Positions 1 to 64,000 of a stretch of DNA of 64,000 nucleotides are shown piece after piece. Source of the DNA: Natrinema mahii (GTDB lineage: Archaea; Halobacteriota; Halobacteria; Halobacteriales; Natrialbaceae); the NCBI GenBank assembly GCA_000690595.2, contig JHUT02000002.1, positions 272,878-336,877 on the forward strand. Reading direction: 5' to 3'. The notes beneath the pieces were generated by a model. The model saw nothing but the letters and a program-made list of their open reading frames with translations, was not told where the DNA came from and ran no database searches. Position numbers and translations under genes: made by a program. Each line of letters opens with the position of its first letter. Positions within the stretch are counted from its first letter, which is position 1.

Positions 1-1299
1 GACTTAGACGCCCGGCGGGCCGACATCCGCGAGCCCGAGGCCGCGGAGCTGGTGGCCGATCGGGACGTGGTCCTCATTCTGGCCTCCGACGTCGAATCGA
101 ACAAACAGGCCGTCGAACACATCCGCGCGGCCGACGACAGCCAGTTCGTCGTCGCACGCGCGAGCGACCCCGTCTCCGGCGACGAACTCTCCGAACTCGG
201 GGCCGACATCGTCATCAACCCCTCCTCGGTGATCGCCGAGTCTGCCCTGCGGGCGCTGGAATCGGGCGAACTCGAGTACAACGCGGGCAAGCTGGCGGAT
301 CTCGTCGAGACGACGGCGACGCGGCTGGCGATCGTCACGCAGGACAGCCCCGACCCGGACTCGATCGCGTCGGCGGCGGCCCTGCAGGCGATCGCCGACC
401 ACCTCGGCATCGAGTCCGATATCATCTATCTGGGCGACGTGGGCCACCAGGAGAACCGCGCGTTCGTCAACCTGCTCGGGATCGATCTGGTCCAGTGGGA
501 CGAAATCGAGGACCACTCGGTCTACGACACCGTCGCCCTGGTCGATCACGGGACCGCGGGCCAGATGGAACTGCCCGTCGACATCGTCATCGATCACAAC
601 GAGTCCGAATCCGAGTCCGAACCCGAGTTCGTCGACATCCGGCCGAACATGTCCTCGACGTCGACGATCATGACGAAGTACATCCAGGAGTTCGACATGA
701 ACGTCTCCGAGGAGGTCGCCACCGCCTTGCTCTACGGCATCCGCGCGGAGACCCTGGATTTCAAACGCGACACGACTCCTGCCGACCTGACCGCCGCGGC
801 CTACCTCTACCCCTTCGCGAACCACGATACCCTAGAGCAGGTCGAGTCGCCGTCGATGTCGCCCGAGACCTTAGACGTCCTCGCGGAGGCGATCACCAAC
901 CGCGACGTCCAGGGAAGTCACCTCATCTCCAACGCCGGCATCGTCCGCGACCGCGAGGCACTGACCCAGGCCGCCAGCCACCTGCTGAACCTCGAGGGCG
1001 TCACCACGACCGCGGTCTTCGGCATCGCCGACGAGACGATCTTCCTCGCCGGCCGCTCGAAGGACATCCGCATCAACATCGGGAAGGTACTCGACGACGC
1101 CTACGGCGAGATCGGCGAGACGGCGGGCCACTCGACGCAAGCCAGCGCGGAGATCCCGCTTGGCATCTTCACGGGGATCGAGATCTCGGAGGACACGCGG
1201 GATACGTTGCTCGAGCTGACCGAAGAAGCAGTCAAACGGACGCTGTTCGACGCGATGGGCGTCGAGGGCGGCGGGAGCGAAGGCTCGAACGGGAGCTAA
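1..1299 (+). CDS. TrkA-N / DHH-family phosphoesterase (5' partial)
   Basis: The reading frame is open from base 1, so the true start lies upstream; the GTG at 52 is only an internal in-frame candidate. The first ~90 visible residues look like the end of a TrkA-N/RCK nucleotide-binding domain. A DHH phosphoesterase domain follows, with a DPD motif (DSPDPDSIASA, about residue 105 from the GTG), VDHG and IDHNES as metal-binding motifs, then a DHHA1-like C-terminus. DHH enzymes hydrolyse phosphodiesters such as cyclic dinucleotides, oligonucleotides or pAp. The TrkA+DHH fusion is common in haloarchaea and could be a c-di-AMP phosphodiesterase linked to potassium sensing, but the substrate is not shown by sequence. 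Confidence 0.85.
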   Translation, partial: DLDARRADIREPEAAELVADRDVVLILASDVESNKQAVEHIRAADDSQFVVARASDPVSGDELSELGADIVINPSSVIAESALRALESGELEYNAGKLADLVETTATRLAIVTQDSPDPDSIASAAALQAIADHLGIESDIIYLGDVGHQENRAFVNLLGIDLVQWDEIEDHSVYDTVALVDHGTAGQMELPVDIVIDHNESESESEPEFVDIRPNMSSTSTIMTKYIQEFDMNVSEEVATALLYGIRAETLDFKRDTTPADLTAAAYLYPFANHDTLEQVESPSMSPETLDVLAEAITNRDVQGSHLISNAGIVRDREALTQAASHLLNLEGVTTTAVFGIADETIFLAGRSKDIRINIGKVLDDAYGEIGETAGHSTQASAEIPLGIFTGIEISEDTRDTLLELTEEAVKRTLFDAMGVEGGGSEGSNGS

Positions 1300-1320
1300 G
1301 CGCCGCGAAACGGACTCCGA

Positions 1321-1614
1321 TCAGGCCAGCAGTTCGTCTTCTTCCTCGTCGGGTTCGCGGACTCGTTCGACGACGTCGTTGATCAGGACGATGTCGCCGA
1401 CCGAGCGGACCCAGCGGTAGGGGACGATGATGCCCTGTCCGGTCCGGGCTTCCTCGGCGAACAGTTCGCCGTTTAAGTTCGCGAGCGCGAGGCCGGAGAC
1501 GGCCTGGCCGTCGATGTTCAGTCGGAGATCCTCGACTTCGCCCACGAAGACGCCGTTGTTCGAGTAGACCTCGCGGCCGACGAGGGAGGTGATCTCTTGG
1601 GGTGTCTCGTCCAT
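1321..1614 (-). CDS. PRC-barrel domain protein
   Basis: A 97-aa soluble protein covered by one PRC-barrel domain (LVGREVYSNNGVFVGEVEDL ... GQGIIVPYRWVRSVGDIVLI) with an acidic tail. Haloarchaeal stand-alone PRC-barrel proteins are small and widespread; some have been linked to cell division or RNA metabolism, but this copy cannot be assigned further. I chose the ATG at 1614 over 1626 because a TATA-like TTAACTTTT (1640-1648) lies ~27 bp upstream of 1614, which would give a leaderless mRNA. It converges on the DHH gene with a 21-bp gap. Confidence 0.8.
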   Translation of the reverse strand: MDETPQEITSLVGREVYSNNGVFVGEVEDLRLNIDGQAVSGLALANLNGELFAEEARTGQGIIVPYRWVRSVGDIVLINDVVERVREPDEEEDELLA

Positions 1615-1720
1615 GTCAGGGTGCATGCGTGGCGGACTCTTAACTTTTGGTCAGACATGACAGTCACCGGTTGGTACTTGTAGCACGTCACGGACTACCG
1701 CGGCGAATCCGCGTCGAGTC

Positions 1721-1972
1721 TCACGCCGCCCAGACTGCGACCCCGATAGCGAGAGTGAGAGCAACGAGCGCAAGGATCACATAATAGATTTTCGGTCGGT
1801 CCTCAGAGACGGCACGAAACCGATTCGAGAAGAGTCTGAGCCCGGAAAGGAATCCGAGACCAAGAAAGCCGACTGCCAACAGCACGTTGCCGTTCGAAAA
1901 CAGACACAGCCAAAGGACCATGCATAAAGACGAGACGAGGGCGAGTAGATCGCTAACAGGACGCTGTCTCAT
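1721..1972 (-). CDS. small integral membrane protein, unknown
   Basis: An 83-aa hydrophobic protein with two or three predicted membrane helices (about 8-25, 28-45 and 62-82) and a basic loop between the last two. Its base composition is lower in GC than its neighbours, and no family is recognised. The gene stands alone between the PRC-barrel gene and a palindromic repeat. It is real on coding-like hydrophobic pattern only; function unknown. Confidence 0.5.
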   Translation of the reverse strand: MRQRPVSDLLALVSSLCMVLWLCLFSNGNVLLAVGFLGLGFLSGLRLFSNRFRAVSEDRPKIYYVILALVALTLAIGVAVWAA

Positions 1973-2096
1973 ACTTCAGGCGCATTATTCGAGCGGCCAA
2001 ATATAATCATTCCCCACTGAGGTTGATTAAACACGTCTCATCGATACACATCGTGGTCGATGAATACGGGTCGACAGATCAGCAAAGCGAGCGCCT

Positions 2097-2182
2097 CTAT
2101 AGGAGCCGTTGCAACGATTCACACACTGATCGCAACGCTGTCATGCGATCAGGTGTGCAATGACTTTCAGCGGCTACTATAG
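2097..2182. repeat. 86-bp palindromic repeat family 1, copy A
   Basis: Starts and ends with CTATAG. The outer arms pair (TAGCCGCTGAAA / TTGCAACGGCTCC in reverse orientation) and the inner arms carry CACACTGATCGCA / TGCGATCAGGTGTG, so almost the whole element folds as one hairpin. It is the reverse complement of copy B (36901-36986), with the same 86-bp length and only a few mismatches. It lies 18 bp after the stop codon of the Pta-like gene, so it may end that transcript. No coding capacity. Confidence 0.85.
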
Positions 2183-2199
2183 GCCGAACTCCGACAGTT

Positions 2200-3342
2200 C
2201 TATTCCAGAATCGAGTCGACGTCGGCGTGGTCCGATAGCAGCCGCTGCATGCGGTCGACGGTGTCTGCGGTGTGGGTCCGGCCGCTCCGGACGACGTCCT
2301 CCGCGCGCTCGACGGTGGTCAGCGTGTCCGTCCGGACCGACAGGATCGGGACGCCCTTCTCCCGGGCTTTCCCGGTGATCGCGCTCGAGGGCCGGTGGCC
2401 GCCGGTGAGGATGAGACAGCGGACGCCGGGGGCCTCGAGCGCCGCGGTGTGGATTTCGGCCCGGTCGCCGCCGGTGATGACGGCGGCGTCTCGCGTCCGG
2501 CGGAAGTGTCGCAGGGCACTGTCGGCCCCCATCGCGCCGACGGTAAAGCGCTCGACGTAGCTCTCGGCCCCGTCCGCGACGAGGGTCTCGGCTCCGAGTT
2601 CGTCGGCCAGGTCCGCGACGGTCACGCCCGACAGCTCCCGCTCGCTCGGGAGGACGCCGTGGATCGGAATCCCCCGTCCCTCGAGAAACGGGACGACGTC
2701 GGTCTCGAGCCCGTCGTAGGCCGCATCGGAGACGCCGTTGAAGACGACGCCGGCGAGGCGGTCGCCGAACCGGTCGGCGGCGGCGATGACGTCGTCGACG
2801 TCTGCCGGAATCTCGTAGGGGGCGACCAGCAGGACCCGGGCGTCGAGCAGGGCCGCCACGTCGGTGTCCGCGAGGTCGACGATGCCGCCGACGTCGTAGC
2901 GGCCGCCACCCTCGACGAACAGTCGGTCGTGGTCGGCCGACAGCGTCCCGAACGCCTCCTGGACCCGCTCGTGGAGTTCGGCGGGGTCCTCGCGGCCGCG
3001 GATCGCCTGCTCGATGAACGTCGGCGAGTAGACGACCGGCTCGAGGTCGTGGAGTTCGGCCTCCAGCTCGAGCAGCTCGCGGGCGAGCAGCGGGTCCTCG
3101 TCTAAGGTCTTCCCGACGTTGCTCTGGAGGCGGGTCCCCTTGGGTTTCATGTAGCCGACGCTGTCGCCCTCGTCGGCCGCGAGTCGGGCCAGCGCCAGCG
3201 TGATCGCCGTCTTGCCCGCGCTTGCCTCGAGCGAACTGACGAGCAGCGTGTCGGGGTCGCCGCGAACGGCGGTGGTCGCGTCGTCGGTGTCGGTGGTCGT
3301 CTCGCTGTCAGCGGTCGTGGGATCGGAATCTGGATCGGTCAT
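2200..3342 (-). CDS. Pta-like P-loop/DRTGG domain protein
   Basis: A 380-aa protein: acidic Thr/Asp-rich N-terminus (1-30), BioD-like P-loop domain (LLVSSLEASAGKTAITLALA, ~35-55), then a DRTGG domain (AVITGGDRAEIHTAALEAPG, ~290-310). This is the layout of the N-terminal regulatory part of long phosphotransacetylases, without the catalytic Pta domain. Its start overlaps the stop of the upstream acyl-CoA synthetase by 4 bp (ATGA), so the two are translationally coupled. I infer a regulatory role in acetate/acyl-CoA metabolism; the reaction, if any, is unknown. Confidence 0.85.
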   Translation of the reverse strand: MTDPDSDPTTADSETTTDTDDATTAVRGDPDTLLVSSLEASAGKTAITLALARLAADEGDSVGYMKPKGTRLQSNVGKTLDEDPLLARELLELEAELHDLEPVVYSPTFIEQAIRGREDPAELHERVQEAFGTLSADHDRLFVEGGGRYDVGGIVDLADTDVAALLDARVLLVAPYEIPADVDDVIAAADRFGDRLAGVVFNGVSDAAYDGLETDVVPFLEGRGIPIHGVLPSERELSGVTVADLADELGAETLVADGAESYVERFTVGAMGADSALRHFRRTRDAAVITGGDRAEIHTAALEAPGVRCLILTGGHRPSSAITGKAREKGVPILSVRTDTLTTVERAEDVVRSGRTHTADTVDRMQRLLSDHADVDSILE

Positions 3343-5450
3343 GGGTCTGTCGTGTCGAGGTCGTCCGGATCGACGGTGAGCCGCAGGTCGATCGCCTGTA
3401 CGCCATCGGGGCCGGCCACGAGCGGGTTGATATCGAGTTCGAGGATCGACGGGAAGTCGGTCACCAGCTGTGAAAGCCGCTGGATCGTCTCGACGACGCC
3501 GTCGACGTCGGCCGGCTCGCGGCCGCGAGCGCCGCGCAACAGCGGTGCGGCCTGAATCTCGTCGACCATCTCGCGGGCCTCGCTCTCGCCGAACGGGGCG
3601 ACCCGAACCGACGTGTCCTCTAAGATCTCGACGAAGATGCCGCCGAGTCCGAACAGGACGAGCGGGCCGAACTGCGGGTCGCGGTTCATCCCGACGATCG
3701 TCTCGGTCGACGCCTCGAGGTCGAGCATCTCCTGGATCTGGACGCCGATGATCGTCGCGTCGGGCTGGTAGTTTCGTGCCCGTGCGACCACGTCCTCGTA
3801 GGTGTCGGCGACGTCCGCGTCGCTCACGCCGACCCTGACGCCGCCGATGTCGGACTTGTGGGAGATGTCGGGGCTGACGATCTTCATCACGACGTCGCCC
3901 TCGATCGACTCGGCGACCTCGCGGGCGCGGTCCGGATCGTCGACGATCTCGCCCTGGGGCGTCGGGATCCCGTAGGCCTCGAGCAGGTCCATCGATTCGA
4001 CGCCGAGGCGGTTGTCGTCGCGGCGTTTCGTCCGAGCGAGGATCTCGCGGGCGCGCTCGCGGTCGACGTCGAACGTCGCCGGCTCGTCGGCCGTCCGCTC
4101 GCGGATGTCCCGGAACTGCGCGAGCGCGTCGAGTCCCGAGACCGCACGCGAGGGGTCGAAGTAGTTCGGAATCCCCGACTCGCGCAGCGTCGCCTCGGCG
4201 TCGCGGGCCCGCTTGCCGCCCATCAGGCACGTGACGACCGGCGTGTCGTGGGTCTCGAGCTTTTCGATGACCGTCTCGGCCAGTTCGTCGTAGGAGAGGA
4301 CGGCGGTCGGCGCGGCGACGACGACCGCGCTGCCGACGTTGGGGTCCTCGAGGGCGATCTCCAAGGCCTCGCCGAAGCGCTCGACGTCGGCGTCGCCGAT
4401 CGCGTCGATCGGGTTGTAGACGTTTGCTTCGTCGGGCATCGCCGCGGCGAGTCGGTCGATCGTCTCGTCCGCGAAGGTCGCCATCTCGAGCGTCGAGTCG
4501 CCGACGGCGTCGGTCGTGAGAACGCCCGGGCCGCCGGCGTTGGTGACGACCGCGACGCCGTCGGACTCGGGTTCGGGCAGGCCGGCCAGCGCCCGCGCGG
4601 AGTCGAACAGCTCCTGGACCGAGCGGGCCCGGATGACGCCGGCCTGCTCGAGGCCGGCCTCGTAGGCCCGTTCGCTGCCGGCGATCGCGCCGGTGTGTGA
4701 GGAGGCCGCCTGCGCGCCGGCGTCGGTGCGGCCGGACTTGACGAGGACGATCGGGGTGTCGGCGGTGACCTCGCGGGCCGCCTCGAGAAAGCCCTGCCCG
4801 TCGTCGATGTCTTCTAGGTAGCCGATGACGACGTCGGTCTCGGGATCCGACCCCCACTCGCGGACGAAGTCCGTCTCGTCGAGGACGGTCTTGTTGCCCA
4901 GCGAGACGACGTCCCGGAAGCCGATCCCCTGTTCGTTGGCCCAGTCCAGCACGGCGGTGATGAACGCCCCGGACTGACTCATAAAGGAGATCGAGCCCTC
5001 GCGGGCGTCTTCGGGACCGAAGGTGGCGTTCATCCCGTTTTCGGTGGCCATGATCCCGAGGCTGTTCGGCCCGACGACGTTGAGGTCGTGGTCGGCGGCG
5101 AGCTCGCGCAGTCGCCGTTCGCGTTCGGCGCCCTCGCCGCCGGTCTCGGAGAAGCCGGCCGTGATGACGACGACGTTCTCGGTGCCGGCGTCGGCCACGT
5201 CCCGAATCGCCTCGATGACGATATCGGGCGGTACTACGACTACCGCCAGATCGATCGGCGGCGCGCTCGTCGCGTCCTCGTAACACTCGAGCCCGAGAAC
5301 CGTCTCGCGCGAGGGGTTGATCGGCACGACCTCGCCGTCGAACCCGTCTCGCAGGTTCTCGAGGATCGCCCGACCGACCGCGCCCTCGCGGTCGGTCGCG
5401 CCGACCACGGCGACGGTCTCGGGATCGAAGAGTGCGGATAACCGTCCCAT
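3339..5450 (-). CDS. acd: acetate--CoA ligase (ADP-forming), fused alpha+beta
   Basis: A 703-aa single-chain ADP-forming acyl-CoA synthetase. An N-terminal CoA-binding Rossmann domain (LFDPETVAVVGATDREGAVG) is followed by succinyl-CoA-ligase-like domains carrying the phosphorylated His in SSHTGAIAGSE (~residue 245), then a C-terminal ATP-grasp domain (DVVMKIVSPDISHKSDIGGV onward). It converts acetyl-CoA or other acyl-CoA plus ADP and Pi to acid, CoA and ATP, the usual archaeal route for acetate or branched-chain acid formation. First gene of a two-gene operon with the Pta-like protein. Substrate range cannot be read from sequence. Confidence 0.93.
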   Translation of the reverse strand: MGRLSALFDPETVAVVGATDREGAVGRAILENLRDGFDGEVVPINPSRETVLGLECYEDATSAPPIDLAVVVVPPDIVIEAIRDVADAGTENVVVITAGFSETGGEGAERERRLRELAADHDLNVVGPNSLGIMATENGMNATFGPEDAREGSISFMSQSGAFITAVLDWANEQGIGFRDVVSLGNKTVLDETDFVREWGSDPETDVVIGYLEDIDDGQGFLEAAREVTADTPIVLVKSGRTDAGAQAASSHTGAIAGSERAYEAGLEQAGVIRARSVQELFDSARALAGLPEPESDGVAVVTNAGGPGVLTTDAVGDSTLEMATFADETIDRLAAAMPDEANVYNPIDAIGDADVERFGEALEIALEDPNVGSAVVVAAPTAVLSYDELAETVIEKLETHDTPVVTCLMGGKRARDAEATLRESGIPNYFDPSRAVSGLDALAQFRDIRERTADEPATFDVDRERAREILARTKRRDDNRLGVESMDLLEAYGIPTPQGEIVDDPDRAREVAESIEGDVVMKIVSPDISHKSDIGGVRVGVSDADVADTYEDVVARARNYQPDATIIGVQIQEMLDLEASTETIVGMNRDPQFGPLVLFGLGGIFVEILEDTSVRVAPFGESEAREMVDEIQAAPLLRGARGREPADVDGVVETIQRLSQLVTDFPSILELDINPLVAGPDGVQAIDLRLTVDPDDLDTTDP

Positions 5451-5543
5451 CGCTCGATGGTTGGCCGGGTAGCGTGTTAAGGATATGGCGTGTTCCCGCC
5501 GTCCGGTACCGGGCGTCGAAACGCCGCGCTCGAGGGGCGACCG

Positions 5544-5929
5544 TCACTCGGGACGGCCGGAGCCCCGATCGTCACGGGACGATCGTCCGACCGCGGCGAC
5601 CGTCGCCCCGAGCCAGTACCACAGCACCAGCCCGCCGTACAGCAGGAAATGGACCGGGCTGTCCGCCGTCATGACCGCCTCGAGCAACGCCATGCCGACC
5701 GCGTCGGCGATCACACTGTCGGCGACGAGGTCGGCGAGCGGGACCGCGAGACGGACGGCGGCGACCGCGCCGCCGCCCCCGGCGAGCAAGGCGACGAGCG
5801 CGAGGGCCAGCGGCTCGCCAAGCACGCCCGCGACTCGCGTCCAGTAGACGTCCCTGGCGGCCAGAGGACGTAGCCGAGGGCGAACGCGAGGGCCGCGCTC
5901 GCGAGGACGTTCCACGAGCGGCGTCCCAT
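5544..5929 (-). pseudogene. membrane protein gene with apparent frameshift
   Basis: Two overlapping frames together read as one ~127-aa membrane protein. The first gives a start and one helix (MGRRSWNVLASAALAFALGY, from 5929); the second continues with ARDVYWTRVAGVLG and two further helices ending in VLWYWLGATVAAVG. The frames join near 5858-5862, where one missing base in the Trp-Pro codons explains the break. Either a sequencing error or a recent mutation. It sits between the acd operon and the metal transporter on the same strand; family not recognised. Confidence 0.6.
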
Positions 5930-5987
5930 ACGCGATCGTCGACCCGAGAAGGCGGAGGGGCTGTGGCTGAGACCCACACTCGAGCGA

Positions 5988-7007
5988 TCAGTGTGTCGAG
6001 ATCGCGGCCGTCGAGCGACTCGAGGCGAGGATCGCGAGCAGGTAGCAGGCGATCGCGACGACGACGATCGAGCCGCCGGTGGGCAGCCCCTGCGAGATCG
6101 AGAACGCGAAGCCGCCGATGACTGCGATCTGTCCGACGAGAATCGACAGGGTCAGCGTCTCGCGGAAGCTGTGGGCGACCTGCGTCGCGGTCGCGACGGG
6201 GACGACCAACATCGCGGCGACGAGGATCACGCCGAGGATCTGCATCGCGCCGACGACGACGACGGCCGTCATCACGATCAGTAAGGTGTTGTACCAGGTG
6301 ACGTTGAGTCGCGCGACGCGGGCGGCCTGCTCGTCGAAGGTGATGAAAAGCAGTTGCTTGTAGGTCGCGACGGTGACGAGGACGACGACGACGCTGATGA
6401 CGGCCATCAGCCGCGCCCCCGAGGGGGTGACGACCGAGATGTTTCCGAAGAGATAGCCCTCGACGTTGAACCCGGTCATCCCGCGGCCGTAGCTGATGAT
6501 CAGCGTCCCAACGGCGAAGCTGCCGGTCAGCATGATCGCGATCGGCACGTCGCCGTAGGTGTCGGTCCGCTCGGCCAGCCACTGGACGCCAAGCGCCCCG
6601 AGGATCCCGACGACCAGCGCGATGAGCATGAGCGAACCGCTCCAGCCGGTCATCGAACTCACCACGAGCCCGACGGCGACGCCGGCGAACGCAGTGTGTG
6701 CCAGCGTCTCACCGATCAGGGCCATCTCGCGGTGGACGAGATAGGTACCGACAAGCGGCGCGACGACGCCGATCAGGATCCCCGTCGCGATCGAACGCCA
6801 CATGAAGGGATGGTAGAAGACGTTCGTCCCCAGGTAGTGATCGAGCCACCAGCCCGCGATCCGGGCCTGCTCGTAGATCACGTCCACGACCGGATACGAG
6901 CGGAGCGCATCGATCGCCAGCAGGCCGACCATCGCCACCGCGAGGACAGCGGTCAAACCGATCCCGACGCGCTCGAGCCGTCGGCGAAGGGGAGAGCGAG
7001 TCGACAT
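5988..7007 (-). CDS. metal ABC transporter permease (ZnuB/MntB type)
   Basis: A 339-aa polytopic membrane protein of the ABC-3 family (YHPFMWRSIATGILIGVVAP, HREMALIGETLAHTAFAGVA) with about eight or nine helices, longer than bacterial ZnuB because of an extra N-terminal helix. It forms the channel of a zinc/manganese-type importer. It is the last gene of the operon substrate-binding protein, ATPase, permease; its start lies 2 bp beyond the ATPase stop codon. Confidence 0.92.
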   Translation of the reverse strand: MSTRSPLRRRLERVGIGLTAVLAVAMVGLLAIDALRSYPVVDVIYEQARIAGWWLDHYLGTNVFYHPFMWRSIATGILIGVVAPLVGTYLVHREMALIGETLAHTAFAGVAVGLVVSSMTGWSGSLMLIALVVGILGALGVQWLAERTDTYGDVPIAIMLTGSFAVGTLIISYGRGMTGFNVEGYLFGNISVVTPSGARLMAVISVVVVLVTVATYKQLLFITFDEQAARVARLNVTWYNTLLIVMTAVVVVGAMQILGVILVAAMLVVPVATATQVAHSFRETLTLSILVGQIAVIGGFAFSISQGLPTGGSIVVVAIACYLLAILASSRSTAAISTH

Positions 7008-7009
7008 GG

Positions 7010-7747
7010 TCAGTGGTGGTGGTGAACGACCTGGCCGCTCGCGCCGTAGGCCTCGGTCAGGGCGTCGCTTTCGACGAACGATTCCGTGTCACCGTGGTGG
7101 TAGAGTTCGGTGTTGATACAGGCGATCCGGCTCGCCCGGTCGGTGACCACGCCGATGTCGTGTTCGATCAGGATGATCGTGATCCCGTCCTCGTTGAGCG
7201 ACTCGAGCAACTGGTAGAAGGCGTCGCGGGACTCGGCGTCGACGCCGACGGTGGGCTCGTCGAGTGCCAACAGGTCGGCCTCGGAGGCCAGCGCCCGCGC
7301 GATGTAGGCCCGCTGGCGCTGGCCGCCCGAGAGCGCGTTGATCTGTCGGTCCGCGAGGTCGACGATGCCGACCGTCTCGAGGGCGTCGTCGACGGCCGCG
7401 TAATCCGCGTCGGTCAGCCGGCCGTGGCCCGCGTGGGCGAACCGGCCCATGGTGACGACCTCGCGGACGGTGACCGGCATCGAGCCGCCGCCGCTGGTCG
7501 CCTGCTGGGAGACGTAGCCGATCCGCTCGCCGTCCTCGAACGACGACACCGGCTCGCCGAACAGCTCGATCGAGCCGCTATCGGGGCTGCGCAGCCCGAG
7601 CATGAGATGGAGCAGCGTCGTCTTGCCCGAGCCGTTCGGGCCGATCAGTCCCAGGAAATCGCCCTCCGCGACGGTCAGTGAGACGTCGCGGACGGCCGGC
7701 TGCTCGCCGTAGGCGAAGGTCACGTTCTCGAGGTCGACGACGGTCAC
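7010..7747 (-). CDS. metal ABC transporter ATP-binding protein
   Basis: A 245-aa ATPase with Walker A (GPNGSGKTTLL), signature motif (LSGGQRQRAYIARAL), Walker B (LLALDEPTVGVD) and switch His (LIEHDIG). I use the GTG start at 7747, which overlaps the TGA of the binding-protein gene (GTGA); a longer frame reaching 7828 lies inside that gene and looks non-native. The C-terminus ends in VVHHHH, a natural four-His tail that may bind metal. It energises the ZnuB-type permease encoded just downstream. Confidence 0.93.
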   Translation of the reverse strand: MTVVDLENVTFAYGEQPAVRDVSLTVAEGDFLGLIGPNGSGKTTLLHLMLGLRSPDSGSIELFGEPVSSFEDGERIGYVSQQATSGGGSMPVTVREVVTMGRFAHAGHGRLTDADYAAVDDALETVGIVDLADRQINALSGGQRQRAYIARALASEADLLALDEPTVGVDAESRDAFYQLLESLNEDGITIILIEHDIGVVTDRASRIACINTELYHHGDTESFVESDALTEAYGASGQVVHHHH

Positions 7748-8772
7748 TGTGCGTCTACTACCTCTCTGAGCGCGGGGAGGTTTATTTCTTCCATTTGCTC
7801 GCGGTACCCCCAGCCCTCCTCCTCCCACGCCGAGAGGGTCCCCGAGAGGTGGCTCAACGGCATCGCGTCGGTCGCCGTGCTGTCCCGCAACAGCGTCTCG
7901 ACGAGCTGGGGGTACTCGTCGTCGGGCGCTTCGAAGGGGTCATAGAGGACCGTCTCGATCCCCTCGTCGTCGATGAGCGAGATCGTCTCGGAGATCTCCC
8001 CCGACGACGGTGTCTCCTGGGGCGAGACGCCGACGGGCGTGTGCAGCTCGAACCCGTATCGATCCTGCAGATAGGTAAAGGAGTCGTGGCCGGCGAAGAC
8101 GGCGGTTCGGCGGTCGGCCGACTCGAAGAGATCCTGCAGTCGCTCGTCCAGCGACTCGAGGTCGGCGACGTACGCCGCGGCGTTTTCCTCGTAGGTGTCG
8201 GCGTTGTCCGGATCGGCGTCGGCCAGTCCGGTCGCGATCGTGTCGACGATCTCCGCAGCGAGGACGGGGTCGAGCCAGACGTGGGGGTCGTAGGCGGTCT
8301 CGTCGTGATCGTGGCCCTCGTGGTCGTCGCTTTCGTTCTCGTCGTGATCGTTCCCGTCGTGCCCCCCGGTGTCGACCTCGTGGCCCCACCCGAGGAGTCG
8401 GTCTTCCAGTCCCTCGAGGCCGTCGATCACCGCGACGGTGTCGTAGTCGGACTCGAGGGTCGCCGCGAGGTCCTGGGCCCACGAGAACTCGGGCGTATCG
8501 AGGTAGACGAAGGCCCCGGTGTCGGCGACGTTTCGAGTGAGGTCCCCGCTCGGTTGCCAGCCGTGGCCGGCCTCCCCCGTTCCGACCGGGTTCTCGAAGT
8601 CGATCGCGTCGCCGCTGACCTGTTCGGCCCAGTCCCAGAGCGTGAAGAAGGCGGCGTAGCCGTCGTCGGTCTCGGCGCTCGCCGGATCGATCTCGTCGAG
8701 ACAGCCGGCGATCGCTCCCGTCGCGACCGTGCCGGCTCCCGCTTTCACCAGCGCGCGTCGTGTCAGCTTCAT
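7744..8772 (-). CDS. Tat-exported zinc/manganese-binding lipoprotein (ZnuA-like)
   Basis: A 342-aa solute-binding protein. Tat signal TRRALVKAGAGTVATGAIAG is followed by a lipobox Cys at ~23, so it should be anchored outside the membrane. A His/Asp-rich loop (~GHEVDTGGHDGNDHDENES and DDHEGHDHDE, residues 130-155) precedes the YDPHVWLDP motif typical of cluster A-I metal-binding proteins; GHDSFTYLQDRYG and a late Asp complete the site. The His loop favours zinc, but manganese is possible. First gene of the operon; a TATA-like box at 8796-8801 fits a leaderless start. Confidence 0.92.
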   Translation of the reverse strand: MKLTRRALVKAGAGTVATGAIAGCLDEIDPASAETDDGYAAFFTLWDWAEQVSGDAIDFENPVGTGEAGHGWQPSGDLTRNVADTGAFVYLDTPEFSWAQDLAATLESDYDTVAVIDGLEGLEDRLLGWGHEVDTGGHDGNDHDENESDDHEGHDHDETAYDPHVWLDPVLAAEIVDTIATGLADADPDNADTYEENAAAYVADLESLDERLQDLFESADRRTAVFAGHDSFTYLQDRYGFELHTPVGVSPQETPSSGEISETISLIDDEGIETVLYDPFEAPDDEYPQLVETLLRDSTATDAMPLSHLSGTLSAWEEEGWGYREQMEEINLPALREVVDAQ

Positions 8773-8794
8773 ACTCGAATGTTTGTCCGTCGGG

Positions 8795-8864
8795 GTATAA
8801 GCGTTATTATCTCACGGCCCAATATTATTAACAAACGGCATCAGCGATCGAGTGCGTTAACAAA
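8795..8864 (-). promoter_or_regulatory. metal-transporter promoter with direct TTAACAAA repeats
   Basis: TATA-like TATAA at 8796-8800, ~25 bp before the ATG. Two direct copies of TTAACAAA lie at 8828-8835 and 8857-8864, 29 bp apart (close to three helix turns). They could bind a metal-responsive regulator, but no matching regulator is in the window. Confidence 0.4.
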
Positions 8865-8926
8865 ACGTGGTTGTATAGCGAGCCGAGTTACTAGCGGCGA
8901 GTCGCGGACGGAAAACCGCGTCGGTC

Positions 8927-9008
8927 AGACGGTCCGCTGTCCGTCATTTCCGGCGCGACCGCAGGCCGTGTCGCGGTCGCACCGGTACATCGTTACAGCG
9001 AACCGTCT
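8927..9008. repeat. 82-bp palindromic repeat family 2, copy 1
   Basis: Begins AGACGG and ends CCGTCT. The two halves are nearly reverse complements (AGACGGTCCGCTGT against ACAGCGAACCGTCT; CGCGACCGC against GCGGTCGCAC). It has the same length as copy 2 (22816-22897). Its last base is the first base of the stop triplet of the minus-strand gene that ends here, so it directly follows that gene as a probable terminator or mRNA 3' hairpin. Confidence 0.8.
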
Positions 9009-9430
9009 CACTCGAGCGAGACGGCGAGTTCGACCCCGTCGCGGCGGCGGTAGGCGGGCGGGCGGCCGGGGTCGGGATCGCGGACCACCTCGAAGGCGTC
9101 GAAGCGGATCACCAGTCGGCCGGGATCGATGGTTGCCCGGAGGACGGGGCCGCGGCTCGTCACGACGACGTAGGGCGGTCCCGCGACGGGGCGGGCCCGG
9201 AGTTCGTGGCCGGTCGCGTCGACGGCACCGGCGAGAACGCCGGGCAGGGACTCGAGGATGCCGGTCTCCTCGAGCGCCCGGTGGAGCCCGTCGGTGACGG
9301 CGTCGGCGTCGGTGGTCCGGGCGGTATCCCAGGGTTCGGCGACGGCGTCGGCACAGGCGTCGATCCCGCTGACGATCGACGCGTGGTCGCGCTGGACGTA
9401 GCGGCGGGCGGCCCGGACTGGATGGGACAC
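9008..9430 (-). CDS. conserved haloarchaeal hypothetical protein
   Basis: A 140-aa soluble acidic protein with no signal or membrane segment. The N-terminal half is helical (VRAARRYVQRDHASIVSGID), the C-terminal half beta-rich (PPYVVVTSRGPVLRATIDPG). Codon use and acidity match neighbours, so I take it as real. No known domain recognised. It ends exactly at the family-2 palindrome. Confidence 0.65.
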   Translation of the reverse strand: MSHPVRAARRYVQRDHASIVSGIDACADAVAEPWDTARTTDADAVTDGLHRALEETGILESLPGVLAGAVDATGHELRARPVAGPPYVVVTSRGPVLRATIDPGRLVIRFDAFEVVRDPDPGRPPAYRRRDGVELAVSLE

Positions 9431-9738
9431 GGGTTGCGGTGGGGTGGGGAGCCACTAATGCGTCTCGACTCCGGTTACGAACGCCAAGCATGACCGTTTG
9501 CGTGACGATTCGGCCGGTGACCGTCGAAAAGGAGCCCTGCTATCGTGGCAACAGGGCGTTGCCACGCCCTCCCCAACCGATTCGCTCACTCGCTACGCTC
9601 GTTCGCTCATCCCTCGCGCAGTGTCATCGGTCGACCTCGCTGGCGCTTCGGTCGACCGACAGCGCGCGCCACCGCATATACTCGGTCAGTTCGAAACGAG
9701 ACGGCGGTCTCTTCCGAACTGTAGCCCAGCCGTCGAGC
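9431..9738. repeat. gene-free spacer with two hairpins and a degenerate CTCGCT-type repeat
   Basis: No convincing gene in these ~300 bp. A perfect 9-bp inverted repeat (CGTGGCAAC / GTTGCCACG) is at 9544-9566 with a 5-nt loop. TCGGTCGACC at 9627-9636 pairs with GGTCGACCGA at 9650-9659. Between them, ~9580-9612 holds the CTCACTCGCTACGCTCG string common between haloarchaeal genes. The region follows the BrkB gene stop, so the hairpins may end its transcript. Confidence 0.6.
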
Positions 9739-10899
9739 TTATTCGCGCCGGTCCTCGAGGACGCCGACGTTCAGCGTCCGGACTCGCGAAAGCGCGCCCC
9801 GTAGCCGTCGTCGCCACGGTCCCCGGCTGGCCGCGAGTTCGCGCCGGAGCCGCTCGTTCTCCGCGGCGAGGTCGCGGTTTTCGGTCTCGAGGGAGTCGAC
9901 CCGCGCCTCGAGGTCGTCGACGCGGTCCTCGAGCCGGTAGCGACGGCTGCGCTGGGCCTCGCGGTCGTTCTGAAGCTGGTCGCGTTCCCGCCGTAGCTCG
10001 GTCAGTCGCGCCTCGAGGCGATCGCGTTCGCGCGCCGCGTCGTCGATGAACGGCTCGCGCTCGGCGTCCGCGGGGATACCCTCGAGGGACCCGTCCTCGC
10101 TCCCGTCGGAATCGATCTCGAGGTGGCCCGAGTGAATCGCGTTGACGACGGCCCCGACAAGCAGGATCAGCCCGCCGAAGTACAGCCACGTGAGCAAGAG
10201 CAGGATCGCGCCGATCGGGCCGGCCGAGTCGGAACTGCTCGAGACGGCGACGTAGACCTGAAAGAGCGACTGGAGAAGCGCCCAGCCGACCGCGGCGACG
10301 ACGACGCCCGGCAGCACCTGGCGGACGGAGAGATCGGCGTCGGGAAAGCGGTAGTACATCGGCAGGAACGCAAGCGTCAGCCCGACGATGAGCAACAGCG
10401 GGTTCAACAGCCCGAGGACGGGGATCGTCGGGAAGACGGCGAAGGCGATGGTCGTCAGGGCCGCGGCGACCAGCGCGATCCCGACCGCGCCGAAGACGAC
10501 GGCCCCGTCTTGGAGCTGATCGACCAGCGAGTTCTCGTCGGTCGTGGCGTAGATCTCCGAGAAGGCGGTGTCCAGCCCGCGGAAGATCTTCAGCGACCCC
10601 CACAGGAGCGCGACGATTCCGATGATCGAGGTGCCGACGCTGCCGGTGTCGCCCTCGATCCCGTCCTCGAGTACCACCTGGCCGCTCTCGGGGAGAAAGC
10701 CCTCGGTGATCGACGACACCTGCTGGGCCAGCGCCTCGTCGCCGACGAACGCGACGAGGAAGAACACGAGGACGAGCAACGGGATCAGCGAGATGAATGC
10801 CTGATACGCGATACCGGCGGCCATGAACGTCACGTTCTTCTCGCTGATCCCCGTTACGACCGACTTCGCGAACGGGACCGAACCGCGGACGTTACCCAT
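9739..10899 (-). CDS. YihY/BrkB family membrane protein with coiled-coil tail
   Basis: 386 aa from the ATG at 10899 (MGNVRGSVPFAKSVV); a longer frame to 10965 adds a Cys/Pro-rich stretch that does not look native. The first ~275 residues form a YihY/BrkB domain with about six helices (AAGIAYQAFISLIPLLVLVF, GSLKIFRGLDTAFSEIY, LPGVVVAAVGWALLQSLFQV). Residues ~300-375 are a charged coiled coil (ERDRLEARLTELRRERDQLQ). The family is implicated in envelope functions but its activity is unknown, despite the old name ribonuclease BN. Confidence 0.85.
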   Translation of the reverse strand: MGNVRGSVPFAKSVVTGISEKNVTFMAAGIAYQAFISLIPLLVLVFFLVAFVGDEALAQQVSSITEGFLPESGQVVLEDGIEGDTGSVGTSIIGIVALLWGSLKIFRGLDTAFSEIYATTDENSLVDQLQDGAVVFGAVGIALVAAALTTIAFAVFPTIPVLGLLNPLLLIVGLTLAFLPMYYRFPDADLSVRQVLPGVVVAAVGWALLQSLFQVYVAVSSSSDSAGPIGAILLLLTWLYFGGLILLVGAVVNAIHSGHLEIDSDGSEDGSLEGIPADAEREPFIDDAARERDRLEARLTELRRERDQLQNDREAQRSRRYRLEDRVDDLEARVDSLETENRDLAAENERLRRELAASRGPWRRRLRGALSRVRTLNVGVLEDRRE

Positions 10900-10961
10900 A
10901 CTCGTTGTCCGACGCAATCCCGGATACCACTCCGGCTTGCAACCACACGGCACCGGCGGGT

Positions 10962-11921
10962 TCATTCCCCCTCGAGCAGCGCCGCGACCTCGGCGCGGGT
11001 CGGCAGCGCCGTCATTCCGCCTCGGTCGGTGGTCGCCCGCGCCCCGACCGCGTTCGCGAAGGTCACCGTCCCCTCAAGGTCGTCGCCGTCTCGCAGGGCG
11101 GCGATCACCCCGGCGACGAAGGCGTCGCCCGCACCCGTGGTATCGACCGCGTCGACCGCGAAGCCCGGATGCTCGACCGCCGCCCCGCCCCAAGGCGCGT
11201 CCGCGTCCGCGACGGCGACAGCCCCCGCCGCGCCCCGGGTGACGAACGCGGTGTGGACCGGCCCCTCCTCGACTGCCGCTCGAGCGAGCGCCGTCGCGGA
11301 CTCGCCTTCGTATCCCAGCGCCTCGAGTTCCGGCCCCGTCGCGAGACAGACGTCAACGTGAGCGAGCGCGTCGCCGACCACGGTCGCGACCGTTCCCTCG
11401 TCGGGCCACAGTTCGGACCGCAGGTTCGGATCGAACGAGACGGTGCAGTCGGCGGCCGCGGCCCGCTCGAGCAGGTCGAGCGTCGCGGCCCGCGAAGAGC
11501 CACTCGAAAGGGTCACGCCGCCGGCGTGGACCCACTCGCAGTCCGCGAGCGTCGCGTCGTCGATCCGGCCGGACTCGAGGCGGGTATCCGCGGTCCCGTC
11601 CCGGTAGAAGGTAAACTCGCGCTCGCCGGTCTCGTCGTGGGTGACGAACGCGAGCGTCGTCTGCGCTGTGGAATCGCGCTCGAGGAATCGGTCGGGGAGA
11701 CCGTGGTCGACCAGCGCCCGCTCGAGATACCGACCGAACGGGTCATCGCCGACGCGGGTCCAGAACAGCGGCGGCTCCGCGAGTCGGGCGAGCGCGACGG
11801 CGACGTTCGCCGGCGCACCGCCGGGGCGGCGATCGAAGCCGGCGACGTCCTCGAGCGGCCCCGGCCGCTCGGGGATGCAGTCGATGAGGGTTTCGCCGAC
11901 GACGAGGACGTCGTGGGACAT
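10962..11921 (-). CDS. PfkB-family sugar kinase (fructokinase-like)
   Basis: A 319-aa ribokinase/PfkB kinase. N-terminal GETLIDCIPERPGPLEDVAGF and RRPGGAPANVAVALARLA match signature 1; the C-terminal DTTGAGDAFVAGVIAAL carries the anion hole and catalytic Asp. The N-terminus is closest to fructokinases, so phosphorylation of fructose or a related sugar is the best guess. Monocistronic, 62 bp upstream of the BrkB start on the same strand. Confidence 0.85.
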   Translation of the reverse strand: MSHDVLVVGETLIDCIPERPGPLEDVAGFDRRPGGAPANVAVALARLAEPPLFWTRVGDDPFGRYLERALVDHGLPDRFLERDSTAQTTLAFVTHDETGEREFTFYRDGTADTRLESGRIDDATLADCEWVHAGGVTLSSGSSRAATLDLLERAAAADCTVSFDPNLRSELWPDEGTVATVVGDALAHVDVCLATGPELEALGYEGESATALARAAVEEGPVHTAFVTRGAAGAVAVADADAPWGGAAVEHPGFAVDAVDTTGAGDAFVAGVIAALRDGDDLEGTVTFANAVGARATTDRGGMTALPTRAEVAALLEGE

Positions 11922-11982
11922 GCCCGCGTCTTCATCCGCAGTGAGGTAATTCCTTCGCCGTTCGTCGGCGGGATCGGGACAG

Positions 11983-11992
11983 TTATATATAC
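11983..11992 (+). promoter_or_regulatory. TATA box for the lipoprotein gene
   Basis: TTATATATA lies ~30 bp before the ATG at 12020, in an AT-rich gap between divergent genes. Spacing fits a leaderless or near-leaderless transcript. Confidence 0.55.
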
Positions 11993-12019
11993 CAATGATT
12001 TCAACTCGTAGTCATTAGT

Positions 12020-13153
12020 ATGGAACGCACTCACCGACGGAAACTACTCGCGACGACCGGCACGGGACTCGCAGCGCTCGGTGCCGGGTGTCTCAGCGGG
12101 TTCGGCGACGAAGACGACGAGAGCGACGACGCCGAGTCGCCGACCGAGGACGGCGACTCGACTGGGACCGCGACACCGCTCGAGCGATGGGTTCCGACGT
12201 CGGGAAGCGAGGAACTGCTGTTTCACTACCGCGATCTCACTGCGCTCGAGACCTACGAGGACGCCCTGCAGCCGTCCGTGATCGAGGCCGTACCGACGCT
12301 CCCGGACGGCGATAGCGCCGCGGTGGTCGAAGACGCCGCCGATGGGACGAACGCGATCGACTCCGTCCTCCGGTTCGGCTCGGAGGGCGTCGTCGGCAAC
12401 GTCGTCGCCAGCGGCTCGTTCGACCCCGACGCGCTCGAGACGGACGGCAGTTCGTCGGTTGGCGAGTTCGAGACCCTCGAGCGCGACGATGTCTCGGTCG
12501 CCGTCTCCGAGGAGACGATCGTCGTGAGCCCGGCCGACGGCGCGGACCTCGAGGCGATCCTCGCGGCCGGTATCGAGGGGGGCGATCGGCGGATCGAAGC
12601 GAGCGGGAACTTCGCCTCGTTGGTCGATCGAGTCGCCGACACGACGTTCTTCTGGGGCCAGTACGCAGGGACTGAGGGGGCCGGACGAGCCTTCTCGTGG
12701 GCGGTCGACTCTGAGACGACGACCTACCGTGAGGTCGGCGTCTATGCGGACGCCGAGGCGGCCGACGGTTTCGAGAGCAGATTGGCGACTGAGGACGACG
12801 TGACCATCGAGATCGACGACGACGTCGCCGTGGCGACGGGAAGCTTCCCGACCGAGAAGTACGAGTACTTCGATATGTTCGCCGAACGGGGGAGCAGTCG
12901 ACCGGCAACACCACGAGCGGGCGTCACGTTCGATCCCGACTACGCAGACCGGACGGTGACCGTGACATACACGTCGAAGGAACGGGCGGAGAGACTCGAG
13001 ATCAGCGACGACCACGGCAACAGCGGTGAAATGACTGCGGCCGGCGAGACGACGGTGTTCGAGTACGAGTCCGGAGTGTCGGGCGAAATTACCGTTGTCG
13101 CCGTCTGGGACGGGGAAGAGGCCGTCGTCGCGACGTACTCGTACTCCTTTTGA
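12020..13153 (+). CDS. Tat-exported lipoprotein, unknown function
   Basis: A 377-aa exported protein. The Tat signal (HRRKLLATTGTGLAALGAGC) ends in a lipobox Cys at ~24, followed by an Asp/Glu/Thr linker typical of haloarchaeal lipoproteins (~28-52). The rest is acidic, with a beta-rich C-terminal ~80 residues (VTFDPDYADRTVTVTYTSKE) resembling an Ig-like fold. No enzyme motif found. Monocistronic; function unknown. Confidence 0.8.
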   Translation: MERTHRRKLLATTGTGLAALGAGCLSGFGDEDDESDDAESPTEDGDSTGTATPLERWVPTSGSEELLFHYRDLTALETYEDALQPSVIEAVPTLPDGDSAAVVEDAADGTNAIDSVLRFGSEGVVGNVVASGSFDPDALETDGSSSVGEFETLERDDVSVAVSEETIVVSPADGADLEAILAAGIEGGDRRIEASGNFASLVDRVADTTFFWGQYAGTEGAGRAFSWAVDSETTTYREVGVYADAEAADGFESRLATEDDVTIEIDDDVAVATGSFPTEKYEYFDMFAERGSSRPATPRAGVTFDPDYADRTVTVTYTSKERAERLEISDDHGNSGEMTAAGETTVFEYESGVSGEITVVAVWDGEEAVVATYSYSF

Positions 13154-13219
13154 ACATGCGGGCGACGCGGACGGAGCCGATACGGTTCGACGGTAATCGA
13201 TAGCGCGACCGACCGCGTT

Positions 13220-14689
13220 TCAGAGGACGATACTCTTCTCGCGCATCATCGCGTGGATCGAGGCGTCGAGGCCCTCGCGGCCGATTCCCGAGTCCTTGTT
13301 GCCGCCGAAGGGGACGTCGCCCAGTCCGTGACTCGGCGCGCCGTTGATCCGGACCGCGCCGGCGTCGATGCGCTCGGCCATCCGCATCGCGCGCTCGTAG
13401 TCGCTGGTGAAGACCGCGGCGTCGAGCGCGAGGTCGGACCCGTTCGCGATCCCGAGGGCCTCAGTCTCGTCCTCGAAGGTGGTGACCGCGGCGATGGGGC
13501 CAAACTGCTCCTCGTCGACGAGGCGGGCGTCGTGGGGCACGTTCGCCAGCAGCGTCGGTTCGAAGAACTGATCGGCCAGTTCGTCCGGGACGCCGTCGGG
13601 CGCGCGACGGCTGCCCCCGCGAACGATCTCCGCGCCCTTTTCGACGGCGTCCTCGACGAGTTCGGCGACCCAGTCGGCCTGGTCCTCGCTGATGAGTGGC
13701 CCGACGGCGGTGTCCTCGTCGAAGAGGTCGCCGGCCTGCCAGGCGTCCATCTGGCCGTCGATCAGGTCGACGAGGTCGTCGTGGATCGACTCGTGGGCCA
13801 GCACCCGCGAGATCGCCGAGCAGCGCTGGCCGGCGTACTTGAACGAGCCCTTGGCGCAGTCCCCCGCCACGTCGGTCAGATCGGCGTCGTCGAAGACGAC
13901 GGCGGGGGCGTTGCCACCCAGTTCCATGTGGAGGTTGACCATGCCGCTCTCGCGGGCGACGTGTTTGCCCGCGCCCGAGGAGCCAGTCATCGCGATCGCG
14001 TTGATGCGGTCGTCGCCGGCCAGCAGGTCGCCGATCTCGCTCGCTTCGCCGGGGACGAAGTTGAACGCGCCGTCGGGGATCCCGTCGACGCCGGCGATGA
14101 CGTCGGCGAGGATCGCGGCCGAGACCGGCGTCTTGCTCGCGGGCTTGAGCAGGACGCTGTTGCCGGCCGCGATCGCGGGCGCGACCTGCAGGGCCGTCGT
14201 CGCCAGCGGATAGTTGTAGGGGGTGATACACAACACCGCACCGATCGGCTCGTGTTTGACGATCGCCTGCCAGCCCTCGTGGCCCGCCGTCGAGCCCTCG
14301 CGGTACTCGCCCTTGCTGACGATGGTGCGTGCCTCTTCGGCCGCCCGGTCGAACCGCTCGGCCGCCTGTCCGACCTCGCCGCGGGCCGACGAGATCGGCT
14401 TGCCCGCCTCGCGGACGATCACTTCCGCGAGTTCCTCCTCGCGCTCGCGGAGCCGCTTGGCGATCGATTCACACCACTCGGCGCGCTCGACGACCGTCGT
14501 CTCCCGCATGCGCGGTTTGATCTCGTGGGCGGCCTCGAGCGCCGTTCGGACGTGGGCCGGCCCCGCGGCCGCCACCCGTGCGAACGTCCCGCCGGCGGCG
14601 AGGTCCGATACCGACAGCGCGTTCTCGGTTTCGATCCACTCACCGTCGACGTAGAGCCGCTCCCGCCGCTGTGCGATTCCGGTTGCCAT
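13220..14689 (-). CDS. NAD(P)-dependent aldehyde dehydrogenase (GapN-like)
   Basis: A 489-aa class I ALDH. It shows the oxyanion Asn region (CITPYNYPLATTALQVAPAI), cofactor Lys (VLLKPASKTPVS), GSSGAGKHVA, catalytic Glu (ELGGNAPAVV) and catalytic Cys (KYAGQRCSAISRVL). The GQRCSA form is shared by non-phosphorylating glyceraldehyde-3-phosphate dehydrogenases and lactaldehyde or semialdehyde dehydrogenases. It oxidises an aldehyde to the acid; the exact substrate is open. Divergent from dpsA. Confidence 0.88.
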   Translation of the reverse strand: MATGIAQRRERLYVDGEWIETENALSVSDLAAGGTFARVAAAGPAHVRTALEAAHEIKPRMRETTVVERAEWCESIAKRLREREEELAEVIVREAGKPISSARGEVGQAAERFDRAAEEARTIVSKGEYREGSTAGHEGWQAIVKHEPIGAVLCITPYNYPLATTALQVAPAIAAGNSVLLKPASKTPVSAAILADVIAGVDGIPDGAFNFVPGEASEIGDLLAGDDRINAIAMTGSSGAGKHVARESGMVNLHMELGGNAPAVVFDDADLTDVAGDCAKGSFKYAGQRCSAISRVLAHESIHDDLVDLIDGQMDAWQAGDLFDEDTAVGPLISEDQADWVAELVEDAVEKGAEIVRGGSRRAPDGVPDELADQFFEPTLLANVPHDARLVDEEQFGPIAAVTTFEDETEALGIANGSDLALDAAVFTSDYERAMRMAERIDAGAVRINGAPSHGLGDVPFGGNKDSGIGREGLDASIHAMMREKSIVL

Positions 14690-14824
14690 ACGCGTCCCTT
14701 TGCTCTCCCCACTGAAAATGTTTACTCAGGCTCGAAAAAATAGAGGTATGCCTGACGGTATCGTTCGACAACAGGTCCCGCGTCCCACAGCGAGAAATAC
14801 AGTGGCCAAATCAAAAACTGTTCT

Positions 14825-14868
14825 TTAGGTATGCCAAAGAAATGTTTTCTCAAGGGAAGTCTTTAAGT
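14825..14868 (+). promoter_or_regulatory. dpsA promoter with imperfect iron box
   Basis: TTAGG-TATG-CCAAA (14825-14838) matches the DtxR-type pattern TTAGG-N4-CCTAA at 9 of 10 arm bases. It lies ~24 bp above a TATA-like CTTTAAG (14861-14867), itself ~27-34 bp before the dpsA ATG. Iron control of dpsA by a SirR/Idr-like regulator is an inference. Confidence 0.5.
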
Positions 14869-14894
14869 GGAAAGCGCACGTACTTCGGAGTAGG

Positions 14895-15440
14895 ATGAGT
14901 ACCCAAAAGACCGTTCGCCAGTCGGCCGACACCGTCGAGGAGAACGAGCTTCGCCTCGAGCAGGAGAAGGCCGAACAGGTCGTCGACGCACTGAACACGG
15001 AGCTGGCAAACGCCTACGTCCTCTACCACCAGCTCAAAAAGCACCACTGGACCGTCGAGGGCGCGGAGTTCCTCCCGCTCCACGAGTTCCTCGAGGAGGC
15101 CTACGAGAACGTCGAGGAGGGCGCCGACGAGATCGCCGAGCGCGCGCAAGCGCTGGGCGGCGTCCCCGTCTCCGGGCCGTCGAACCAAGAAGAGCGCGCC
15201 ACCGTCGAGTTCGAGGGCGAGGACGTCTACGACGTCCGCACGATGTTCGAGAACGACCTCGAGATGTACGGCGACATCATCGAGTCGATGCGCGACAGCA
15301 TCGAACTCGCGGAGAACCTCGGCGACCACGCCACCGCCGAGATCCTCCGCGAGATCCTCGTCGACCTCGAGGAGGACGGCCACCACTTCGAACACTACCT
15401 CGACGACGACACGCTGGTCCTCGAGGAAGCGACGCACTGA
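14895..15440 (+). CDS. dpsA: DNA protection ferritin DpsA
   Basis: A 181-aa Dps-family ferritin of the haloarchaeal type. The inter-subunit ferroxidase site is visible: LYHQLKKHHWTVEGAEFLPL supplies His residues, and the following helix (HEFLEEAYENVEEGADEIAE) supplies Glu/Asp. The length matches Halobacterium DpsA. It stores iron as ferric oxide in a 12-mer cage and limits peroxide damage. Monocistronic, with an iron-box-like element upstream; a second iron box is ~280 bp past its stop. Confidence 0.95.
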   Translation: MSTQKTVRQSADTVEENELRLEQEKAEQVVDALNTELANAYVLYHQLKKHHWTVEGAEFLPLHEFLEEAYENVEEGADEIAERAQALGGVPVSGPSNQEERATVEFEGEDVYDVRTMFENDLEMYGDIIESMRDSIELAENLGDHATAEILREILVDLEEDGHHFEHYLDDDTLVLEEATH

Positions 15441-15539
15441 CGACGGCTCCGACGCGGCGGCTATCGGACCGGGAATCGCGTTTTTCCGAACGACGAAGAA
15501 CGGAGAGCAGTCAGTAGCCGATCCCGAGCGTCGCCGACC

Positions 15540-15707
15540 TCACCGCTCGAGGGAAACGGTCAGATCGGTCGCGATCCAGCCGTCGCTGTTGTCGCGTTCG
15601 GTAAAGACGGTCTTTCCGGGGCGGGTCTCGTGACTCGTCACGACCGCCGCTGGTTCCTCGCGGTCCTCGTCGCGTTCGGGCTCCTCCCTGCGGGCAGGTG
15701 CGTCCAT
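15540..15707 (-). CDS. small acidic protein, 55 aa, behind an iron box
   Basis: An unlisted short frame, ATG 15707 to TGA at 15540: 55 aa, beginning MDAPARREEPERDEDREEPA and ending VFTERDNSDGWIATDLTVSL. The C-terminal TVFTERDNSDGWIATD pattern looks like a small haloarchaeal family I recall but cannot name with certainty. A TATA-like box (15730-15738 on the other strand) is centred 27 bp before the ATG, fitting a leaderless mRNA, and a perfect iron box lies between them. Function unknown. Confidence 0.65.
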   Translation of the reverse strand: MDAPARREEPERDEDREEPAAVVTSHETRPGKTVFTERDNSDGWIATDLTVSLER

Positions 15708-15716
15708 CACGATGAG

Positions 15717-15730
15717 TTAGGCGAGCCTAA
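15717..15730. promoter_or_regulatory. palindromic iron box (DtxR/SirR-type operator)
   Basis: TTAGG-CGAG-CCTAA is a perfect inverted repeat of the DtxR-family half site. It sits directly beside the TATA box of the 55-aa gene (minus strand), over the expected transcription start, the position of a repressor. A further half site GGCCTAAG follows near 15749-15757. Confidence 0.7.
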
Positions 15731-15904
15731 ATCTAAAAAGGTTTTGGTCGGCCTAAGACAGCGAGAGCGGAGCGATCGGCGATCAGGTCTCGAACGCGAG
15801 CAGCGACTCGCCGCTGTGGGAACCTCTCGGACCGATTCACGGTCTCCCAGTACCGTCGCGCGAATATGGTGTCTTTTTTCACGATCGGGTGAAAGGTTTC
15901 TCGT

Positions 15905-16228
15905 ATGAGCTTACACGGGGATCGATCACAGGGGGCACGGGACCGGCGCGGTCGCGAGTTGATCGCTCACCTGTTCGACGTCGATACCGGCCGCGTCGAG
16001 TCGTTGAGTTGGCCGCTCGGCAACCGCGTCACCATCGAGGCCGACGCGGAGCGGCTCTTCGCGCTCGATCACCGCCGGTCCGCACGAACGGTGACGGCGT
16101 TCTCGGTCACTGACTACACCTGCGTCGTCCGGTTGCGCTCCCCGGTCGGCCGCGAGAAGTTCTACGGGATCGCAAACGCCGACCTCCCGACCGATCCGAC
16201 GGGCCCGGAGTGGCACCGAACCGACTGA
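15905..16228 (+). CDS. conserved hypothetical protein, 107 aa
   Basis: A small, largely beta protein (VESLSWPLGNRVTIEADAER, FSVTDYTCVVRLRSPVGREK) with no signal, helix bundle or metal motif. Charge and codon use look native. It is followed after 54 bp by the macro-domain gene on the same strand, but a shared transcript is uncertain. Family not recognised. Confidence 0.55.
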   Translation: MSLHGDRSQGARDRRGRELIAHLFDVDTGRVESLSWPLGNRVTIEADAERLFALDHRRSARTVTAFSVTDYTCVVRLRSPVGREKFYGIANADLPTDPTGPEWHRTD

Positions 16229-16282
16229 CCCGGGTTCCGAGGCACGATCAGTTTCATTGCCGTCGGTCCGGAACGCCCGGAT

Positions 16283-16798
16283 ATGGAGTACGACGTCGTC
16301 CAGGGCGACATCGCTGCACAGTCAGCCGACGCCGTGGTCAACGCCGCCGGGACGAGCCTCCGGATGGGATCGGGCGTCGCCGGCGCGCTCCGGCGCGGCG
16401 CGGGCGAGGAGATCAACGAGGCCGCCATGGCGAAGGGGCCGATCGACCTCGGTGCAGTCGCGGTCACCGACGCCTACGACCTCGAGGCCGACTACGTCAT
16501 TCACGCCGCGGCAATGCCCCACTACGGAGACGGGCAGGCGACCGCCGAGAGCATCCGAGCGGCGACGCGAAATAGCCTCGAGACGGCCGACGAACTGGGC
16601 TGTCGATCGCTCGTGATCCCGGCGCTCGGCTGTGGCGTCGCCGGCTTCGACCTCGCCGAGGGGGCCGCCATCATCGGCGCGGAACTCGAGCGCCACGACC
16701 CCGACTCGCTCGCGGACGTCCGGTTCATCGCCTACGGCGACGCGGCGTACGAGACGGTCCGTGCGGCGACGGCCGCGGGGAGCGACGCAGACCGGTGA
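16283..16798 (+). CDS. macro-domain protein (ADP-ribose / O-acetyl-ADP-ribose hydrolase)
   Basis: A 171-aa stand-alone macro domain. VVQGDIAAQSADAVVNAAGT is the classic start of the ADP-ribose pocket, GSGVAGALRRGAG the pyrophosphate loop, and LVIPALGCGVAGFDLAEGA the second loop. Such proteins bind ADP-ribose and often remove it from proteins or deacetylate O-acetyl-ADP-ribose. The NAA and GSGVA motifs argue for catalytic competence. No ADP-ribosylating partner is next to it. Confidence 0.9.
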   Translation: MEYDVVQGDIAAQSADAVVNAAGTSLRMGSGVAGALRRGAGEEINEAAMAKGPIDLGAVAVTDAYDLEADYVIHAAAMPHYGDGQATAESIRAATRNSLETADELGCRSLVIPALGCGVAGFDLAEGAAIIGAELERHDPDSLADVRFIAYGDAAYETVRAATAAGSDADR

Positions 16799-16975
16799 CG
16801 GACGCAATCGACCGGCCGCGGACGGCGAGCGCCCGGCGAGTATCGGTCGGTCGGGTCACCGCGGGAAGCGACGACGATCGGGGGGATAGGGACGTCGGGG
16901 GATGGTTTCGACGCACTGAGAACGGCTGCTAGTTTTACCACCGCTGGCGTCGACCCATACCACGGGTGACAACTG

Positions 16976-17398
16976 ATGTACGACACGATCCTTATCCCGA
17001 CCGACGGCAGCGAACAGGCGAACCGCGGGGTCGAGCAGGGGCTGAGCCTCGCCGACAACTACGACGCGGACGTCGTGCTTCTCTACGTCGTCGACGAACG
17101 CCGGCATGGACGGACGCCAGCACTGGGAAGTACCGAGGTCGAACACGCAAAAATCGAAGACGACGCCGTCGAAATGCTCGAGGAGATCGCGGAGCGAGCC
17201 CGCGAGCTGGGGCTCGACGTCGACCGCGAGTGTCACCGCGGACTCCCTTGGGAGGAGATCACGTCCCTCGCGGAACAGCGGGACACCGATCTGATCGTGA
17301 TGGGGCGCCGCGGGGCGACTAACGACCGGAGAACGCCGCTCGGGAGCGTCGCCGACCGGGTGATGCGACACACCGACATCCCCGTCCAGGCCGTCTGA
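16976..17398 (+). CDS. universal stress protein (UspA family)
   Basis: A 140-aa single Usp domain. YDTILIPTDGSEQANRGVEQ is the N-terminal strand and helix; MGRRGATNDRRTPLGSVADR corresponds to the G-2x-G-9x-G(S/T) ATP-binding motif, though spacing is slightly altered (GRRGATNDRRTPLGS). These cytosolic dimers bind ATP and respond to stress. Monocistronic; no regulator nearby. Confidence 0.92.
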   Translation: MYDTILIPTDGSEQANRGVEQGLSLADNYDADVVLLYVVDERRHGRTPALGSTEVEHAKIEDDAVEMLEEIAERARELGLDVDRECHRGLPWEEITSLAEQRDTDLIVMGRRGATNDRRTPLGSVADRVMRHTDIPVQAV

Positions 17399-17500
17399 CC
17401 GTCCAGTTCGCCCCCGTCGGTCACCGGTTTCGTGTCGTCCGCGCCGCGTTCGGCCGCTGGTTGGCGTCACCGCCCTGTTTTTCGAACGGTCCGTCCCGGT

Positions 17501-18493
17501 TCAGGACAGCGAGCAGCCGCGGATCTCGACGCCGTCGCCGTCCCTAACGTGGCCGATGACCCGTCCGTCGGTCTCGGCGACGAGGTCGGCGGCCCGATCC
17601 TCGGGAATCGCGACGACGAAGCCGGTACCCATGTTGAACGTGCGGTGCATCTCCTCGTCGGAGACGTTGCCCTCGTCCTGTACGAACTCGAAGATCGGCT
17701 GGGCCGGCAGCGGATCGTCGACGACGTACTCGAGCTCGCCCATCCGCAGCAGGTTCGTCCAGCCGCCGCCGGTGACGTGGGCCGCCGCCCGGACCCCGCA
17801 CTCGCACATCGGCTCGAGCAGGTCCGTGTAGATCCGGGTCGGCCGCAGCAGTTCCTCGCCGATCGTCTTCTCGGGGTCCAGCGGGAACGCGTCGGTGTAC
17901 TCGTGGTCCCGGGTGACGGCCTCGCGGGCCAGCGTCAACCCATTCGAGTGGATGCCGTTCGAGGGGAACCCGACGAGCGCGTCGCCGGCCGCAGCCTCCC
18001 CGTCGAAGATTTCGTCTTTGTCCGCGAGGCCGGCACAGGTGCCCGCCAGATCGAACCCCTTGACGACCTCCGGCATGACCGCCGTCTCGCCGCCGAGCAT
18101 CGTGAGGTCGGCCTGCTCGAGCCCCACCGCGAGCCCCTCGCCGATCCCGTTGGTCAAGTCCTCGTCGGGCTCGTCGATCGCCAGATAGTCGACGAAGGCG
18201 ACGGGTTCGACGCCTGCCGCCACGAGGTCGTTGACGTTCATCGCGATGCAGTCGATGCCGATCGTCGAGAAGTCCTCGACTGCTTCGGCGACTAACAGCT
18301 TGGTCCCAACGCCGTCGGTCGCTAGCGCCAGATACCGGTCGCCGATGTCGATCATTCCGGCGTACTCGGTCCGGAGGCCGCTCCCGAAGGCCTCGAGCAA
18401 GGCCGCGGTCGCGTCTTCGCTGGCCTCGATGTCGACGCCCGTCTCGGCGTAGGTGAGCCCCTCGTCGTCCGCGTCGTCGGCTGAGTCGGTCAT
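17501..18493 (-). CDS. purM: phosphoribosylformylglycinamidine cyclo-ligase
   Basis: A 330-aa AIR synthetase: FGAM + ATP gives AIR, step five of purine synthesis. Markers are YAETGVDIEASEDATAALLE, the ATP/metal motif LATDGVGTKLLVAEAV, IDCIAMNVNDLVAAGVEPVA and GGETAVMPEVVKGFDLAGTC. The C-terminal AHVTGGGWTNLLRMGE fits the family. It follows the M50 protease gene by 61 bp on the same strand and may be read through from it. purL is at 49-51 kb. Confidence 0.95.
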   Translation of the reverse strand: MTDSADDADDEGLTYAETGVDIEASEDATAALLEAFGSGLRTEYAGMIDIGDRYLALATDGVGTKLLVAEAVEDFSTIGIDCIAMNVNDLVAAGVEPVAFVDYLAIDEPDEDLTNGIGEGLAVGLEQADLTMLGGETAVMPEVVKGFDLAGTCAGLADKDEIFDGEAAAGDALVGFPSNGIHSNGLTLAREAVTRDHEYTDAFPLDPEKTIGEELLRPTRIYTDLLEPMCECGVRAAAHVTGGGWTNLLRMGELEYVVDDPLPAQPIFEFVQDEGNVSDEEMHRTFNMGTGFVVAIPEDRAADLVAETDGRVIGHVRDGDGVEIRGCSLS

Positions 18494-18554
18494 GTCTCAA
18501 CGACCTCTCGGGGCGAGCAAAAGGTCACCGGTCCGCTCGAGCGATCCGTCGGGG

Positions 18555-19184
18555 TCAGAACAGCCCGACGCGGAAGACGATGAACGCGGCCAGCAACACG
18601 CTGGGAACGAACACCAGCGCGAAGACGCCCTTGTGCCACTCGAGGACGGATTTGCCGTCGAGCGGGCCGAAGGGGATCATGTTGAACGCGGCGAGGACGA
18701 TGTTGATCCCGACGCCCATCTGACCGATCGTCCCGAGGTAGGTCGGGAAGACCATCAGCGGGAGAAAGAGTAGCGCAAGCAGGAGGTTCGTCACCGGTCC
18801 CGCGAGCGAGATCAAGCCGTTCTCCCGCTGGGTGATCCGACCCCGGTGGTAGACGGCCCCGGGCGCGGCAAAGAGGAAGCCGACGAGCGCGCCCATAAGC
18901 GCCAGAAACAGCATCTGATAGTCGGCCCGGAACTCGGCGACCTGTCCGAACTCGATCGCGACGACCTTGTGGGCGATCTCGTGGAGCAGGAAGGCGACGC
19001 CGACCGTCATGAGGCTCAACACGACCATCGTGAGGAAGAAACCGATCGCCTCGCCCCGATGGACGGGCGCGAATATCAGGGCGAAGGCGACGCTGAGGGT
19101 GACCCACGCGATCGCGAGATCGCGCTGTTCCCGATCGCTGAACGTGAGTTCGGACTCGGAACTGGCCCGCGTTCGGTGGCTCAT
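18555..19184 (-). CDS. site-2-protease-like M50 metallopeptidase
   Basis: A 209-aa intramembrane protease. Zinc motif HEIAHK (HExxH type, in VAFLLHEIAHKVVAIEFGQV) and the third-ligand motif NMIPFGPLDGK lie in membrane helices; about five or six helices in all. S2P enzymes cut membrane proteins within the bilayer, often releasing regulators. The start at 19184 overlaps the TraB-gene stop by 4 bp (ATGA); the longer frame to 19529 overlaps TraB and is rejected. Co-expression with TraB suggests a joint role in membrane protein turnover or signalling. Confidence 0.9.
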   Translation of the reverse strand: MSHRTRASSESELTFSDREQRDLAIAWVTLSVAFALIFAPVHRGEAIGFFLTMVVLSLMTVGVAFLLHEIAHKVVAIEFGQVAEFRADYQMLFLALMGALVGFLFAAPGAVYHRGRITQRENGLISLAGPVTNLLLALLFLPLMVFPTYLGTIGQMGVGINIVLAAFNMIPFGPLDGKSVLEWHKGVFALVFVPSVLLAAFIVFRVGLF

Positions 19185-20953
19185 AGCAGCCCCCGGAGCA
19201 GCTCGAGGCTGTTCTTTGCCCCCTCGAACAGTTCGCCCATCAGCGCGTCGACGCCGCCGATCTCGGGACCGGCTAGCCACGGCAACACGACGAACGGGAA
19301 CAGGAACGTCGCGATCATGCTCCCGACGTTCGTCAGCGCGACGATCATGATCAGCCGAAAGAGGGGCACGTCGAACATCGCCGCCACGGCCTCGTCGAGC
19401 GGCCGCTCGGTGTCGTCGACGATCTCGTTCAACGCCTGAATGTCGCGGACGTTGACCGGCCGGTGTCTGAGTTCGACGTAGCCCGCGAACCAGCCCGGCG
19501 CGAGCAGGGGGTTGATGCTCGTCAGCCACGCGACCGCGCCGCCGACGCCCGCGCTGGTCCAGCGCGCGCCGGCCAGCCGCGCCAGCGTAAAGGCGAAAAT
19601 CCCGTTAAAGAGGAACCAGGCGGCGAACACCTTCAGCAGGAAGACGTTCCTGACGCCGGCCATGATGAGCAGGAAGAAGAAGGCCAGAAAGCCGACCATG
19701 ACGAGGTACCCGAGGATCTTCAGCGGTGAGAACCGACGACTTGAGGCGGTCCCGGAGATCGACTCCCGCGAGGGGATGCCCGCAGGGTTCTCGAGGTGGC
19801 GTTCGATGCCGGCCCTGTGGCCGGCCCCGACGACCGCGAGGACGTCATAGCCCTGCTCGCGGAGGTCGTGGAGGTGCGAGGCGATGTAGGCGTCGCGCTC
19901 GTCGATCAGGGCGTTCGCGCCGCTGGGGCTGAACTGCCGGAACTCCTCCATCATGGCGGCGACGACGTCGCCGTCGGTCATCTCCTCGATGTCGATCTCG
20001 TCGATCTCCTCGACGTCGGCACCGGCCGCGTCGAGGAAGAGGCCGACAACTGCCCCGATCGTGACGCCGACGCCGAGTCCCGCGAGCATCCCGGCGCTCC
20101 CGCGAACCGCGTAGATCCCGGCGCTCTCGACACTTGCCGCCGAGAAGGGGCCGACGAAGGTGTCGGTCGCGACCAGTCCGAGACAGGCGACGACGCCGAG
20201 GGCGATCCCCCCGAGGACCCGTACCGAGAACCCCGAGAGGAGCCCGCCGGTGTACTCTTCGGCCGACTCGAGCGGCGGGAGGACGAGCAGGCCGGCGACG
20301 GCACCGACCAACGCGCCGATGGCGGCACCGCCGGCGTACTGCAGCGTCGCGGCGTCGGTGATCCCGACCAACAGGAGGTCGCCGAACCCGAGCAGCGGGG
20401 CGACGAACGCGGCGACCAGAAAGCCGACGAGCAGGCCGCCGATCGCGCCGAACGTCAGCCCGAGCGTCCGGGGATCGGTGATGCCGAGCGCGAGGCCGCC
20501 GACCATCTTCAGTTTCTCCGTGAACGTGAGCCGACTCCAGAACCGCTGGATCGTCACCTGAATATCGCGATCGACCAGGGCGACGCCGCTGCCGTGCTCC
20601 TCGGCGGCCTCGATCGCCGCCCGCATGTCCGCCCCGGGTTCGATGTCGAACTGGTCGCCCAGACGCGACTGGACGTACGACAGCATCCAGTAGGCCAGAA
20701 ACTGGAAGACGGTGTTGCCCGAGAGCAGGTCTTCGGCCTCGACGTCGTCGGGCGTGCCGCCCTGCATCTGGTTGTACCGGCCCTCGTCGAGTTCCACGGC
20801 GACCACGTCCGGTCGCTCGCGCTCGACGGTGTCCCGTACCTCGTCGACGCTCGCCTGCGAGACGTGTGCCGTCCCGAGAACCTGGACGGAGCCACGCTCG
20901 CGGTCGGGTGGCTCTGGCGGCTCCGGCACGTCGGCCTCGCCTGCATCGCTCAT
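19181..20953 (-). CDS. TraB/PrgY family membrane protein
   Basis: 590 aa from the ATG at 20953. The N-terminal TraB domain holds VQVLGTAHVSQASVDEVRDT, VAVELDEGRYNQM and LVDRDIQVTIQRFW, and resumes after an insertion with VVGAGHRAGIERHL. Two membrane blocks interrupt and follow it: a Gly/Ala-rich set of ~6 helices (residues ~165-310) and a C-terminal set of ~5 helices. TraB proteins resemble the TIKI/erythromycin-esterase-like metalloprotease fold and include Enterococcus pheromone-shutdown PrgY. It overlaps the downstream M50 protease gene. Confidence 0.88.
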   Translation of the reverse strand: MSDAGEADVPEPPEPPDRERGSVQVLGTAHVSQASVDEVRDTVERERPDVVAVELDEGRYNQMQGGTPDDVEAEDLLSGNTVFQFLAYWMLSYVQSRLGDQFDIEPGADMRAAIEAAEEHGSGVALVDRDIQVTIQRFWSRLTFTEKLKMVGGLALGITDPRTLGLTFGAIGGLLVGFLVAAFVAPLLGFGDLLLVGITDAATLQYAGGAAIGALVGAVAGLLVLPPLESAEEYTGGLLSGFSVRVLGGIALGVVACLGLVATDTFVGPFSAASVESAGIYAVRGSAGMLAGLGVGVTIGAVVGLFLDAAGADVEEIDEIDIEEMTDGDVVAAMMEEFRQFSPSGANALIDERDAYIASHLHDLREQGYDVLAVVGAGHRAGIERHLENPAGIPSRESISGTASSRRFSPLKILGYLVMVGFLAFFFLLIMAGVRNVFLLKVFAAWFLFNGIFAFTLARLAGARWTSAGVGGAVAWLTSINPLLAPGWFAGYVELRHRPVNVRDIQALNEIVDDTERPLDEAVAAMFDVPLFRLIMIVALTNVGSMIATFLFPFVVLPWLAGPEIGGVDALMGELFEGAKNSLELLRGLL

Positions 20954-21112
20954 TACTCGCCCCAACTCGGCGGCGACTTTTACCAGTATCGGACCGCGAA
21001 CCCCTGTAAAATATCTACGATGAGCGGCTTCGAGACCGGTGACGCGTCGCTCGAGTCGGCTCGCGGCCCAGCAAAAGCAAGACTGATTGTCGCCGTGGGA
21101 AAACGTCCGCCG

Positions 21113-21562
21113 ATGACTGACCTCGTGGAGACGGTGGTCGAGAACCGGGAGATGGTCCAGCCGAACCACGCCAACATGTTGGACGTCGCCCACGGCGGCA
21201 ACGTCATGAAGTGGATGGACGAAGTCGGCGCGATGTCGGCGATGCGGTTTTCCGGCGAGATGTGTGTCACCGCCCGCGTCAATCAGATGAACTTCGAGCG
21301 GCCGATCCCGGTCGGCGACACCGCCTACATCACGGCCTACGTCTACGACGCCGGTTCTTCGAGCGTGAAGGTCCGGCTGATCGCCGAGCGCGAGAACCTC
21401 CAGACCCGCGAGCGCGAACGGACCACCGAATCGTACTTCGTCTACGTCGCGATCGACGACGACAACACGCCGACGACCGTCCCCGAGTTGACCGTCAGCA
21501 CCGAGGAGGGCGAACGGCTCCGGCAGGAGGCACTCGCGGACGATCTGGGTCGGGCGGACTGA
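21113..21562 (+). CDS. acyl-CoA thioesterase (hotdog fold)
   Basis: 149 aa. NHANMLDVAHGGNVMKWMDE is the signature of the YciA/BFIT hotdog thioesterases, with the catalytic Asp in WMDE; VNQMNFERPIPVGDTAYITA completes the domain. It hydrolyses acyl-CoA to free acid and CoA. I chose the ATG at 21113 (MTDLVETVVENREMVQP) because family members start there; an in-frame ATG at 21020 would add a 31-residue tail. Divergent from the TraB operon. Confidence 0.9.
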   Translation: MTDLVETVVENREMVQPNHANMLDVAHGGNVMKWMDEVGAMSAMRFSGEMCVTARVNQMNFERPIPVGDTAYITAYVYDAGSSSVKVRLIAERENLQTRERERTTESYFVYVAIDDDNTPTTVPELTVSTEEGERLRQEALADDLGRAD

Positions 21563-21691
21563 GCCGGACGCCGGTTCCGGTTTCGGTTCTCCGCACGATC
21601 GTCTCTCACGCGATGACAGCGCCGTCCGCGGTCCGGCGCGAACGAAAAACGGGTCCGTTGTCGGCCCCGAAACGGGACCGGGTCGGTCGGG

Positions 21692-21919
21692 TTACTCCTC
21701 GCTGTCGTCGGTCGACCGCGGGTCGAGTTCGCCGAGGTCCTCGAGGGTCCCCTCGAGCGTGCCGCGGGTGTCGGCGACGGTCGCGCCGACGAGGCCGCCG
21801 ATCGCACCGCCCGTACTCGCGGCGTTGCGGCTGAACAGTCCGCCGATCGCCGCACCGACGCCGGCACCGATGGCCGCGTATCGAGCGCGCAACAACACTG
21901 CTTTGATTCGTTCTTTCAT
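21692..21919 (-). CDS. small glycine-zipper-like protein
   Basis: 75 aa. A basic start (MKERIKAVLLRARYAAIGAG) leads into a Gly/Ala-rich hydrophobic core (GAGVGAAIGGLF, GGAIGGLVGATVADT), then an acidic tail. The glycine repeats resemble glycine-zipper membrane proteins, but the helices are short. Function unknown. 65 bp before the HAD gene on the same strand. Confidence 0.6.
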   Translation of the reverse strand: MKERIKAVLLRARYAAIGAGVGAAIGGLFSRNAASTGGAIGGLVGATVADTRGTLEGTLEDLGELDPRSTDDSEE

Positions 21920-21984
21920 GTGTCGTACATGGATACTATCACGGATAAATATGTCTCCCGAGACATCCGTTCGGACGGCCCGTC

Positions 21985-22770
21985 TCAGAGAAGCGTGTCG
22001 ACGGCGGCCAGTGACTCGAGGACGTGGTCGGGTTCGGCGTCGGCCCCCGCGTCGGCGAGGTCCGACCGATCGGTGACGCCGGTGAGGACGAGCGCGGTCT
22101 CCATCCCCGCACGATTTCCCAGCGCGATGTCGGTATCGAGCCGGTCGCCGACGACAAGCGTGTTCCGGGGATCGGCCTCGAGCCGGTCCATCGCGGCCGT
22201 GGCCGCGACCGACGAGGGCTTCCCGAGGATTGCATCGGGCTCGCGGCCGGCGACGGCCTCCATCGCGGCGATGATCGCGCCCGACCCCGGAATCTCGCCG
22301 TCGTCGATCGGAACCGTCGTGTCCGGGTCGGTGCCGTAAAAAGGGACGTCGCCCTCGAGCGCCCGCAGGGCCGACCAGAGGGTGCCGTAGGAGAAGGTTT
22401 CGTCGAACGAACCCAGGACGACCTCGGCCTCGTCGGGCTCGGTCGTCAGCGCGACGGCCGCGTCCGCGAGGATCGACTCGAGTCGCTCGCTGCCGACGAG
22501 ATAGACCCGTTGGTCGGGATGGGTCGCGGCGAGGTACTCCGCCGAGACGGTCGCGGAGGTGAGGACGGTCGCGGGATCGACGTCGATCCCGTGTGGCGCG
22601 AGTTTCTCGCGGTAGTGATCGCGTCCCCGCGTGGGGTTGTTCGAGAAGAGCAGTCGCGAACAGCCAGCGGCCTCGAGCGCGCGCAAGCCGTCGGTCGCGC
22701 CGGGGAGCAACGCTTCGCCCCGGACCATCGTCCCATCGACGTCGAGAATCGCCGCCTCGTAGTCGGTCAT
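21985..22770 (-). CDS. HAD-IIA family phosphatase (NagD/AraL-like)
   Basis: A 261-aa HAD hydrolase. Motif I AILDVDGTMVRG holds the nucleophile Asp and acid Asp, motif II LLFSNNPTRG the Ser/Asn, motif III ILGKPSS the Lys, and motif IV VVGDRLDTDIALGNRAGMET the metal-binding Asps. The cap between motifs II and III is of the C2 (IIA) type. Such enzymes dephosphorylate sugar phosphates or nucleotides; the substrate is unassigned. Confidence 0.9.
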   Translation of the reverse strand: MTDYEAAILDVDGTMVRGEALLPGATDGLRALEAAGCSRLLFSNNPTRGRDHYREKLAPHGIDVDPATVLTSATVSAEYLAATHPDQRVYLVGSERLESILADAAVALTTEPDEAEVVLGSFDETFSYGTLWSALRALEGDVPFYGTDPDTTVPIDDGEIPGSGAIIAAMEAVAGREPDAILGKPSSVAATAAMDRLEADPRNTLVVGDRLDTDIALGNRAGMETALVLTGVTDRSDLADAGADAEPDHVLESLAAVDTLL

Positions 22771-22815
22771 CGGCCGTCCCTAGGACCGGCCGGCGATTGA
22801 GTGTTGGGATGGCAC

Positions 22816-22897
22816 AGACGGACTGTCGGAAGCCAGTCCCGATGTGACCGCGACCGTCCTGCGGTCACACCGGGGAACCCGTTTCGACAGTCCGTCT
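22816..22897. repeat. 82-bp palindromic repeat family 2, copy 2
   Basis: Perfect 13-bp outer arms AGACGGACTGTCG / CGACAGTCCGTCT; inner arms TGTGACCGC / GCGGTCACA around GACCGTCCT. The length equals copy 1. Its final T is the first base of the TCA stop triplet of the SHOCT gene, exactly as in copy 1, so the element abuts the gene end. Confidence 0.85.
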
Positions 22898-23301
22898 CAC
22901 CGCTCGCGCTCGAGGGACAACTCCTCGGTCTCGACGTCGGCGTCGGTCGCTCGTTCGTCGGCCTCGAGCAGTCGGTCCAGTTTCGCCTCGAACTCGGCAT
23001 CGGAGAGCTCGCCGGCGGCGTATCGTTCCTGTAAGGTCGTCACGGGGTCGGTTTCAGCGGCGGCCGCATCGGACTCGGCGGCCGAAGCGGACGATTCGGT
23101 GGCGGCTTGCTCGTCGCCCCCGCCCTCGGCGAGATACCACAGCAGGAGGCCGCCGAGGACGATCACGGCGGTGGCCAGGATGGCGTATATCGGCCCCGCT
23201 AACAGTAACAACGCGATGATCAGTACGTCGGCCAGAACGAACTTCATGGCGAACAGTTCGACGAGGGAGTAGCTCCGTCCGCCGGCGGTTCCGCTGGCCA
23301 T
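22897..23301 (-). CDS. membrane protein with C-terminal SHOCT domain
   Basis: 134 aa from the ATG at 23301. Two close membrane helices (MKFVLADVLIIALLLLAGPI and ILATAVIVLGGLLLWYLAEG), then an acidic Ala-rich linker, then a SHOCT motif (LQERYAAGELSDAEFEAKLD, ~90-110). SHOCT is a short oligomerisation module. The layout is a common haloarchaeal small membrane protein of unknown role. Confidence 0.8.
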   Translation of the reverse strand: MASGTAGGRSYSLVELFAMKFVLADVLIIALLLLAGPIYAILATAVIVLGGLLLWYLAEGGGDEQAATESSASAAESDAAAAETDPVTTLQERYAAGELSDAEFEAKLDRLLEADERATDADVETEELSLERER

Positions 23302-23393
23302 ACGCGCTAGTTGTGTGTCGGCTGAAATAACTGTGCGGGACTGCGACCGCGGGTCGGCCGCGCCCGCGGAACGGACCGCCCGATCGTCCTCGA

Positions 23394-24332
23394 TCAGCCC
23401 GCCCGGACCTGATCGAAGAGTCCGTCGCTGGTGTCGTATCCCTCGCCGTTCTCGACGGAGTGGAGGACGGTCGAGTACCCGTTGTCGTCCCAGGCGCTCG
23501 AGGCGGCCTCGCGGGCCTCGGCGAAGTTCCAGGGCGGGCCGTCGTGGAGGACGGGATCCTTGTGCGCCTGGCCGGCGACCGCGAAGTTCTCCTCCTCGTA
23601 CTGGGGCAGGTCGTACGCGCGGACGTGGTACTGGGTCGTCGGCGTCGACAGCCCCTTGACGATGTGTTCGTCCTGTTTCGTGACGGAGGGCTGGGAGGCG
23701 TCCTCGTCCATGATGATGTATCTGTCGCCGGGGCTGCCGGCGTACAGCGACGTCCAGCCCCACGACTCCATCTGCGAGTTGATCGACGCGGCGTCGCGAT
23801 CGAGGTCGCGGTTCCAGCCGACGTTGATCGGACCGGTCGCCTCGCCCAGGTCATCCTCCTGTGGGTTATCCACGTCGGAGTTGTAGACGTACAGCGGCCC
23901 GGTGTAGTCCGGGATCGAGGCCGTACCGACCGCCGCGTCCGCGCTTCCCGCGTCCCGCTGTTTTGTCTCGAGTCGATCGAACTCCCGGAACCGACCGATC
24001 ACCGCCGTATCGCGGTAGTTCAGGGTGAACGCGCGATCGGGGTCGGTGTACTCGTCGGGGACGGCCCGTCGATGGATCGTTCCCTCGTCGTAGACCAGCG
24101 TCGCTTTCCCGTAGTCGTCCCGAAGCTCGGGGCTGACGAACCGCTGTTCGTGTTCGAAGTAGTCGCCGTCCGGTCGGTACTTGTGGATGCGGCGACCGGA
24201 GACGGTCACCGGCCCCGCGTCGTCGTCGCTCGCGGCGCGTCCCACGCCGACGAGTCCAGCGAGCAGGCCGCTGCTCGCGATCGATGCGAGGAATCCACGC
24301 CGCCCGAATCGTGTCGGATCGTTCGCGTCCAT
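23394..24332 (-). CDS. Tat-exported protein, unknown
   Basis: 312 aa from the ATG at 24332. A Tat signal (FGRRGFLASIASSGLLAGLV) ends near AASDD; no lipobox, so it is probably secreted. The mature part is rich in Asp, Tyr and Trp (INVGWNRDLDRDAASINSQM, DGPPWNFAEAREAASSAWDD) with no metal or catalytic motif I recognise. A TATA-like TTTATAAT at 24370-24377 supports this start over an upstream in-frame ATG at 24407. Confidence 0.75.
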   Translation of the reverse strand: MDANDPTRFGRRGFLASIASSGLLAGLVGVGRAASDDDAGPVTVSGRRIHKYRPDGDYFEHEQRFVSPELRDDYGKATLVYDEGTIHRRAVPDEYTDPDRAFTLNYRDTAVIGRFREFDRLETKQRDAGSADAAVGTASIPDYTGPLYVYNSDVDNPQEDDLGEATGPINVGWNRDLDRDAASINSQMESWGWTSLYAGSPGDRYIIMDEDASQPSVTKQDEHIVKGLSTPTTQYHVRAYDLPQYEEENFAVAGQAHKDPVLHDGPPWNFAEAREAASSAWDDNGYSTVLHSVENGEGYDTSDGLFDQVRAG

Positions 24333-24463
24333 GATCCGGATCGTCTTCCATCGACGACTGTAACGTAATTTTATAATATCGATCCGTATCGGATCGACTG
24401 TCAGCATCTCTCACAGAGGAGTATTGAGGTAGGACTATCGGGCTGGCGGCCGTCGTCCGCCCC

Positions 24464-24892
24464 GTGACATCGGCCGTCCCCTCGGTACTACTCGGTGGCG
24501 ATCGCTTCCAGTTCGTCGCGCTCCGCTGGACGCTGCTCGCACTCGCCGGTGGCACGATCGCCGGCGGACTGCGTCTGGCCTACGCGACCGGAACCGTCGA
24601 CGCGAGCGGGTACCACGCGCTGTCGGAACTCGCTCTGTACGCGATTCCCGCCCTCGGATTCCTCGTTGCAGCCGGAACGGGATATGCGGGCCAGGGCCTG
24701 CCGCGGGGGATGCTGTTCGGTCTCGCCGCCCCCGTCGGCGCGGTGCTGGCCCTGCTGGCGTCGGCGGCCGTCGGCGTCTCCCGGTTCGATTCGGACCCCC
24801 GGACGTGGCTCGTCGCGACCGTCGCCGTCGGCCTCGCAGTCGGGCTACTCGGCTGGGGAACCGGTCGACTGCTCGGAACGCTCTGGGGGTAG
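24464..24892 (+). CDS. four-helix membrane protein, unknown
   Basis: 142 aa with four hydrophobic stretches (FVALRWTLLALAGGTIAGGL; YAIPALGFLVAAGTGYAG; MLFGLAAPVGAVLALLASAA; WLVATVAVGLAVGLLGWG). No conserved polar motif. It precedes the two paralogous acidic genes by 45 bp on the same strand, but those seem to have their own promoters. Confidence 0.6.
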   Translation: MTSAVPSVLLGGDRFQFVALRWTLLALAGGTIAGGLRLAYATGTVDASGYHALSELALYAIPALGFLVAAGTGYAGQGLPRGMLFGLAAPVGAVLALLASAAVGVSRFDSDPRTWLVATVAVGLAVGLLGWGTGRLLGTLWG

Positions 24893-24904
24893 TCGACGGC
24901 GGGG

Positions 24905-24937
24905 AATCCTTATCCGGATACTCGACGTAGGTCCAGT
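24905..24937 (+). promoter_or_regulatory. promoter repeated before both paralogues
   Basis: GAATCCTTATCCGG ends ~24 bp before the ATG at 24938. Nearly the same GAATTCTTATCCGG stands before the second paralogue (25446-25459). CTTATCC is the TATA-like core; spacing suggests leaderless mRNAs. Confidence 0.55.
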
Positions 24938-25387
24938 ATGTCACTCGATGTCGAGGTCCCCGATCCGCCGTCGCTTCACGGCTCCCAGCACCTCGGCGAC
25001 TACGACGCCGTCGAGGAACCCGACGAGCGAACCGGGGATACCGTCCGCCGCGAGGCGCTTGCCGACTTCCTCGAGGCGGGCGCCTGGGAGGACGCCTTCG
25101 ACGAGTGGGCGCGGGAGACGTCCCTGACCGACCGGGAGTTCCGGCTCGTTCGGGAGTACGACCTGCTCGATGCGTTCGACTTCTACTGGAACCAGTCGGC
25201 GGAAGATGTCGGCTACCGAGCGCCGTCGGTGCCGACGGACGCGGTCGCCGATCACGACGACCTCGACGACGTGGACGTCGAGACCATCGAAGAGGAACTG
25301 GAGTCGCTGGGATGGATCGTCAGCGAGGTGTTGGAGACCGACTACATTCATCGCGACGGCGGTGAGTTCGGCTACACCTGGGAGTAG
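24938..25387 (+). CDS. acidic haloarchaeal protein, tandem paralogue 1
   Basis: 149 aa, very acidic and soluble. The core REALADFLEAGAWEDAFDEW, then FRLVREYDLLDAFDFYWNQS and VGYRAPSVP align with the next gene over most of the length. No known domain. A conserved promoter and same-strand order show a local duplication. Possible binding partner or adaptor protein; function unknown. Confidence 0.65.
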   Translation: MSLDVEVPDPPSLHGSQHLGDYDAVEEPDERTGDTVRREALADFLEAGAWEDAFDEWARETSLTDREFRLVREYDLLDAFDFYWNQSAEDVGYRAPSVPTDAVADHDDLDDVDVETIEEELESLGWIVSEVLETDYIHRDGGEFGYTWE

Positions 25388-25480
25388 CGACCGGCCCCAT
25401 GGCCGACGGCTCGGTCGCGTCCCGATCCGAAACCGACGGCGGTGGGAATTCTTATCCGGGAACCCGACCTACGGCCGGGT

Positions 25481-25948
25481 ATGACACTCGAGGTCGAGCC
25501 CCCCGAGCCGCCGGAACTGGAGTTCGTCGATCCCAACGAGTACGACGACGCGACCATCAGCGCCGACGGCGAGGAGATCGACTACCGTCGCGAGGAACTG
25601 CAGGCGTTCCTCGAGGAGGGTGCATGGGAGGAAGCGTTCGACGAGTGGCGGACCGACACCGATCTCGAGCAGCGGGAGTACGGGATCGCGCGGGACCTCG
25701 ACCTCTTTGCCGGCTTCGACTTCTTCTGGGACGACTTCGCCGACCGCGTGGGGTATCACGCGCCCGGCATTCCGGAGGACTGGCAGGCCCGTGAGTACCA
25801 CCCCGAACTCGACACCTGGGGGACCGTCTCCTCGATCAACGCCGAACTCACCGAGTTCGGCCAGATCGTCTCGGTCACGCTCAAGGAGGAGTACGTCGAC
25901 TGGGAGGCCGAGTACGAACCGCCCGAGGACCTGCCGGACTTCGACTGA
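25481..25948 (+). CDS. acidic haloarchaeal protein, tandem paralogue 2
   Basis: 155 aa from the ATG at 25481 (MTLEVEPPEPPELEFVDPNE). EELQAFLEEGAWEEAFDEW, YGIARDLDLFAGFDFFWDDF and VGYHAPGIP mirror paralogue 1; the C-terminal ~45 residues differ more. Aromatic residues in FDFFWDDF-type segments are conserved between the two, suggesting a shared surface or core. Function unknown. Confidence 0.65.
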   Translation: MTLEVEPPEPPELEFVDPNEYDDATISADGEEIDYRREELQAFLEEGAWEEAFDEWRTDTDLEQREYGIARDLDLFAGFDFFWDDFADRVGYHAPGIPEDWQAREYHPELDTWGTVSSINAELTEFGQIVSVTLKEEYVDWEAEYEPPEDLPDFD

Positions 25949-26236
25949 GTCCGGCCGGCGACGACCGACGCTGCGACCGCGACTCGAGCGGGTCCGGCCG
26001 TCGCACTCCGGACAGCGACCGAGCGACGTACCCGGTAACAGCCCCGGCGATCGTTCCGGGCCGGCCGAGCATCGGCCCGTCGCTCCCGTCGATCGGCGGC
26101 GATAGCGGACGAAGGCGGAACCCGGTTCCGCGACGCTCGGCGGGATCGAGACTCGGTACGTCGGAAAACGCGGCTACTCGCGGCCGGTCGACGGGGTCGA
26201 TACGCGAGTCGGTCGTCGCCGGTTCGCTACCCGGAC

Positions 26237-26419
26237 CTACCCGGACCATTCGCCGGCGAGGTCACCGGCGATGTTCTGTCGCCACTGTTCGAACCCCTCC
26301 TCGCAATCGTTTTTCTCGTCGATGTGGTCGACGAAGCCGGCGCCGGGCGACGCGAGTTCGTCTCCGCAGAACGGGCACGTGACAGGGTCGGACCAGTCCG
26401 TCGTCGTGTTCACAGCCAT
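26237..26419 (-). CDS. small zinc-finger protein
   Basis: 60 aa with CPFCGDEL, then FVDHIDEKNDCEEGFEQW: a Cys-X2-Cys plus His/Cys set that can bind one zinc ion. The haloarchaeal zinc-finger miniprotein class includes many like this, roles mostly unknown. An AT-rich promoter (TATCATATAAG, ~26444-26454) precedes it. Confidence 0.75.
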   Translation of the reverse strand: MAVNTTTDWSDPVTCPFCGDELASPGAGFVDHIDEKNDCEEGFEQWRQNIAGDLAGEWSG

Positions 26420-26621
26420 TGGTACCGGAGTCTATCAGGAACTATCATATAAGTCTCGTCCGTTAGGATCTATTACAATTCGTATGTCATATTATGCCAT
26501 TAGTAGACGGATCGGCAGTACGAAACTGCGCTGACACCAGGCCTCGTCCGTCGTCCCATCGGACGTTCCCGACGCGTTTACAACACCAAGAGTTAACTCG
26601 ACTCATGAAGTATGGTATCAC

Positions 26622-26750
26622 ATGGCAGTTAGGGAGCAACGCGAGTACGAGTGCGTCGACTGCGGGCGGCGAGAAACGGTCGGCGACGCGCTCGTCAGCA
26701 CCTGTCCGCACTGCGGGGGCGAGATGCGTAACGTCGAGTTGATTCGGTAA
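26622..26750 (+). CDS. rubrerythrin-like zinc-ribbon miniprotein
   Basis: A 42-aa frame missing from longer-ORF listings: ATG 26622 to TAA 26750. Sequence starts MAVREQREYECVDCGRRETV and continues with STCPHCGGEMRN. CVDC and CPHC form a four-Cys zinc ribbon like the rubredoxin-like end of rubrerythrin. Such miniproteins are common in haloarchaea. Role unknown. Confidence 0.75.
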   Translation: MAVREQREYECVDCGRRETVGDALVSTCPHCGGEMRNVELIR

Positions 26751-26805
26751 GAGCCACCTTCCCGACGGTTCCGCCGATCTCGAGCGCCCGATAGCGGACG
26801 GGCCG

Positions 26806-29800
26806 TCAGCGAGCGAGCGCCATCGCGACGCCGACCAACAGGAGGCCGAGGAGGACGGCACCGGCCCCGACGGCTGTCTCACCGGTGAGGGCGGCAACGC
26901 CGCCCGCGACGACGCCCGCGCTGCCACCGCCCGCAGCGACCGCGGTCGGAAGCGCCACACCGGCAGTCGTCTCCTCGCGGACGGCCGCGAGGTCCGTCCG
27001 GAGCGACTCGAGATCGTCGGTTCGGTCCGCCCGTTCGTCGACGTCGTCGAGTCGCGCGTCGATGGAGTCGACCCGCTCCTCGAGATCGGACAGTCCCGCC
27101 GAAACCGTCCCGAACCGCTCGTCCAACGAGTCGATCTCGGCCTCGACCGACCCCAGGTCGTCGCCGAGCGCCCCCGTCTCGTCTTCGACCGCACGGACAT
27201 CGCTTCCGAGCGTCGCCACCTCGTCCTCGAGCGAGTCGACCGCCGACGCCGGCGGCATCGAATCGACGGACTCGGCGAGGTCGTCGTACGCCGCACGCAC
27301 CGACTCGAGACGCTCGGCGGTCGCGGACACCTCGTCCTCGAGAGTCGACAGGTCTTCGTCGCTGGTGGCGTCGTCGACCCGCTCCGTGAGGGTTTCGAGG
27401 TCGCTGCCGGTTTCTTCGAGGGCGGATTCGACCGTCTCGAGCGTCGCCGAAACGTCCGCGAGGCGGTCGTCGTGGTCGGCCAGCCGTCGATCGGTATCGT
27501 CGACCTCGGTCTCGAGCGCCGACACCGTCTCGGTGAGCGATTCGGTTTCGGACCCGAGGTCGTCCAGTCGTTCGTCGATCACCTCGAGGTCGGCGTCGAT
27601 CGCGTCGACGTCGTCGGCCACCGCCTCGATCCCGTCGGCGGTTTCGGTCACTGACTCCCGCACCGCCGCGAGCGTCTCCGGCGTGACAGCCTCCTCGTCG
27701 AGTCGGTCGACGGTCGCCTCGAGCTCCGAGAGGTCCGCGGCGATCTCGTCGGTCGCGGTGTCGATCCGGCCCTCGAGGTCCGACTCCGCCCGGCCGAGCC
27801 GCGTCTCGAGGTCGTCTTCGAGAGACGCGAGGGCGTCCGACAGCGCCGCGAGGTCGTCGGCGAGCCCGTCGACCGTCTCGGCGTCGGCGGTCCGATCCTC
27901 GAGGTCGGCCAGCGAGTCCGAAACGGTCGCTACCGTCCCGTCGACCTCCTCGAGGGCCGTCTCGAGAGCCGCCAGCTCCGCCGCGAGCCCGTCGACTCGC
28001 TCGTCGGTCGCCGCCCGATCCTCGAGGTTCGCGCGGGCATCCCGGGCGGCGTCGAGGTCACGCTCGAGCCTCTCGGTCCGGTCGTCCAGCCGCTCGCGAA
28101 CGGTCTCGAGGTCGGCCTCGACGGCCGCGATCCCCTCGTCGATCGCGGTCTCGATTTCGTCGACCCGCGCGTCGGTCCGCTCGGATCGCTCCTCGAGTCG
28201 GCCCGAGACGCCGTCGATCCGCGTCCGCAGTTCCTCGAGCCGTCCCGAGACCCCCTCGAGTCGGGTCTCGGTGCGGTCGGTCGCCGCTTCGAGGTCGTCG
28301 AGGGCTGCTGTCACCTCCGCGGTCGTCTCCTCGAGGGCTTCGAGATCGGCGTCGGTCGCCGCCGTTTCCTCGAGGACCTCGAGGTCGTCTCGAAGGTCGT
28401 CGAGGCCGTCCTCGGCCGTTTCCGCCCGCTCGGATACCGCGTCGAGATCGCTCCCAAGGTCGTCCAGTCGCTTCTCGATGGCGGCCCGCTCGTCGGCCGC
28501 GGTCGCGTCCAGTTCCGCCAGCTCGTCGTCGACGCCGCCGACGTCCGCCTCGAGGGCCGCGAGCGCGTCCGAGAGCGCCTCGAGATCGGTATCGAGCCGG
28601 TCGACGTCGTCCGAGACGTCCGCGACCGCCGACTCGTCGGCGTGCGTTTCGCTCTCGTCCGCGAGGTCGGCTAGTTCGTCGGCGAACGACTCGAGGCGCT
28701 CGTCGAGTTCGTCGACCGTGTCGGCCGGCGCGGTCCGCTCCTCGACGTACTCGAGGTCCTCGATCAGTTCCTCGACGTCCGCCCGGACCGACTCGATCTC
28801 CGCGTCGCGATCGGCGAGCCGATCGAACAACTGGTCGATGGCGTCGTCGCTGGGGTCGGTGCGTGACGGCTCGTCGAAGGCGAGTTCGGTCGGCCCGCCG
28901 GCGGTCGTCGACTCCTCGTCGTCCCCCGAGTCGTCGGTAGCGGCGCTCGGGGGAGTGACGGCATCCCCATCGTCGCCGCCGGCCGCCGGGTCGTCCCACG
29001 TGATCGCCTCGTAGGCATCGACGTCGTCGTTCGCCGCCGCGAGGGCACCCCTGACGGCGCTTTCCGCGGGCGCGTCGGCGAGTCGGACGCCGCGGACCGA
29101 AAACGGGAGCGCGGCCGCGTCGAACCGGCCGCCGAACAGGTACTCGACGCCCTCGACCGCGCCCGCTCCCGCGATGGCGATCGGGACGGACAGCCCCTCC
29201 TGGACGTCGCTCTCGTCGGCTTCCTCCCGGATCGCGTCGATCAACGCGGCGATCAGTTCGTCGAACGCTCCCGCGAGCGCGCTCTCGATCCCGCCGGCGG
29301 CCGCGTCCGGATCGAGCGTGAACTCCTCGAGGACGCCGGCGATCCGTCCCGGCTCGTGGCCCGTTTCGGCGGCCGCCCGCTCGACGAGCCACTCCCGACC
29401 CTTCGCGAGCGAGCAGGTCATCGCCGGCACGCCGTAGTACGCAAGCGTCGCGTTCGTGGTCCGGGCCCCAAGGTTGATCCCGAGCCCGGTGTAGTTGTCG
29501 CCGGCCAGTTGGTCGTAGATCACCGCGAACCCCGTGCTGATCGGCGTCGCCTCGAGGCCGCGATCGGCCAGCGCGGCCTCGACCGCCTCGCGATGCGCAT
29601 CGGTCGAGACCGTCGCATCGACCCGCGGCCCCGGCGTCGTATAACAGAGCCGTTCGTCGGACACCTCCTCGAGTAAGTCGCCGACGACGGCGTCCAGCGC
29701 GGGCGTCGCGTACGCCGTCGTCTCCGCCGCGAGGACGCCGCCGTCGAACACCGACCGGGGCTCCTCGTCGGTCTCGTCGGCGACCGTCCGGGCGTCGTCG

Positions 29801-29979
29801 CCGACTACGTACGTCGTTCCGTCCGCACGTATCGTGTGTTCCTCGGGGATCCCTGCCGCCTCGAGGGCGGCGTCGTCGACCGGAGCGACGACCGGCGGGA
29901 CCGCGTCGATCCCCTCCCCTCCGTCCGCGTCGGTAGCGGCCCGTACCGTCCCCGGGCCGATGTCGAGACCGTATGCCAT
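26806..29979 (-). CDS. actin-like ATPase domain + long coiled coil + membrane anchor
   Basis: A 1057-aa protein with three parts. Residues 1-330 look like an actin/MreB/Hsp70-type ATPase: phosphate-1 loop YGLDIGPGTVRAATDAD, phosphate-2-like GLGINLGARTTNATLAYYG and adenosine-like PIAIAGAGAVEGVEYLFGG. The usual Asp of the phosphate-2 loop is Asn here. After an acidic linker, ~residues 375-1000 are heptad-rich coiled coil (LDDLRDDLEVLEETAATDAD and many similar repeats). The last ~50 residues hold two hydrophobic helices (ALPTAVAAGGGSAGVVAGGV; GAVLLGLLLVGVAMALA). I infer a membrane-tethered cytoskeletal or scaffolding protein; no experimental match is claimed. Confidence 0.75.
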   Translation of the reverse strand: MAYGLDIGPGTVRAATDADGGEGIDAVPPVVAPVDDAALEAAGIPEEHTIRADGTTYVVGDDARTVADETDEEPRSVFDGGVLAAETTAYATPALDAVVGDLLEEVSDERLCYTTPGPRVDATVSTDAHREAVEAALADRGLEATPISTGFAVIYDQLAGDNYTGLGINLGARTTNATLAYYGVPAMTCSLAKGREWLVERAAAETGHEPGRIAGVLEEFTLDPDAAAGGIESALAGAFDELIAALIDAIREEADESDVQEGLSVPIAIAGAGAVEGVEYLFGGRFDAAALPFSVRGVRLADAPAESAVRGALAAANDDVDAYEAITWDDPAAGGDDGDAVTPPSAATDDSGDDEESTTAGGPTELAFDEPSRTDPSDDAIDQLFDRLADRDAEIESVRADVEELIEDLEYVEERTAPADTVDELDERLESFADELADLADESETHADESAVADVSDDVDRLDTDLEALSDALAALEADVGGVDDELAELDATAADERAAIEKRLDDLGSDLDAVSERAETAEDGLDDLRDDLEVLEETAATDADLEALEETTAEVTAALDDLEAATDRTETRLEGVSGRLEELRTRIDGVSGRLEERSERTDARVDEIETAIDEGIAAVEADLETVRERLDDRTERLERDLDAARDARANLEDRAATDERVDGLAAELAALETALEEVDGTVATVSDSLADLEDRTADAETVDGLADDLAALSDALASLEDDLETRLGRAESDLEGRIDTATDEIAADLSELEATVDRLDEEAVTPETLAAVRESVTETADGIEAVADDVDAIDADLEVIDERLDDLGSETESLTETVSALETEVDDTDRRLADHDDRLADVSATLETVESALEETGSDLETLTERVDDATSDEDLSTLEDEVSATAERLESVRAAYDDLAESVDSMPPASAVDSLEDEVATLGSDVRAVEDETGALGDDLGSVEAEIDSLDERFGTVSAGLSDLEERVDSIDARLDDVDERADRTDDLESLRTDLAAVREETTAGVALPTAVAAGGGSAGVVAGGVAALTGETAVGAGAVLLGLLLVGVAMALAR

Positions 29980-30312
29980 GCCCCCGGCAACTTCGACCGC
30001 CCTATTGGAAGTTTGCCCCCCAGTACCAGATGTGAAAATCGGCGCTGCCGACCCCGTCGGTCGCCACCACCGACGGCAGCAACGATCACTGCCACTCCCG
30101 ACGGACTATCGACGATTAGAATTATTTCTGACTCGAGTACTCATTGACAATTATCAGAACAAATATTGTTTTCGGCCCAGTAATGAGACCGTTACACACG
30201 GCCGTCTCCGGGCTAGAAACCGCCATACGTCACTCGGTCACTGGGTAGGTCCTGACACACGACGACGAAAATCCTTCACGTTTATGCATCAGGAAGATGG
30301 TGACTTAGGTGT
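29980..30312. promoter_or_regulatory. divergent promoter region of pckA and the actin-like gene
   Basis: No gene in these ~330 bp. An AT-rich dyad ACAAT-N13-ATTGT lies at ~30147-30169. A TATA-like GTTTATGCA stands ~30-35 bp before the pckA ATG. A regulator of gluconeogenesis could bind here, but I found no clear TrmB-type TACT-N7-GAGTA site. Confidence 0.4.
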
Positions 30313-31827
30313 ATGTCTGAAACCGGGACGGAGTCCCGTCCGCTGGTCCGACAGCTTCCGGATCCAACCACAGCGTCGAACGTCCGGTATAACCCGTCGC
30401 TCGAGGAACTGCGCGACCTCGCCGACCACGAGGAGACGACCACCGAGTTCGGGTCGCCTTCCTACGTCAGCGAGTACCGCTCGCGGAGCGCCGATCGGAC
30501 GAAAAACGCCGTCGACGACGAGTTCGACGAGCGCGATCACGAACTGATCGACGACGCCGTCGACCGCACCGGCGAGGTCGAGTTCGTCTGCGTCGACCGA
30601 CTGATGGGGCGCCATCCCGAGGCGTCGTTTTGCTGTCGGCTCTTCGTTCCCGTCGAACACGCTCGCATCGCCTACGCGTGGGCGAACCTGTTCGAGCCCG
30701 CCGACGGTCGGGACCCGGACCTCTATACGGTCCAGCTTCCCGACTACGACGAGACTGCCATCCGCGTGCTTCCCGACACCGGCTTCACCGCCGTGTTAGG
30801 CAGCGACTACACCGGCGAAGCCAAAAAGTCGTTCCTCCGGCTGTTCATGTACCGGATCAAACAGCAGGGCGGGCTGGGCCTCCACGCGGGAAGCAAACGG
30901 GTCCGCGTCCGCGACGCCGACGACGACCTGCGAACCGTCGGGCAGGTCTTCATGGGGCTGTCCGCGACCGGCAAGTCGACGCTTACCTCCCACGGCTGCT
31001 GGCTCGAGGACCCCGAGGACGCCTCGATGCTGCAGGACGACGTCTGTGGCCTGCTCTCTGACGGCTCCGTCGCCGGCAGCGAGGGTCAGGGGCTGTTCAT
31101 CAAGACGATCGGCCTCGGCGAGGACGAACAGCCCGAACTCTACGAGGCCGCGACCGACGAGTCGGCGATCCTCGAGAACGTCGCCGTCGACGACGACGAC
31201 GGCACCGTCGACTTCGACGAGGACCGCTACACCTCGAACTCCCGCGCGATCATCCAGCGCGACCAGCTCGAGAGCGCCGACGAGGAGATCGACCTCGGGA
31301 GCATGGATCAGGCCTTCTTCATCACCCGAAACCCCCTGATGCCGCCGGTCGCCAAGCTCGACGAGGAGCAGGCGGCTGTCGCCTTCATGCTCGGCGAGTC
31401 GATCGAGACCAGCGCGGGCGACCCCTCCCGCGCCGGCGAGTCGATCCGCGTCGTCGGGACCAACCCCTTCATCGTCGGCCCGGAGGGCGAGGAGGGCAAC
31501 ATCTTCCACGAGCTGATCGACATCCTCGACGTCGACTGCTACGTCATCAACACGGGCTATCTCGGCGACAAGTCCACGGACATCGGCGTCACCGAGTCGG
31601 TGACGATCCTCACCGAGGCCGCCCGCGGCACCATCGAATGGACGTACGACGAGCGGATGGGCCTGACCATCCCCGAGTCGATCCCGGAACTCGACATCGA
31701 GGACTACTACGTCCCCGACCACGTCGACGACTACGAGGACGCGCTCGCCGAACTGCGCGCCGAGCGCCGCGAGTACCTCGAGCAGTTCGACGAGCTTCGC
31801 GAGGAGATCAAAGACGCCGTCTACTGA
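30313..31827 (+). CDS. pckA: phosphoenolpyruvate carboxykinase (ATP)
   Basis: A 504-aa enzyme making PEP and CO2 from oxaloacetate and ATP, the entry to gluconeogenesis. The P-loop GLSATGKSTLTSH lies at ~215-227; DDVCGLLSDGS supplies metal-binding Asps; GLGLHAGSKR and INTGYLGDKSTDIGVTES fit the ATP-type family. Archaea vary between ATP and GTP enzymes; the kinase-1a loop here indicates ATP. Followed by a degenerate family-2 palindrome. Confidence 0.93.
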   Translation: MSETGTESRPLVRQLPDPTTASNVRYNPSLEELRDLADHEETTTEFGSPSYVSEYRSRSADRTKNAVDDEFDERDHELIDDAVDRTGEVEFVCVDRLMGRHPEASFCCRLFVPVEHARIAYAWANLFEPADGRDPDLYTVQLPDYDETAIRVLPDTGFTAVLGSDYTGEAKKSFLRLFMYRIKQQGGLGLHAGSKRVRVRDADDDLRTVGQVFMGLSATGKSTLTSHGCWLEDPEDASMLQDDVCGLLSDGSVAGSEGQGLFIKTIGLGEDEQPELYEAATDESAILENVAVDDDDGTVDFDEDRYTSNSRAIIQRDQLESADEEIDLGSMDQAFFITRNPLMPPVAKLDEEQAAVAFMLGESIETSAGDPSRAGESIRVVGTNPFIVGPEGEEGNIFHELIDILDVDCYVINTGYLGDKSTDIGVTESVTILTEAARGTIEWTYDERMGLTIPESIPELDIEDYYVPDHVDDYEDALAELRAERREYLEQFDELREEIKDAVY

Positions 31828-31876
31828 TCGCCAGTTTCGGTATCGGATCGGTCACAACCGACTTCTCCCGGACTTC

Positions 31877-31963
31877 AGACTGAAACGATTCCCCTGTCCG
31901 TCATTGCAGGTGGGGCCGCGACTGTCCTGCGCTCTCTCCGATAAATCGGCACGACAAACCGTA
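31877..31963. repeat. degenerate palindromic repeat family 2, copy 3
   Basis: Starts AGAC. CTGTCCGTCATT matches copy 1, while CCGCGACTGTCCTGCG and CGACAAACCGT match copy 2 (CCGCGACCGTCCTGCG, CGACAGTCCGT). The arms are too diverged to pair perfectly. It lies ~50 bp after the pckA stop, again on the 3' side of a gene. Confidence 0.55.
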
Positions 31964-32044
31964 TGTCGCCCGATCTTCGAGCGGCGAGGCAGCACTTGCC
32001 GCGCACGGATACCGTTATATGTGTCGAGTTCCCACGGATCAGTA

Positions 32045-32236
32045 ATGAGCGCACAGGTACGGAAACCGACCGCGAGAGTCTGCGAAGAATGTGGTCGAGT
32101 CGAACGATGGGACGAGAACCTCGAGGCCTGGCAACTCGCGCTCGAGGACGACGAGAAGCAGGTCGGCAACCCACACTGCATCCACGAGTGGGACATCAAC
32201 GGTACGTTCAACCCGGTCAACGGCGACCACGGGTAG
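32045..32236 (+). CDS. HEWD-motif small zinc-binding protein
   Basis: 63 aa. CEECGRVERWDENLEAWQLA has a CxxC; CIHEWDINGTFNPVNG supplies a further Cys and His, so one zinc site is plausible. This matches a small haloarchaeal family known by its HEWD motif. TATA-like TTATATG (32013-32019) lies ~26-32 bp upstream of the ATG at 32045. Role unknown. Confidence 0.7.
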   Translation: MSAQVRKPTARVCEECGRVERWDENLEAWQLALEDDEKQVGNPHCIHEWDINGTFNPVNGDHG

Positions 32237-32300
32237 CCCGGCCGACGACGGCGTCTCCCGCGACGGGACGCTTTTTGCTCCCTCGAGCGTAGCGTCGGGC

Positions 32301-32603
32301 ATGCCGACCATCTACATCACAGCACCGCCCGAGGCTGCCGAGGAGATCGCCGAGACGCTCGTCGCGGAACGCCTCGCAGCCTGCGTCAACCAACTCGAGG
32401 CGACCTCGACGTACCACTGGGAGGGGACAGTGCATCGCGACGAAGAGGTCGTCCTGCTTGCAAAGACAACCGACGACGCCGACGACGACCTCGTCGACCG
32501 CGTCTTGGAACTGCATCCCGACGACGTGCCCTGTATCGAACGCTTCGACGAATGTGACGTCCTCGAGTCGTTCGCGACGTGGCGCGCCGACAGCGTCGCG
32601 TAG
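32301..32603 (+). CDS. cutA: divalent cation tolerance protein CutA
   Basis: 100 aa covered by the CutA1 fold: PTIYITAPPEAAEEIAETLV, then LAACVNQLEATSTYHWEGTV, the family hallmark, with Cys and Trp conserved. CutA forms a very stable trimer linked to copper tolerance in bacteria; in archaea its role is unclear. Stands alone between the HEWD gene and rpl11. Confidence 0.92.
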   Translation: MPTIYITAPPEAAEEIAETLVAERLAACVNQLEATSTYHWEGTVHRDEEVVLLAKTTDDADDDLVDRVLELHPDDVPCIERFDECDVLESFATWRADSVA

Positions 32604-32663
32604 TGACGTGGACCGGGCCCGCACGTGAGTCGGTCACAGACGATGACTGCACGAATTAGCAAC

Positions 32664-32672
32664 CCTTAAAAC
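32664..32672 (+). promoter_or_regulatory. rpl11 TATA box
   Basis: CCTTAAAAC lies 23-31 bp upstream of the rpl11 ATG, spacing expected for a leaderless or near-leaderless transcript. Confidence 0.5.
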
Positions 32673-32694
32673 TCGCGCACGGGTTGTGACGGGT

Positions 32695-33183
32695 ATGGCT
32701 GGAACCATCGAAGTGCTCGTTCCGGGTGGCCAGGCCAACCCTGGCCCGCCGCTCGGTCCCGAGCTCGGACCGACCCCCGTCGACGTGCAGGCCGTCGTAC
32801 AGGAGATCAACGACCAGACCGAAGCGTTCGACGGGACCGAAGTCCCCGTCACCGTCGACTACGACGACGACGGCTCCTTCGAGATCGACGTCGGCGTCCC
32901 GCCGACGGCCGAACTCGTCAAGGACGAGGCCGGCTTCGAGACGGGCAGCGGCGAGCCCCAGAAGGACTTCGTCGCCGACCTCTCGGTCGATCAGGTCAAA
33001 CAGATCGCCGAGCAGAAACACCCCGACCTGCTGGCCTACGACCTCCGCAACGCGGCCAAGGAAGTCGTCGGTACCTGCGCCTCGATGGGCGTCACCATCG
33101 AGGGCAACGACGCTCGAGAGTTCAAGGAGCGCGTCGACGACGGCGAGTACGACGACGTTCTCGTGGACGAAGCGGCAGCGTAG
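32695..33183 (+). CDS. rpl11: 50S ribosomal protein L11
   Basis: A 162-aa archaeal uL11. VLVPGGQANPGPPLGPELGP is the conserved N-terminal signature; the C-terminal domain (KQIAEQKHPDLLAYDLRNAA) binds 23S rRNA at the GTPase centre. The start at 32695 follows the TATA box; an in-frame ATG at 32686 is possible. As in other haloarchaea it is separate from L1-L10-L12, here by ~1.1 kb with a membrane protein gene between them. Confidence 0.95.
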   Translation: MAGTIEVLVPGGQANPGPPLGPELGPTPVDVQAVVQEINDQTEAFDGTEVPVTVDYDDDGSFEIDVGVPPTAELVKDEAGFETGSGEPQKDFVADLSVDQVKQIAEQKHPDLLAYDLRNAAKEVVGTCASMGVTIEGNDAREFKERVDDGEYDDVLVDEAAA

Positions 33184-33394
33184 TCCACACCCGCTCGGAA
33201 CACGAGCACAGCGAGTGTTCCGTTGGACTCGTCGATAGAGCGGACGCGTAATCGACGGGCGCTCGAGACGCGACCGCAGCGAGTATTTCTCCGTTCTTCC
33301 GACCGGGTAGCGGTGGCATCGCCGCTCGAGGGCGTCGACGCTCGCTCGAGTCGTCGCAAGTGGAAGGCGAGAATCAGCGGGGTAGCGGGCCGAA

Positions 33395-34000
33395 TCAGAT
33401 CTTGTTCGCGGGCGGAACGGTCCGGTCGTCGGGGCGGGCCGCGCCGACGCCGCCGACCAGCACGCGGGCGCTGGCACCGATGCCGAGCGCGCCGGCGAGG
33501 GCGGCGACGGCGACGGTCGCCGGGAACACCAAGCCAGCGGCCCCATGGATGAGCCCACCGATCAGAATCCCGATCCAGAGGCGGTCGCGGCCGACCATCG
33601 CAGCCGCGTTGCGCCCGAGGGTGGTAAACCCGATCGCGATCGCGGCCGGCAGGACCGTCACCCCGAGGATAACCAGCGGGATGCCGAAGAACGTCCCGAC
33701 GCTCGTGTCGACGATGAGATACCCCGTGCCCGCGAGCCCGGCCACGACGAGCAGGCTCGGCAGTCCGAGACAGATCGAGATGACTGGACTGCGCCGGGAT
33801 TTCGCGACCGCCCGCGTCCCGACGTTCTGGAACAGTCCCAGCACGACCATCGCGACGAGGACCGTCCCCACGAACTGGATCCCCGCCCGCAAGAGCGGGT
33901 CGAGCGACCGATACGCCTCGAGTTCACCGCCAGCCGCCGGCACGGCGATCGAACCGAGTACCGCCGGCCCGATACTGGTATATAAGTCTAATGTCCACAT
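33395..34000 (-). CDS. polytopic membrane protein, unknown
   Basis: 201 aa with about five helices (AGIQFVGTVLVAMVVLGLFQ; ISICLGLPSLLVVAGLAGTG; GIPLVILGVTVLPAAIAIGF; LWIGILIGGLIHGAAGLVFP; ATVAVAALAGALGIGA). It lies on the opposite strand between rpl11 and rpl1. Its promoter is the AT-rich stretch just past 34000 (TATAAGTC near 33981 is inside the gene start). Family not recognised. Confidence 0.7.
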   Translation of the reverse strand: MWTLDLYTSIGPAVLGSIAVPAAGGELEAYRSLDPLLRAGIQFVGTVLVAMVVLGLFQNVGTRAVAKSRRSPVISICLGLPSLLVVAGLAGTGYLIVDTSVGTFFGIPLVILGVTVLPAAIAIGFTTLGRNAAAMVGRDRLWIGILIGGLIHGAAGLVFPATVAVAALAGALGIGASARVLVGGVGAARPDDRTVPPANKI

Positions 34001-34187
34001 GAGCGTATGGTATACTACATCGCATAATAGAACTTTCGGTGCGAGCGACTGTAACGGTCACCTGACTGAACCGATCACGGCACTAACTAGATTCGGAACC
34101 GTTCGGCAGCTATCGAACAGATCACGCGGCGATACCCCCGTGTGCGGCCGTGAGGCGAGCGCGCGGGTAGTTCGACGGGTTTAAGTT

Positions 34188-34272
34188 CGGGATGGCACTT
34201 GGTTCAGAAGAGACAGGCATCGCCTGTTTCACTGACCCGTAGGAGCAGTCCTGCGTACTACGGAGGTGAACG
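34188..34272 (+). promoter_or_regulatory. rpl1 operon leader, probable L1 autoregulatory site
   Basis: The leader holds GGGATGGCACTTGG followed by a near-perfect hairpin GAGACAGGC-ATC-GCCTGTTTC (34210-34230), then a strong Shine-Dalgarno GGAGGTGA at 34262-34269. In Halobacterium and Methanococcus the L1 operon leader imitates the 23S rRNA L1 site and L1 represses translation (established knowledge). I infer the same here. The long leader and SD contrast with the leaderless genes around it. The exact transcription start is uncertain. Confidence 0.55.
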
Positions 34273-34905
34273 ATGGCAGATTCGGATATTGAAACAGCAG
34301 TAGCCCGCGCACTCGAGGACTCGCCGGACCGGAACTTTACCGAGACGGTAGACCTCGCGATTAATCTGCGCGACTTAGACCTGAACGAACCGTCGAACCG
34401 CGTTGACGAGTCGATCGTCCTGCCGGCCGGAACCGGCCAGGAGACCCGCATCGTCGTCATCGCCGAGGGAGAGACCGCAGTCCGCGCCGAGGAGGCGGCG
34501 GACGACGTTCTCTCGGCAGATGACGTGGCGGATCTGGACGACGACGAGGCCAAGGATATGGCCGACGAGACGGACTTCTTCATCGCCGAAGAGGCGATGA
34601 TGCAAGACATCGCCCGGCACCTGGGTACCATTCTCGGTCCCCGGGGGAAGATGCCGGACCCGCTCTCGCCCGACGACGACGTCGTCGAAACCGTCAACCG
34701 GCTCAAAAACACCGTGCAGCTTCGCTCCGGCGACCGACGAACCTTCCACACCCTCGTCGGTGCCGAGGACATGGACGCCGAAGATATCGGCGACAACATC
34801 GACGTCATCCTGCGACGCCTGCACGCCGACCTCGAGAAGGGGCCCCAGAACATCGACGCCGTCTACGTCAAGACGACGATGGGGCCGTCCGTGGAGGTGG
34901 CCTAA
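34273..34905 (+). CDS. rpl1: 50S ribosomal protein L1
   Basis: A 210-aa archaeal uL1. [20 protein letters not shown] and [20 protein letters not shown] are family signatures; the C-terminus [11 protein letters not shown] returns to the rRNA-binding domain. L1 forms the mobile stalk beside the E site and probably represses its own operon through the leader. The stop is directly followed by the rpl10 start. Confidence 0.95.
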
Positions 34906-35955
34906 ATGAGCGCTCAGGCCGAACGCAAGACCGAGAACCTTCCCCAGTGGAAGAAAGAGGAAGTCGCGGAGCTCGAGGAGATCATCGAGCGCTACGACAG
35001 CATCGGCATCGTCGGTATCGCCGGCATCCCCTCGAAACAGCTTCAGGACATGCGCCGCGACCTGTACGGCACGGCCCAGCTGCGGGTCAGCCGTAACACG
35101 CTCCAGACCCGCGCGCTGGAAGACGCCGGCCTCGGCGACCTCGTCGAACACGTCGAGGGTCAGGTCGGTATCGTCGGCACGAACGAGAACCCGTTCTCGC
35201 TGTACAAGGAGCTCGAGGCGTCGAAGACGCCGGCACCGATCAACGAGGGCGAGGTCGCGCCGAACGACATCGTGATCCCCGAAGGGGACACCGGTGTCGA
35301 TCCGGGGCCGTTCGTCGGCGAACTCCAGAGCATCGGCGCGAACGCGCGCATCGAGGACGGCTCGATTCAGGTCATGGAGGACTCGACGGTCTTAGCGGCC
35401 GGCGAGGAAGTCTCCGCGGATCTGGCCAACGTCCTCAACGAACTCGGGATCGAGCCCAAGGAAGTCGGGCTCGACCTGCGCGCCGTCGTCGCCGACGGTG
35501 TTCGCTTCGACCCCGAGGACCTCGACATCGACGTCGAGGCCTACGAGAGCGACGTGTCGACGGCTGCCGCCCGCGCACGGAACCTCGCGGTCAACGCGAG
35601 CTTCCCGACCGCGAGCACGGCCCCGACGCTCATCGCCAAGGCCACGGGCGAGGCCAAGAGCCTCGGCCTGCAGGCCGCCATCGAGGACGAAGAGCTGATG
35701 CCCGACCTCGTCAGCAAGGCCGACGCACAGCTGCGTGCGCTCGCGGCCCAGATCGACGACGAGGATGCCCTGCCGGAGGAACTGCAGGACGTCGATGCGG
35801 CCGCCCAGCCGGCGGCCGCCGACGAGGGCGACGCTGACGACGAATCGGCAGACGACCAGACGGACGAGACCGAGGCCGACGACGCCGACGCCGACGACGA
35901 TGACGACGAAGACGACGGCGACGGCGCGGCCGGTCTCGGCGAGATGTTCGGATAA
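34906..35955 (+). CDS. rpl10: 50S ribosomal protein L10 (P0)
   Basis: A 349-aa archaeal uL10/P0, base of the stalk that holds L12 dimers. The rRNA-binding N-terminus ([20 protein letters not shown]) and the archaeal insertion domain are present. The long C-terminus ends in an Asp/Glu/Ala run and [10 protein letters not shown], the tail shared with L12 that binds translation factors. The ATG immediately follows the rpl1 TAA. Confidence 0.95.
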
Positions 35956-35973
35956 CTAACGGAGGACCCAACA

Positions 35974-36324
35974 ATGGAATACGTATACGCTGCACTCATC
36001 CTGAACGAATCGGGCGAAGAGATCAACGAAGACAACCTGACGAACGTGCTCGACGCCGCGGGCGTCGACGTCGAGGAGTCCCGCGTCAAGGCCCTCGTCG
36101 CCGCGCTCGAGGACGTCGACATCGACGACGCGGTCTCCGAGGCCGCAGCCGTCCCCGCCGGCGGGGCCGCCGCTGGCGGCGCTGCAGGTGCCGAGGAAGC
36201 TGCCGACGACGGCGACGACGAAGCCGAGGAAGCCGAAGAGACCAGCGACGTGCCGGACACGACGGACGACGACGACGAAGACGACGAGGCCGACGGCGAG
36301 GGTCTCGGCGAACTCTTCGGATAA
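35974..36324 (+). CDS. rpl12: 50S ribosomal protein L12 (P1)
   Basis: A 116-aa archaeal P1-type stalk protein. The N-terminal dimerisation helices ([20 protein letters not shown]) are followed by an Ala/Gly hinge ([20 protein letters not shown]), an extreme acidic stretch and the factor-binding tail EGLGELFG. Last gene of the L1-L10-L12 operon, 18 bp after rpl10, preceded by GGAGGA. Confidence 0.95.
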
Positions 36325-36779
36325 CGTTCCCGTCGGTTCGGCTCCGACGAGTTGCAATCCCGAATTTTCTTTCGACTCGAGATCGAGTGGCGACGCCGAT
36401 CGAGGCCGAAACCGGAATCAGATTGTCTCCGAGAGTGGCGATGGTGAGTACAGTAGCGGTCAGGCTACTTACTGAGCGACGATTAATTACGGGGCCGAGA
36501 CCAATACACCCGGCGACGTTGGTGGGACGATTGAGGGTTGAGTCGACGGTAAGAACGCGTTTGAGTGCGATGAAGGCCACATCTCTCTGTGACTACCACC
36601 TCGTATCCCTTCTTCAGATCTTGTATTTCTTGCTAAGATCAATCTCAGGACACGTACTGGTGCGTCCCCGAGGACATTAGCGGTCACCGTCTCTTGAAGA
36701 TCCGTGATAGATATCCTATTTATCCAAGTATAATTTTATATAGAAAGTATTAATATAATATGTTTTAAACTTGGCTTTG
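36325..36779. other. AT-rich spacer at the edge of the accessory island
   Basis: About 455 bp without a convincing gene; short frames on both strands lack protein-like composition. GC falls steadily after rpl12. TTATATAG at 36737-36744 followed by TATTAATATAATATG looks like a promoter for the split halocin gene. Confidence 0.5.
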
Positions 36780-37758
36780 ATGACACGAGAAGAAGACGAT
36801 AATGGTAGTGACGGTACCCCATCATTCAATCGACGTAACGCATTACAAACAATCAGTGGGGGAATGTTCGCCCTAACTGGACTCTCAGGAACCGGGGGTG
36901 CTATAGTAGCCGCTGAAAGTCATTGCACACCTGATCGCACGATAGCGTTGCGATCAGTGTGTAAATCGTTTCAACGGCTACTATAGCCAATCAGATACAG
37001 ATGATGTCCCCCTTCCAGATGTAGAAGAGCTATCCGGCGATGAAAAGAAAAAATACATTTTGAAGGCATCGGCCTCTCCTGAATACAAAACGTTACTGCG
37101 AGAGTCGTCGATAGTTTCTCGCCGGTCAGTCCAACTCGATGATTCCAGAGTAGTGCGTTCGGAGTGGAAAGAGTCCTCAAAAGAAAGCGGCCCACGGCAC
37201 ATCGTCGAATTCCCTGTGAAATCTTCTCCAGATCGCGGTCGAAAAGGAAGAACAACAGACGATGAAGACGGAGATACAGTTGTCAACGTAGTATTCGAAT
37301 CGGATGGTTCGGTCTCAGCCAAGGCGACACGCTTCAAGGATGGTGAAGACGGTGATATCACAATACAACTTGATGTAACGACCAACGAGGTTACTGCTCA
37401 GCGAGCGAGTAACCAAGGAGGCGTTAGATTAGAATCGACGACTGAAACAGTCAATCCCTCAAAGGGGGTATACCCAACCGACCCCTCGGAAGTGACGATA
37501 CAGGGGCACGGTTGTGGATGCACATTGAAATGCAGTCTCTGTGTTCAGATATACAAACATGTCTGTAAGCATGGGTGTTGGGGAGGTGCTTCAACTATCT
37601 GCGCAGTACTTGATATTGGCGGTATCCCAGGAAGTCTCACGTGTGCGACTATCGCAAGAACCGTGTGCAGGAAAGAAACATCGAGTTGGGATTGCGGTAG
37701 TCTGGCAGCCCAGAAGTTCTGCAACAAGAACTTCGACCTCTGTGACGCAGTTCTATAA
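36780..37758 (+). pseudogene. halocin C8-like bacteriocin precursor, split by an 86-bp repeat
   Basis: Part 1 (from ATG 36780): a 40-residue start with Tat motif, NRRNALQTISGGMFALTGLS. Part 2 (after 36987, other frame): propeptide region (LPDVEELSGDEKKKYILKAS, then PRHIVEFPVKSS) and a C-terminal Cys-rich peptide from ~37500 with 12 cysteines (CGCTLKCSLC; HVCKHGCWGGASTIC; CGSLAAQKFC). This order and Cys pattern match halocin C8 precursors, whose mature peptide has 10 Cys and kills other haloarchaea. The repeat (36901-36986) breaks the frame; removing 85 bp would rejoin the parts as GTGG-AQ-SDTDD, giving ~296 aa. AT-rich compared with neighbours. Confidence 0.75.
36901..36986. repeat. 86-bp palindromic repeat family 1, copy B (inside halocin gene)
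   Basis: CTATAGTAGCCGCTGAAA at the left and TTTCAACGGCTACTATAG at the right are near-perfect inverted arms; CACCTGATCGCA / TGCGATCAGTGTGT are the inner arms. It is the reverse complement of copy A, with ~93% identity by eye. It has no gene of its own. Insertion adds a frameshift and stop codons to the halocin gene. No clear target duplication is seen. Confidence 0.9.
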
Positions 37759-37811
37759 GTTCAACATCCTACAATCACCTACTTTATTAATTGACATTAT
37801 AGTATTTATTT

Positions 37812-37997
37812 CTATAGGATTCCTCGACAATAGTTGTAAGAAGCTACGAGTAGTATGAACCCAACCCCTATAATGATACTTTCGGCTGCCAGCCCAAATA
37901 TACTGCCCCGACCAAACATAAAATTCACCAAAAAGTAGATGACAATAAGAATTAATCCCTGTTCCACGATGACTCTCTTTTCATTCGACTCCAACAT
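37812..37997 (-). CDS. two-helix membrane miniprotein next to halocin gene
   Basis: 61 aa, convergent to the halocin gene. Two strong helices (VEQGLILIVIYFLVNFMFG; AESIIIGVGFILLVASYNY), basic N-terminus, AT-rich codons like the halocin gene. Its place suggests a possible immunity or accessory protein, but C8-type immunity is normally carried within the precursor, so this is a guess. Could also be spurious. Confidence 0.4.
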   Translation of the reverse strand: MLESNEKRVIVEQGLILIVIYFLVNFMFGRGSIFGLAAESIIIGVGFILLVASYNYCRGIL

Positions 37998-38129
37998 ATT
38001 TCCGAATTAATATTGGGTATATTAAATGTCTTGCTTTTGTATAGCGTGCCAGAACCAAGTCACGTCACGAGGGTCGTCCAAAATTGAGGGTATAATGTGG
38101 TTCAGTCCGACCGGTACCACCATATCAGG

Positions 38130-38455
38130 TCGTGTGCATTAACAGCAGCGACGACCGGCGAGCGAGCGGCCCGCCTTGAGACCCTGTCGACGCTCAGCGA
38201 GACTGCTTTGAGCCCGTGGGAGGGTGATCTCGGCGAGCATTACGGGGGACTCGAGGAAACCCACATCGACGGCTTCGAGCAACACAAACGACGGATTCAC
38301 GGTCCAACCGTGACGACTTGCTCGACGCGTTCGTACTCGCGGCTACGTCGCAAGCGAGCAATCTCCGGCGGCTCTCGTCGTTGCGGATAGCGCGATTTCA
38401 ACCGACGACGAGACCGGCTTCCCCCAGGAAATCGTCGATCACGATCCGGAACAGT
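38130..38455 (+). pseudogene. decayed DUF429-like gene
   Basis: Three frames must be joined. The first reads ALSPWEGDLGEHYGGLEETH; from 38312 another frame reads DDLLDAFVLAATSQASNLRR; then ADSAISTDDETGFPQEIV follows in a third. The DDLLDAFVLA and DxETGxPQEIV segments resemble the C-terminus of DUF429 (RNase H-fold) proteins. No start or intact N-terminus remains. It marks the right side of the accessory island. Confidence 0.5.
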
Positions 38456-38503
38456 GAGGCGATGCCCGAGATCATATAAACGAAGCCGCGGCCAGAGCCG
38501 GAG

Positions 38504-39742
38504 ATGCCCGCGCCGATCGAAGCCGTGAGCGAGCCGGCAGTAACCCTCCAGTTGCTGGGCTGGGTACTGGCCGGCTCCCTACTGGGGTGTTGTAGCGGGC
38601 TCGTGCCGGGACTGCACGCCAACAACTTCGCGTTCCTGCTGGCCGGCGTCGTGCCGTCGGTCCCCGGCCCGCCGCTGTTCGTCGGCTGTGCGATGCTCGC
38701 GGCCGGCGTCGTCCACACGTTCCTGAACGCCGTCCCCGCGATGGCGCTGGGCGTCCCCGATGCGAAGATGGCGGTCACCGCACTGCCGGGGCATCGACTG
38801 GTCCTCGAGGGTCGGGGATACGAGGCGATCCGGCTCTCGGCGCTCGGGAGCCTCCTCGCCGTCCTCGCGGCGGTCCCGCTCGCGCTTCCCGTGACCGCGG
38901 TCGTGACGGCGGCGTATCCGACGGTACGGGCTCACCTCTCGCTGGTCCTCGCGATGGTGGCGGTGGCGCTGATCGCCTCGGAACCTACCCGGCGCGGTCG
39001 GCTCGGCGGCCTCGTCTCCTTCGCGCTGGCGACCGGACTCGGTGCGATCGCGCTGGACCTCTCGCCGGACGCCCCGCTCGAGGCTGGCGGCACCCTCGCA
39101 CCGCTTTTCGCCGGCCTGTTCGGCGCGCCGGTGTTGATCGACGCCGTTCGCGGGGGCGGCGTGCCGTGCCAGGAGGGCACGGCGGTCACGACCTCGCGAC
39201 GGTTCGTCGGGACGACGGCGGTCGCCGGCTCGCTCGCGGGTGCCGTCGTCGGCTACCTGCCGGGCATCTCGGCCGCCATCGCCGCCGTCGCCGTGCTGGC
39301 GGTCGTCCCGAACGGGGCCAGCGACCGCGGCTACGTCGTCGCGACCAGCGGCGTCGACACCTCGAACACGATTTTCGCGCTCTTCGCACTGGTTGCCATC
39401 GGGCAGCCCCGGACCGGCGTGCTGGTCGCCTTCGAGGGGACTGCCGCGCCGCTCGAGCTGCCGATCCTGCTCGCGGCCGTCGTCCTCGCAGGGCTGGTCG
39501 GGTTCGTCGCCGTGATCGTGCTGGGGGACGCGTACCTCGAGGTGGTCGGTCGGCTTCCCTACTGGCAGATTTCGGTCGCCGTCCTCGCCGTGTTGCTCGC
39601 GCTCTCGTACCTGTTTACCGGCGTCCTCGGAATCGCTATCTTCGCCGTCGCGACGGGGATCGGGATGGTCCCGGTACGCCTGCGGTGTCGCCGCGTCCAC
39701 CTGATGGGCGTCCTGATCGGCCCGCTGATGCTGGGGCTCTGA
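38504..39742 (+). CDS. TctA-family transporter permease
   Basis: A 412-aa polytopic protein with about 11 helices. It belongs to the archaeal TctA-like group (GCCSGLVPGLHANNFAFLLA, GVVHTFLNAVPAMALGVPDA, VVGYLPGISAAIAAVAVLAV). In tripartite tricarboxylate transporters TctA is the large membrane subunit; here no TctB or TctC is adjacent, typical of archaeal members. Substrate unknown. Confidence 0.85.
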   Translation: MPAPIEAVSEPAVTLQLLGWVLAGSLLGCCSGLVPGLHANNFAFLLAGVVPSVPGPPLFVGCAMLAAGVVHTFLNAVPAMALGVPDAKMAVTALPGHRLVLEGRGYEAIRLSALGSLLAVLAAVPLALPVTAVVTAAYPTVRAHLSLVLAMVAVALIASEPTRRGRLGGLVSFALATGLGAIALDLSPDAPLEAGGTLAPLFAGLFGAPVLIDAVRGGGVPCQEGTAVTTSRRFVGTTAVAGSLAGAVVGYLPGISAAIAAVAVLAVVPNGASDRGYVVATSGVDTSNTIFALFALVAIGQPRTGVLVAFEGTAAPLELPILLAAVVLAGLVGFVAVIVLGDAYLEVVGRLPYWQISVAVLAVLLALSYLFTGVLGIAIFAVATGIGMVPVRLRCRRVHLMGVLIGPLMLGL

Positions 39743-39766
39743 CCCGACTCGCGACCCGCGTGTCCC

Positions 39767-40618
39767 TCAGTCGTCGCTCGAGGCCGCGTCTCGAGCCGCG
39801 GCCACGAGTTCGTCGACCCGCGCCTCGGCGACCGGATTCGTCGTCTCGCCGCCGCGTTTGAGCGCGGTACCGACGATGACGCCGTCGGCACCCGCCGCGA
39901 GGCAGTCGCCGACCGTCTCGCTCGTGACGCCGCTGCCGACGAACACCGGGGGCTCGTCCGCGGCATCGGCGAGTACGTCGGCGACGCGCTCGATGTCCGC
40001 GAGCGACGTTTCGACCCCGGTCCCGGGCCCGGAGACGATCACGCCGTCGGCCCGTCCGCGTTCGACGGCCTCGAGCGCGGTGCGTTCGACGTCGCGCTCG
40101 CCGATCGGGCTCGCGTGCTTGACGTGGACGTCCGCGAGGATCGGGATGTCGGCCTCGAGCCGGTCGCGCAACCGGAGCGTCTCGTGGGCCCGCCCCTCGA
40201 GGACGCCCTGGTCGGTCGCGGCGCTACCGATGTGAACGTTGACGCGAACGAACGCGGCGTCGGCGGCCGCGGCGACCGACAGCGCCGCCGCGGCGTCGTT
40301 TCGGAGGACGTTGATCCCGATCGGAACGTCGACGGCCTCGGTGACGGCCGTCGCGATCGCGGTCAGCTCCGCGACGACGTGTTTCGGCACGTCGTCGGGA
40401 TAGAACGGGGCGTCCCCGAAGTTCTCGACGATAATCCCGTCGACCCCGCCGGCCTCGAGCCGGCGGGCGTCCTCGAGCGCGCGGGTACGGATGGCCTCGC
40501 GGTCATCCTCGTCGCCGTCGCCGAACCCCGGCGCGCCGGGCAGCGGCGGGAGATGGACCATGCCGATCACCGGGTGGGCCGCGTCGAATCGGTCCGCGAT
40601 GGCGGATACCGTTTCCAT
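39767..40618 (-). CDS. BtpA/SgcQ family TIM-barrel protein
   Basis: 283 aa. HPVIGMVHLPPLPGAPGFGD is the BtpA signature; GGVDGIIVENFGDAPFYPDD, ILADVHVKHASPIG and the C-terminal PPVFVGSGVTSETVGDCLAA complete a TIM barrel. Named after a cyanobacterial photosystem I biogenesis factor, archaeal members more likely act in sugar or nucleoside metabolism. Divergent from the OYE gene. Confidence 0.88.
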   Translation of the reverse strand: METVSAIADRFDAAHPVIGMVHLPPLPGAPGFGDGDEDDREAIRTRALEDARRLEAGGVDGIIVENFGDAPFYPDDVPKHVVAELTAIATAVTEAVDVPIGINVLRNDAAAALSVAAAADAAFVRVNVHIGSAATDQGVLEGRAHETLRLRDRLEADIPILADVHVKHASPIGERDVERTALEAVERGRADGVIVSGPGTGVETSLADIERVADVLADAADEPPVFVGSGVTSETVGDCLAAGADGVIVGTALKRGGETTNPVAEARVDELVAAARDAASSDD

Positions 40619-40734
40619 ATCGACGTTGGAACCGCGACGCCCATACCGGTACCGCGTTCGGCCGGGCCGGCGCGAGCCGGCAAGCCCCGCTCCCTCCGCG
40701 GCCGTTTTCCTCCTGCCGCGGATACGACCGGTCG

Positions 40735-41853
40735 ATGACTGACTTGCTTGCCGGACTGTCGTTGCGCGATCTCGAGACGCGGAACCGAATCGCCGTCTCG
40801 CCGATGTGTCAGTACTCCTGTGACCCCGACGGACTCGCGACCGAGTGGCACCGCGTCCACCTCGGGAGCCGGGCCGTCGGCGGGGCCGGCATCGTCATGA
40901 CCGAGGCGACCGCGGTCTCCCCCGAGGGGCGGATCACGCCCCACGATCTGGGCATCTGGAGCGACGACCACGCCGCGGCCCTCGAGCCGATCACGGAGTT
41001 CATCCGGGAGCAGGGCGGCGTGCCGGCGATCCAGCTCGCCCACGCGGGCCACAAAGCGAGCAAGGAGCGTCCGTGGGAGGGCCACGTCCCGATCCAGCCC
41101 GACGAAACGGGGCCCTCGGGGGCGGCCGGCTGGGAGGTACTCACGCCGTCGCCCGACGCCTATCCGCCCTTCGATGGCGACCGGCCGGCGATGCGGAAGG
41201 CCGACGCCGAGGACATCGAGGGCGTGATCGATGCCTACCGCGCGGCGGCCGAACGGTCGCTTGCGGCCGGCTTCGAGATCGCCGAGATCCACGCGGCCCA
41301 CGGCTACCTGCTCCACGAGTTCCTCTCGCCGGTTACGAACCGCCGCGAGGACGACTACGGCGGGAGCTTCGAGAACCGGACCCGGCTGGTCCGCGACGTC
41401 GTCGACGCCGTCCGCGAGGTCTGGCCCGACGACAAGCCGGTCTTCGTCCGGATTTCGGGGACCGACTGGCTCGACGATCGGGAGTCGTGGGATATCGAAC
41501 AGTCAGTGCGGCTGGCCGACGATCTCGCCGACCGCGGCGTCGATCTGGTCGACGTGAGTTCCGGCGGGCTCCACCCCGACCAGTCGATTTCGGGCGGTCC
41601 GAACTTCCAGGTGCCGCTGGCCGAGCAGGTCCGGGAGGGCACGGACGTCGCCGTCGGCGCGGTCGGCGGCGTCACCGAGCCCGAACAGGCCGACGCCCTG
41701 ATCCGCAACGAGCGAGCCGACCTCGTCCTCGTCGGCCGGGAGTTCCTGCGGGACCCGTACTTCGGGCTCCGCGCGACCGGCGACCTCGAGCGCGACCCCG
41801 ACGCGGTCGCCGAGGCGTGGCCGGTCCAGTACCGACGCGCAACCCAGCGATAA
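40735..41853 (+). CDS. NADH:flavin oxidoreductase (old yellow enzyme, YqjM class)
   Basis: A 372-aa FMN TIM barrel. RNRIAVSPMCQYSCDPDGLA holds the thermophilic-like Cys; QLAHAGHKAS, the substrate-binding HAAHGYLLHEFLSPVTNRRE and DDYGGSFENR are class markers. It reduces activated C=C bonds of enones or nitro compounds with NAD(P)H. Physiological substrate unknown. Confidence 0.92.
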   Translation: MTDLLAGLSLRDLETRNRIAVSPMCQYSCDPDGLATEWHRVHLGSRAVGGAGIVMTEATAVSPEGRITPHDLGIWSDDHAAALEPITEFIREQGGVPAIQLAHAGHKASKERPWEGHVPIQPDETGPSGAAGWEVLTPSPDAYPPFDGDRPAMRKADAEDIEGVIDAYRAAAERSLAAGFEIAEIHAAHGYLLHEFLSPVTNRREDDYGGSFENRTRLVRDVVDAVREVWPDDKPVFVRISGTDWLDDRESWDIEQSVRLADDLADRGVDLVDVSSGGLHPDQSISGGPNFQVPLAEQVREGTDVAVGAVGGVTEPEQADALIRNERADLVLVGREFLRDPYFGLRATGDLERDPDAVAEAWPVQYRRATQR

Positions 41854-41880
41854 CGGGTCCGCAAGCAGGTATCCCGACGG

Positions 41881-42669
41881 TCACTCTCCGTCGTAGCCGT
41901 CGAGCCAGCCCGTGACCGCCGACTGCAACGCGCCGGTCGTCGTCCCGACGTTCAGCAGCTGATAGCCGTTTTCCGCCTTTTCGTTGACGTCGTCCATCCC
42001 GAAGCCGAGGCCACCGACCGGGACGTCCGCCTCGATGGCGGCCGATCGGATCCGTTCGACGGCCTCCTCGACCTCTGGATGGTCGAATTCGCCCGGATGA
42101 CCCAGCGAGACCGAGAGATCGAGCGGGCCGATGAAGATGAAGCCGAGTTCGGGGACGGCGAGGATATCGTCGAGTTCGTCGAGCGCGGACTGCGTCTCGA
42201 TCGTGACCCCGACAACGACCGACTCGTCCTCGCTGGTCACGTAGTCGTCGGTCAGCCCCCAGCGGCTCGCTCGAGGGTTGGCCATGCCCCGGCGACCGGG
42301 TTCACCGTCGTACTCGAACCGGCCGGCCCGGACCGCCGCCTCGAGTTCCTCGCTGCTCCCGACCCGGGGGAGGAAGACGTTCCGCACGCCGGCGTCGAGT
42401 GCCTTCCGTACGAGCGCGGGATCGGTATCGGGGAGCCGAACGAGCAGTTCCGTCTCAGTGCCGTCGGCCGCCCGGAGCAGCTCCTCCAGCCGGCCGCCGT
42501 CGAAGGGACTCGGGCCGCCGTGTTCGAGGTCGATCCAGACGAAGTCGACGCCGAGCGCGGCGTAGAGTTCGACGACCGTCGGGCTGTACGTGTTCTCGAG
42601 GACGCCCAGCGCCACGTCGCCGGACTCGAGCGTCTCCCGAAGCGCGTTGGTTCGCGGATGCTGACTCAC
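41881..42669 (-). CDS. HpcH/HpaI family aldolase
   Basis: 262 aa from the GTG at 42669 (reads VSQHPRTNALRETLESGDVA). FVWIDLEHGGPSPFDGG, FLPRVGSSEELEAAVRAGRF and VGVTIETQSALDELDDILAV place it with class II pyruvate aldolases; Glu/Asp and His metal ligands are visible. It cleaves 2-keto-3-deoxy sugar acids or similar to pyruvate plus an aldehyde. A second GTG at 42690 is possible. Convergent with the OYE gene. Confidence 0.87.
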   Translation of the reverse strand: MSQHPRTNALRETLESGDVALGVLENTYSPTVVELYAALGVDFVWIDLEHGGPSPFDGGRLEELLRAADGTETELLVRLPDTDPALVRKALDAGVRNVFLPRVGSSEELEAAVRAGRFEYDGEPGRRGMANPRASRWGLTDDYVTSEDESVVVGVTIETQSALDELDDILAVPELGFIFIGPLDLSVSLGHPGEFDHPEVEEAVERIRSAAIEADVPVGGLGFGMDDVNEKAENGYQLLNVGTTTGALQSAVTGWLDGYDGE

Positions 42670-42748
42670 ATGTCCGACTACACCGGCCACGGACTAAAGA
42701 CCGGGGCCGAACGGGCGGCGGCGGGCGGCGTTCGGAGGCCGAACCGTC

Positions 42749-43312
42749 TCAGTCCTCTTTCCACTTGATCGAACAGCCTCGGGAGGGCTGCCACTCGAGG
42801 TCGACGTCCGCGCCGGCCAGTACGGCGTCGATCGCCTCGCGGATCTGGAAGCGACTCGGTTCGTCGTCGGGGTTGGGCGCGTCGTCGAGCCGGCCGTGGT
42901 AGGCCAGCCGGAACTCCCCGTTCTCGCGTTCGAACAGGAACGGATCCGGCGTACAGACTGCGCCGTAGGCTCGCGCAACCGCCTGACTCTCGTCGCGGAG
43001 GTAGGCGTCGTAGTCGATTCGGTCGTCTTCGACGAACTCCCGCATCTTCTCGAAGGAATCGTCGGGGTACTCCGCGGCGTCGTTGGGGTTGATCCCGACG
43101 ACCGAGACGTCATCGTACTCGGCGGCCAGCTCGTTCAGCAGGTCGAACTTCGCCTGCGCGTACGGGCAGTGGTTGCACGTGAACACGACCAGCAGCGCCT
43201 CGTCGTCGGTGAAAGAGTCGAGCGAGTAGGTCTCGCCGTCGACGCCCTCGAGGTCGAACTCGGGGGCGGGGTCGCCGGCCTCGAGTTCGGACTCGGACTC
43301 TGTGAGAACCAT
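42749..43312 (-). CDS. thioredoxin-fold peroxiredoxin-like protein
   Basis: 187 aa from ATG 43312. An AhpC/TSA-Redoxin domain (PAPEFDLEGVDGETYSLDSF) has the active-site-like FTCNHCPYAQAKF, a CxxC without the usual Trp. VCTPDPFLFERENGEFRLAY follows. The late Cys in PSRGCSIKWKED is conserved in this thioredoxin-like group. It probably acts in thiol redox, partner unknown. Confidence 0.85.
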   Translation of the reverse strand: MVLTESESELEAGDPAPEFDLEGVDGETYSLDSFTDDEALLVVFTCNHCPYAQAKFDLLNELAAEYDDVSVVGINPNDAAEYPDDSFEKMREFVEDDRIDYDAYLRDESQAVARAYGAVCTPDPFLFERENGEFRLAYHGRLDDAPNPDDEPSRFQIREAIDAVLAGADVDLEWQPSRGCSIKWKED

Positions 43313-43398
43313 AGTCGTCGATTCGTTTCGTTCGGCCTTAATCGTCACGTTCGGAGTGGTCGGTTCGAGTCCCGTCGACTCGAGACCGCCACAGCGGC

Positions 43399-43623
43399 CT
43401 AGCCGAACAGCTCCGCGAACTCGAGGAGCAAGCCGGGGACGACCAGCAGGGCGATTCCGCCGGCGATCAGGGCGAGCGGAACGATCAGGCCGATGTCGGT
43501 CAGCAGCCAGAGCCCGAGCCCGCCCAGGATCGCCAGCAGACCGACCAGTCGGAGCAGCCAGACGACAGCACCCTCGAGTTCCGAATCGGCGACGACGTCG
43601 GCGAGTTCGAGTACCTCGTCCAT
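43399..43623 (-). CDS. small membrane protein, unknown
   Basis: 74 aa from ATG 43623. A short acidic start (MDEVLELADVVADSELEGAV) then two helices (LLRLVGLLAILGGLGLWLLT; IVPLALIAGGIALLVVPGLL). Common haloarchaeal two-helix protein type; no known role. Confidence 0.65.
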   Translation of the reverse strand: MDEVLELADVVADSELEGAVVWLLRLVGLLAILGGLGLWLLTDIGLIVPLALIAGGIALLVVPGLLLEFAELFG

Positions 43624-43740
43624 AGCCGTTCGGGGCTGGCTCCCGAAGCCACTTAATTCCGGCGCCGTTCCGGCAGATTCGATCCGTCGCGTTCCCCGTG
43701 ACGACTTACATATTTGTACCCCGGGCCGCATCGACTGGGT

Positions 43741-44397
43741 ATGAAGACGCTCGAGGTCACCGACGAACAGTACGCGTTCATCCAGTACCTCCGCGAGGAG
43801 ATCTCCGAATCGGTCGTCGGCAAGTACGGCTTCGTCCGCGAGCAGGATGCAGTCCAGTTCCTGATCGACAATTTGGACGAGGACGTCGAGATCGACGCCG
43901 ACGAGTTCGACTCCTCGGCGACCGACGACGTCGCGGCCTCGGTCGGGGCTGCCATCGACGGCGAGGCGGATCCCCACGACCTCGAGGAAGTCTCCTACGT
44001 CGAGGGCGAGGCGACGGGAACCGACGGGGTCGTGGACGACGCGGACGGGGACGAGGACCTCGAGTCCGAGTCGGACGATCCCGTGGAACCGGTCGACGAC
44101 GATGCGAGCGACGCGGACGAAGGAGCCGATGACGACGGCGAGGACGGGGGAGGTGACGAGAGCGACGCGGACGACGAGAGCGACACCGACGGCGACGACG
44201 GATCCGACGATGACGGCTCCGCTGACGACGACGACATGTTAGACGAGATGATGAGCCTGCTCGAGACCCACGACGACAAGTGGGAGGAGGCGGCTTCGGC
44301 GGACTACCGGTATAGCGTCGACCTGCCGGACGGCTCGACCGAGCAGGTCCAGACGAAAGACGACGTGCGGGCGCTGTTGTTCAAGAACTACCGGTAG
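43741..44397 (+). CDS. highly acidic hypothetical protein
   Basis: 218 aa. The N-terminal ~50 residues (TLEVTDEQYAFIQYLREEIS) and C-terminal ~45 (YRYSVDLPDGSTEQVQTKDD) look folded; between them ~110 residues are almost only Asp, Glu, Gly and Ser, probably disordered. A TATA-like ACATATTTG (~43708-43716) lies ~27 bp upstream. Conserved ends with a disordered middle suggest two interaction modules; function unknown. Confidence 0.7.
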   Translation: MKTLEVTDEQYAFIQYLREEISESVVGKYGFVREQDAVQFLIDNLDEDVEIDADEFDSSATDDVAASVGAAIDGEADPHDLEEVSYVEGEATGTDGVVDDADGDEDLESESDDPVEPVDDDASDADEGADDDGEDGGGDESDADDESDTDGDDGSDDDGSADDDDMLDEMMSLLETHDDKWEEAASADYRYSVDLPDGSTEQVQTKDDVRALLFKNYR

Positions 44398-44467
44398 CCG
44401 AGTCCCGACCGATCGGTCACGAACGAACAACGTTAGACCTTTACTCGCGCTCGCGCTTGCAGGCAGT

Positions 44468-44953
44468 ATGAGCGAACGCGAGGTGCTCGAGTTGCTTCGT
44501 GAGAACGCGCGATACTCCGCGGCCGACATCGCGCGAATGACCGACCTCGACGAGACCGAGGTCGAGGCCACCATCGAGGGACTCGAGGCGGCAGGCGTCG
44601 TCCGCGGGTACCAGGCGGTCGTCGACTGGGACAAGCTCGCCGACGAGCGCGTCCGAGCCGAGGTCGAGCTGAACGTCACGCTCGACCGCGAGACCGGCTA
44701 CGACGACATCGCAGAGCGCCTCGCACGGTTCCCGGAGGTCAAAGCCCTCCGACTGATCAGCGGCGACTACGACTTCGACATGGAGGTCGAGGGCGACTCC
44801 ATCCGCGAGGTCTCGCAGTTCATCAGCGAGAAGGTCGCGCCCGTCCCCGAGATCACCCAGACGGTCACCCACTACGTGATGACCTCCTACAAGGAAAACG
44901 GGATCGAACTCGGTGACGGCGAGGACGACGACCGGCTTTCCTTCTCGCCCTGA
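44468..44953 (+). CDS. Lrp/AsnC family transcription regulator
   Basis: 161 aa. Helix-turn-helix at the N-terminus (LLRENARYSAADIARMTDLD), then a RAM/AsnC ligand-binding domain (RLISGDYDFDMEVEGDSIRE). Such proteins sense amino acids and regulate their metabolism as octamers. The aminotransferase gene starts 2 bp after its stop, so it very probably shares an mRNA with, and may regulate, that enzyme. Confidence 0.93.
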   Translation: MSEREVLELLRENARYSAADIARMTDLDETEVEATIEGLEAAGVVRGYQAVVDWDKLADERVRAEVELNVTLDRETGYDDIAERLARFPEVKALRLISGDYDFDMEVEGDSIREVSQFISEKVAPVPEITQTVTHYVMTSYKENGIELGDGEDDDRLSFSP

Positions 44954-44955
44954 CC

Positions 44956-46113
44956 ATGAGCTTCGAACTGTCAGACCGGGTGCAGGCGGTTCCGCCGTCG
45001 GGCATCCGCCGGTTCTTCGAGATCGCCGACGAGCGCGACGATGTCATCTCGCTGGGCGTGGGCGAACCCGACTTCGCGACGCCGTGGGCGGCCCGCGACG
45101 CCGCCATCGCCTCCCTCGAGCAGGGCAAGACCTCCTACACCGCCAACCGCGGGAAGACCGACCTCCGCGAGGCGATCGCCGACTACGTCGCCGATCGGTT
45201 CGACCTGGGTTACGACCCCGACGAGGAGATCATCGTCACTGCCGGGGCCAGCGAGGCCGTCGATCTCGCCTTCCGGGCGTTCGTCGATCCCGGCGACACG
45301 GTCGCGATCGCCCAGCCCTCCTACATCTCCTACGAGCCCGGCGTGATCTTCGCCGGCGGCGAGGTCCTGCCGGTCCCGACGAGAGAGGAAGACGACTTCC
45401 GACTCACCGTCGAGGGACTCGAGGAGGCGGGCGCCGACGAGGCCGACGTCCTCGTCCTCTGTTACCCGAACAACCCGACCGGCGCGATCATGCCCGCTGA
45501 GGACCTCGAGCCGATCGCCGAGTTCGCCCGCGAGAACGACCTGCTGGTTCTCTCGGACGAGATCTACGCCGAACTGACCTACGACGGCGATCACACCTCG
45601 ATCGCGACGTTCGAGGGGATGCGCGAGCGCACCATCGTGTTCAACGGCTTCTCGAAGGCCCACGCGATGACCGGCCTCCGACTGGGCTATGCGCTTGGCC
45701 CGGCTGACGCCATCGGCGCGATGAACAAGATCCACCAGTACACGATGCTGTCGGCCCCGACGACCGCCCAGTACGCCGCCCTCGAGGCGCTTGACTCCTG
45801 CGAGGACGACGTCCAGGAGATGGTCGATCAGTACGACCGCCGACGGCAGTTCGTCCTCTCACGATTCAGGGAGATCGGGATGGACGTCTTCGAGGCCAAG
45901 GGGGCGTTCTACTGCTTCCCCGAAGTCCCCGAGGGCTTCACTGCCGAGGAGTTCGCCGAGGAAGTGCTGCGCGAACAGGGCGTAGCCGTCGTCCCCGGCG
46001 ACGTCTTCGGGACCGGCGGCGAGGGCCACCTGCGGATCTCCTATGCGACCGGCCTCGAGGACCTTCGGGAGGCGCTGAACCGGATCGAGGCGTTCGTCGC
46101 CGACAACGCCTGA
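44956..46113 (+). CDS. class I/II aminotransferase
   Basis: A 385-aa PLP enzyme. NNPTGAIMPAED and LSDEIYAELTYDG are fold-type I marks; the PLP Lys is in FNGFSKAHAMTGLRLGY and an Arg for the carboxylate near HLRISYA. Closest to archaeal aspartate/alanine-type aminotransferases that move amino groups to 2-oxoglutarate. Co-transcribed with the Lrp regulator. Confidence 0.93.
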   Translation: MSFELSDRVQAVPPSGIRRFFEIADERDDVISLGVGEPDFATPWAARDAAIASLEQGKTSYTANRGKTDLREAIADYVADRFDLGYDPDEEIIVTAGASEAVDLAFRAFVDPGDTVAIAQPSYISYEPGVIFAGGEVLPVPTREEDDFRLTVEGLEEAGADEADVLVLCYPNNPTGAIMPAEDLEPIAEFARENDLLVLSDEIYAELTYDGDHTSIATFEGMRERTIVFNGFSKAHAMTGLRLGYALGPADAIGAMNKIHQYTMLSAPTTAQYAALEALDSCEDDVQEMVDQYDRRRQFVLSRFREIGMDVFEAKGAFYCFPEVPEGFTAEEFAEEVLREQGVAVVPGDVFGTGGEGHLRISYATGLEDLREALNRIEAFVADNA

Positions 46114-46463
46114 GACGGTTCGAGGAGGGCGCTCGCGAGCCACGAGACGGACCACGAGGACGGTCGCGCCGCCGAGGGACAGCCGGCATCGGTCGCGGAG
46201 ATCGACCATGGCGACGGTCCCCGCCGAGCGGACAGCGTACCCCCTTTCCGAACTGGATCGGATACCGCCCTCCGTCCGAGCCCCGCGCCACTCCCATGTT
46301 ATCGACTCGCACATCGGCGCTCGGCCACGACACTGAAATAGGAGGTTTACTAACGATTCAGTAACTATCCGTCGATGATTCCAACGGTTGCGAGCGGCGA
46401 CCGATTCGGGCTCGAGGGCGGGGCCACGCCGCTGGGGCGGGTGTGGGGTGGCGAGCCGTGACG
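46114..46463. other. gene-free spacer before the PAS sensor gene
   Basis: About 350 bp with no convincing gene; frames on the minus strand are continuations opposite the aminotransferase. AGGAGGTTTACTAAC at ~46340-46354 is a TATA-like candidate for the sensor gene, followed by an ACGATTCAGTAAC stretch. No repeat recognised. Confidence 0.4.
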
Positions 46464-48320
46464 ATGCGGTCCGTTCCGATCGTGGATCGCGTCACCGACG
46501 CCTTCTTCGCCCTCGATACGGGCTTTCGATTCACCTATCTCAACGAGCGGGCGGAGACGTTGCTGAAACGCTCTCGAGAGGACCTGATCGGACGAGTCAT
46601 GTGGGACGAGTTCCCCCAGACCGTCGAGACGCAGTTCCCCGAGGGCTTTCACCGCGCGATGGACGAACAGGTGCCGGTCTCTTTCGAAATCTATCACGCC
46701 CCCCTCGAGACGTGGTTCGAGGCGCGGGCCTACCCCTCCGAAACGGGCCTCTCCGTGTTCATGCGCGACGTCAGCGAGCGGAAGGCCCAGGAGACGACGC
46801 TCGCCCAACACGCCGCGGTCGTCGAGGCGATCCGCGACGCCGTCGTCACGCTCGATCGCAACCGCGAGATCATCACCGTCAACGGCGCGACCGAGTCGGT
46901 GCTGGGCGCGGGCCGCTCGACGCTCGTCGGCGAACACGTCGAGACCCTGACCGAAGTAGCGGGGATCGACGACGACGACGCCGTCGCGATCGGACGGGCG
47001 ATCACCGACGTCGACGTCGGCAACGCCGCCCATCGCCAGCTCGAGTTGCCCTACGTCGGGCCCGACGGCGACGACCGGATGGGCGAGTTCCGGTTCGTTC
47101 CCGTCGAGGACAACGCCGCGACGGTCGCCGCGATCGTCCGGGACGTCACCGATCAACACGAGTACGACCGCGTCGTCACGTCGTTACACGAGGTCACCCG
47201 GTGGCTGCTCGAGTCCGACGACCCCGAGGAGATCTGTGCGATCGCCGTCCACGCCGGTAGCGACCTGCTCGATCTCCCCATCAGCGGCGTCTGGCTGCTC
47301 GAGGGGGAACAGGGCTACCTCGAGCCGGTCGCCGGTACCGCGGGGGCCCACGACGAGTTCGGCGGCCTCCCGCGGTTCAACCCCGGCGAGGGGTTGGTCT
47401 GGGACGTCTTCGAGGGCGGCGAGGTCCAACTGTTCGACGATCTCGGCGATACCGATGGACTCTACAACCCCGAGACGCCGCTTCGCTCGGAGATCATCGC
47501 CCCGATCGGAACCCACGGGGTCCTCATGACCGGCTCGTACGACCCCCACTGGTTCGACGAGACCGACGTCGATCTCATCTCGACGCTCGTCGAGAACACC
47601 CGCGCCGCCCTCGATCGGGCAAACCGGGAACGGGTCCTACGGGACCGCACGGCCGAACTCGAGCGCCAGACCGAACGCCTCGAGGCCGTCGCCGACATTC
47701 TCTCGAGCGACCTGCAACGGCAACTCGATGCCGTCGCCGACGCCCTCGCGGACGACGGGGCCGACGAGTGGGAGTTCCCGCTGGCGGAAGACACCGTCGA
47801 GACGACGCTCGACCGGGCCGAACGGCTCGTCGACGACGTCCGGGAATTTGCCCGCAACGCCTCCGCGGTCGGCCCGCGCAGCCGGCTCCGGCTGGAGTCG
47901 GCGATCGACGACGCGCTCGCCGAGTCCCGGCTGGATCCGGACAACGTCGTCGTCGACGCGCCGGCCGCGCTCCGGGCCGATCCCGACCGGTTCGTCCACC
48001 TCCTCGAGACGGCGTTCGACAGCGCGGTCGCTCGGGGGGACGGCGACGTGACGGTCCAGATCGGACTGGTCGGGGACGAAGACGGCAGCAGCCGCGGGTT
48101 CTTCCTCCTCGACGACGCCGCGGAGATCCCGCCGAACGCACACGATCGCGTCCTCGATCCGACCGCCGACGATGACACCGCGATCGACGGGCTCGGCCTT
48201 GCGCTCGTCCGGGCGATCGCCGAGGCCCACGACTGGACGTGTACAGTCACCAACGGCGACAACGGCGGCACCCGGATCGAAATCCGGGACGTGACGACCC
48301 TCGAGCGGGACCTCGAGTGA
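46464..48320 (+). CDS. PAS-PAS-GAF sensor with degenerate histidine-kinase end
   Basis: 618 aa from ATG 46464. PAS domain 1 (FFALDTGFRFTYLNERAETL), PAS 2 (VVTLDRNREIITVNGATESV), GAF (EICAIAVHAGSDLLDLPISG) and a histidine-kinase-like C-terminus. The H-box position reads ILSSDLQRQLDAV, with Ser for the usual His (~residue 412). The N-box (HLLETAFDSAVARGDG) lacks its Asn residues, and DDAAEIP replaces DxGxGIP; only GLGLALVRAIAEAHDW resembles a G-box. No membrane helices. I infer a cytosolic sensor that binds signals but likely does not phosphorylate. The gene for a HalX regulator converges on it. Confidence 0.85.
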   Translation: MRSVPIVDRVTDAFFALDTGFRFTYLNERAETLLKRSREDLIGRVMWDEFPQTVETQFPEGFHRAMDEQVPVSFEIYHAPLETWFEARAYPSETGLSVFMRDVSERKAQETTLAQHAAVVEAIRDAVVTLDRNREIITVNGATESVLGAGRSTLVGEHVETLTEVAGIDDDDAVAIGRAITDVDVGNAAHRQLELPYVGPDGDDRMGEFRFVPVEDNAATVAAIVRDVTDQHEYDRVVTSLHEVTRWLLESDDPEEICAIAVHAGSDLLDLPISGVWLLEGEQGYLEPVAGTAGAHDEFGGLPRFNPGEGLVWDVFEGGEVQLFDDLGDTDGLYNPETPLRSEIIAPIGTHGVLMTGSYDPHWFDETDVDLISTLVENTRAALDRANRERVLRDRTAELERQTERLEAVADILSSDLQRQLDAVADALADDGADEWEFPLAEDTVETTLDRAERLVDDVREFARNASAVGPRSRLRLESAIDDALAESRLDPDNVVVDAPAALRADPDRFVHLLETAFDSAVARGDGDVTVQIGLVGDEDGSSRGFFLLDDAAEIPPNAHDRVLDPTADDDTAIDGLGLALVRAIAEAHDWTCTVTNGDNGGTRIEIRDVTTLERDLE

Positions 48321-48323
48321 CTC

Positions 48324-48908
48324 CTACTCCGAGCCGATCGACTCGCGGGTGATGTCCTGACAGAGCTGTCGGTAGCCGTCCTGTTCGAAGAGCTCCTGCA
48401 TCGTGTCGTTGACCCGGACCCGGAGGACGGCCAGTCGGTCCTCGAGTTCGGCGTACTCCTGGCTCGACTGACGTTCGGCCGCGGTCTTTTGCTCGTCCAA
48501 CAGCGCCTTCTTCGAGGCCAGCGCGAAGAACTCCTGGAGTTGCTCGTCGTGGGTCGAGCGAAGCAGCAACTGATCGATCACGTCGATGAGTTCCTCGCCC
48601 GAGACCGGCTTGACGAGGTAGTCGTCGAACCTCATCTCGACGATGTCGAAGTCCGGCTCGACGGCCGTCACCATCGCGACCCGGCAATCGAGGCTCCGCT
48701 CTCGGATAGTGTCGAGGACGGTATCGCCCGAGAGCCCCGGCATCCGCCGATCGAGCAACACGACGTCGATCGTCGCGTCGATCGCATCGAGCGCCTCGGT
48801 ACCGTCGTAGGCCGTCCGGACGCGACACTCCTCCGCGAGCCAGGCGGCATAGAGGTCGGCGAGGTCGGGCTCGTCTTCGACGATCAGGACGGATGGGGTA
48901 TCTGACAT
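48324..48908 (-). CDS. response regulator with HalX domain
   Basis: 194 aa. Receiver domain with acidic pocket (IVEDEPDL), phosphoacceptor Asp53 (VVLLDRRMPGLSG), and Lys in DDYLVKPVSGEE; then HalX (FFALASKKALLDEQKTAAER), a haloarchaeal helical module of unknown function. No DNA-binding domain is recognised. Its stop is 3 bp from that of the PAS sensor, tail to tail. Confidence 0.9.
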   Translation of the reverse strand: MSDTPSVLIVEDEPDLADLYAAWLAEECRVRTAYDGTEALDAIDATIDVVLLDRRMPGLSGDTVLDTIRERSLDCRVAMVTAVEPDFDIVEMRFDDYLVKPVSGEELIDVIDQLLLRSTHDEQLQEFFALASKKALLDEQKTAAERQSSQEYAELEDRLAVLRVRVNDTMQELFEQDGYRQLCQDITRESIGSE

Positions 48909-49032
48909 CGACGTTCCTCCGGCTGGGCCGTTCGCAGGGAATTTGTGCTGAACGAACATCAATATACCGGACAGTACCGGTAGTGAGACGGCCGTCGATC
49001 GGTGCGGCCGCCGGCTCCTCACGCCGCGACCG

Positions 49033-51240
49033 TCACTCGAGGCCGTGTTCGATCGTCGCGCGCCGCTCCCGGATCTCGGCGGCGTCGGTTTCGATCGTCC
49101 GGTCGCCGAGGGCGACGGACAGCGTCCCGTCGTCGGTCGCCGCACCGAGTTCGACGACGGGGGCGACCCCGTCGAACGCCTCGCGAACCGCCTCGACGGA
49201 CGCGGTCTGGATCAGCGCGCGACCCGGCTGCTCGTGGAACAGTTCGCCGGCGGGGTCGTCGCCCGGCAGCGACACCGCGAGGCCGGCGTCGTCGGTGACC
49301 ATCTCGGCGAGGGACACGGCGAGCCCGCCGTGGCTGACGTCGTGGACCGCGAGGGTCGACTCGTCGTCGGCGACCGCGGCGAGGGTCTCGATCAGGGCCG
49401 CGGGGTCGTCGGGCAGTTCGGGGAATCGATCGCTGCCCCCGAACTGTGCGAGGTACTCGGAGCCGCCCAGTCGGGCGTCGCCGGTCTCGAGGCCCAGATC
49501 GCCGACCAGCACCAGCTCGCCCTCGGGCGCGGCCGACAGCGGCGGCGCGTCGTAGCCCTCTTTCGATCCGACCAGCGCCAGCGTCGGCGTCGGCGGGATC
49601 GGGCCGGCGACGGAGTCGTTGTACAGCGAGACGTTGCCCCCGACGACCGGCGTCGAGAGGGTCTCGCACATCTCGGCGAGCCCGTCGACGATCCCCGTGA
49701 ATCCGCCGTAAACGTCCGGCTTCTCGGGGTTGCCGCCGTTGAGACAGTCGACCGCGGCCAGCGGCGTCGCGCCCTTGGCCGCGACGTTGGTCGCGTTCTC
49801 GAGCGCGACCGCGCGAGCGCCCTCGTACGGCGCCGTCGAGGTCCAGTTCGGTGCGGCACCGGACGAGAGCGCCAGTCCCTGCTCGGCTTCCCGAACCGCA
49901 ACGATTGCTGCGTCGTCGCCGGGGCCAACGCTCGTGCGGACGCCGACCTCGTGGTCGTACTGGCGGTAGACCCACCGCTTCGAGGCCGTGTTCGGGCTCG
50001 AAACGACGGCGTCGAAGGCGGCCGCGAGGTCGGCGTCGGGCAGGTCGGTCTCCGGTTCGACGGGGTCCTCGCTCTCGAGGTCGTTCATCGGCGCGCCCTC
50101 GCCGAGGAAGTAGGCGTCGACGTCGACGACCGTCTCGCGCTCTCCCGGCTCGCTTTGCTCGCCGGTCGAGTCATCCGAGGCGCGTTGCGCCTCGCTCCCC
50201 TCGAACGTACAGACGTAGTTGCCGTCGGTGACCTCGCCGATGACCGAACAGCCGAGATCGAACCGCTCGGCGATCTCGCGCACGCGGTCGACGTTCTCGG
50301 GCTCGACTTCGTAACACATCCGCTCTTGCGATTCGGCGAGCAGGATCTCGAGTGCGTTCATGTTCGGCTCGCGCTGGTGAACTCGCTCGAGTTCGATGCG
50401 GGCACCGAGGTCCGCTTTGGCGACCATCTCGCTCGAGGCCCCGCCGAGACCGGCGGCACCGAGGTCGCGAGCGGACTCGATCAGGCCCTCGTCGACGAGC
50501 GCCTCGTTGGCCTCGATGAGCAGCTTCTCGGCGTAGGGGTCGCCCACCTGGACCGCCGGCCGGTCCTCAGTCTCGGCGTCCTCCGCGAGGTCCTCGCTGG
50601 CGAAGCTCGCGCCGCCGAGGCCGTCGCGGCCGGTAGCGTTGCCGACGAGGACGAGCTTGTTCCCGGGTTCCTGGGCTTCGGCGGTGACCAGCCGATCCTC
50701 GTTCGTCAGCCCGACGCAGGCGACGTTGACCAGCGGGTTCCCCTCGTAGTCGGGGTGGAAGTCGACGCTGCCGGCGACCGTCGGCACACCGATGCAGTTC
50801 CCGTAGTGGCTGATCCCCTCGACGACGCCCTCGAAGAGGTACTTCGAGTGATCGTCGTCGAACTCGCCGAAGTACAGCGAGTCCGCGAGCGCGATGGGGT
50901 AGGCCCCCATCGAGAGCGTGTCCCGCACGATACCGCCGACGCCGGTCGCGGCACCGTCGAACGGGTCCACGTAGGAGGGATGGTTGTGGCTCTCGATGCC
51001 CATCGTGATGTACGTCGCGTCCTCGCCCTCCTCGCCGGGCAGCGCGACGACCGCCGCGTCGTCGCCCGGCCCGACGACGACCTGCTCGCCCTCGCTGTCG
51101 AAGGCCGACAGCAGCGGTCGCGAGGAGCGGTACGCGCAGTGTTCGCTCCAGAGGTTCTCGAACAGCGCCGCCTCCGCTCGAGTCGGTTCCCGCCCCAGCT
51201 CGGAAACGACGAGTTCGCGGTCCGAATCGGCAAGACTCAT
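49033..51240 (-). CDS. purL: phosphoribosylformylglycinamidine synthase subunit PurL
   Basis: A 735-aa small-type PurL (FGAR + glutamine + ATP gives FGAM). [20 protein letters not shown] is the N-terminal signature; [16 protein letters not shown] and [20 protein letters not shown] carry ATP/metal residues; [20 protein letters not shown] repeats the pattern and [20 protein letters not shown] follows. This small form acts with separate PurQ and PurS, neither in the window. purM is 30 kb away. Confidence 0.95.
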
Positions 51241-51370
51241 TCACCTAGGTGGTGAAAGTCGGCCGGTAAATGGGTTTCTATATGCACGTTCATGGATATG
51301 CTCGGTCGGATTCGCCGACCGCGGCTGCCGGACCGAGTCGTTTTTGATCAGGCCGCCTAAACGTACGTCC

Positions 51371-52054
51371 GTGCTGTCGGTCGAACTCCACACGCACTCG
51401 TCGCTGTCCTACGACGGCCGCGACCCGGTCGAACTCATCCTCGAGCAGGCCGAGGCCATCGGGCTGGACGCGATCGCCGTGACGGACCACGACGAGATCG
51501 ACGCGAGCCTCGAGGCCGCCGAACTGGCCCCCGAGTACGGACTGGTCGGCATTCCGGGCATGGAAATCTCGAGTAAAGCCGGCCACGTGCTGGGCCTGGG
51601 CCTCGAGGAGGCGGTCCCGCCGGGGCTGTCCTTCGAGTCGACGCTCGAGGCGATCCACGAGCAGGGCGGCCTCGCGGTGATCCCCCACCCGTTTCAGGAG
51701 TCCCGACACGGCGTCATGGCCCGTATTTCCCGGGAACAGCTCGCGCTGGGCGACGCGATCGAGGTCTACAACTCGCGGCTGTTTACCGGCCGCGCGAACC
51801 GACAGGCCGAGCGCTACGCCCGGTCGCGGGAGCTACCGATGACCGCCGGCAGCGACGCCCACATCAGCGAGATGGTCGGACAGGCGGTCACCCGGGTCGA
51901 CGCCGACGAGCGCTCGACCGACGCGATCCTCGCAGCCATCGCCGACGGCCGGACGACCGTCGAGGGAAAGCGGACGCCGTGGCGGATCAGCGTCCAGCAG
52001 TTCGCCGGCGGCGTCACGCGACGACTGAGCCGCGTTCTGAGTATCCTCCGATGA
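51371..52054 (+). CDS. PHP-domain phosphoesterase
   Basis: 227 aa from the GTG at 51371 (VLSVELHTHSSLSYDGRDPV). HTHSS, VTDHDEIDA, the mid HPFQESRHG and SDAHISEMVG are the four PHP metal motifs, so a trinuclear metal site is intact. Stand-alone PHP proteins hydrolyse phosphoesters. The stop overlaps the start of the asparagine-synthase-like gene (ATGA), implying a linked function. Confidence 0.9.
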   Translation: MLSVELHTHSSLSYDGRDPVELILEQAEAIGLDAIAVTDHDEIDASLEAAELAPEYGLVGIPGMEISSKAGHVLGLGLEEAVPPGLSFESTLEAIHEQGGLAVIPHPFQESRHGVMARISREQLALGDAIEVYNSRLFTGRANRQAERYARSRELPMTAGSDAHISEMVGQAVTRVDADERSTDAILAAIADGRTTVEGKRTPWRISVQQFAGGVTRRLSRVLSILR

Positions 52055-53181
52055 CCGACGACCTCCGCGGCGACCGAACGACCATCCGCGACGCGATATC
52101 GCGGGCCGACCCGCTGCCCGGTGGATCCGGGTTCGCCGGGCGCATCGACGACCGGCTCGTCCGCGACGTCCTCGGTCGCGAGCCGCTGTTCGTCGACGCC
52201 AGCGAGCCCGCGGGCGAGGGACGGGCGTGGGCGTTCGAACCGGCCCCGCTCGAGGAGCCAGTCCTCTTTCCGGCCGGCGCGGCCGTACCCGTCGCCGATC
52301 CCCTTCCCGAGCCGGAATCGTACTGGTCCCTGCCCGATCCCGAGCCCCGTGGCCCCGAGCCCGCCCTCGCGGCCCTCGAGCGGGCGATAGAGACGGCGGC
52401 CGACGCCGCCTTGGGGGTCGACCGCGATATCGCGGTCGCCTTCTCCGGCGGGGTCGACTCGGCGCTGGTCGCCGAACTGCTCGACGCGCCGCTGTACGTC
52501 GTCGGCTTCCCCGACAGTCACGACGTCGAAGCCGCGCGGACGGCCGCCGACGCGATGGGCCGCGAGCTCACGGTCGTCGAACTCGAGCCCGCGGACCTCG
52601 AGCGGGCGGTGCCGGAGGTCGTGCGAGCGACCGGGCGGACGAACGCGATGGACGTCCAGATCGCCCTGCCGCTGTATCTGGTCGGTGAACGCGTCGCCGC
52701 CGACGGGTTCGACGCGCTCGCGGTCGGGCAGGGCGCGGACGAACTGTTCGGCGGCTACGAGAAGGTCGTCCGACTCGACCACCGGGTCGCGGCCGAGACG
52801 GTTCGGGGGGCCGTTCGGGAGGGAATCCGGAGCCTCCCCAACCAGCTCCCGCGGGACATGCTAACGATCGAAGCGACGGGGCTCGAGCCCGTCGCGCCGC
52901 TTCTCCACGACGCCGTCGTCGAGGCGGCGCTCCGGCTGCCCGACGAGTTACTGGCCGACGCCGAGGAACGGAAACGCGGCTTCCGCCGCGTCGCGGCCGA
53001 ACACCTCCCAGCCGAAGTCGCCCAGCGGGACAAGAAAGCCGTCCAGTACGGCAGCCTCGTCGCCCGCGAACTCGACCGCCTCGCCCGACAGGCCGGCTAC
53101 AAGCGCCGGATCGACGACCACGTCGACAAGTACGTCGCCGCGCTGTGTTCGGACGGTCCAACCGAGCGCGACGAGAATTAG
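52051..53181 (+). CDS. asparagine-synthase-like ATP-PPi protein without glutaminase domain
   Basis: A 376-aa protein. The C-terminal asparagine-synthase domain begins with the PP-loop AVAFSGGVDSALVAELLD and continues with AVGQGADELFGGYEKVVRLD. The N-terminal ~120 residues show no Cys2 glutaminase domain, so ammonia or another nucleophile must come from elsewhere, or it modifies something other than aspartate. Translationally coupled to the PHP gene. Function uncertain. Confidence 0.85.
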   Translation: MTDDLRGDRTTIRDAISRADPLPGGSGFAGRIDDRLVRDVLGREPLFVDASEPAGEGRAWAFEPAPLEEPVLFPAGAAVPVADPLPEPESYWSLPDPEPRGPEPALAALERAIETAADAALGVDRDIAVAFSGGVDSALVAELLDAPLYVVGFPDSHDVEAARTAADAMGRELTVVELEPADLERAVPEVVRATGRTNAMDVQIALPLYLVGERVAADGFDALAVGQGADELFGGYEKVVRLDHRVAAETVRGAVREGIRSLPNQLPRDMLTIEATGLEPVAPLLHDAVVEAALRLPDELLADAEERKRGFRRVAAEHLPAEVAQRDKKAVQYGSLVARELDRLARQAGYKRRIDDHVDKYVAALCSDGPTERDEN

Positions 53182-53504
53182 GACGGCAGCGGGCAGAGGC
53201 TCGCGGTGAAGATCACCGTCTCGGCGGTCTCGTTTCTCGCGCCGTGGTCGACACCGCGCTCGTGGTGGACGACGCCGGGCGCGTCGATCGCCTCGCTTTC
53301 GTCGCCCTGGACGACGGTTACCGTCCCCTCGAGGACGTGAAAGACGTTCGTGCTATCGGGGTGGTCGTGGGCCTCGAGTTCCGCGCCCGGTCCGAGGACG
53401 AAGGCCTTCACCAGGACGTCGTCGCTGACGGCCAGTTCCGCGGTCTCGACCTCGCCGTCGGCCGGCTCGAGGTCGGCGATCGGTTCGGCGTAGCTATCGA
53501 GCAT
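53178..53504 (-). CDS. cupin-domain protein
   Basis: 108 aa single cupin. AELEAHDHPDSTNVFHVLEG is motif 1 with His and Glu-type ligands; GVVHHERGVDHGARNETAET is motif 2. A metal-binding beta barrel, enzyme or sensor unknown. Its end overlaps the stop of the convergent asparagine-synthase-like gene by 4 bp. Downstream of the Mrp gene by 91 bp on the same strand. Confidence 0.85.
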   Translation of the reverse strand: MLDSYAEPIADLEPADGEVETAELAVSDDVLVKAFVLGPGAELEAHDHPDSTNVFHVLEGTVTVVQGDESEAIDAPGVVHHERGVDHGARNETAETVIFTASLCPLPS

Positions 53505-53595
53505 GTGGAATCCTTCGCTCGAACACACTATAACGCTCGGGGAACGGCCCCGATAGAAGTCGACACGCCGGGCGACGACCGCGACCGTCGAGGGT

Positions 53596-54687
53596 TCAGT
53601 CTTCGGTCTCGGTCGGCAGCTTGTTCGTCGGTTCGTGGGAGACGTTCTCCGAGACTTTGCGGCGGTTCTGCTCGCCGATCCGGTCGGCGATCTCGCCGAC
53701 GACGTCCTCGAGGGAGCCTTGGACCTCGCTGTCGTCGTCCTTGACGAGGGCCCCTTCGCTGCCGTCGGCCCCGAAGTCGGGGTGGATCGGGATCCGACCC
53801 AGCAACGGCACGTCGTACTTGTCGACGATGGTGTCGGCCCCGCCGGTCCCGAACAGTCCGTGCTGGTCGCCACAGGACGGACAGACGAACGAACTCATGT
53901 TCTCGACGACGCCCAGTACCGGCGTGTCGTGTTTGTTGAACATCTGGATCCCCTTGCGGGTGTCGTCCAGCGCCATCTCCTGGGGTGTCGTGACGACGAC
54001 TGATCCGGTCACCGGCATCGACTGCAGCAGGTTCAGCGTCGCGTCGCCGGTCCCCGGCGGCAGGTCGACGATGAGGTAGTCGAGTCGGCCCCACTCGACG
54101 CCCTCGAGGAACTTCATCATGAACTTGTTGACCATCGGCCCGCGCAAGATTGCGGGGTCGTCCTCGTCTTCCATCATCATCCCCATGCTGATGACGCGGA
54201 CGCCGTCGGACCGCGGCGGGACGATCTCCTCGTTGGGCGTGACACCGGGGTCGCTCTCGACCGGCAGGATCTGGGGGACGTTCGGCCCGTGGATGTCGGC
54301 GTCGAGCAGCCCGACCATCGCGCCGCGTTTCTGGAGGCCGGCCGCGAGGTTGGCCGCGACCGTCGTCTTGCCGACGCCGCCTTTCCCCGAGGAAACGGCG
54401 ATGACGTTGCGAACCCGCGGGAGGACCTCCTGATCGAAGCCGTGGTCCTCGTCGACGTGTGCCCGCAGGTCGGGCTCGAGGCCGGCGTCTTCGATGACCT
54501 CACGGACCCGGTTGCCAAGCTCCAGCTCTGACGGCGCATACGGCGCGTTAAAGGCCAGCGAGATCCGGGCAGTCTCGTCGTCGATCCGGACGTCGTTGAC
54601 CAGCCCCAGCGAGACGATGTCCTCGCCGATGTCGGGATCCTCGACCCCCTCGAGTTTGATTTCGAGTTCGTGTTCGGTGATGCTCAT
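53596..54687 (-). CDS. Mrp/ApbC iron-sulfur carrier ATPase
   Basis: A 363-aa P-loop NTPase. A MIP18-like N-terminal domain (1-80) precedes the deviant Walker A SSGKGGVGKTTVAANLA (~98-114), switch I LLDADIHGPNVPQILP and switch II LIVDLPPGTGDATL; FVCPSCG holds the CxxC that bridges a [4Fe-4S] cluster. It hands clusters to apo-proteins. It follows the Fe-S/NrfD operon on the same strand, which fits that role. Confidence 0.92.
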   Translation of the reverse strand: MSITEHELEIKLEGVEDPDIGEDIVSLGLVNDVRIDDETARISLAFNAPYAPSELELGNRVREVIEDAGLEPDLRAHVDEDHGFDQEVLPRVRNVIAVSSGKGGVGKTTVAANLAAGLQKRGAMVGLLDADIHGPNVPQILPVESDPGVTPNEEIVPPRSDGVRVISMGMMMEDEDDPAILRGPMVNKFMMKFLEGVEWGRLDYLIVDLPPGTGDATLNLLQSMPVTGSVVVTTPQEMALDDTRKGIQMFNKHDTPVLGVVENMSSFVCPSCGDQHGLFGTGGADTIVDKYDVPLLGRIPIHPDFGADGSEGALVKDDDSEVQGSLEDVVGEIADRIGEQNRRKVSENVSHEPTNKLPTETED

Positions 54688-54822
54688 AGTGGCTGTGTGC
54701 TACGAATAAAGGGGGTCGAACGGGATACGTGTGATGGTTCGGAACTCGAAGCTGCCGCTCGAGGCGCGGACGTCCGGGCGCGAAAAAACGAAAAATCGGG
54801 TGTTCGAACGCGATTCGACTCG

Positions 54823-55128
54823 TTACGGCGGGCCGACGCTGCTGAACGGCTCGGGCAGGCCACCGTAGAAGACGAACCCGATCAGCAGGGTCAAGACGAA
54901 CATCCCGACCCACATCGAGGTCGTCAGACCGACGAGGTAGCCAACGCCCATCAGTCCGGACTTCGTGTCGCGGGGTTCACCGAGGAACCACGCCGCGAGC
55001 ATGATGTAGACCGGAACCAGGATGATCGCGAAGATGACCCAGGTCCCTTCGTTGGCGAAGCCGGTGAAGCCGCTGGTCCCATCGTAGCCGTGGTACAGCA
55101 GCGTCGACAGTGTCAGTGCTGAGCTCAT
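54823..55128 (-). CDS. small membrane subunit of NrfD-type complex
   Basis: 101 aa with two helices (WVIFAIILVPVYIMLAAWFL and LTTSMWVGMFVLTLLIGFVF). The start overlaps the NrfD stop by 4 bp (ATGA). I infer a small anchor subunit of the complex; no motif gives more. Confidence 0.65.
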   Translation of the reverse strand: MSSALTLSTLLYHGYDGTSGFTGFANEGTWVIFAIILVPVYIMLAAWFLGEPRDTKSGLMGVGYLVGLTTSMWVGMFVLTLLIGFVFYGGLPEPFSSVGPP

Positions 55129-56477
55129 GCTTCCACCTCCTGTTCGGTCGCGTCGTCACTGTGTCCGTGGTCGCCACGCATGTGTTCGATCGCGTGGAGT
55201 TCGACCACGGGGACGAGCTTCGAGAGGTTGAGGAATAATAGTGCAACCAATCCGGCCGTCCCGACGAGCGAGAGCCATTCGATCGCGCTCGGGAAGTAGG
55301 TCCCGGGCGTGTTGGCGTAGATGTCGAACGTGGGGTGCAGGAACCCTTCGACGACGAACAGGATCTTCTCGGTCAGCGTCGCGGAGAGGATCGCGACGCT
55401 GGCGACGAGCGCCCGTTTCTTACTGAACAGCGACGGGCGGATCGCCTGCAGGAAGATGTAGACGAGCGTGAGGAACGCCATCCCCATCGCCAGCTGGTAC
55501 AGCGGGTGGGCCATCTTCGCTTCGGCCGCGACCGCGCTGTTGGTCGGACCGAGGAAGACGCCGTTGATGTTCGCTTGCAGCTGGAACCAGAGGAACAACA
55601 GCGTGAAGAAGCCGAGCCAGAGGAGTAGCCCGCGGAAGATGTCGTCGGTGATGATGTGGTCCCAGTCGTAGGCGCGACGGAACGCGTAGGAGATGATCAT
55701 CACGCCGCTGATCGCCGACATCAGCGCGATAGAGAGGAACATCGGCCCCTGAATGCCGCCGCTCCAGGCGGGCATCGCCGGGAGCAGTGCGAACAGCCAC
55801 GGAATCACGCCGCCGTGGAGCAAGAGCGGGGCCATGATGATGACCGCCGCTGCGAGCCACCAGACCATCCGGTCGATGACTTGGTCTTCCTTCTCGGAGT
55901 AGCCGATCGTCATGATCTTGTAGACCGGCTCGAACATGTCCGGCAGATCGTCGCGCAGGCGACTGATGTCGTAACGCAGCGTCAGTCCGAGGTACGTCGC
56001 CGACAGCACGAAGTAGGCCGTAATGACCGTCACGTCCCACACCAGCGGCGAGTTGTTGACCGTGATGTGGTAGTGACCGATGACGCTCGTGACCATCCGG
56101 TCCGGCCGACCCATGTGAACCAGGATGTAGAACCCGGCGGCCGAGAGCCCGCCGATCGTCGTCATCTCCGCGAGTCGAGCGATCGGCATGTATCGGTCCA
56201 TGCCGAGCAGGCGCACTGCAGCGGAGAGGATAATACCGCCGTGTGCGACACCGACCCACCAGATGAACGCGCCGATGTACAGCCCCCACGTCGAGCCACC
56301 GCCGCTCCCCCAGTCGCCGAGGCCGGTGACGATCAGCCCCTGCTGGAGCTGGTAGGCCCACGCGATGAGGAAGGCGACGAGACCCAGTGCAGCGGCCCCG
56401 TACAGGATGAAGTACTTCTTCGTGAGCGTGTTGATCGGGCGGAGGATGTCCGCTTCGGTCGGTTCCTTCGTGCTCAT
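55125..56477 (-). CDS. NrfD/PsrC-family membrane quinone subunit
   Basis: A 450-aa protein with about ten helices (WWVGVAHGGIILSAAVRLLG, TTIGGLSAAGFYILVHMGRP, SMSAISGVMIISYAF-type stretches), the NrfD fold used to exchange electrons with membrane quinones. Overlaps the Fe-S gene stop at one end and the small subunit at the other. With the Fe-S subunit it can move electrons between menaquinone and an unknown extracytoplasmic enzyme. Confidence 0.9.
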   Translation of the reverse strand: MSTKEPTEADILRPINTLTKKYFILYGAAALGLVAFLIAWAYQLQQGLIVTGLGDWGSGGGSTWGLYIGAFIWWVGVAHGGIILSAAVRLLGMDRYMPIARLAEMTTIGGLSAAGFYILVHMGRPDRMVTSVIGHYHITVNNSPLVWDVTVITAYFVLSATYLGLTLRYDISRLRDDLPDMFEPVYKIMTIGYSEKEDQVIDRMVWWLAAAVIIMAPLLLHGGVIPWLFALLPAMPAWSGGIQGPMFLSIALMSAISGVMIISYAFRRAYDWDHIITDDIFRGLLLWLGFFTLLFLWFQLQANINGVFLGPTNSAVAAEAKMAHPLYQLAMGMAFLTLVYIFLQAIRPSLFSKKRALVASVAILSATLTEKILFVVEGFLHPTFDIYANTPGTYFPSAIEWLSLVGTAGLVALLFLNLSKLVPVVELHAIEHMRGDHGHSDDATEQEVEA

Positions 56478-58138
56478 AGGGACACCCCGTCGACGTGTCC
56501 GACCGTCTCCTTGTCAAGGTACTCCTGGCGCTTGTCGAGCAGGTCGACGTCCTCGTACTTGGTCGGCCCCTCGACCTGATGGGCCTCCGGCCCGGGCTGG
56601 GTCCCGAGGTAGGTGACGTTCGGGTTCGTCCCGATGTCCTCGAGCAGCTGGAACGAACTCGGGTCGCCGGCGTACTGCTCGAGTCGGATCTGGGCGGCGT
56701 TCCCGATGTCGTCTACCTGGTCCAGATCCAGCGTCTCGCGGGCGCTCTCGCTTTCGAGGTCGACGTACTCCTCGAGCGCGGTGACGAACTCGAGGACCGT
56801 CTGTTGTTGCTCGAGGATGCTGTTGTTCTCCTCGTCGCCGGGATCGGTTTCGGTATCCCGGCTCTGGATCTCGATCGCCTTCGCGACCGCGACCGTGGTC
56901 TCGTCGAGGTCCGCGTCTTCGGTGCTGTCGATCGCCTCGATGGCGGCCTCGAGACTGTCGCCGTCGCTGACGTTGCTATCGACGACGTCGGGCGACGGAA
57001 CATTGGCGTTGATGTCGATCACCGCGCGGCTCTTGGTCGGGTACTCGCGGTGCTGGGAGGGGTCGCTGGCCTCGTCCTTGACGTTCCCGAACTGGATCGC
57101 GTCCGGCGGACAGGCCGTTTCGCAGGCGGTCGTTCCGACATTCTCCTCTCCCTGTTTGCCGTCCTGCATGGACGGACACATCGTACACTTGCTCATCACG
57201 CCACGGGGCGCTCGGCTGTCGACCCAGCGCTCGCCGTGTTCGTACTCGGCGTGGGTGATCTCGTCGGGATCCTCGGGGTCCTCGAGGCCGTCGATGTCCT
57301 CGTAGGCCACGTCGGGGTCGTCCCACTGGAAGTAGTTGACGCCGTAGGGACAGGCGACCTGACAGTAGCGGCAGCCGATACAGACGTCGTAGTCGGTCAG
57401 GACGAGTCCGTCCTTGTCGCGGGTGTGGCGGGCCGTGGTCGGACAGACCTTCTCACAGGGGGCGTCCGTGCAGTGCTGGCACGGCCGCACGAGCATGTTA
57501 TAGTCGCTGAGGCGGTTGAACTGGCTGTTAGTATCGGTATTCCCGCCGTCGCTGGCACCGGAGTGGTTCTCGTCCTCCCAGGCCATGACGTACATCCAGT
57601 TGACCCCCTGGTCGAGGTCGTTCTCCTGGGAACAGGCGGTCATACAGGAGAGACAGCCGTCGCAACGGTCGAGGTCGATCGTCATCCCCCACTGGGTGTC
57701 GCTTTCCTCAGTGGTCTCCTGTCGGGGCCCCTTCTCCGCCGCGAGGCTCTGTTCGGGACCGTCCGCGGCAGTCCCGAACGCGCCCATCCCGACGGCCGCA
57801 GCGCCGACGCCCATCTTCTTCATGGTCTCACGACGGGTCTCTTCGCCGTCGCCGTCGAACTTCTCGAGCATGCTGGCGGCGGTGCCTTTCGCCTCCTCTT
57901 GGGCCGCCTCGTAGGCTTCCTTGGTCGGGCGTTCGTCCTCACCGAACTCCTCCATGACCTCCTCGTGGTAGCGATCGTGGAATTCGGCCTCGGAGAGTTC
58001 GCCCTCGGTGACCCGCATCGCGTCCTGGGCCATCTTCATACCGAGTTCGCTGTCGTACTCGGTATCGTCGAGCATCGACTCGAGTTCGTCTTCCCACTCC
58101 TCGCCGAGCGGGTGGAATGATTCGTCGTCCGTACTCAT
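56474..58138 (-). CDS. DmsB-like four-cluster ferredoxin subunit with late Tat motif
   Basis: A 554-aa Fe-S protein. Four Cys groups each bind a [4Fe-4S] cluster: RCDGCLSCMTACSQEND, RPCQHCTDAPCEKVCP, DVCIGCRYCQVACPYG and SKCTMCP ... CETACPPDAI. A Tat-like motif (TRRETMKKMGVGAAAVGMGA) is at residues ~101-120, after an acidic N-terminal extension instead of at the start. The C-terminal ~190 residues have no known domain. First gene of the operon; no molybdopterin catalytic subunit is in the window. Confidence 0.9.
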   Translation of the reverse strand: MSTDDESFHPLGEEWEDELESMLDDTEYDSELGMKMAQDAMRVTEGELSEAEFHDRYHEEVMEEFGEDERPTKEAYEAAQEEAKGTAASMLEKFDGDGEETRRETMKKMGVGAAAVGMGAFGTAADGPEQSLAAEKGPRQETTEESDTQWGMTIDLDRCDGCLSCMTACSQENDLDQGVNWMYVMAWEDENHSGASDGGNTDTNSQFNRLSDYNMLVRPCQHCTDAPCEKVCPTTARHTRDKDGLVLTDYDVCIGCRYCQVACPYGVNYFQWDDPDVAYEDIDGLEDPEDPDEITHAEYEHGERWVDSRAPRGVMSKCTMCPSMQDGKQGEENVGTTACETACPPDAIQFGNVKDEASDPSQHREYPTKSRAVIDINANVPSPDVVDSNVSDGDSLEAAIEAIDSTEDADLDETTVAVAKAIEIQSRDTETDPGDEENNSILEQQQTVLEFVTALEEYVDLESESARETLDLDQVDDIGNAAQIRLEQYAGDPSSFQLLEDIGTNPNVTYLGTQPGPEAHQVEGPTKYEDVDLLDKRQEYLDKETVGHVDGVSL

Positions 58139-58159
58139 TAGATCAGAACACCTCTGTAT

Positions 58160-58175
58160 ATGACACTGGTGTCAT
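58160..58175. promoter_or_regulatory. palindromic operator before the Fe-S/NrfD operon
   Basis: ATGACAC-TG-GTGTCAT, perfect 7-bp arms with 2-bp spacer, 22 bp before the Fe-S ATG, overlapping the probable TATA (CATATACAG on the minus strand). This position suits control by a repressor or by the HTH-10 regulator encoded next to it. Confidence 0.6.
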
Positions 58176-58394
58176 GCCGGGGCTACTCGACGGCATGCAC
58201 TTCAAATCGTTCATTTGTGGATCCTCACTCCGGCACTCACAACCCTACTCGGATGAAGCATCGAGCCGATTTCCAACGCCTGAGAATCAATACGACTATG
58301 TTCGCAAGTATAAGTGGTGGGTGCTATATTAGCGGCTGATTCGAGCGTCGAACGCCCGGACCGCGCACACGAACGTACCGAAATACGACCCGAC

Positions 58395-59069
58395 TTAGCT
58401 GGTCGCGAGTTGCTCCTCGAGTTCTTCCTCGTCGTCGAGGCCCGGAAGGTCCTCGACGAACCGCTTGACGATCGATTCTTCGGCCCGGTGGAGCGTCTCG
58501 CTGCAGGTCGACTTGGCGATGTCCAAGTGGTCGGCCAGATCGGTCAGCGAACAGCACCGCGGGGTGTCGTAGTAGCCCTCGTCGACCGCGGCGACGACGA
58601 CCTCGAGCTGGCGTTCGGAGAGCAGTTGGCTCTCGTGGAGCCGTTCGCGGACGTGTTCGATCCGGTACTGGAGCCCGAAGTGTTCGAGCTGTTCGGCGAG
58701 TTCGGCGAGTCGCTCGCGGGAGCCGGTCACCTCGATCTTCGCTTCGCCGTCCTGAATCTCGACCGGCAACTCGATGGGCATCCCCGACTCTCGAGAGGAG
58801 AACAGCAACAGCGGGGCCGTCGTCTCGAAGTGGACCGTCGCCTCGTCGTCGCTCCACTGGGCCAGCGTGAGTTCGGTGAGCTGGGGGTGATCGTTCATGT
58901 CCTCGATCACCTCGGGCACGGACGAGCCGGCGATCCGAACGAGGGCGAACCCGGACTCGGAGCCGGGGACGGCGGCCAGCACCCGGAAGGTCGATTCGGG
59001 GTAATCCGTCGATATCTGTTGGATCCAGACCTCCTCGGGCATCGTGAGACTGAGTGTTGCTTGGGCCAT
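58395..59069 (-). CDS. HTH-10 (bacterio-opsin-activator type) regulator, DmsR-like
   Basis: 224 aa. An N-terminal ~150-residue sensing domain (MPEEVWIQQISTDYPESTFR) precedes the HTH-10 DNA-binding domain (RQLEVVVAAVDEGYYDTPR and LTDLADHLDIAKSTCSETLH). Cys residues at TPRCCS and KSTC could sense redox. Regulators of this family (Bat, DmsR, NarO) switch on anaerobic respiration genes in haloarchaea (established). Same strand as, and ~256 bp before, the Fe-S operon; I infer it regulates that operon. Confidence 0.88.
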   Translation of the reverse strand: MAQATLSLTMPEEVWIQQISTDYPESTFRVLAAVPGSESGFALVRIAGSSVPEVIEDMNDHPQLTELTLAQWSDDEATVHFETTAPLLLFSSRESGMPIELPVEIQDGEAKIEVTGSRERLAELAEQLEHFGLQYRIEHVRERLHESQLLSERQLEVVVAAVDEGYYDTPRCCSLTDLADHLDIAKSTCSETLHRAEESIVKRFVEDLPGLDDEEELEEQLATS

Positions 59070-59204
59070 ACGAACGTGTTCCGTTCGAATCTATATCCCG
59101 GTAGCTACGAATATGTTCGCCCGCTTCCTACCGCGTGGGAAGGTTCTCCGGCTCGAACACGTTCGGACGAACGACCATCGCTTCACGGCCGAAACGTGAA
59201 ACCG

Positions 59205-59432
59205 ATGGCGACCGAATCCACCGAACGAACGCTCGACGTCCGCGAGATCGATGGACCGCCGTTCGACGACATCGTGGCCGCCCTCGAGGAGTTGGAGACC
59301 GGACAACGGCTCCGGCTGATCGCGCCGTTCGAGCCGGAGCCGCTCTACGAGGTCCTCGACGATCGCGGATTCACGCACGAGAGCGAAGAACGAGAGAGCG
59401 GCGTCTGGTACGTCTACATCGAACGCGCGTAG
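59205..59432 (+). CDS. DUF2249 protein 1
   Basis: 75 aa; SIRA/TusA-like fold family DUF2249. Core TLDVREIDGPPFDDIVAALE and RLRLIAPFEPEPLYEVLDDR. First of three neighbouring copies. Starts at ATG 59205; GTG 59196 possible. DUF2249 proteins cluster with denitrification and hemerythrin genes in many prokaryotes, biochemical role unknown. Confidence 0.85.
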   Translation: MATESTERTLDVREIDGPPFDDIVAALEELETGQRLRLIAPFEPEPLYEVLDDRGFTHESEERESGVWYVYIERA

Positions 59433-59513
59433 GTTTCGCGGGCCCGTGCTCGACTCTGAGGCGAACACATTCGTGCAAACGTCGATGCGGGACTCGACCC
59501 GAGTACGGGTTGC

Positions 59514-59747
59514 ATGACGCGACTCGACGTCAGGGACATCCCGCCGGTGAACCGTCATCCGACCATCCACGACGAGTTCGAGGCCCTCGAGCCGGGCGAG
59601 ACGTTGACGATCGTCAACGATCACGAACCCAAGCCGTTGTTCTACGAGTTCGAGGCCGAGGTCGAGAGCTTCGACGCCGACGGCTACGAGGTCGAACGGG
59701 TCGCACCCGATGAGTTCGTCGCGACGTTCCCGAAAGTAGAGACCTGA
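59514..59747 (+). CDS. DUF2249 protein 2
   Basis: 77 aa. TRLDVRDIPPVNRHPTIHDE and ETLTIVNDHEPKPLFYEFEA align with copy 1. Ends in FVATFPKVET. 81 bp after copy 1, so an own promoter or a long shared mRNA are both possible. Confidence 0.85.
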   Translation: MTRLDVRDIPPVNRHPTIHDEFEALEPGETLTIVNDHEPKPLFYEFEAEVESFDADGYEVERVAPDEFVATFPKVET

Positions 59748-59831
59748 CCCGGCCGCCCGGTCGGCCACGCTGATCGCCGACCGAACACGTGCGGGAGTAG
59801 AGATAGCCGACACTGGACCGAACCACCACCT

Positions 59832-60095
59832 ATGCAATCGCTGGCCTCGATCGTCGACCGAACCGACGCACCGGACGACCGACCGCAGGAGACGATCGAC
59901 GTCCGGTCTGCCGGGCCGCCGGAGCCGCTCCAACGCACGCTCGAGACGCTCGTCGAACTGCCCGACGAGACGGTTCTCGTCCAGCGAAACGACCGCGTTC
60001 CCCAGTTCCTCTTCCCGAAACTGGACGACCGTGGCTACGGCTACGAGACGGTCGAACGCGACGACGACGTCGTGACCGTCATCTGGCGTGTCTAA
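59832..60095 (+). CDS. DUF2249 protein 3
   Basis: 87 aa, more diverged than the other two: ETIDVRSAGPPEPLQRTLET and ETVLVQRNDRVPQFLFPKLD, with an N-terminal extension of ~18 residues. The family-1 palindromic repeat copy C begins immediately after its stop codon. Confidence 0.8.
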   Translation: MQSLASIVDRTDAPDDRPQETIDVRSAGPPEPLQRTLETLVELPDETVLVQRNDRVPQFLFPKLDDRGYGYETVERDDDVVTVIWRV

Positions 60096-60160
60096 CATTG
60101 TACATCTGATCGCAGACCGCATCGCGATCAGTGTGTAACTCGTTTCAGTGGCCACTAGAG
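60096..60160. repeat. truncated palindromic repeat family 1, copy C
   Basis: Matches copy B from CATTGCACACCTGATCGCA to the right end: CATTGTACATCTGATCGCA, GCGATCAGTGTGTAACTCG and TTTCAGTGGCCACTAGAG. The left outer arm is missing, replaced by the end of the DUF2249 gene. More diverged than copies A and B. Confidence 0.75.
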
Positions 60161-60228
60161 TCCTCGAGCGCCGCACGGACCGACGGGACGGGTCGGGATC
60201 GCCGGTGGCCCGGTATCACCGGGGCCGG

Positions 60229-61137
60229 TCAATCAGCCAGATGTGTGCGGATTTCGTCGGTGAGCCGAGCCGGCGCTTCGTGGGGGACCCAGTGGCTCGT
60301 CTCCGGGAGCAACTCGAGCCGACCGTCGGCACACAGCATCGCACTGTCGACCGCCAGCGAGGGGACGAGCGCGACGTCGTCCTCACCCCAGACGACGAGC
60401 GTCGGCGGCTCGATCGAGTCGGTCTGCATCCGGGGCGGATACCGGGCGGCCGCTCGATACCAGTTCAGCATCGCCGTCAGCGCCCCCGTTCGGTTCCAGG
60501 CCTGCCGGTAGCGCACCAGTTCGTCGTCGCTGAACGTACCCGGCGCGGCGGTCCCCCGAAGCGCCCGCTCGAGGGCGCGGTAGTCGTCGTACCGGGCGAC
60601 GCGTTCGGGAAACCACGGCAACTGGAACGAGAGGGCGTACCAGCTCCGGCGCAGTTGCGCCGGGTTCGACAAGAGCTGGCGGCGGTAGGCGGTAGGATGT
60701 GGGGCGTTCGCGATAGTCAGTCGGTCGACGACCTCGGGGTGGCGGGCCGCGACCGACCAGGCGACCATGCCACCCCAGTCGTGGCCGACGACGGCCGCCC
60801 GTTCGCGTTCCTCGGTCCCGATCAGCTCGACCACGTCCCGCGTCAGTTCGGCGAGCCGGTACGAACTGACGCCGTCGGGCTTCTCGCTTCGATTGTAGCC
60901 GCGCTGATCGGGCACGACGACCCGATAGCCGGCCTCGACGAGCGGCCCGATCACCCGCCGCCAGCCGTACCAGAACTCGGGGAAGCCGTGGAGCAAGACC
61001 ACCAGCGGCGCCGACTCCTCGCCGGCGGCGACGACGTGTAGGTCGACCCCGTTGACCGGTCGGCGACTCGAGTGCAGTTCGACCGACGGAACGGCCGCCT
61101 CGAGCGCCGCGTCCGACGCACTCCCGTGTGGTTTCAT
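60229..61137 (-). CDS. alpha/beta hydrolase (epoxide hydrolase-like)
   Basis: 302 aa. The oxyanion HGFPEFWYGWR and nucleophile elbow VVGHDWGGMVAW (Asp nucleophile, as in epoxide hydrolases/haloalkane dehalogenases), RGYNRSEKP, and C-terminal VVWGEDDVALVP and TSHWVPHEAP supplying the acid and His. The Asp nucleophile and cap length favour an epoxide hydrolase. Substrate unknown. Confidence 0.9.
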   Translation of the reverse strand: MKPHGSASDAALEAAVPSVELHSSRRPVNGVDLHVVAAGEESAPLVVLLHGFPEFWYGWRRVIGPLVEAGYRVVVPDQRGYNRSEKPDGVSSYRLAELTRDVVELIGTEERERAAVVGHDWGGMVAWSVAARHPEVVDRLTIANAPHPTAYRRQLLSNPAQLRRSWYALSFQLPWFPERVARYDDYRALERALRGTAAPGTFSDDELVRYRQAWNRTGALTAMLNWYRAAARYPPRMQTDSIEPPTLVVWGEDDVALVPSLAVDSAMLCADGRLELLPETSHWVPHEAPARLTDEIRTHLAD

Positions 61138-61270
61138 GTCTTCGCATCCACCGAGAGCCGATATATCGGTTCGGGTCGATCGCGCTCGAGTCCTCCGTTC
61201 GGGCCGGTATCGACGCAGACGGCTTTGTGCGCGTGATGCCGACCGTCGGTTCGCCCGGCAGGAGTGCGCA

Positions 61271-61396
61271 TCAGGTCCAGACGTGGAGACAGTCGGTCGA
61301 GCAGAAGTGGAGGTCGACCGACTCCCGCCCGTCGGGCTCGACGTAGGTCGTCAGCGTGTACGCGACCGCATCGGACTCGCAGTTGTCACAGTGCAT
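61271..61396 (-). CDS. zinc-binding miniprotein
   Basis: 41 aa from ATG 61396: starts MHCDNCESDAVAYTLTTYVE and ends VDLHFCSTDCLHVWT. HCDNC and FCSTDC form a four-Cys zinc site, in the FCSTDC-type treble-clef style. An in-frame start at 61492 is possible but its extra residues look unrelated. Role unknown. Confidence 0.65.
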   Translation of the reverse strand: MHCDNCESDAVAYTLTTYVEPDGRESVDLHFCSTDCLHVWT

Positions 61397-61522
61397 ACTG
61401 CCACGGTCGCCACGATCGCCCTTGAGTAGCAGCCGATTAAACTCCCGTTCCCGTGACTGTTCGACGAGTAAGACAGTGTTAGAACGCGACAATCACGTGT
61501 TGACCGCCGGTCGCGACGCCGC

Positions 61523-62500
61523 TCAGGCCGGCGCGCCGCCGTCGGCCTCGAGCAGTTCCTTGTAGCGGTTCCGGATCGTGACCTCGGAGATGCTGGCGAC
61601 GTCACTGACGTCGTTCTGGGTGACCTTCTCGTTGGTCAGGAGTGCGGCGGCGTAGACGGCGGCCGCGGCGAGGCCGACCGGCGACTTGCCGCTGTGGACG
61701 CTGCGTTCCTTGGCCGTCGATAGGAGGTCGCGAGCGCGGCGTTCGGTCTCGTCGGAGAGCTCGAGGTCGCTGGCGAACCGGGGGACGTAGCTCTCGGGAT
61801 CGGCCGGCTGGACCTCGAGGCCGAGTTCCCGGACGACGTACCGGTAGGTGCGGGCGATTTCGGCTTTCTCGACGCGGGAGACGGCGGCGATCTCGTCGAG
61901 ACTGCGGGGGGTGCCGGCCTGGCGGGCGGCGGCGTACAGCGACGCCGTGGCGACGCCCTCGATCGAGCGGCCCGGCAGCAGATCCTCCTCGAGGGCGCGC
62001 CGGTAGATCACGCTCGACGTTTCGCGGACGGTGTCGGGCAGGCCGAGCGCGCTGGCCATCCGATCGATCTCGCCCAGCGCCTGCTTGAGGTTGCGCTCTT
62101 TGGAGTCGCGGGTACGGAACCGCTCGTTCCAGGTGCGCAGGCGCTGCATCTTCTGGCGCTGGCGACTCGAGAGCGAGCGGCCGTAGGCGTCCTTGTCTTG
62201 CCAGCCGATGTTGGTCGAGAGCCCCTGGTCGTGCATCATGTTGGTCGTCGGCGCGCCGACGCGGGACTTTTCGTCTTTCTCAGCGGCGTCGAACGCACGC
62301 CATTCGGGGCCGCGGTCGATCTCGTCTTCCGCGACGACGAGGCCGCAGTCCGTACAGACCGTCTCGGCGCGTTCGTCGTCCGAGACGAGGCGGCCGCCAC
62401 ACTCGGGACACTCGGTACGCTCGTCGGCGGTCTCGGTCGATGCCTCGGGCTCGGTCTGGCGGGGCTCGTCGCTTCGGGTACGGATGGGCGTATCTGTCAT
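61523..62500 (-). CDS. tfb: transcription initiation factor IIB (TFB)
   Basis: 325 aa from ATG 62500. Zinc ribbon CPECGGRLVSDDE ... TVCTDCG (~29-52), B-reader/linker (WRAFDAAEKDEKSRVGAP), then two cyclin folds (ATASLYAAARQAGTPRSLDE; AAAVYAAALLTNEKVTQNDV). It bridges TBP-bound promoters and RNA polymerase. Haloarchaea carry several TFBs; which one this is cannot be told. Divergent from gatC. Confidence 0.95.
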   Translation of the reverse strand: MTDTPIRTRSDEPRQTEPEASTETADERTECPECGGRLVSDDERAETVCTDCGLVVAEDEIDRGPEWRAFDAAEKDEKSRVGAPTTNMMHDQGLSTNIGWQDKDAYGRSLSSRQRQKMQRLRTWNERFRTRDSKERNLKQALGEIDRMASALGLPDTVRETSSVIYRRALEEDLLPGRSIEGVATASLYAAARQAGTPRSLDEIAAVSRVEKAEIARTYRYVVRELGLEVQPADPESYVPRFASDLELSDETERRARDLLSTAKERSVHSGKSPVGLAAAAVYAAALLTNEKVTQNDVSDVASISEVTIRNRYKELLEADGGAPA

Positions 62501-62664
62501 TGTCAGCGGACGGGTACCGGTGGCTGGAAAACGTTCTCGCAACCCATATAACGGAATCCTGTCACTTAAATGCCCGGATCGAGGCGGTCCGCGGCGGTCG
62601 GCGGACGGTTCGACGGCCCCGCGGTATCGAAACCCTTACTCTCCGGAGGCCGGTCTGACCACGT

Positions 62665-62943
62665 ATGAGCGACGACGCCGTCAGTCCCGAGGAGGTCCGC
62701 CACGTCGCGGAGCTGGCCCGCGTCGACCTCGCCGACGAGGAGGTCGACCGGTTCACCGGGCAGTTCGCGGACATCCTCGAGTACTTCGAGACCCTAGACG
62801 AGGTGCCGGCAGTCGATCGGGACGCCGATCTCGCGAACGTGATGCGGCCCGACGAGGAACGCACATCGCTCGACAGCGAGGACGCGCTCCGGAACGCGCC
62901 GGAAACCGAGGACGGCTACTTCAAGGGGCCGAACGTCTCGTAA
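62665..62943 (+). CDS. gatC: Asp-tRNA(Asn)/Glu-tRNA(Gln) amidotransferase subunit C
   Basis: 92 aa. VSPEEVRHVAELARVDLADE, then the conserved FADILEYFETLDEVPAVDRD and the C-terminal DGYFKGPNVS. It stabilises GatA in GatCAB, which amidates mischarged tRNA. gatA follows after 2 bp. Confidence 0.93.
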   Translation: MSDDAVSPEEVRHVAELARVDLADEEVDRFTGQFADILEYFETLDEVPAVDRDADLANVMRPDEERTSLDSEDALRNAPETEDGYFKGPNVS

Positions 62944-62945
62944 CC

Positions 62946-64000
62946 ATGTCCGAGGATATTTTCATCACCGAGGAGCGAATCGAGGGAGCCGACGACGGCC
63001 CGCTCGCCGGTCGAACGGTCGCCGTCAAGGACAACATCTCGACCGAGGGCGTTCGGACGACCTGTGGCTCGAAGATGCTCGCCGAGTACGTCCCGCCCTA
63101 CGACGCGACGGTCGTCGAGCGGCTGAAAGACGCCGGTGCGACCATCGTCGGCAAGGCCAACATGGACGAGTTCGGCATGGGGACGACCACCGAGACCTCG
63201 CACTTCGGTGCGACGGACAACCCCGCCGCGCCCGGCCACGTTCCCGGGGGCTCCTCGGGGGGTTCCGCGGCCGCCGTCGCTGCCGGCGAGGCCGACCTCG
63301 CGCTGGGGTCGGACACCGGCGGCTCGGTCCGCTGTCCCGCTGCCTTCTGTGGCGTCGTCGGCATCAAGCCCACCTATGGGCTGGTCTCGCGGTACGGACT
63401 GGTCGCCTACGGCAACAGCTTGGAGCAGATCGGTCCCTTCGGCGAGACCGTCGCGGACGCCGCCGAACTGCTTGACGTGATCGCCGGCAGCGACGAGCGC
63501 GATGCGACGACACGCGAGGCGCCGCTCGAGGCCGGCGAAACCTACGTCGACGCCGCGACCGGCGACGTCGACGGGCTCTCGATCGGCGTTCCGACGGAGC
63601 TGCTCGAGGGGGCCGACGAGGGCGTCGTCGAGACGTTCTGGGACGCCATCGCCGACTTAGAGGACCGCGGTGCGGAGTACCACGAGGTCTCCCTGCCGTC
63701 CGTCGAACACGCCGTCGAGGCCTACTACGTGATCGCGATGTCGGAGGCGTCCTCGAACCTCGCACGGTTCGACGGCGTCCGCTACGGCCAGTCGGGCGGC
63801 TACGACGGCAACTGGAACGAGACCTTCGCGAAAGCGCGGGAGGAGGGCTTCGGCGACGAGGTCAAACGGCGGATCCTGCTGGGCACCTACGCGCTCTCGG
63901 CCGGCTATCACGACAAGTACTACAAGAAGGCCCAGGACGCCCGGGCGTGGGTCAAACAGGACTTCGACGAGGCCCTCGACGGGGCGGACGTCCTCGCCAG
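62946..64000 (+). CDS. gatA: amidotransferase subunit A (3' partial)
   Basis: The first ~351 residues of GatA; the window ends inside the gene. The Ser-cisSer-Lys triad is visible: Lys in AVKDNIS, cis-Ser in PGGSSGGSAAA, nucleophile Ser in GSDTGGSVRCPA. It hydrolyses glutamine and feeds ammonia to GatB. In haloarchaea, which use GatDE for Gln-tRNA, GatCAB mainly makes Asn-tRNA(Asn). Confidence 0.95.
   Translation, partial: MSEDIFITEERIEGADDGPLAGRTVAVKDNISTEGVRTTCGSKMLAEYVPPYDATVVERLKDAGATIVGKANMDEFGMGTTTETSHFGATDNPAAPGHVPGGSSGGSAAAVAAGEADLALGSDTGGSVRCPAAFCGVVGIKPTYGLVSRYGLVAYGNSLEQIGPFGETVADAAELLDVIAGSDERDATTREAPLEAGETYVDAATGDVDGLSIGVPTELLEGADEGVVETFWDAIADLEDRGAEYHEVSLPSVEHAVEAYYVIAMSEASSNLARFDGVRYGQSGGYDGNWNETFAKAREEGFGDEVKRRILLGTYALSAGYHDKYYKKAQDARAWVKQDFDEALDGADVLA

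Follow-up and report, generated by a model that had tools for sequence, protein, structure and literature searches.

A volactin paralogue with a long coiled coil and a likely membrane anchor in Natrinema mahii and related haloarchaea

The window analyzed here, 64,000 nucleotides of Natrinema mahii contig JHUT02000002.1, encodes a protein of 1057 residues in which an actin-fold head of the volactin family is joined to an acidic linker, a heptad coiled coil of about 620 residues and a hydrophobic, Gly-rich C-terminus (Table 1). This long form is an apparently undescribed version of archaeal actin, not a separate kind of protein, and its gene is a paralogue of volA rather than volA itself or its orthologue. 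We put at close to, though below, an even chance the reading that it is a tail-anchored, probably non-hydrolysing volactin whose head binds or caps VolA filaments, tethering these to the membrane. In this natural protein, found in the cultured genera Natrinema, Natrialba, Natronorubrum and Haloterrigena, a volactin head is combined with a likely membrane anchor; it clearly exemplifies an actin paralogue that lacks the catalytic residue and has gained a putative tether.

No description of the long-tailed architecture was found in the open-access literature; subscription journals or supplements (for example Supplementary Note 5 of PMC10869688) may differ. An earlier sequence-only reading of this DNA, which knew of no characterized protein with this layout, thus holds for the layout as a whole, as far as the literature could be searched, but not for the head, which belongs to the characterized volactin family.

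Table 1. Features of the long-tailed volactin gene and its divergent neighbor, in window positions
Feature	Positions	Strand	Basis
Whole gene, long-tailed volactin, 1057 aa plus stop	26806..29979	-	ORF, Pfam, relatives
Actin-fold (Volactin) head, residues 1-320	29020..29979	-	PF25216, AF2, VIA-align
T149, site of the MreB catalytic Glu (E143 in E. coli)	29533..29535	-	hhalign to MreB, residue tally
N169, site of the phosphate-2 Asp (MreB D165)	29473..29475	-	hhalign, residue tally
Acidic low-complexity linker, about residues 321-386	28822..29019	-	sequence
Heptad coiled coil, about residues 387-1005	26965..28821	-	heptad spectrum, autocorrelation, AF2 helix 910-1007
Conserved Gly-rich hydrophobic C-terminus, likely membrane anchor, about residues 1013-1057	26809..26943	-	conservation, AF2 helices
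ATP-type PEP carboxykinase, divergent neighbor, synteny marker only	30313..31827	+	PF01293 E 3e-56

Architecture of the long form

The open reading frame begins with ATG, and its first residues, MAYGLDIG, align with the VolA start MAKGLDVG. Residues 1-316 match the Pfam Volactin family (PF25216) over the whole 321-position profile, with an E-value of 1.2e-122 and a score of 409.9 bits against a curated cut-off of 35. An AF2 model of residues 1-330, built from an alignment of 61 volactin-family heads, reached a pLDDT of 90.3 and a pTM of 0.90. Foldseek returned MamK and MreB as its best matches, with actin also matched, and VIA-align gave Z 26.9 for MamK (289 residues, 3.2 Å), Z 24-25 for MreB and Z 23.6 for crenactin. 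The actin-like fold that the sequence-only reading had assigned to residues 1-330, proposing comparison with MreB and crenactin among others, is thus what structure prediction returned, and the characterized homologue, VolA, has a cytoskeletal role. A sequence search of the PDB gave weak matches only, to FtsA (E 9.5e-5, falling in the C-terminal part of the head) and to the BeeR-filament protein (E 0.0017). The MreB_Mbl profile did not match the window head and matched VolA only below threshold.

The region that follows the linker, about 60% of the protein, carries a strong heptad signal. Spectral power at period 3.5 was 12.4, whereas none of 1000 shuffles exceeded 6.5, and autocorrelation was strongest at lags 7 and 14. 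In 28-residue windows, 77% of the a/d sites were hydrophobic, against 58% (maximum 63%) in shuffled sequences. As one continuous rod, the coil would measure about 92 nm. Together with the frame and the head, these data bear out the 1057-residue combination of actin-like and coiled-coil parts that had been proposed from the sequence.

The last 45 or so residues are almost devoid of charge and rich in Gly. AF2, run on the last 150 residues, predicted a helix at about 910-1007, a Gly-rich loop, and helices at about 1021-1033 (low confidence) and 1035-1056 (fair confidence). The terminal hydrophobic segment holds zero or one charge in 37 of 40 sequences, and an Arg or Lys lies within the last six residues in 33 of the 40, a pattern that is as expected for an anchor with its C-terminus inside. 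The Gly-rich segment (AGGGGAGVVAGG...) is conserved across full-length relatives. Our results therefore support the hydrophobic C-terminal anchor of the membrane hairpin claimed earlier; the two-helix form is plausible, not proven, because only the last helix was predicted with fair confidence.

Head and tail are conserved among 60 full-length members of 575-1313 residues and the length of the coil varies, even between proteins with 97% head identity (1263 versus 1149 residues). Among the 58 coil indels counted in 15 close pairs without overlap, 18 were multiples of seven (8 expected; p 9e-4) and 38 were equal to 0, 3 or 4 modulo 7 (25 expected; p 4e-4); these counts cover the coil alone and depend on the gap costs of the aligner. 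They are moderate evidence for a spacer that would be under coiled-coil constraint, as if packing mattered and exact length did not.

Known long coiled-coil families (SMC, Rad50, crescentin, ASRP, FlaC) scored below their curated cut-offs or gave short generic coil matches; the crescentin profile Rod_CreS, for instance, scored 33.4 bits under a cut-off of 100. An artefact of GC-rich sequence was likewise rejected, because head and tail are conserved in about 85 relatives and so, for the most part, is the synteny. A Ser/Arg-rich open frame of 709 residues (26885-29014, plus strand) runs antisense to the coil and is a shadow frame of the GC-rich coiled-coil codons.

Active site and relation to VolA

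To place the catalytic residues, the volactin alignment was compared by hhalign with E. coli MreB (E 4.3e-5, 275 columns), which put T149 at E143 and N169 at D165. The Asn that had been noted in place of the phosphate-2 Asp is thus correct for the window protein, which, having T149, N169, T174 and N176, lacks both that Asp and the MreB E...T-X-[D/E] catalytic motif. At position 149 all 22 VolA sequences have Glu and none of 62 long forms does (Lys in 22, Thr in 19, Arg in 16, others in 5). The phosphate-2 Asp site is Ser in all 22 VolA proteins and mostly Cys in the long forms, with Asp in 2 of 62. The odd Asn therefore belongs to a departure seen across the family; what sets the long forms apart is the loss of the glutamate. 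The long forms also show degraded phosphate-2 Gly residues (171 and 173 are often Glu, Gln or Arg) and have lost the second Gly of the adenosine loop (272). D6, the phosphate-1 Asp, remains in 59 of 62, so nucleotide binding may persist.

E143 of E. coli MreB corresponds to Caulobacter E140, which holds the attacking water together with T167 (PMC4051119), and an E143G change lowers the catalytic efficiency of MreB about 13-fold (PMC9137614). Low ATPase activity also occurs naturally in a paralogue, MreB3 of Spiroplasma (PMC9597168). Hydrolysis by the long form is thus likely to be weak or absent, with nucleotide binding possible. VolA has neither the phosphate-2 Asp nor the Thr/acidic partners of the MreB motif, and its polymers, described from H. 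volcanii, are dynamic, presumably without this Asp; the rules of MreB catalysis may therefore not transfer, or only in part.

An ordinary VolA-type gene, with an open frame of 371 residues, lies in the same genome, on the same contig and 29 kb beyond the window. The two kinds of protein share the actin fold, the N-terminal start and membership of one family over the full profile, and are encoded in the same genomes. VolA frames, however, are mostly of about 340-400 residues, have neither coil nor anchor and retain the catalytic Glu, whereas the long forms add the linker, coiled coil and hydrophobic tail, diverge faster and are largely confined to one family. The window protein is about 35-39% identical to VolA, and the median identity of the head to VolA is about 34%. 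A tree, read as unrooted, put 22 VolA sequences on one side of a branch with support 93/98 and 41 long forms on the other. With 1057 residues, T149 in place of Glu and a position outside the VolA side of the tree, the window protein does not qualify as a VolA orthologue. Median pairwise head identity was 51% among long forms, within the family, and 82% among VolA sequences from four families; long-form heads thus evolve much faster.

Halobacterium salinarum salactin is likewise a haloarchaeal actin-fold protein with an extra tail, but that tail is N-terminal, charged and disordered, and a coiled coil or membrane anchor is not mentioned (PMC10746226). Given the strong Volactin match, grouping with salactin, which was compared by description, is unlikely.

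A possible tether for VolA filaments

In H. volcanii, VolA (HVO_2015) forms dynamic filaments and affects disk shape; filament tips touch or bind the membrane, and volactin-binding factors of unknown identity have been suggested (PMC10869688). A degenerate volactin on a long anchored rod fits the part of a tether, cap or nucleator for such filaments, with VolA as the probable partner by homology. We envisage that the hydrophobic C-terminus would insert in the cytoplasmic membrane and that the coil would form a rod, probably dimeric and here up to about 90 nm long. The head would be part of VolA filaments or bind to them, acting as a subunit of poor ATPase activity, a cap or a nucleator, and the rod would set how far from the membrane the VolA polymers are held. 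More tentatively, Natrialbaceae might possess a two-actin system, in which dynamic VolA is combined with an ATPase-dead, membrane-anchored volactin, carried on a coiled-coil rod of variable length, that sets where filaments start or end and how far from the membrane they lie. The suggestion made from the sequence, of a membrane-bound cytoskeletal or shape-determining scaffold, is reasonable as an inference and is here sharpened to a degenerate VolA paralogue, probably a tether or cap.

Several observations limit the tether proposal. H. volcanii anchors VolA filaments without a long form, so such a tether is not generally needed; volA is the only actin homologue identified in that species (PMC7617734), and the long form would therefore be a clade-specific addition. 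The gene is also dispensable, being absent from about a third of the family's genomes and lost in congeners. Because the head is faster evolving and has only about 34% median identity to VolA, its filament contacts may have changed. A separate point concerns cell shape: the gene is present both in Natrialba, which are rods, and in Natronococcus, which are cocci, making a simple connection with rod-shaped cells unlikely.

It seems to us rather unlikely that the long form instead builds a separate, VolA-independent cytoskeleton at the membrane, in which ATP-bound heads polymerize and turn over slowly and the coil serves as spacer or cross-linker. The divergent head, the position of the long forms across the tree from VolA and the finding that low-ATPase actins such as SpeMreB3 still polymerize (PMC9597168) argue for it. 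A stalk of about 90 nm would nevertheless be odd for a polymer lying parallel to the membrane, and the long form nearly always coexists with VolA, a co-occurrence that proves little because VolA is near universal in the family.

The degraded active site, with its missing catalytic Glu, altered phosphate-2 Gly residues and lost adenosine-loop Gly, would also suit a pseudo-actin receptor, whose non-polymerizing head docks another ligand (a signalling protein, the chromosome or a surface structure) at the end of a stalk made of coil and anchor. We regard this as unlikely, as the fold and the phosphate-1 Asp are kept and the Volactin profile is matched from end to end. Most improbable is a structural protein like intermediate filaments or SMC, with the rod as its working part and the head as an accessory: the coil makes up most of the chain and has sub-threshold matches to the crescentin rod and SMC/ASRP models, but these are generic and under the curated cut-offs (33 versus 100 bits; 94 versus 300), and coil length is the least conserved feature of a protein whose head and tail are conserved.

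MamK and MreB, the best structural matches of the long-form head (Z 26.9 and about 24.5), have no fused coiled coil or C-terminal anchor, although MreB also works at the membrane. In the analogous cases of RodZ-MreB and of Mad28/MamK with their coiled-coil partners, an actin-fold filament is linked to membrane or coiled-coil proteins, but the actin and the linker are separate proteins, whereas the long form unites them in a single chain. FtsA is an actin-fold protein whose C-terminus binds the membrane and which tethers the FtsZ filament; it does so with a short amphipathic helix and a tubulin cargo, in contrast to the coil of about 620 residues and the hydrophobic Gly-rich segment of the long form. 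As a VolA tether, the long form would be a one-piece linker between actin filaments and membrane for which we know no counterpart in bacteria or eukaryotes.

Distribution, losses and genomic neighborhood

Of 125 Natrialbaceae genomes searched, 124 had a volactin match and about 85 a long form. Carriers include Natrinema, Natronorubrum, Haloterrigena, Natrialba, Halobiforma, Natronococcus, Halopiger, Halovivax, Natrarchaeobius and others, plus Halorubellus. Outside Natrialbaceae, long forms were detected in three of nine genomes of one family (780-842 residues) and in a single metagenome-assembled genome belonging to a further family; among 148 genomes of family f4 there was none of such length, the longest volactin frame having 606 residues. 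The frame starting at position 1600 of locus L123 (genome G422), in a metagenome-assembled genome from a haloarchaeal family other than Natrialbaceae, encodes a very divergent long volactin (PF25216 E 2.5e-28) that has a coil and a hydrophobic C-terminus.

Across most of the family the long gene occupies the same slot, between pckA/rpl11 and a conserved stretch that contains two unknown genes in tandem along with a HAD phosphatase; in the window it is transcribed away from pckA. An intact long form is missing in 9 of 29 congeners. The slot was examined in seven of these nine; none had an intact copy there, and two carried decayed remnants, namely pieces of the head in L198 (9364-9684) and one piece of the tail in L197 (9275-9613). 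The long form is thus vertically inherited, has been lost in some lineages and is not essential, being dispensable on the evidence of these losses and of its absence from about a third of the family's genomes. A horizontal origin is not supported, with the rpl11/pckA synteny kept through most of the family and remnants marking losses. In one congener that has the long form, VolA is split over two frames (G397:C3:599079-600040) and may be broken or misassembled.

No operon partner was found, and in the window there is no convincing gene between the long gene and position 25948; several relatives have extra ORFs downstream of the long gene. Two tandem paralogous acidic proteins (24938-25387 and 25442-25948, plus strand), which lie beside the long volactin in many Natrialbaceae, had no match in Pfam, PHROGs or NCBIfam. 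Elsewhere in the window, an AT-rich island (36300-38300, GC 0.42-0.54) directly follows rpl12. There, an ORF at 37060-37758 (plus strand) matches the NCBIfam model halocin_C8_dom (TIGR04449, E 1.2e-12), indicating a halocin C8-like peptide antibiotic, and a Tat-signal-like ORF (36771-36986) lies just upstream of it.

What the first reader, a model, noticed from the sequence alone, without database searches (positions are those of the whole stretch)
36780..37758. Halocin C8-like bacteriocin gene interrupted by an 86-bp palindromic element
The two pieces have the right order for a halocin C8 precursor: Tat start, propeptide, then a C-terminal peptide with 12 Cys in a HalC8-like pattern. The repeat lies between signal and propeptide and breaks the frame. 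Removing 85 bp restores one ~296-aa frame with GTGGAQSDTDD at the join. The repeat thus looks mobile, and the gene looks recently lost. A variant with two extra Cys may be a new C8-type halocin.
Basis: partly seen in the sequence, partly recalled or inferred. Interest (0 to 1): 0.82.

Follow-up and report, generated by a model that had tools for sequence, protein, structure and literature searches.

The report
Halocin gene broken by mobile palindrome
In this salt-loving archaeon (genus Natrinema) a gene for a halocin C8-like antimicrobial peptide has very recently been broken by an 80-base mobile repeat present about 125 times in the genome, while two related genomes still carry the unbroken gene: a clear but ordinary case of a small transposable element knocking out a bacteriocin gene.

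Summary
The 3' reading frame carries a halocin C8 domain (NCBIfam TIGR04449, 48 bits, cut-off 24). Two same-genus genomes, one named Natrinema thermotolerans DSM 11552, hold the gene uninterrupted (299 and 298 aa) at the same place beside the ribosomal L12 gene. Compared with them the window has a net insertion of 82 bp: an 80-bp imperfect palindrome (36904-36983) plus a duplicated TA. The element has about 125 copies in this genome, occurs in 28 of 29 genus genomes, sits mainly outside ordinary genes, and enters TA within CTAG. Resident IS630-family insertion sequences share its target and terminal repeat (19-21 of 27 bases), so it is best read as an IS630-type MITE moved in trans. The intact gene has one CTAG among 39 TAs: the insertion site. 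Outside the insert the gene is identical to N. thermotolerans over 894 nt while nearby flanks differ by 1-4%, so the break is recent. The 12-Cys peptide keeps all ten HalC8-type cysteines plus an upstream CGC: a subtype, not a new class. N. pallidum carries an independently decayed copy.

The parts
36780..36903 (+). 5' fragment of the halocin C8-like precursor gene: ATG start and twin-arginine (Tat) signal region, up to the CTAG insertion site
   Evidence: identical to the intact gene of N. thermotolerans over 123 nt
36904..36983 (+). 80-bp imperfect palindrome, IS630-type MITE
   Evidence: empty site in two relatives; about 125 copies in the genome; target and terminal repeat shared with IS630-family elements
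36902..36903 (+). TA target site, left copy
36984..36985 (+). TA target site, duplicated right copy; with G36986 it forms the premature stop TAG of ORF 1
36988..37758 (+). 3' fragment of the precursor gene: HalI-like part and Cys-rich peptide, in a frame shifted from the 5' fragment
   Evidence: 0 differences over 771 nt from the intact gene of N. thermotolerans; full-length similarity to halocin C8-type precursors
37531..37743 (+). halocin C8 domain (TIGR04449)
   Evidence: 48.2 bits, cut-off 24, E 1.6e-12
37513..37521 (+). CGC motif: the two cysteines beyond the ten of HalC8-type peptides
   Evidence: domain survey
2100..2179 (-). second copy of the MITE in the window
   Evidence: G000:C2:274977-275056
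60084..60154 (+). degenerate copy of the MITE
   Evidence: G000:C2:332961-333031, 34.9 bits, E 4.5e-6

Best explanation
A halocin C8-type precursor gene (Tat signal, HalI-like immunity part, Cys-rich peptide) next to the ribosomal L12 gene was inactivated very recently by insertion of an 80-bp IS630-type MITE. Shown: the element is a dispersed repeat; relatives have the empty site CTAG; the insertion added 80 bp plus a second TA, which shifts the frame, and the target duplication itself supplies the stop codon. Inferred: an IS630-family transposase acting in trans moved the element and pasted it into the TA of the gene's only CTAG. Inferred: because in halocin C8 one gene makes both peptide and immunity protein, a single hit removes killing and self-protection together, so no self-killing intermediate arises.
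For: TIGR04449 domain above cut-off in the window and in both intact relatives. Intact gene at the same locus in G025 (N. thermotolerans DSM 11552, AOIR01000038.1) and G014. Net 82-bp difference exactly at CTAG; 0 differences in 123 + 771 nt outside it against G025. About 125 copies in the genome, 28 of 29 genus genomes positive. 70 of 78 distinct copies flanked TA/TA, 52 of 78 CTA/TAG. IS630-family elements in the genome and genus with the same target and TIR, 19-21 of 27 identical positions for one end, beyond nearly all of 20,000 shuffles. The intact gene has one CTAG among 39 TA. IS630 preference for TA in CTAG: Tenzen and Ohtsubo 1991, seen as a title in the reference list of PMC2170065; TA duplication by ISY100, PMC2170065.
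Against: No transposition was observed. The IS630 transposases of G000 are each split into two frames and may be inactive; G025 and G015, rich in MITEs, have no PF13358 match. Similarity to the IS is limited to the ends. Three copies in G000 have symmetrical non-TA flanks that a TA duplication does not explain. Halocin activity of the intact relatives is not known.
Confidence: 0.92

Rival explanations
1. The palindrome is a mobile repeat of another kind (a small mobile repeat or REP-like element moved by an IS200/IS605-type or unknown enzyme), inserted without duplication between T and A of CTAG; the 82 bp would then be the whole element.
For: An 82-bp insertion without duplication gives the same sequence as 80 bp plus TA at CTAG. 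Copies with GA...TC flanks fit it as well or better. Haloquadratum has small mobile repeats without target duplication, one only 80 bp long (PMC3119063). Some MITE-rich genomes lack an IS630.
Against: The ends match IS630 elements at 19-21 of 27 positions, and both kinds sit in TA, mostly within CTAG.
Confidence: 0.07
2. The gene still works: +1 ribosomal frameshifting inside the repeat, where both frames are open (36946-36983), joins signal and precursor through the element.
For: Both frames are open through the overlap, and no lesion other than the insertion is present.
Against: No frameshift signal is established; both intact relatives lack the element; the insertion looks too recent for further lesions to have built up, so their absence says little.
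Confidence: 0.01

Closest known systems
Halocin C8 precursor ProC8 (halC8; domain TIGR04449)
   Same: Tat-type start, about 290-aa precursor, Cys-rich C-terminal peptide with the ten cysteines of the family, similarity along the whole length
   Different: Interrupted in the window; an extra CGC before the first canonical Cys; low sequence identity to canonical members; no activity data
IS630 family insertion sequences (Tc1/mariner superfamily) and their MITEs
   Same: TA duplication, CTAG preference, related terminal inverted repeats
   Different: Only 80 bp, nearly the whole length palindromic, no transposase, interior unrelated to the IS
MITEs and small mobile repeats of Haloquadratum walsbyi (PMC3119063)
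   Same: Short transposase-free repeats with inverted ends in high copy; MITEs there too share only terminal bases with the helper transposon, and some moved with no functional helper found in the genome
   Different: IS630 is not named in the main text of that paper; its supplementary lists could not be compared by sequence

Membership tests
Halocin C8 family | C-terminal halocin C8 domain above the curated cut-off | tested here: met
   48.2 bits against 24; intact relatives 48 bits
Halocin C8 family | Ten conserved cysteines of the peptide | tested here: met
   all ten aligned, two more upstream
Halocin C8 family | Tat signal and immunity part in one precursor | tested here: met
   RR motif and full-length similarity to such precursors in the intact relatives; in the window they are separated by the insert. 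That the middle part confers immunity is inferred.
Halocin C8 family | Antimicrobial and immunity activity | not testable with these tools
   needs an assay
IS630-type MITE | TA target duplication | tested here: met
   TA/TA in 70 of 78 copies; empty site CTAG in two relatives; formally an 82-bp insertion without duplication cannot be told apart at this site
IS630-type MITE | Terminal inverted repeats related to an IS630-family element | tested here: met
   19-21 of 27 positions for the left end, 18-19 for the right, against one IS end
IS630-type MITE | No transposase of its own, multiple dispersed copies | tested here: met
   80 bp; about 125 copies
IS630-type MITE | Mobilisation by that transposase | not testable with these tools
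   needs a transposition assay
Rfam RNA families | Match at gathering threshold | tested here: not met
   best hit STnc450, 17.9 bits against 37, E 0.29

The most novel reading that the evidence does not exclude
Nearly full-length palindromic MITEs with co-varying arms, which occupy many of the rare CTAG sites of haloarchaeal genomes and lie mostly outside ordinary genes, may have a cellular role (for example as transcript-end hairpins) rather than being pure parasites; the halocin hit would be a rare stray insertion.
Probability: 0.1. Interest if true: 0.55.

Novelty: new member of a known kind. Interest (0 to 1): 0.32.

Why it matters
It gives a clean natural knock-out of a gene of a kind that encodes both an archaeal bacteriocin and its immunity, with an intact, otherwise identical gene in N. 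thermotolerans as the matching control, so the cost of losing killing and immunity together can be tested. It is also a recent, well-bounded example of IS630-type MITE insertion in haloarchaea, with site choice explained by the gene's single CTAG.

Tried and rejected
Pfam gave no halocin family. Rfam gave nothing at threshold. Other IS630 subgroups of the genus have different ends. One copy with GA/TC flanks was compared with relatives to read its empty site; the locus was too diverged to decide. The first DNA alignment used the relatives in the wrong orientation and was uninformative at the site; the site was read directly instead. Misassembly was rejected because both flanks match one syntenic locus in two relatives. 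Structure prediction was not run: it would not settle disulphide pairing or activity. The flanks of the interrupted gene were not joined; natural intact relatives were used.

Full report
Observation. ORF 1 starts at ATG 36780 with a twin-arginine start and ends at TAG 36984-36986 after 68 codons, the last 27 or so read from the repeat. The downstream frame is open from 36946 to 37758 and carries the halocin C8 domain TIGR04449 at 48.2 bits, cut-off 24. The repeat lies exactly between.

Empty site. Two same-genus genomes have the gene uninterrupted at the same place, beside the L12 gene: G025 with 299 aa and G014 with 298 aa. The G025 contig is Natrinema thermotolerans DSM 11552, AOIR01000038.1. 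At the site they read GGTGCTAGCCAATC and AGTGCTAGCGAATC; the window reads GGTGCTA, then 80 bp, then TAGCCAATC. So the net insertion is 82 bp, 80 plus a TA duplication, not 85 or 86. It is not a multiple of three, hence the frameshift, and the duplicated TA plus the G of the target forms the stop codon.

Age. Outside the insert, window and G025 are identical over 123 + 771 nt, silent sites included, while neighbouring 250-bp bins are mostly 96-99% identical and bins beyond about 38.75 kb fall to 88-95%. I infer a recent exchange of the gene between the lineages, followed by the insertion. G014 differs from the window at 12 sites in the 3' piece (7 amino-acid-changing and 5 silent codons), which gives no sign of strong purifying selection. 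N. pallidum DSM 3751 (G013; L192, L194) has only a remnant: the 5' half is missing and the peptide frame is broken. So the locus has decayed at least twice.

The element. BLAST finds over 40 strong copies in the genome. A covariance model built from 28 copies finds 147 hits, about 126 distinct places after I removed hits to both strands, with the candidate limit reached. It occurs in 28 of 29 genus genomes (the remaining one gave a partial match) and in 42 of 195 sampled genomes of the order. Of 78 distinct copies read with flanks, 70 have TA on both sides and 52 have CTA...TAG. G000 has two IS630-family elements (PF13358) and the genus has many; one common group is about 1055 bp long, flanked by TA and mostly CTA...TAG, with an end like TAGTAGACGTTAGAAATAATTGCTCAC. 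The left end of the MITE matches such ends at 19-21 of 27 positions and its right end at 18-19; shuffles of the IS end reach this in none to five of 20,000. IS630 of Shigella prefers TA in CTAG (title of Tenzen and Ohtsubo 1991 in the reference list of PMC2170065), and ISY100 duplicated TA in 34 of 39 insertions, the rest being AA/TT or one-sided (PMC2170065). This fits the rule and some exceptions, though three copies with symmetrical non-TA flanks stay unexplained.

Site choice. CTAG occurs 15 times in the window against 198 expected from base composition. The intact halocin gene has 39 TA but one CTAG, and that is where the element sits. By a codon-usage test none of 45 copies in this genome has typical coding sequence on both sides on one strand, against 245 of 500 random window positions. 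The test cannot see genes of unusual composition: the halocin gene itself (about 49% GC against 66.6% for the window) scores as non-coding. So most copies avoid ordinary genes, and this AT-rich, foreign-looking gene was hit.

Hairpin. Paired positions of the palindrome change together (18 double-change cells against 4.0 in shuffles; 94% of cells paired). This is expected if one transposase binds both ends, and does not by itself show an RNA role.

The peptide. It keeps all ten cysteines of HalC8-type peptides and adds CGC before the first. Locus L126 (G001) carries a canonical ten-Cys domain. Other members with 11-12 Cys have the extra ones elsewhere, so in this sample the CGC form is confined to this gene and its orthologues in G025 and G014. 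Whether the pair lies in the mature peptide is unknown. Halocin C8 is made from a 283-aa Tat-exported precursor that also yields the immunity protein HalI (PMC11509114, PMC3831642); similarity over about 290 aa to such precursors suggests the same plan here. The window genome has a second, uninterrupted C8-like gene on contig C16 (L125).

Verdict. It is a well-resolved but ordinary event.

Noticed in passing
G000 contig C14:36460-69474 (L222, L223): 15 copies of the MITE lie within about 33 kb, far denser than elsewhere, where G+C falls to 50-60%; the region looks like an island.
   Followed up: partly
window 34250-38500: Identity to N. thermotolerans is mostly 96-100% here and about 80-95% outside, with the halocin gene at 100%: a conserved or recently exchanged tract around ribosomal genes and halocin gene.
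   Followed up: partly
L063 (G000:C4:183171-183330) and L069 (G025:C33): Same flanks hold two head-to-tail copies with an 80-bp period in G000 but one copy in G025; a second insertion with TA duplication would give 82, so recombination between copies is more likely.
   Followed up: partly
L070, L071, L072 (G025): Identical doubled copies of the MITE with a single N between or beside them look like assembly joins at the repeat.
   Followed up: no
L125 (G000:C16:13550-13759): A second, uninterrupted halocin C8-like gene with ten Cys in the window genome.
   Followed up: partly
window, whole: CTAG is about 13-fold rarer than base composition predicts (15 against 198).
   Followed up: partly
L037, L038, L039 (G000): Three MITE copies with GA or AA on the left and TC on the right instead of TA/TA; the mechanism of these insertions is unexplained.
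   Followed up: partly
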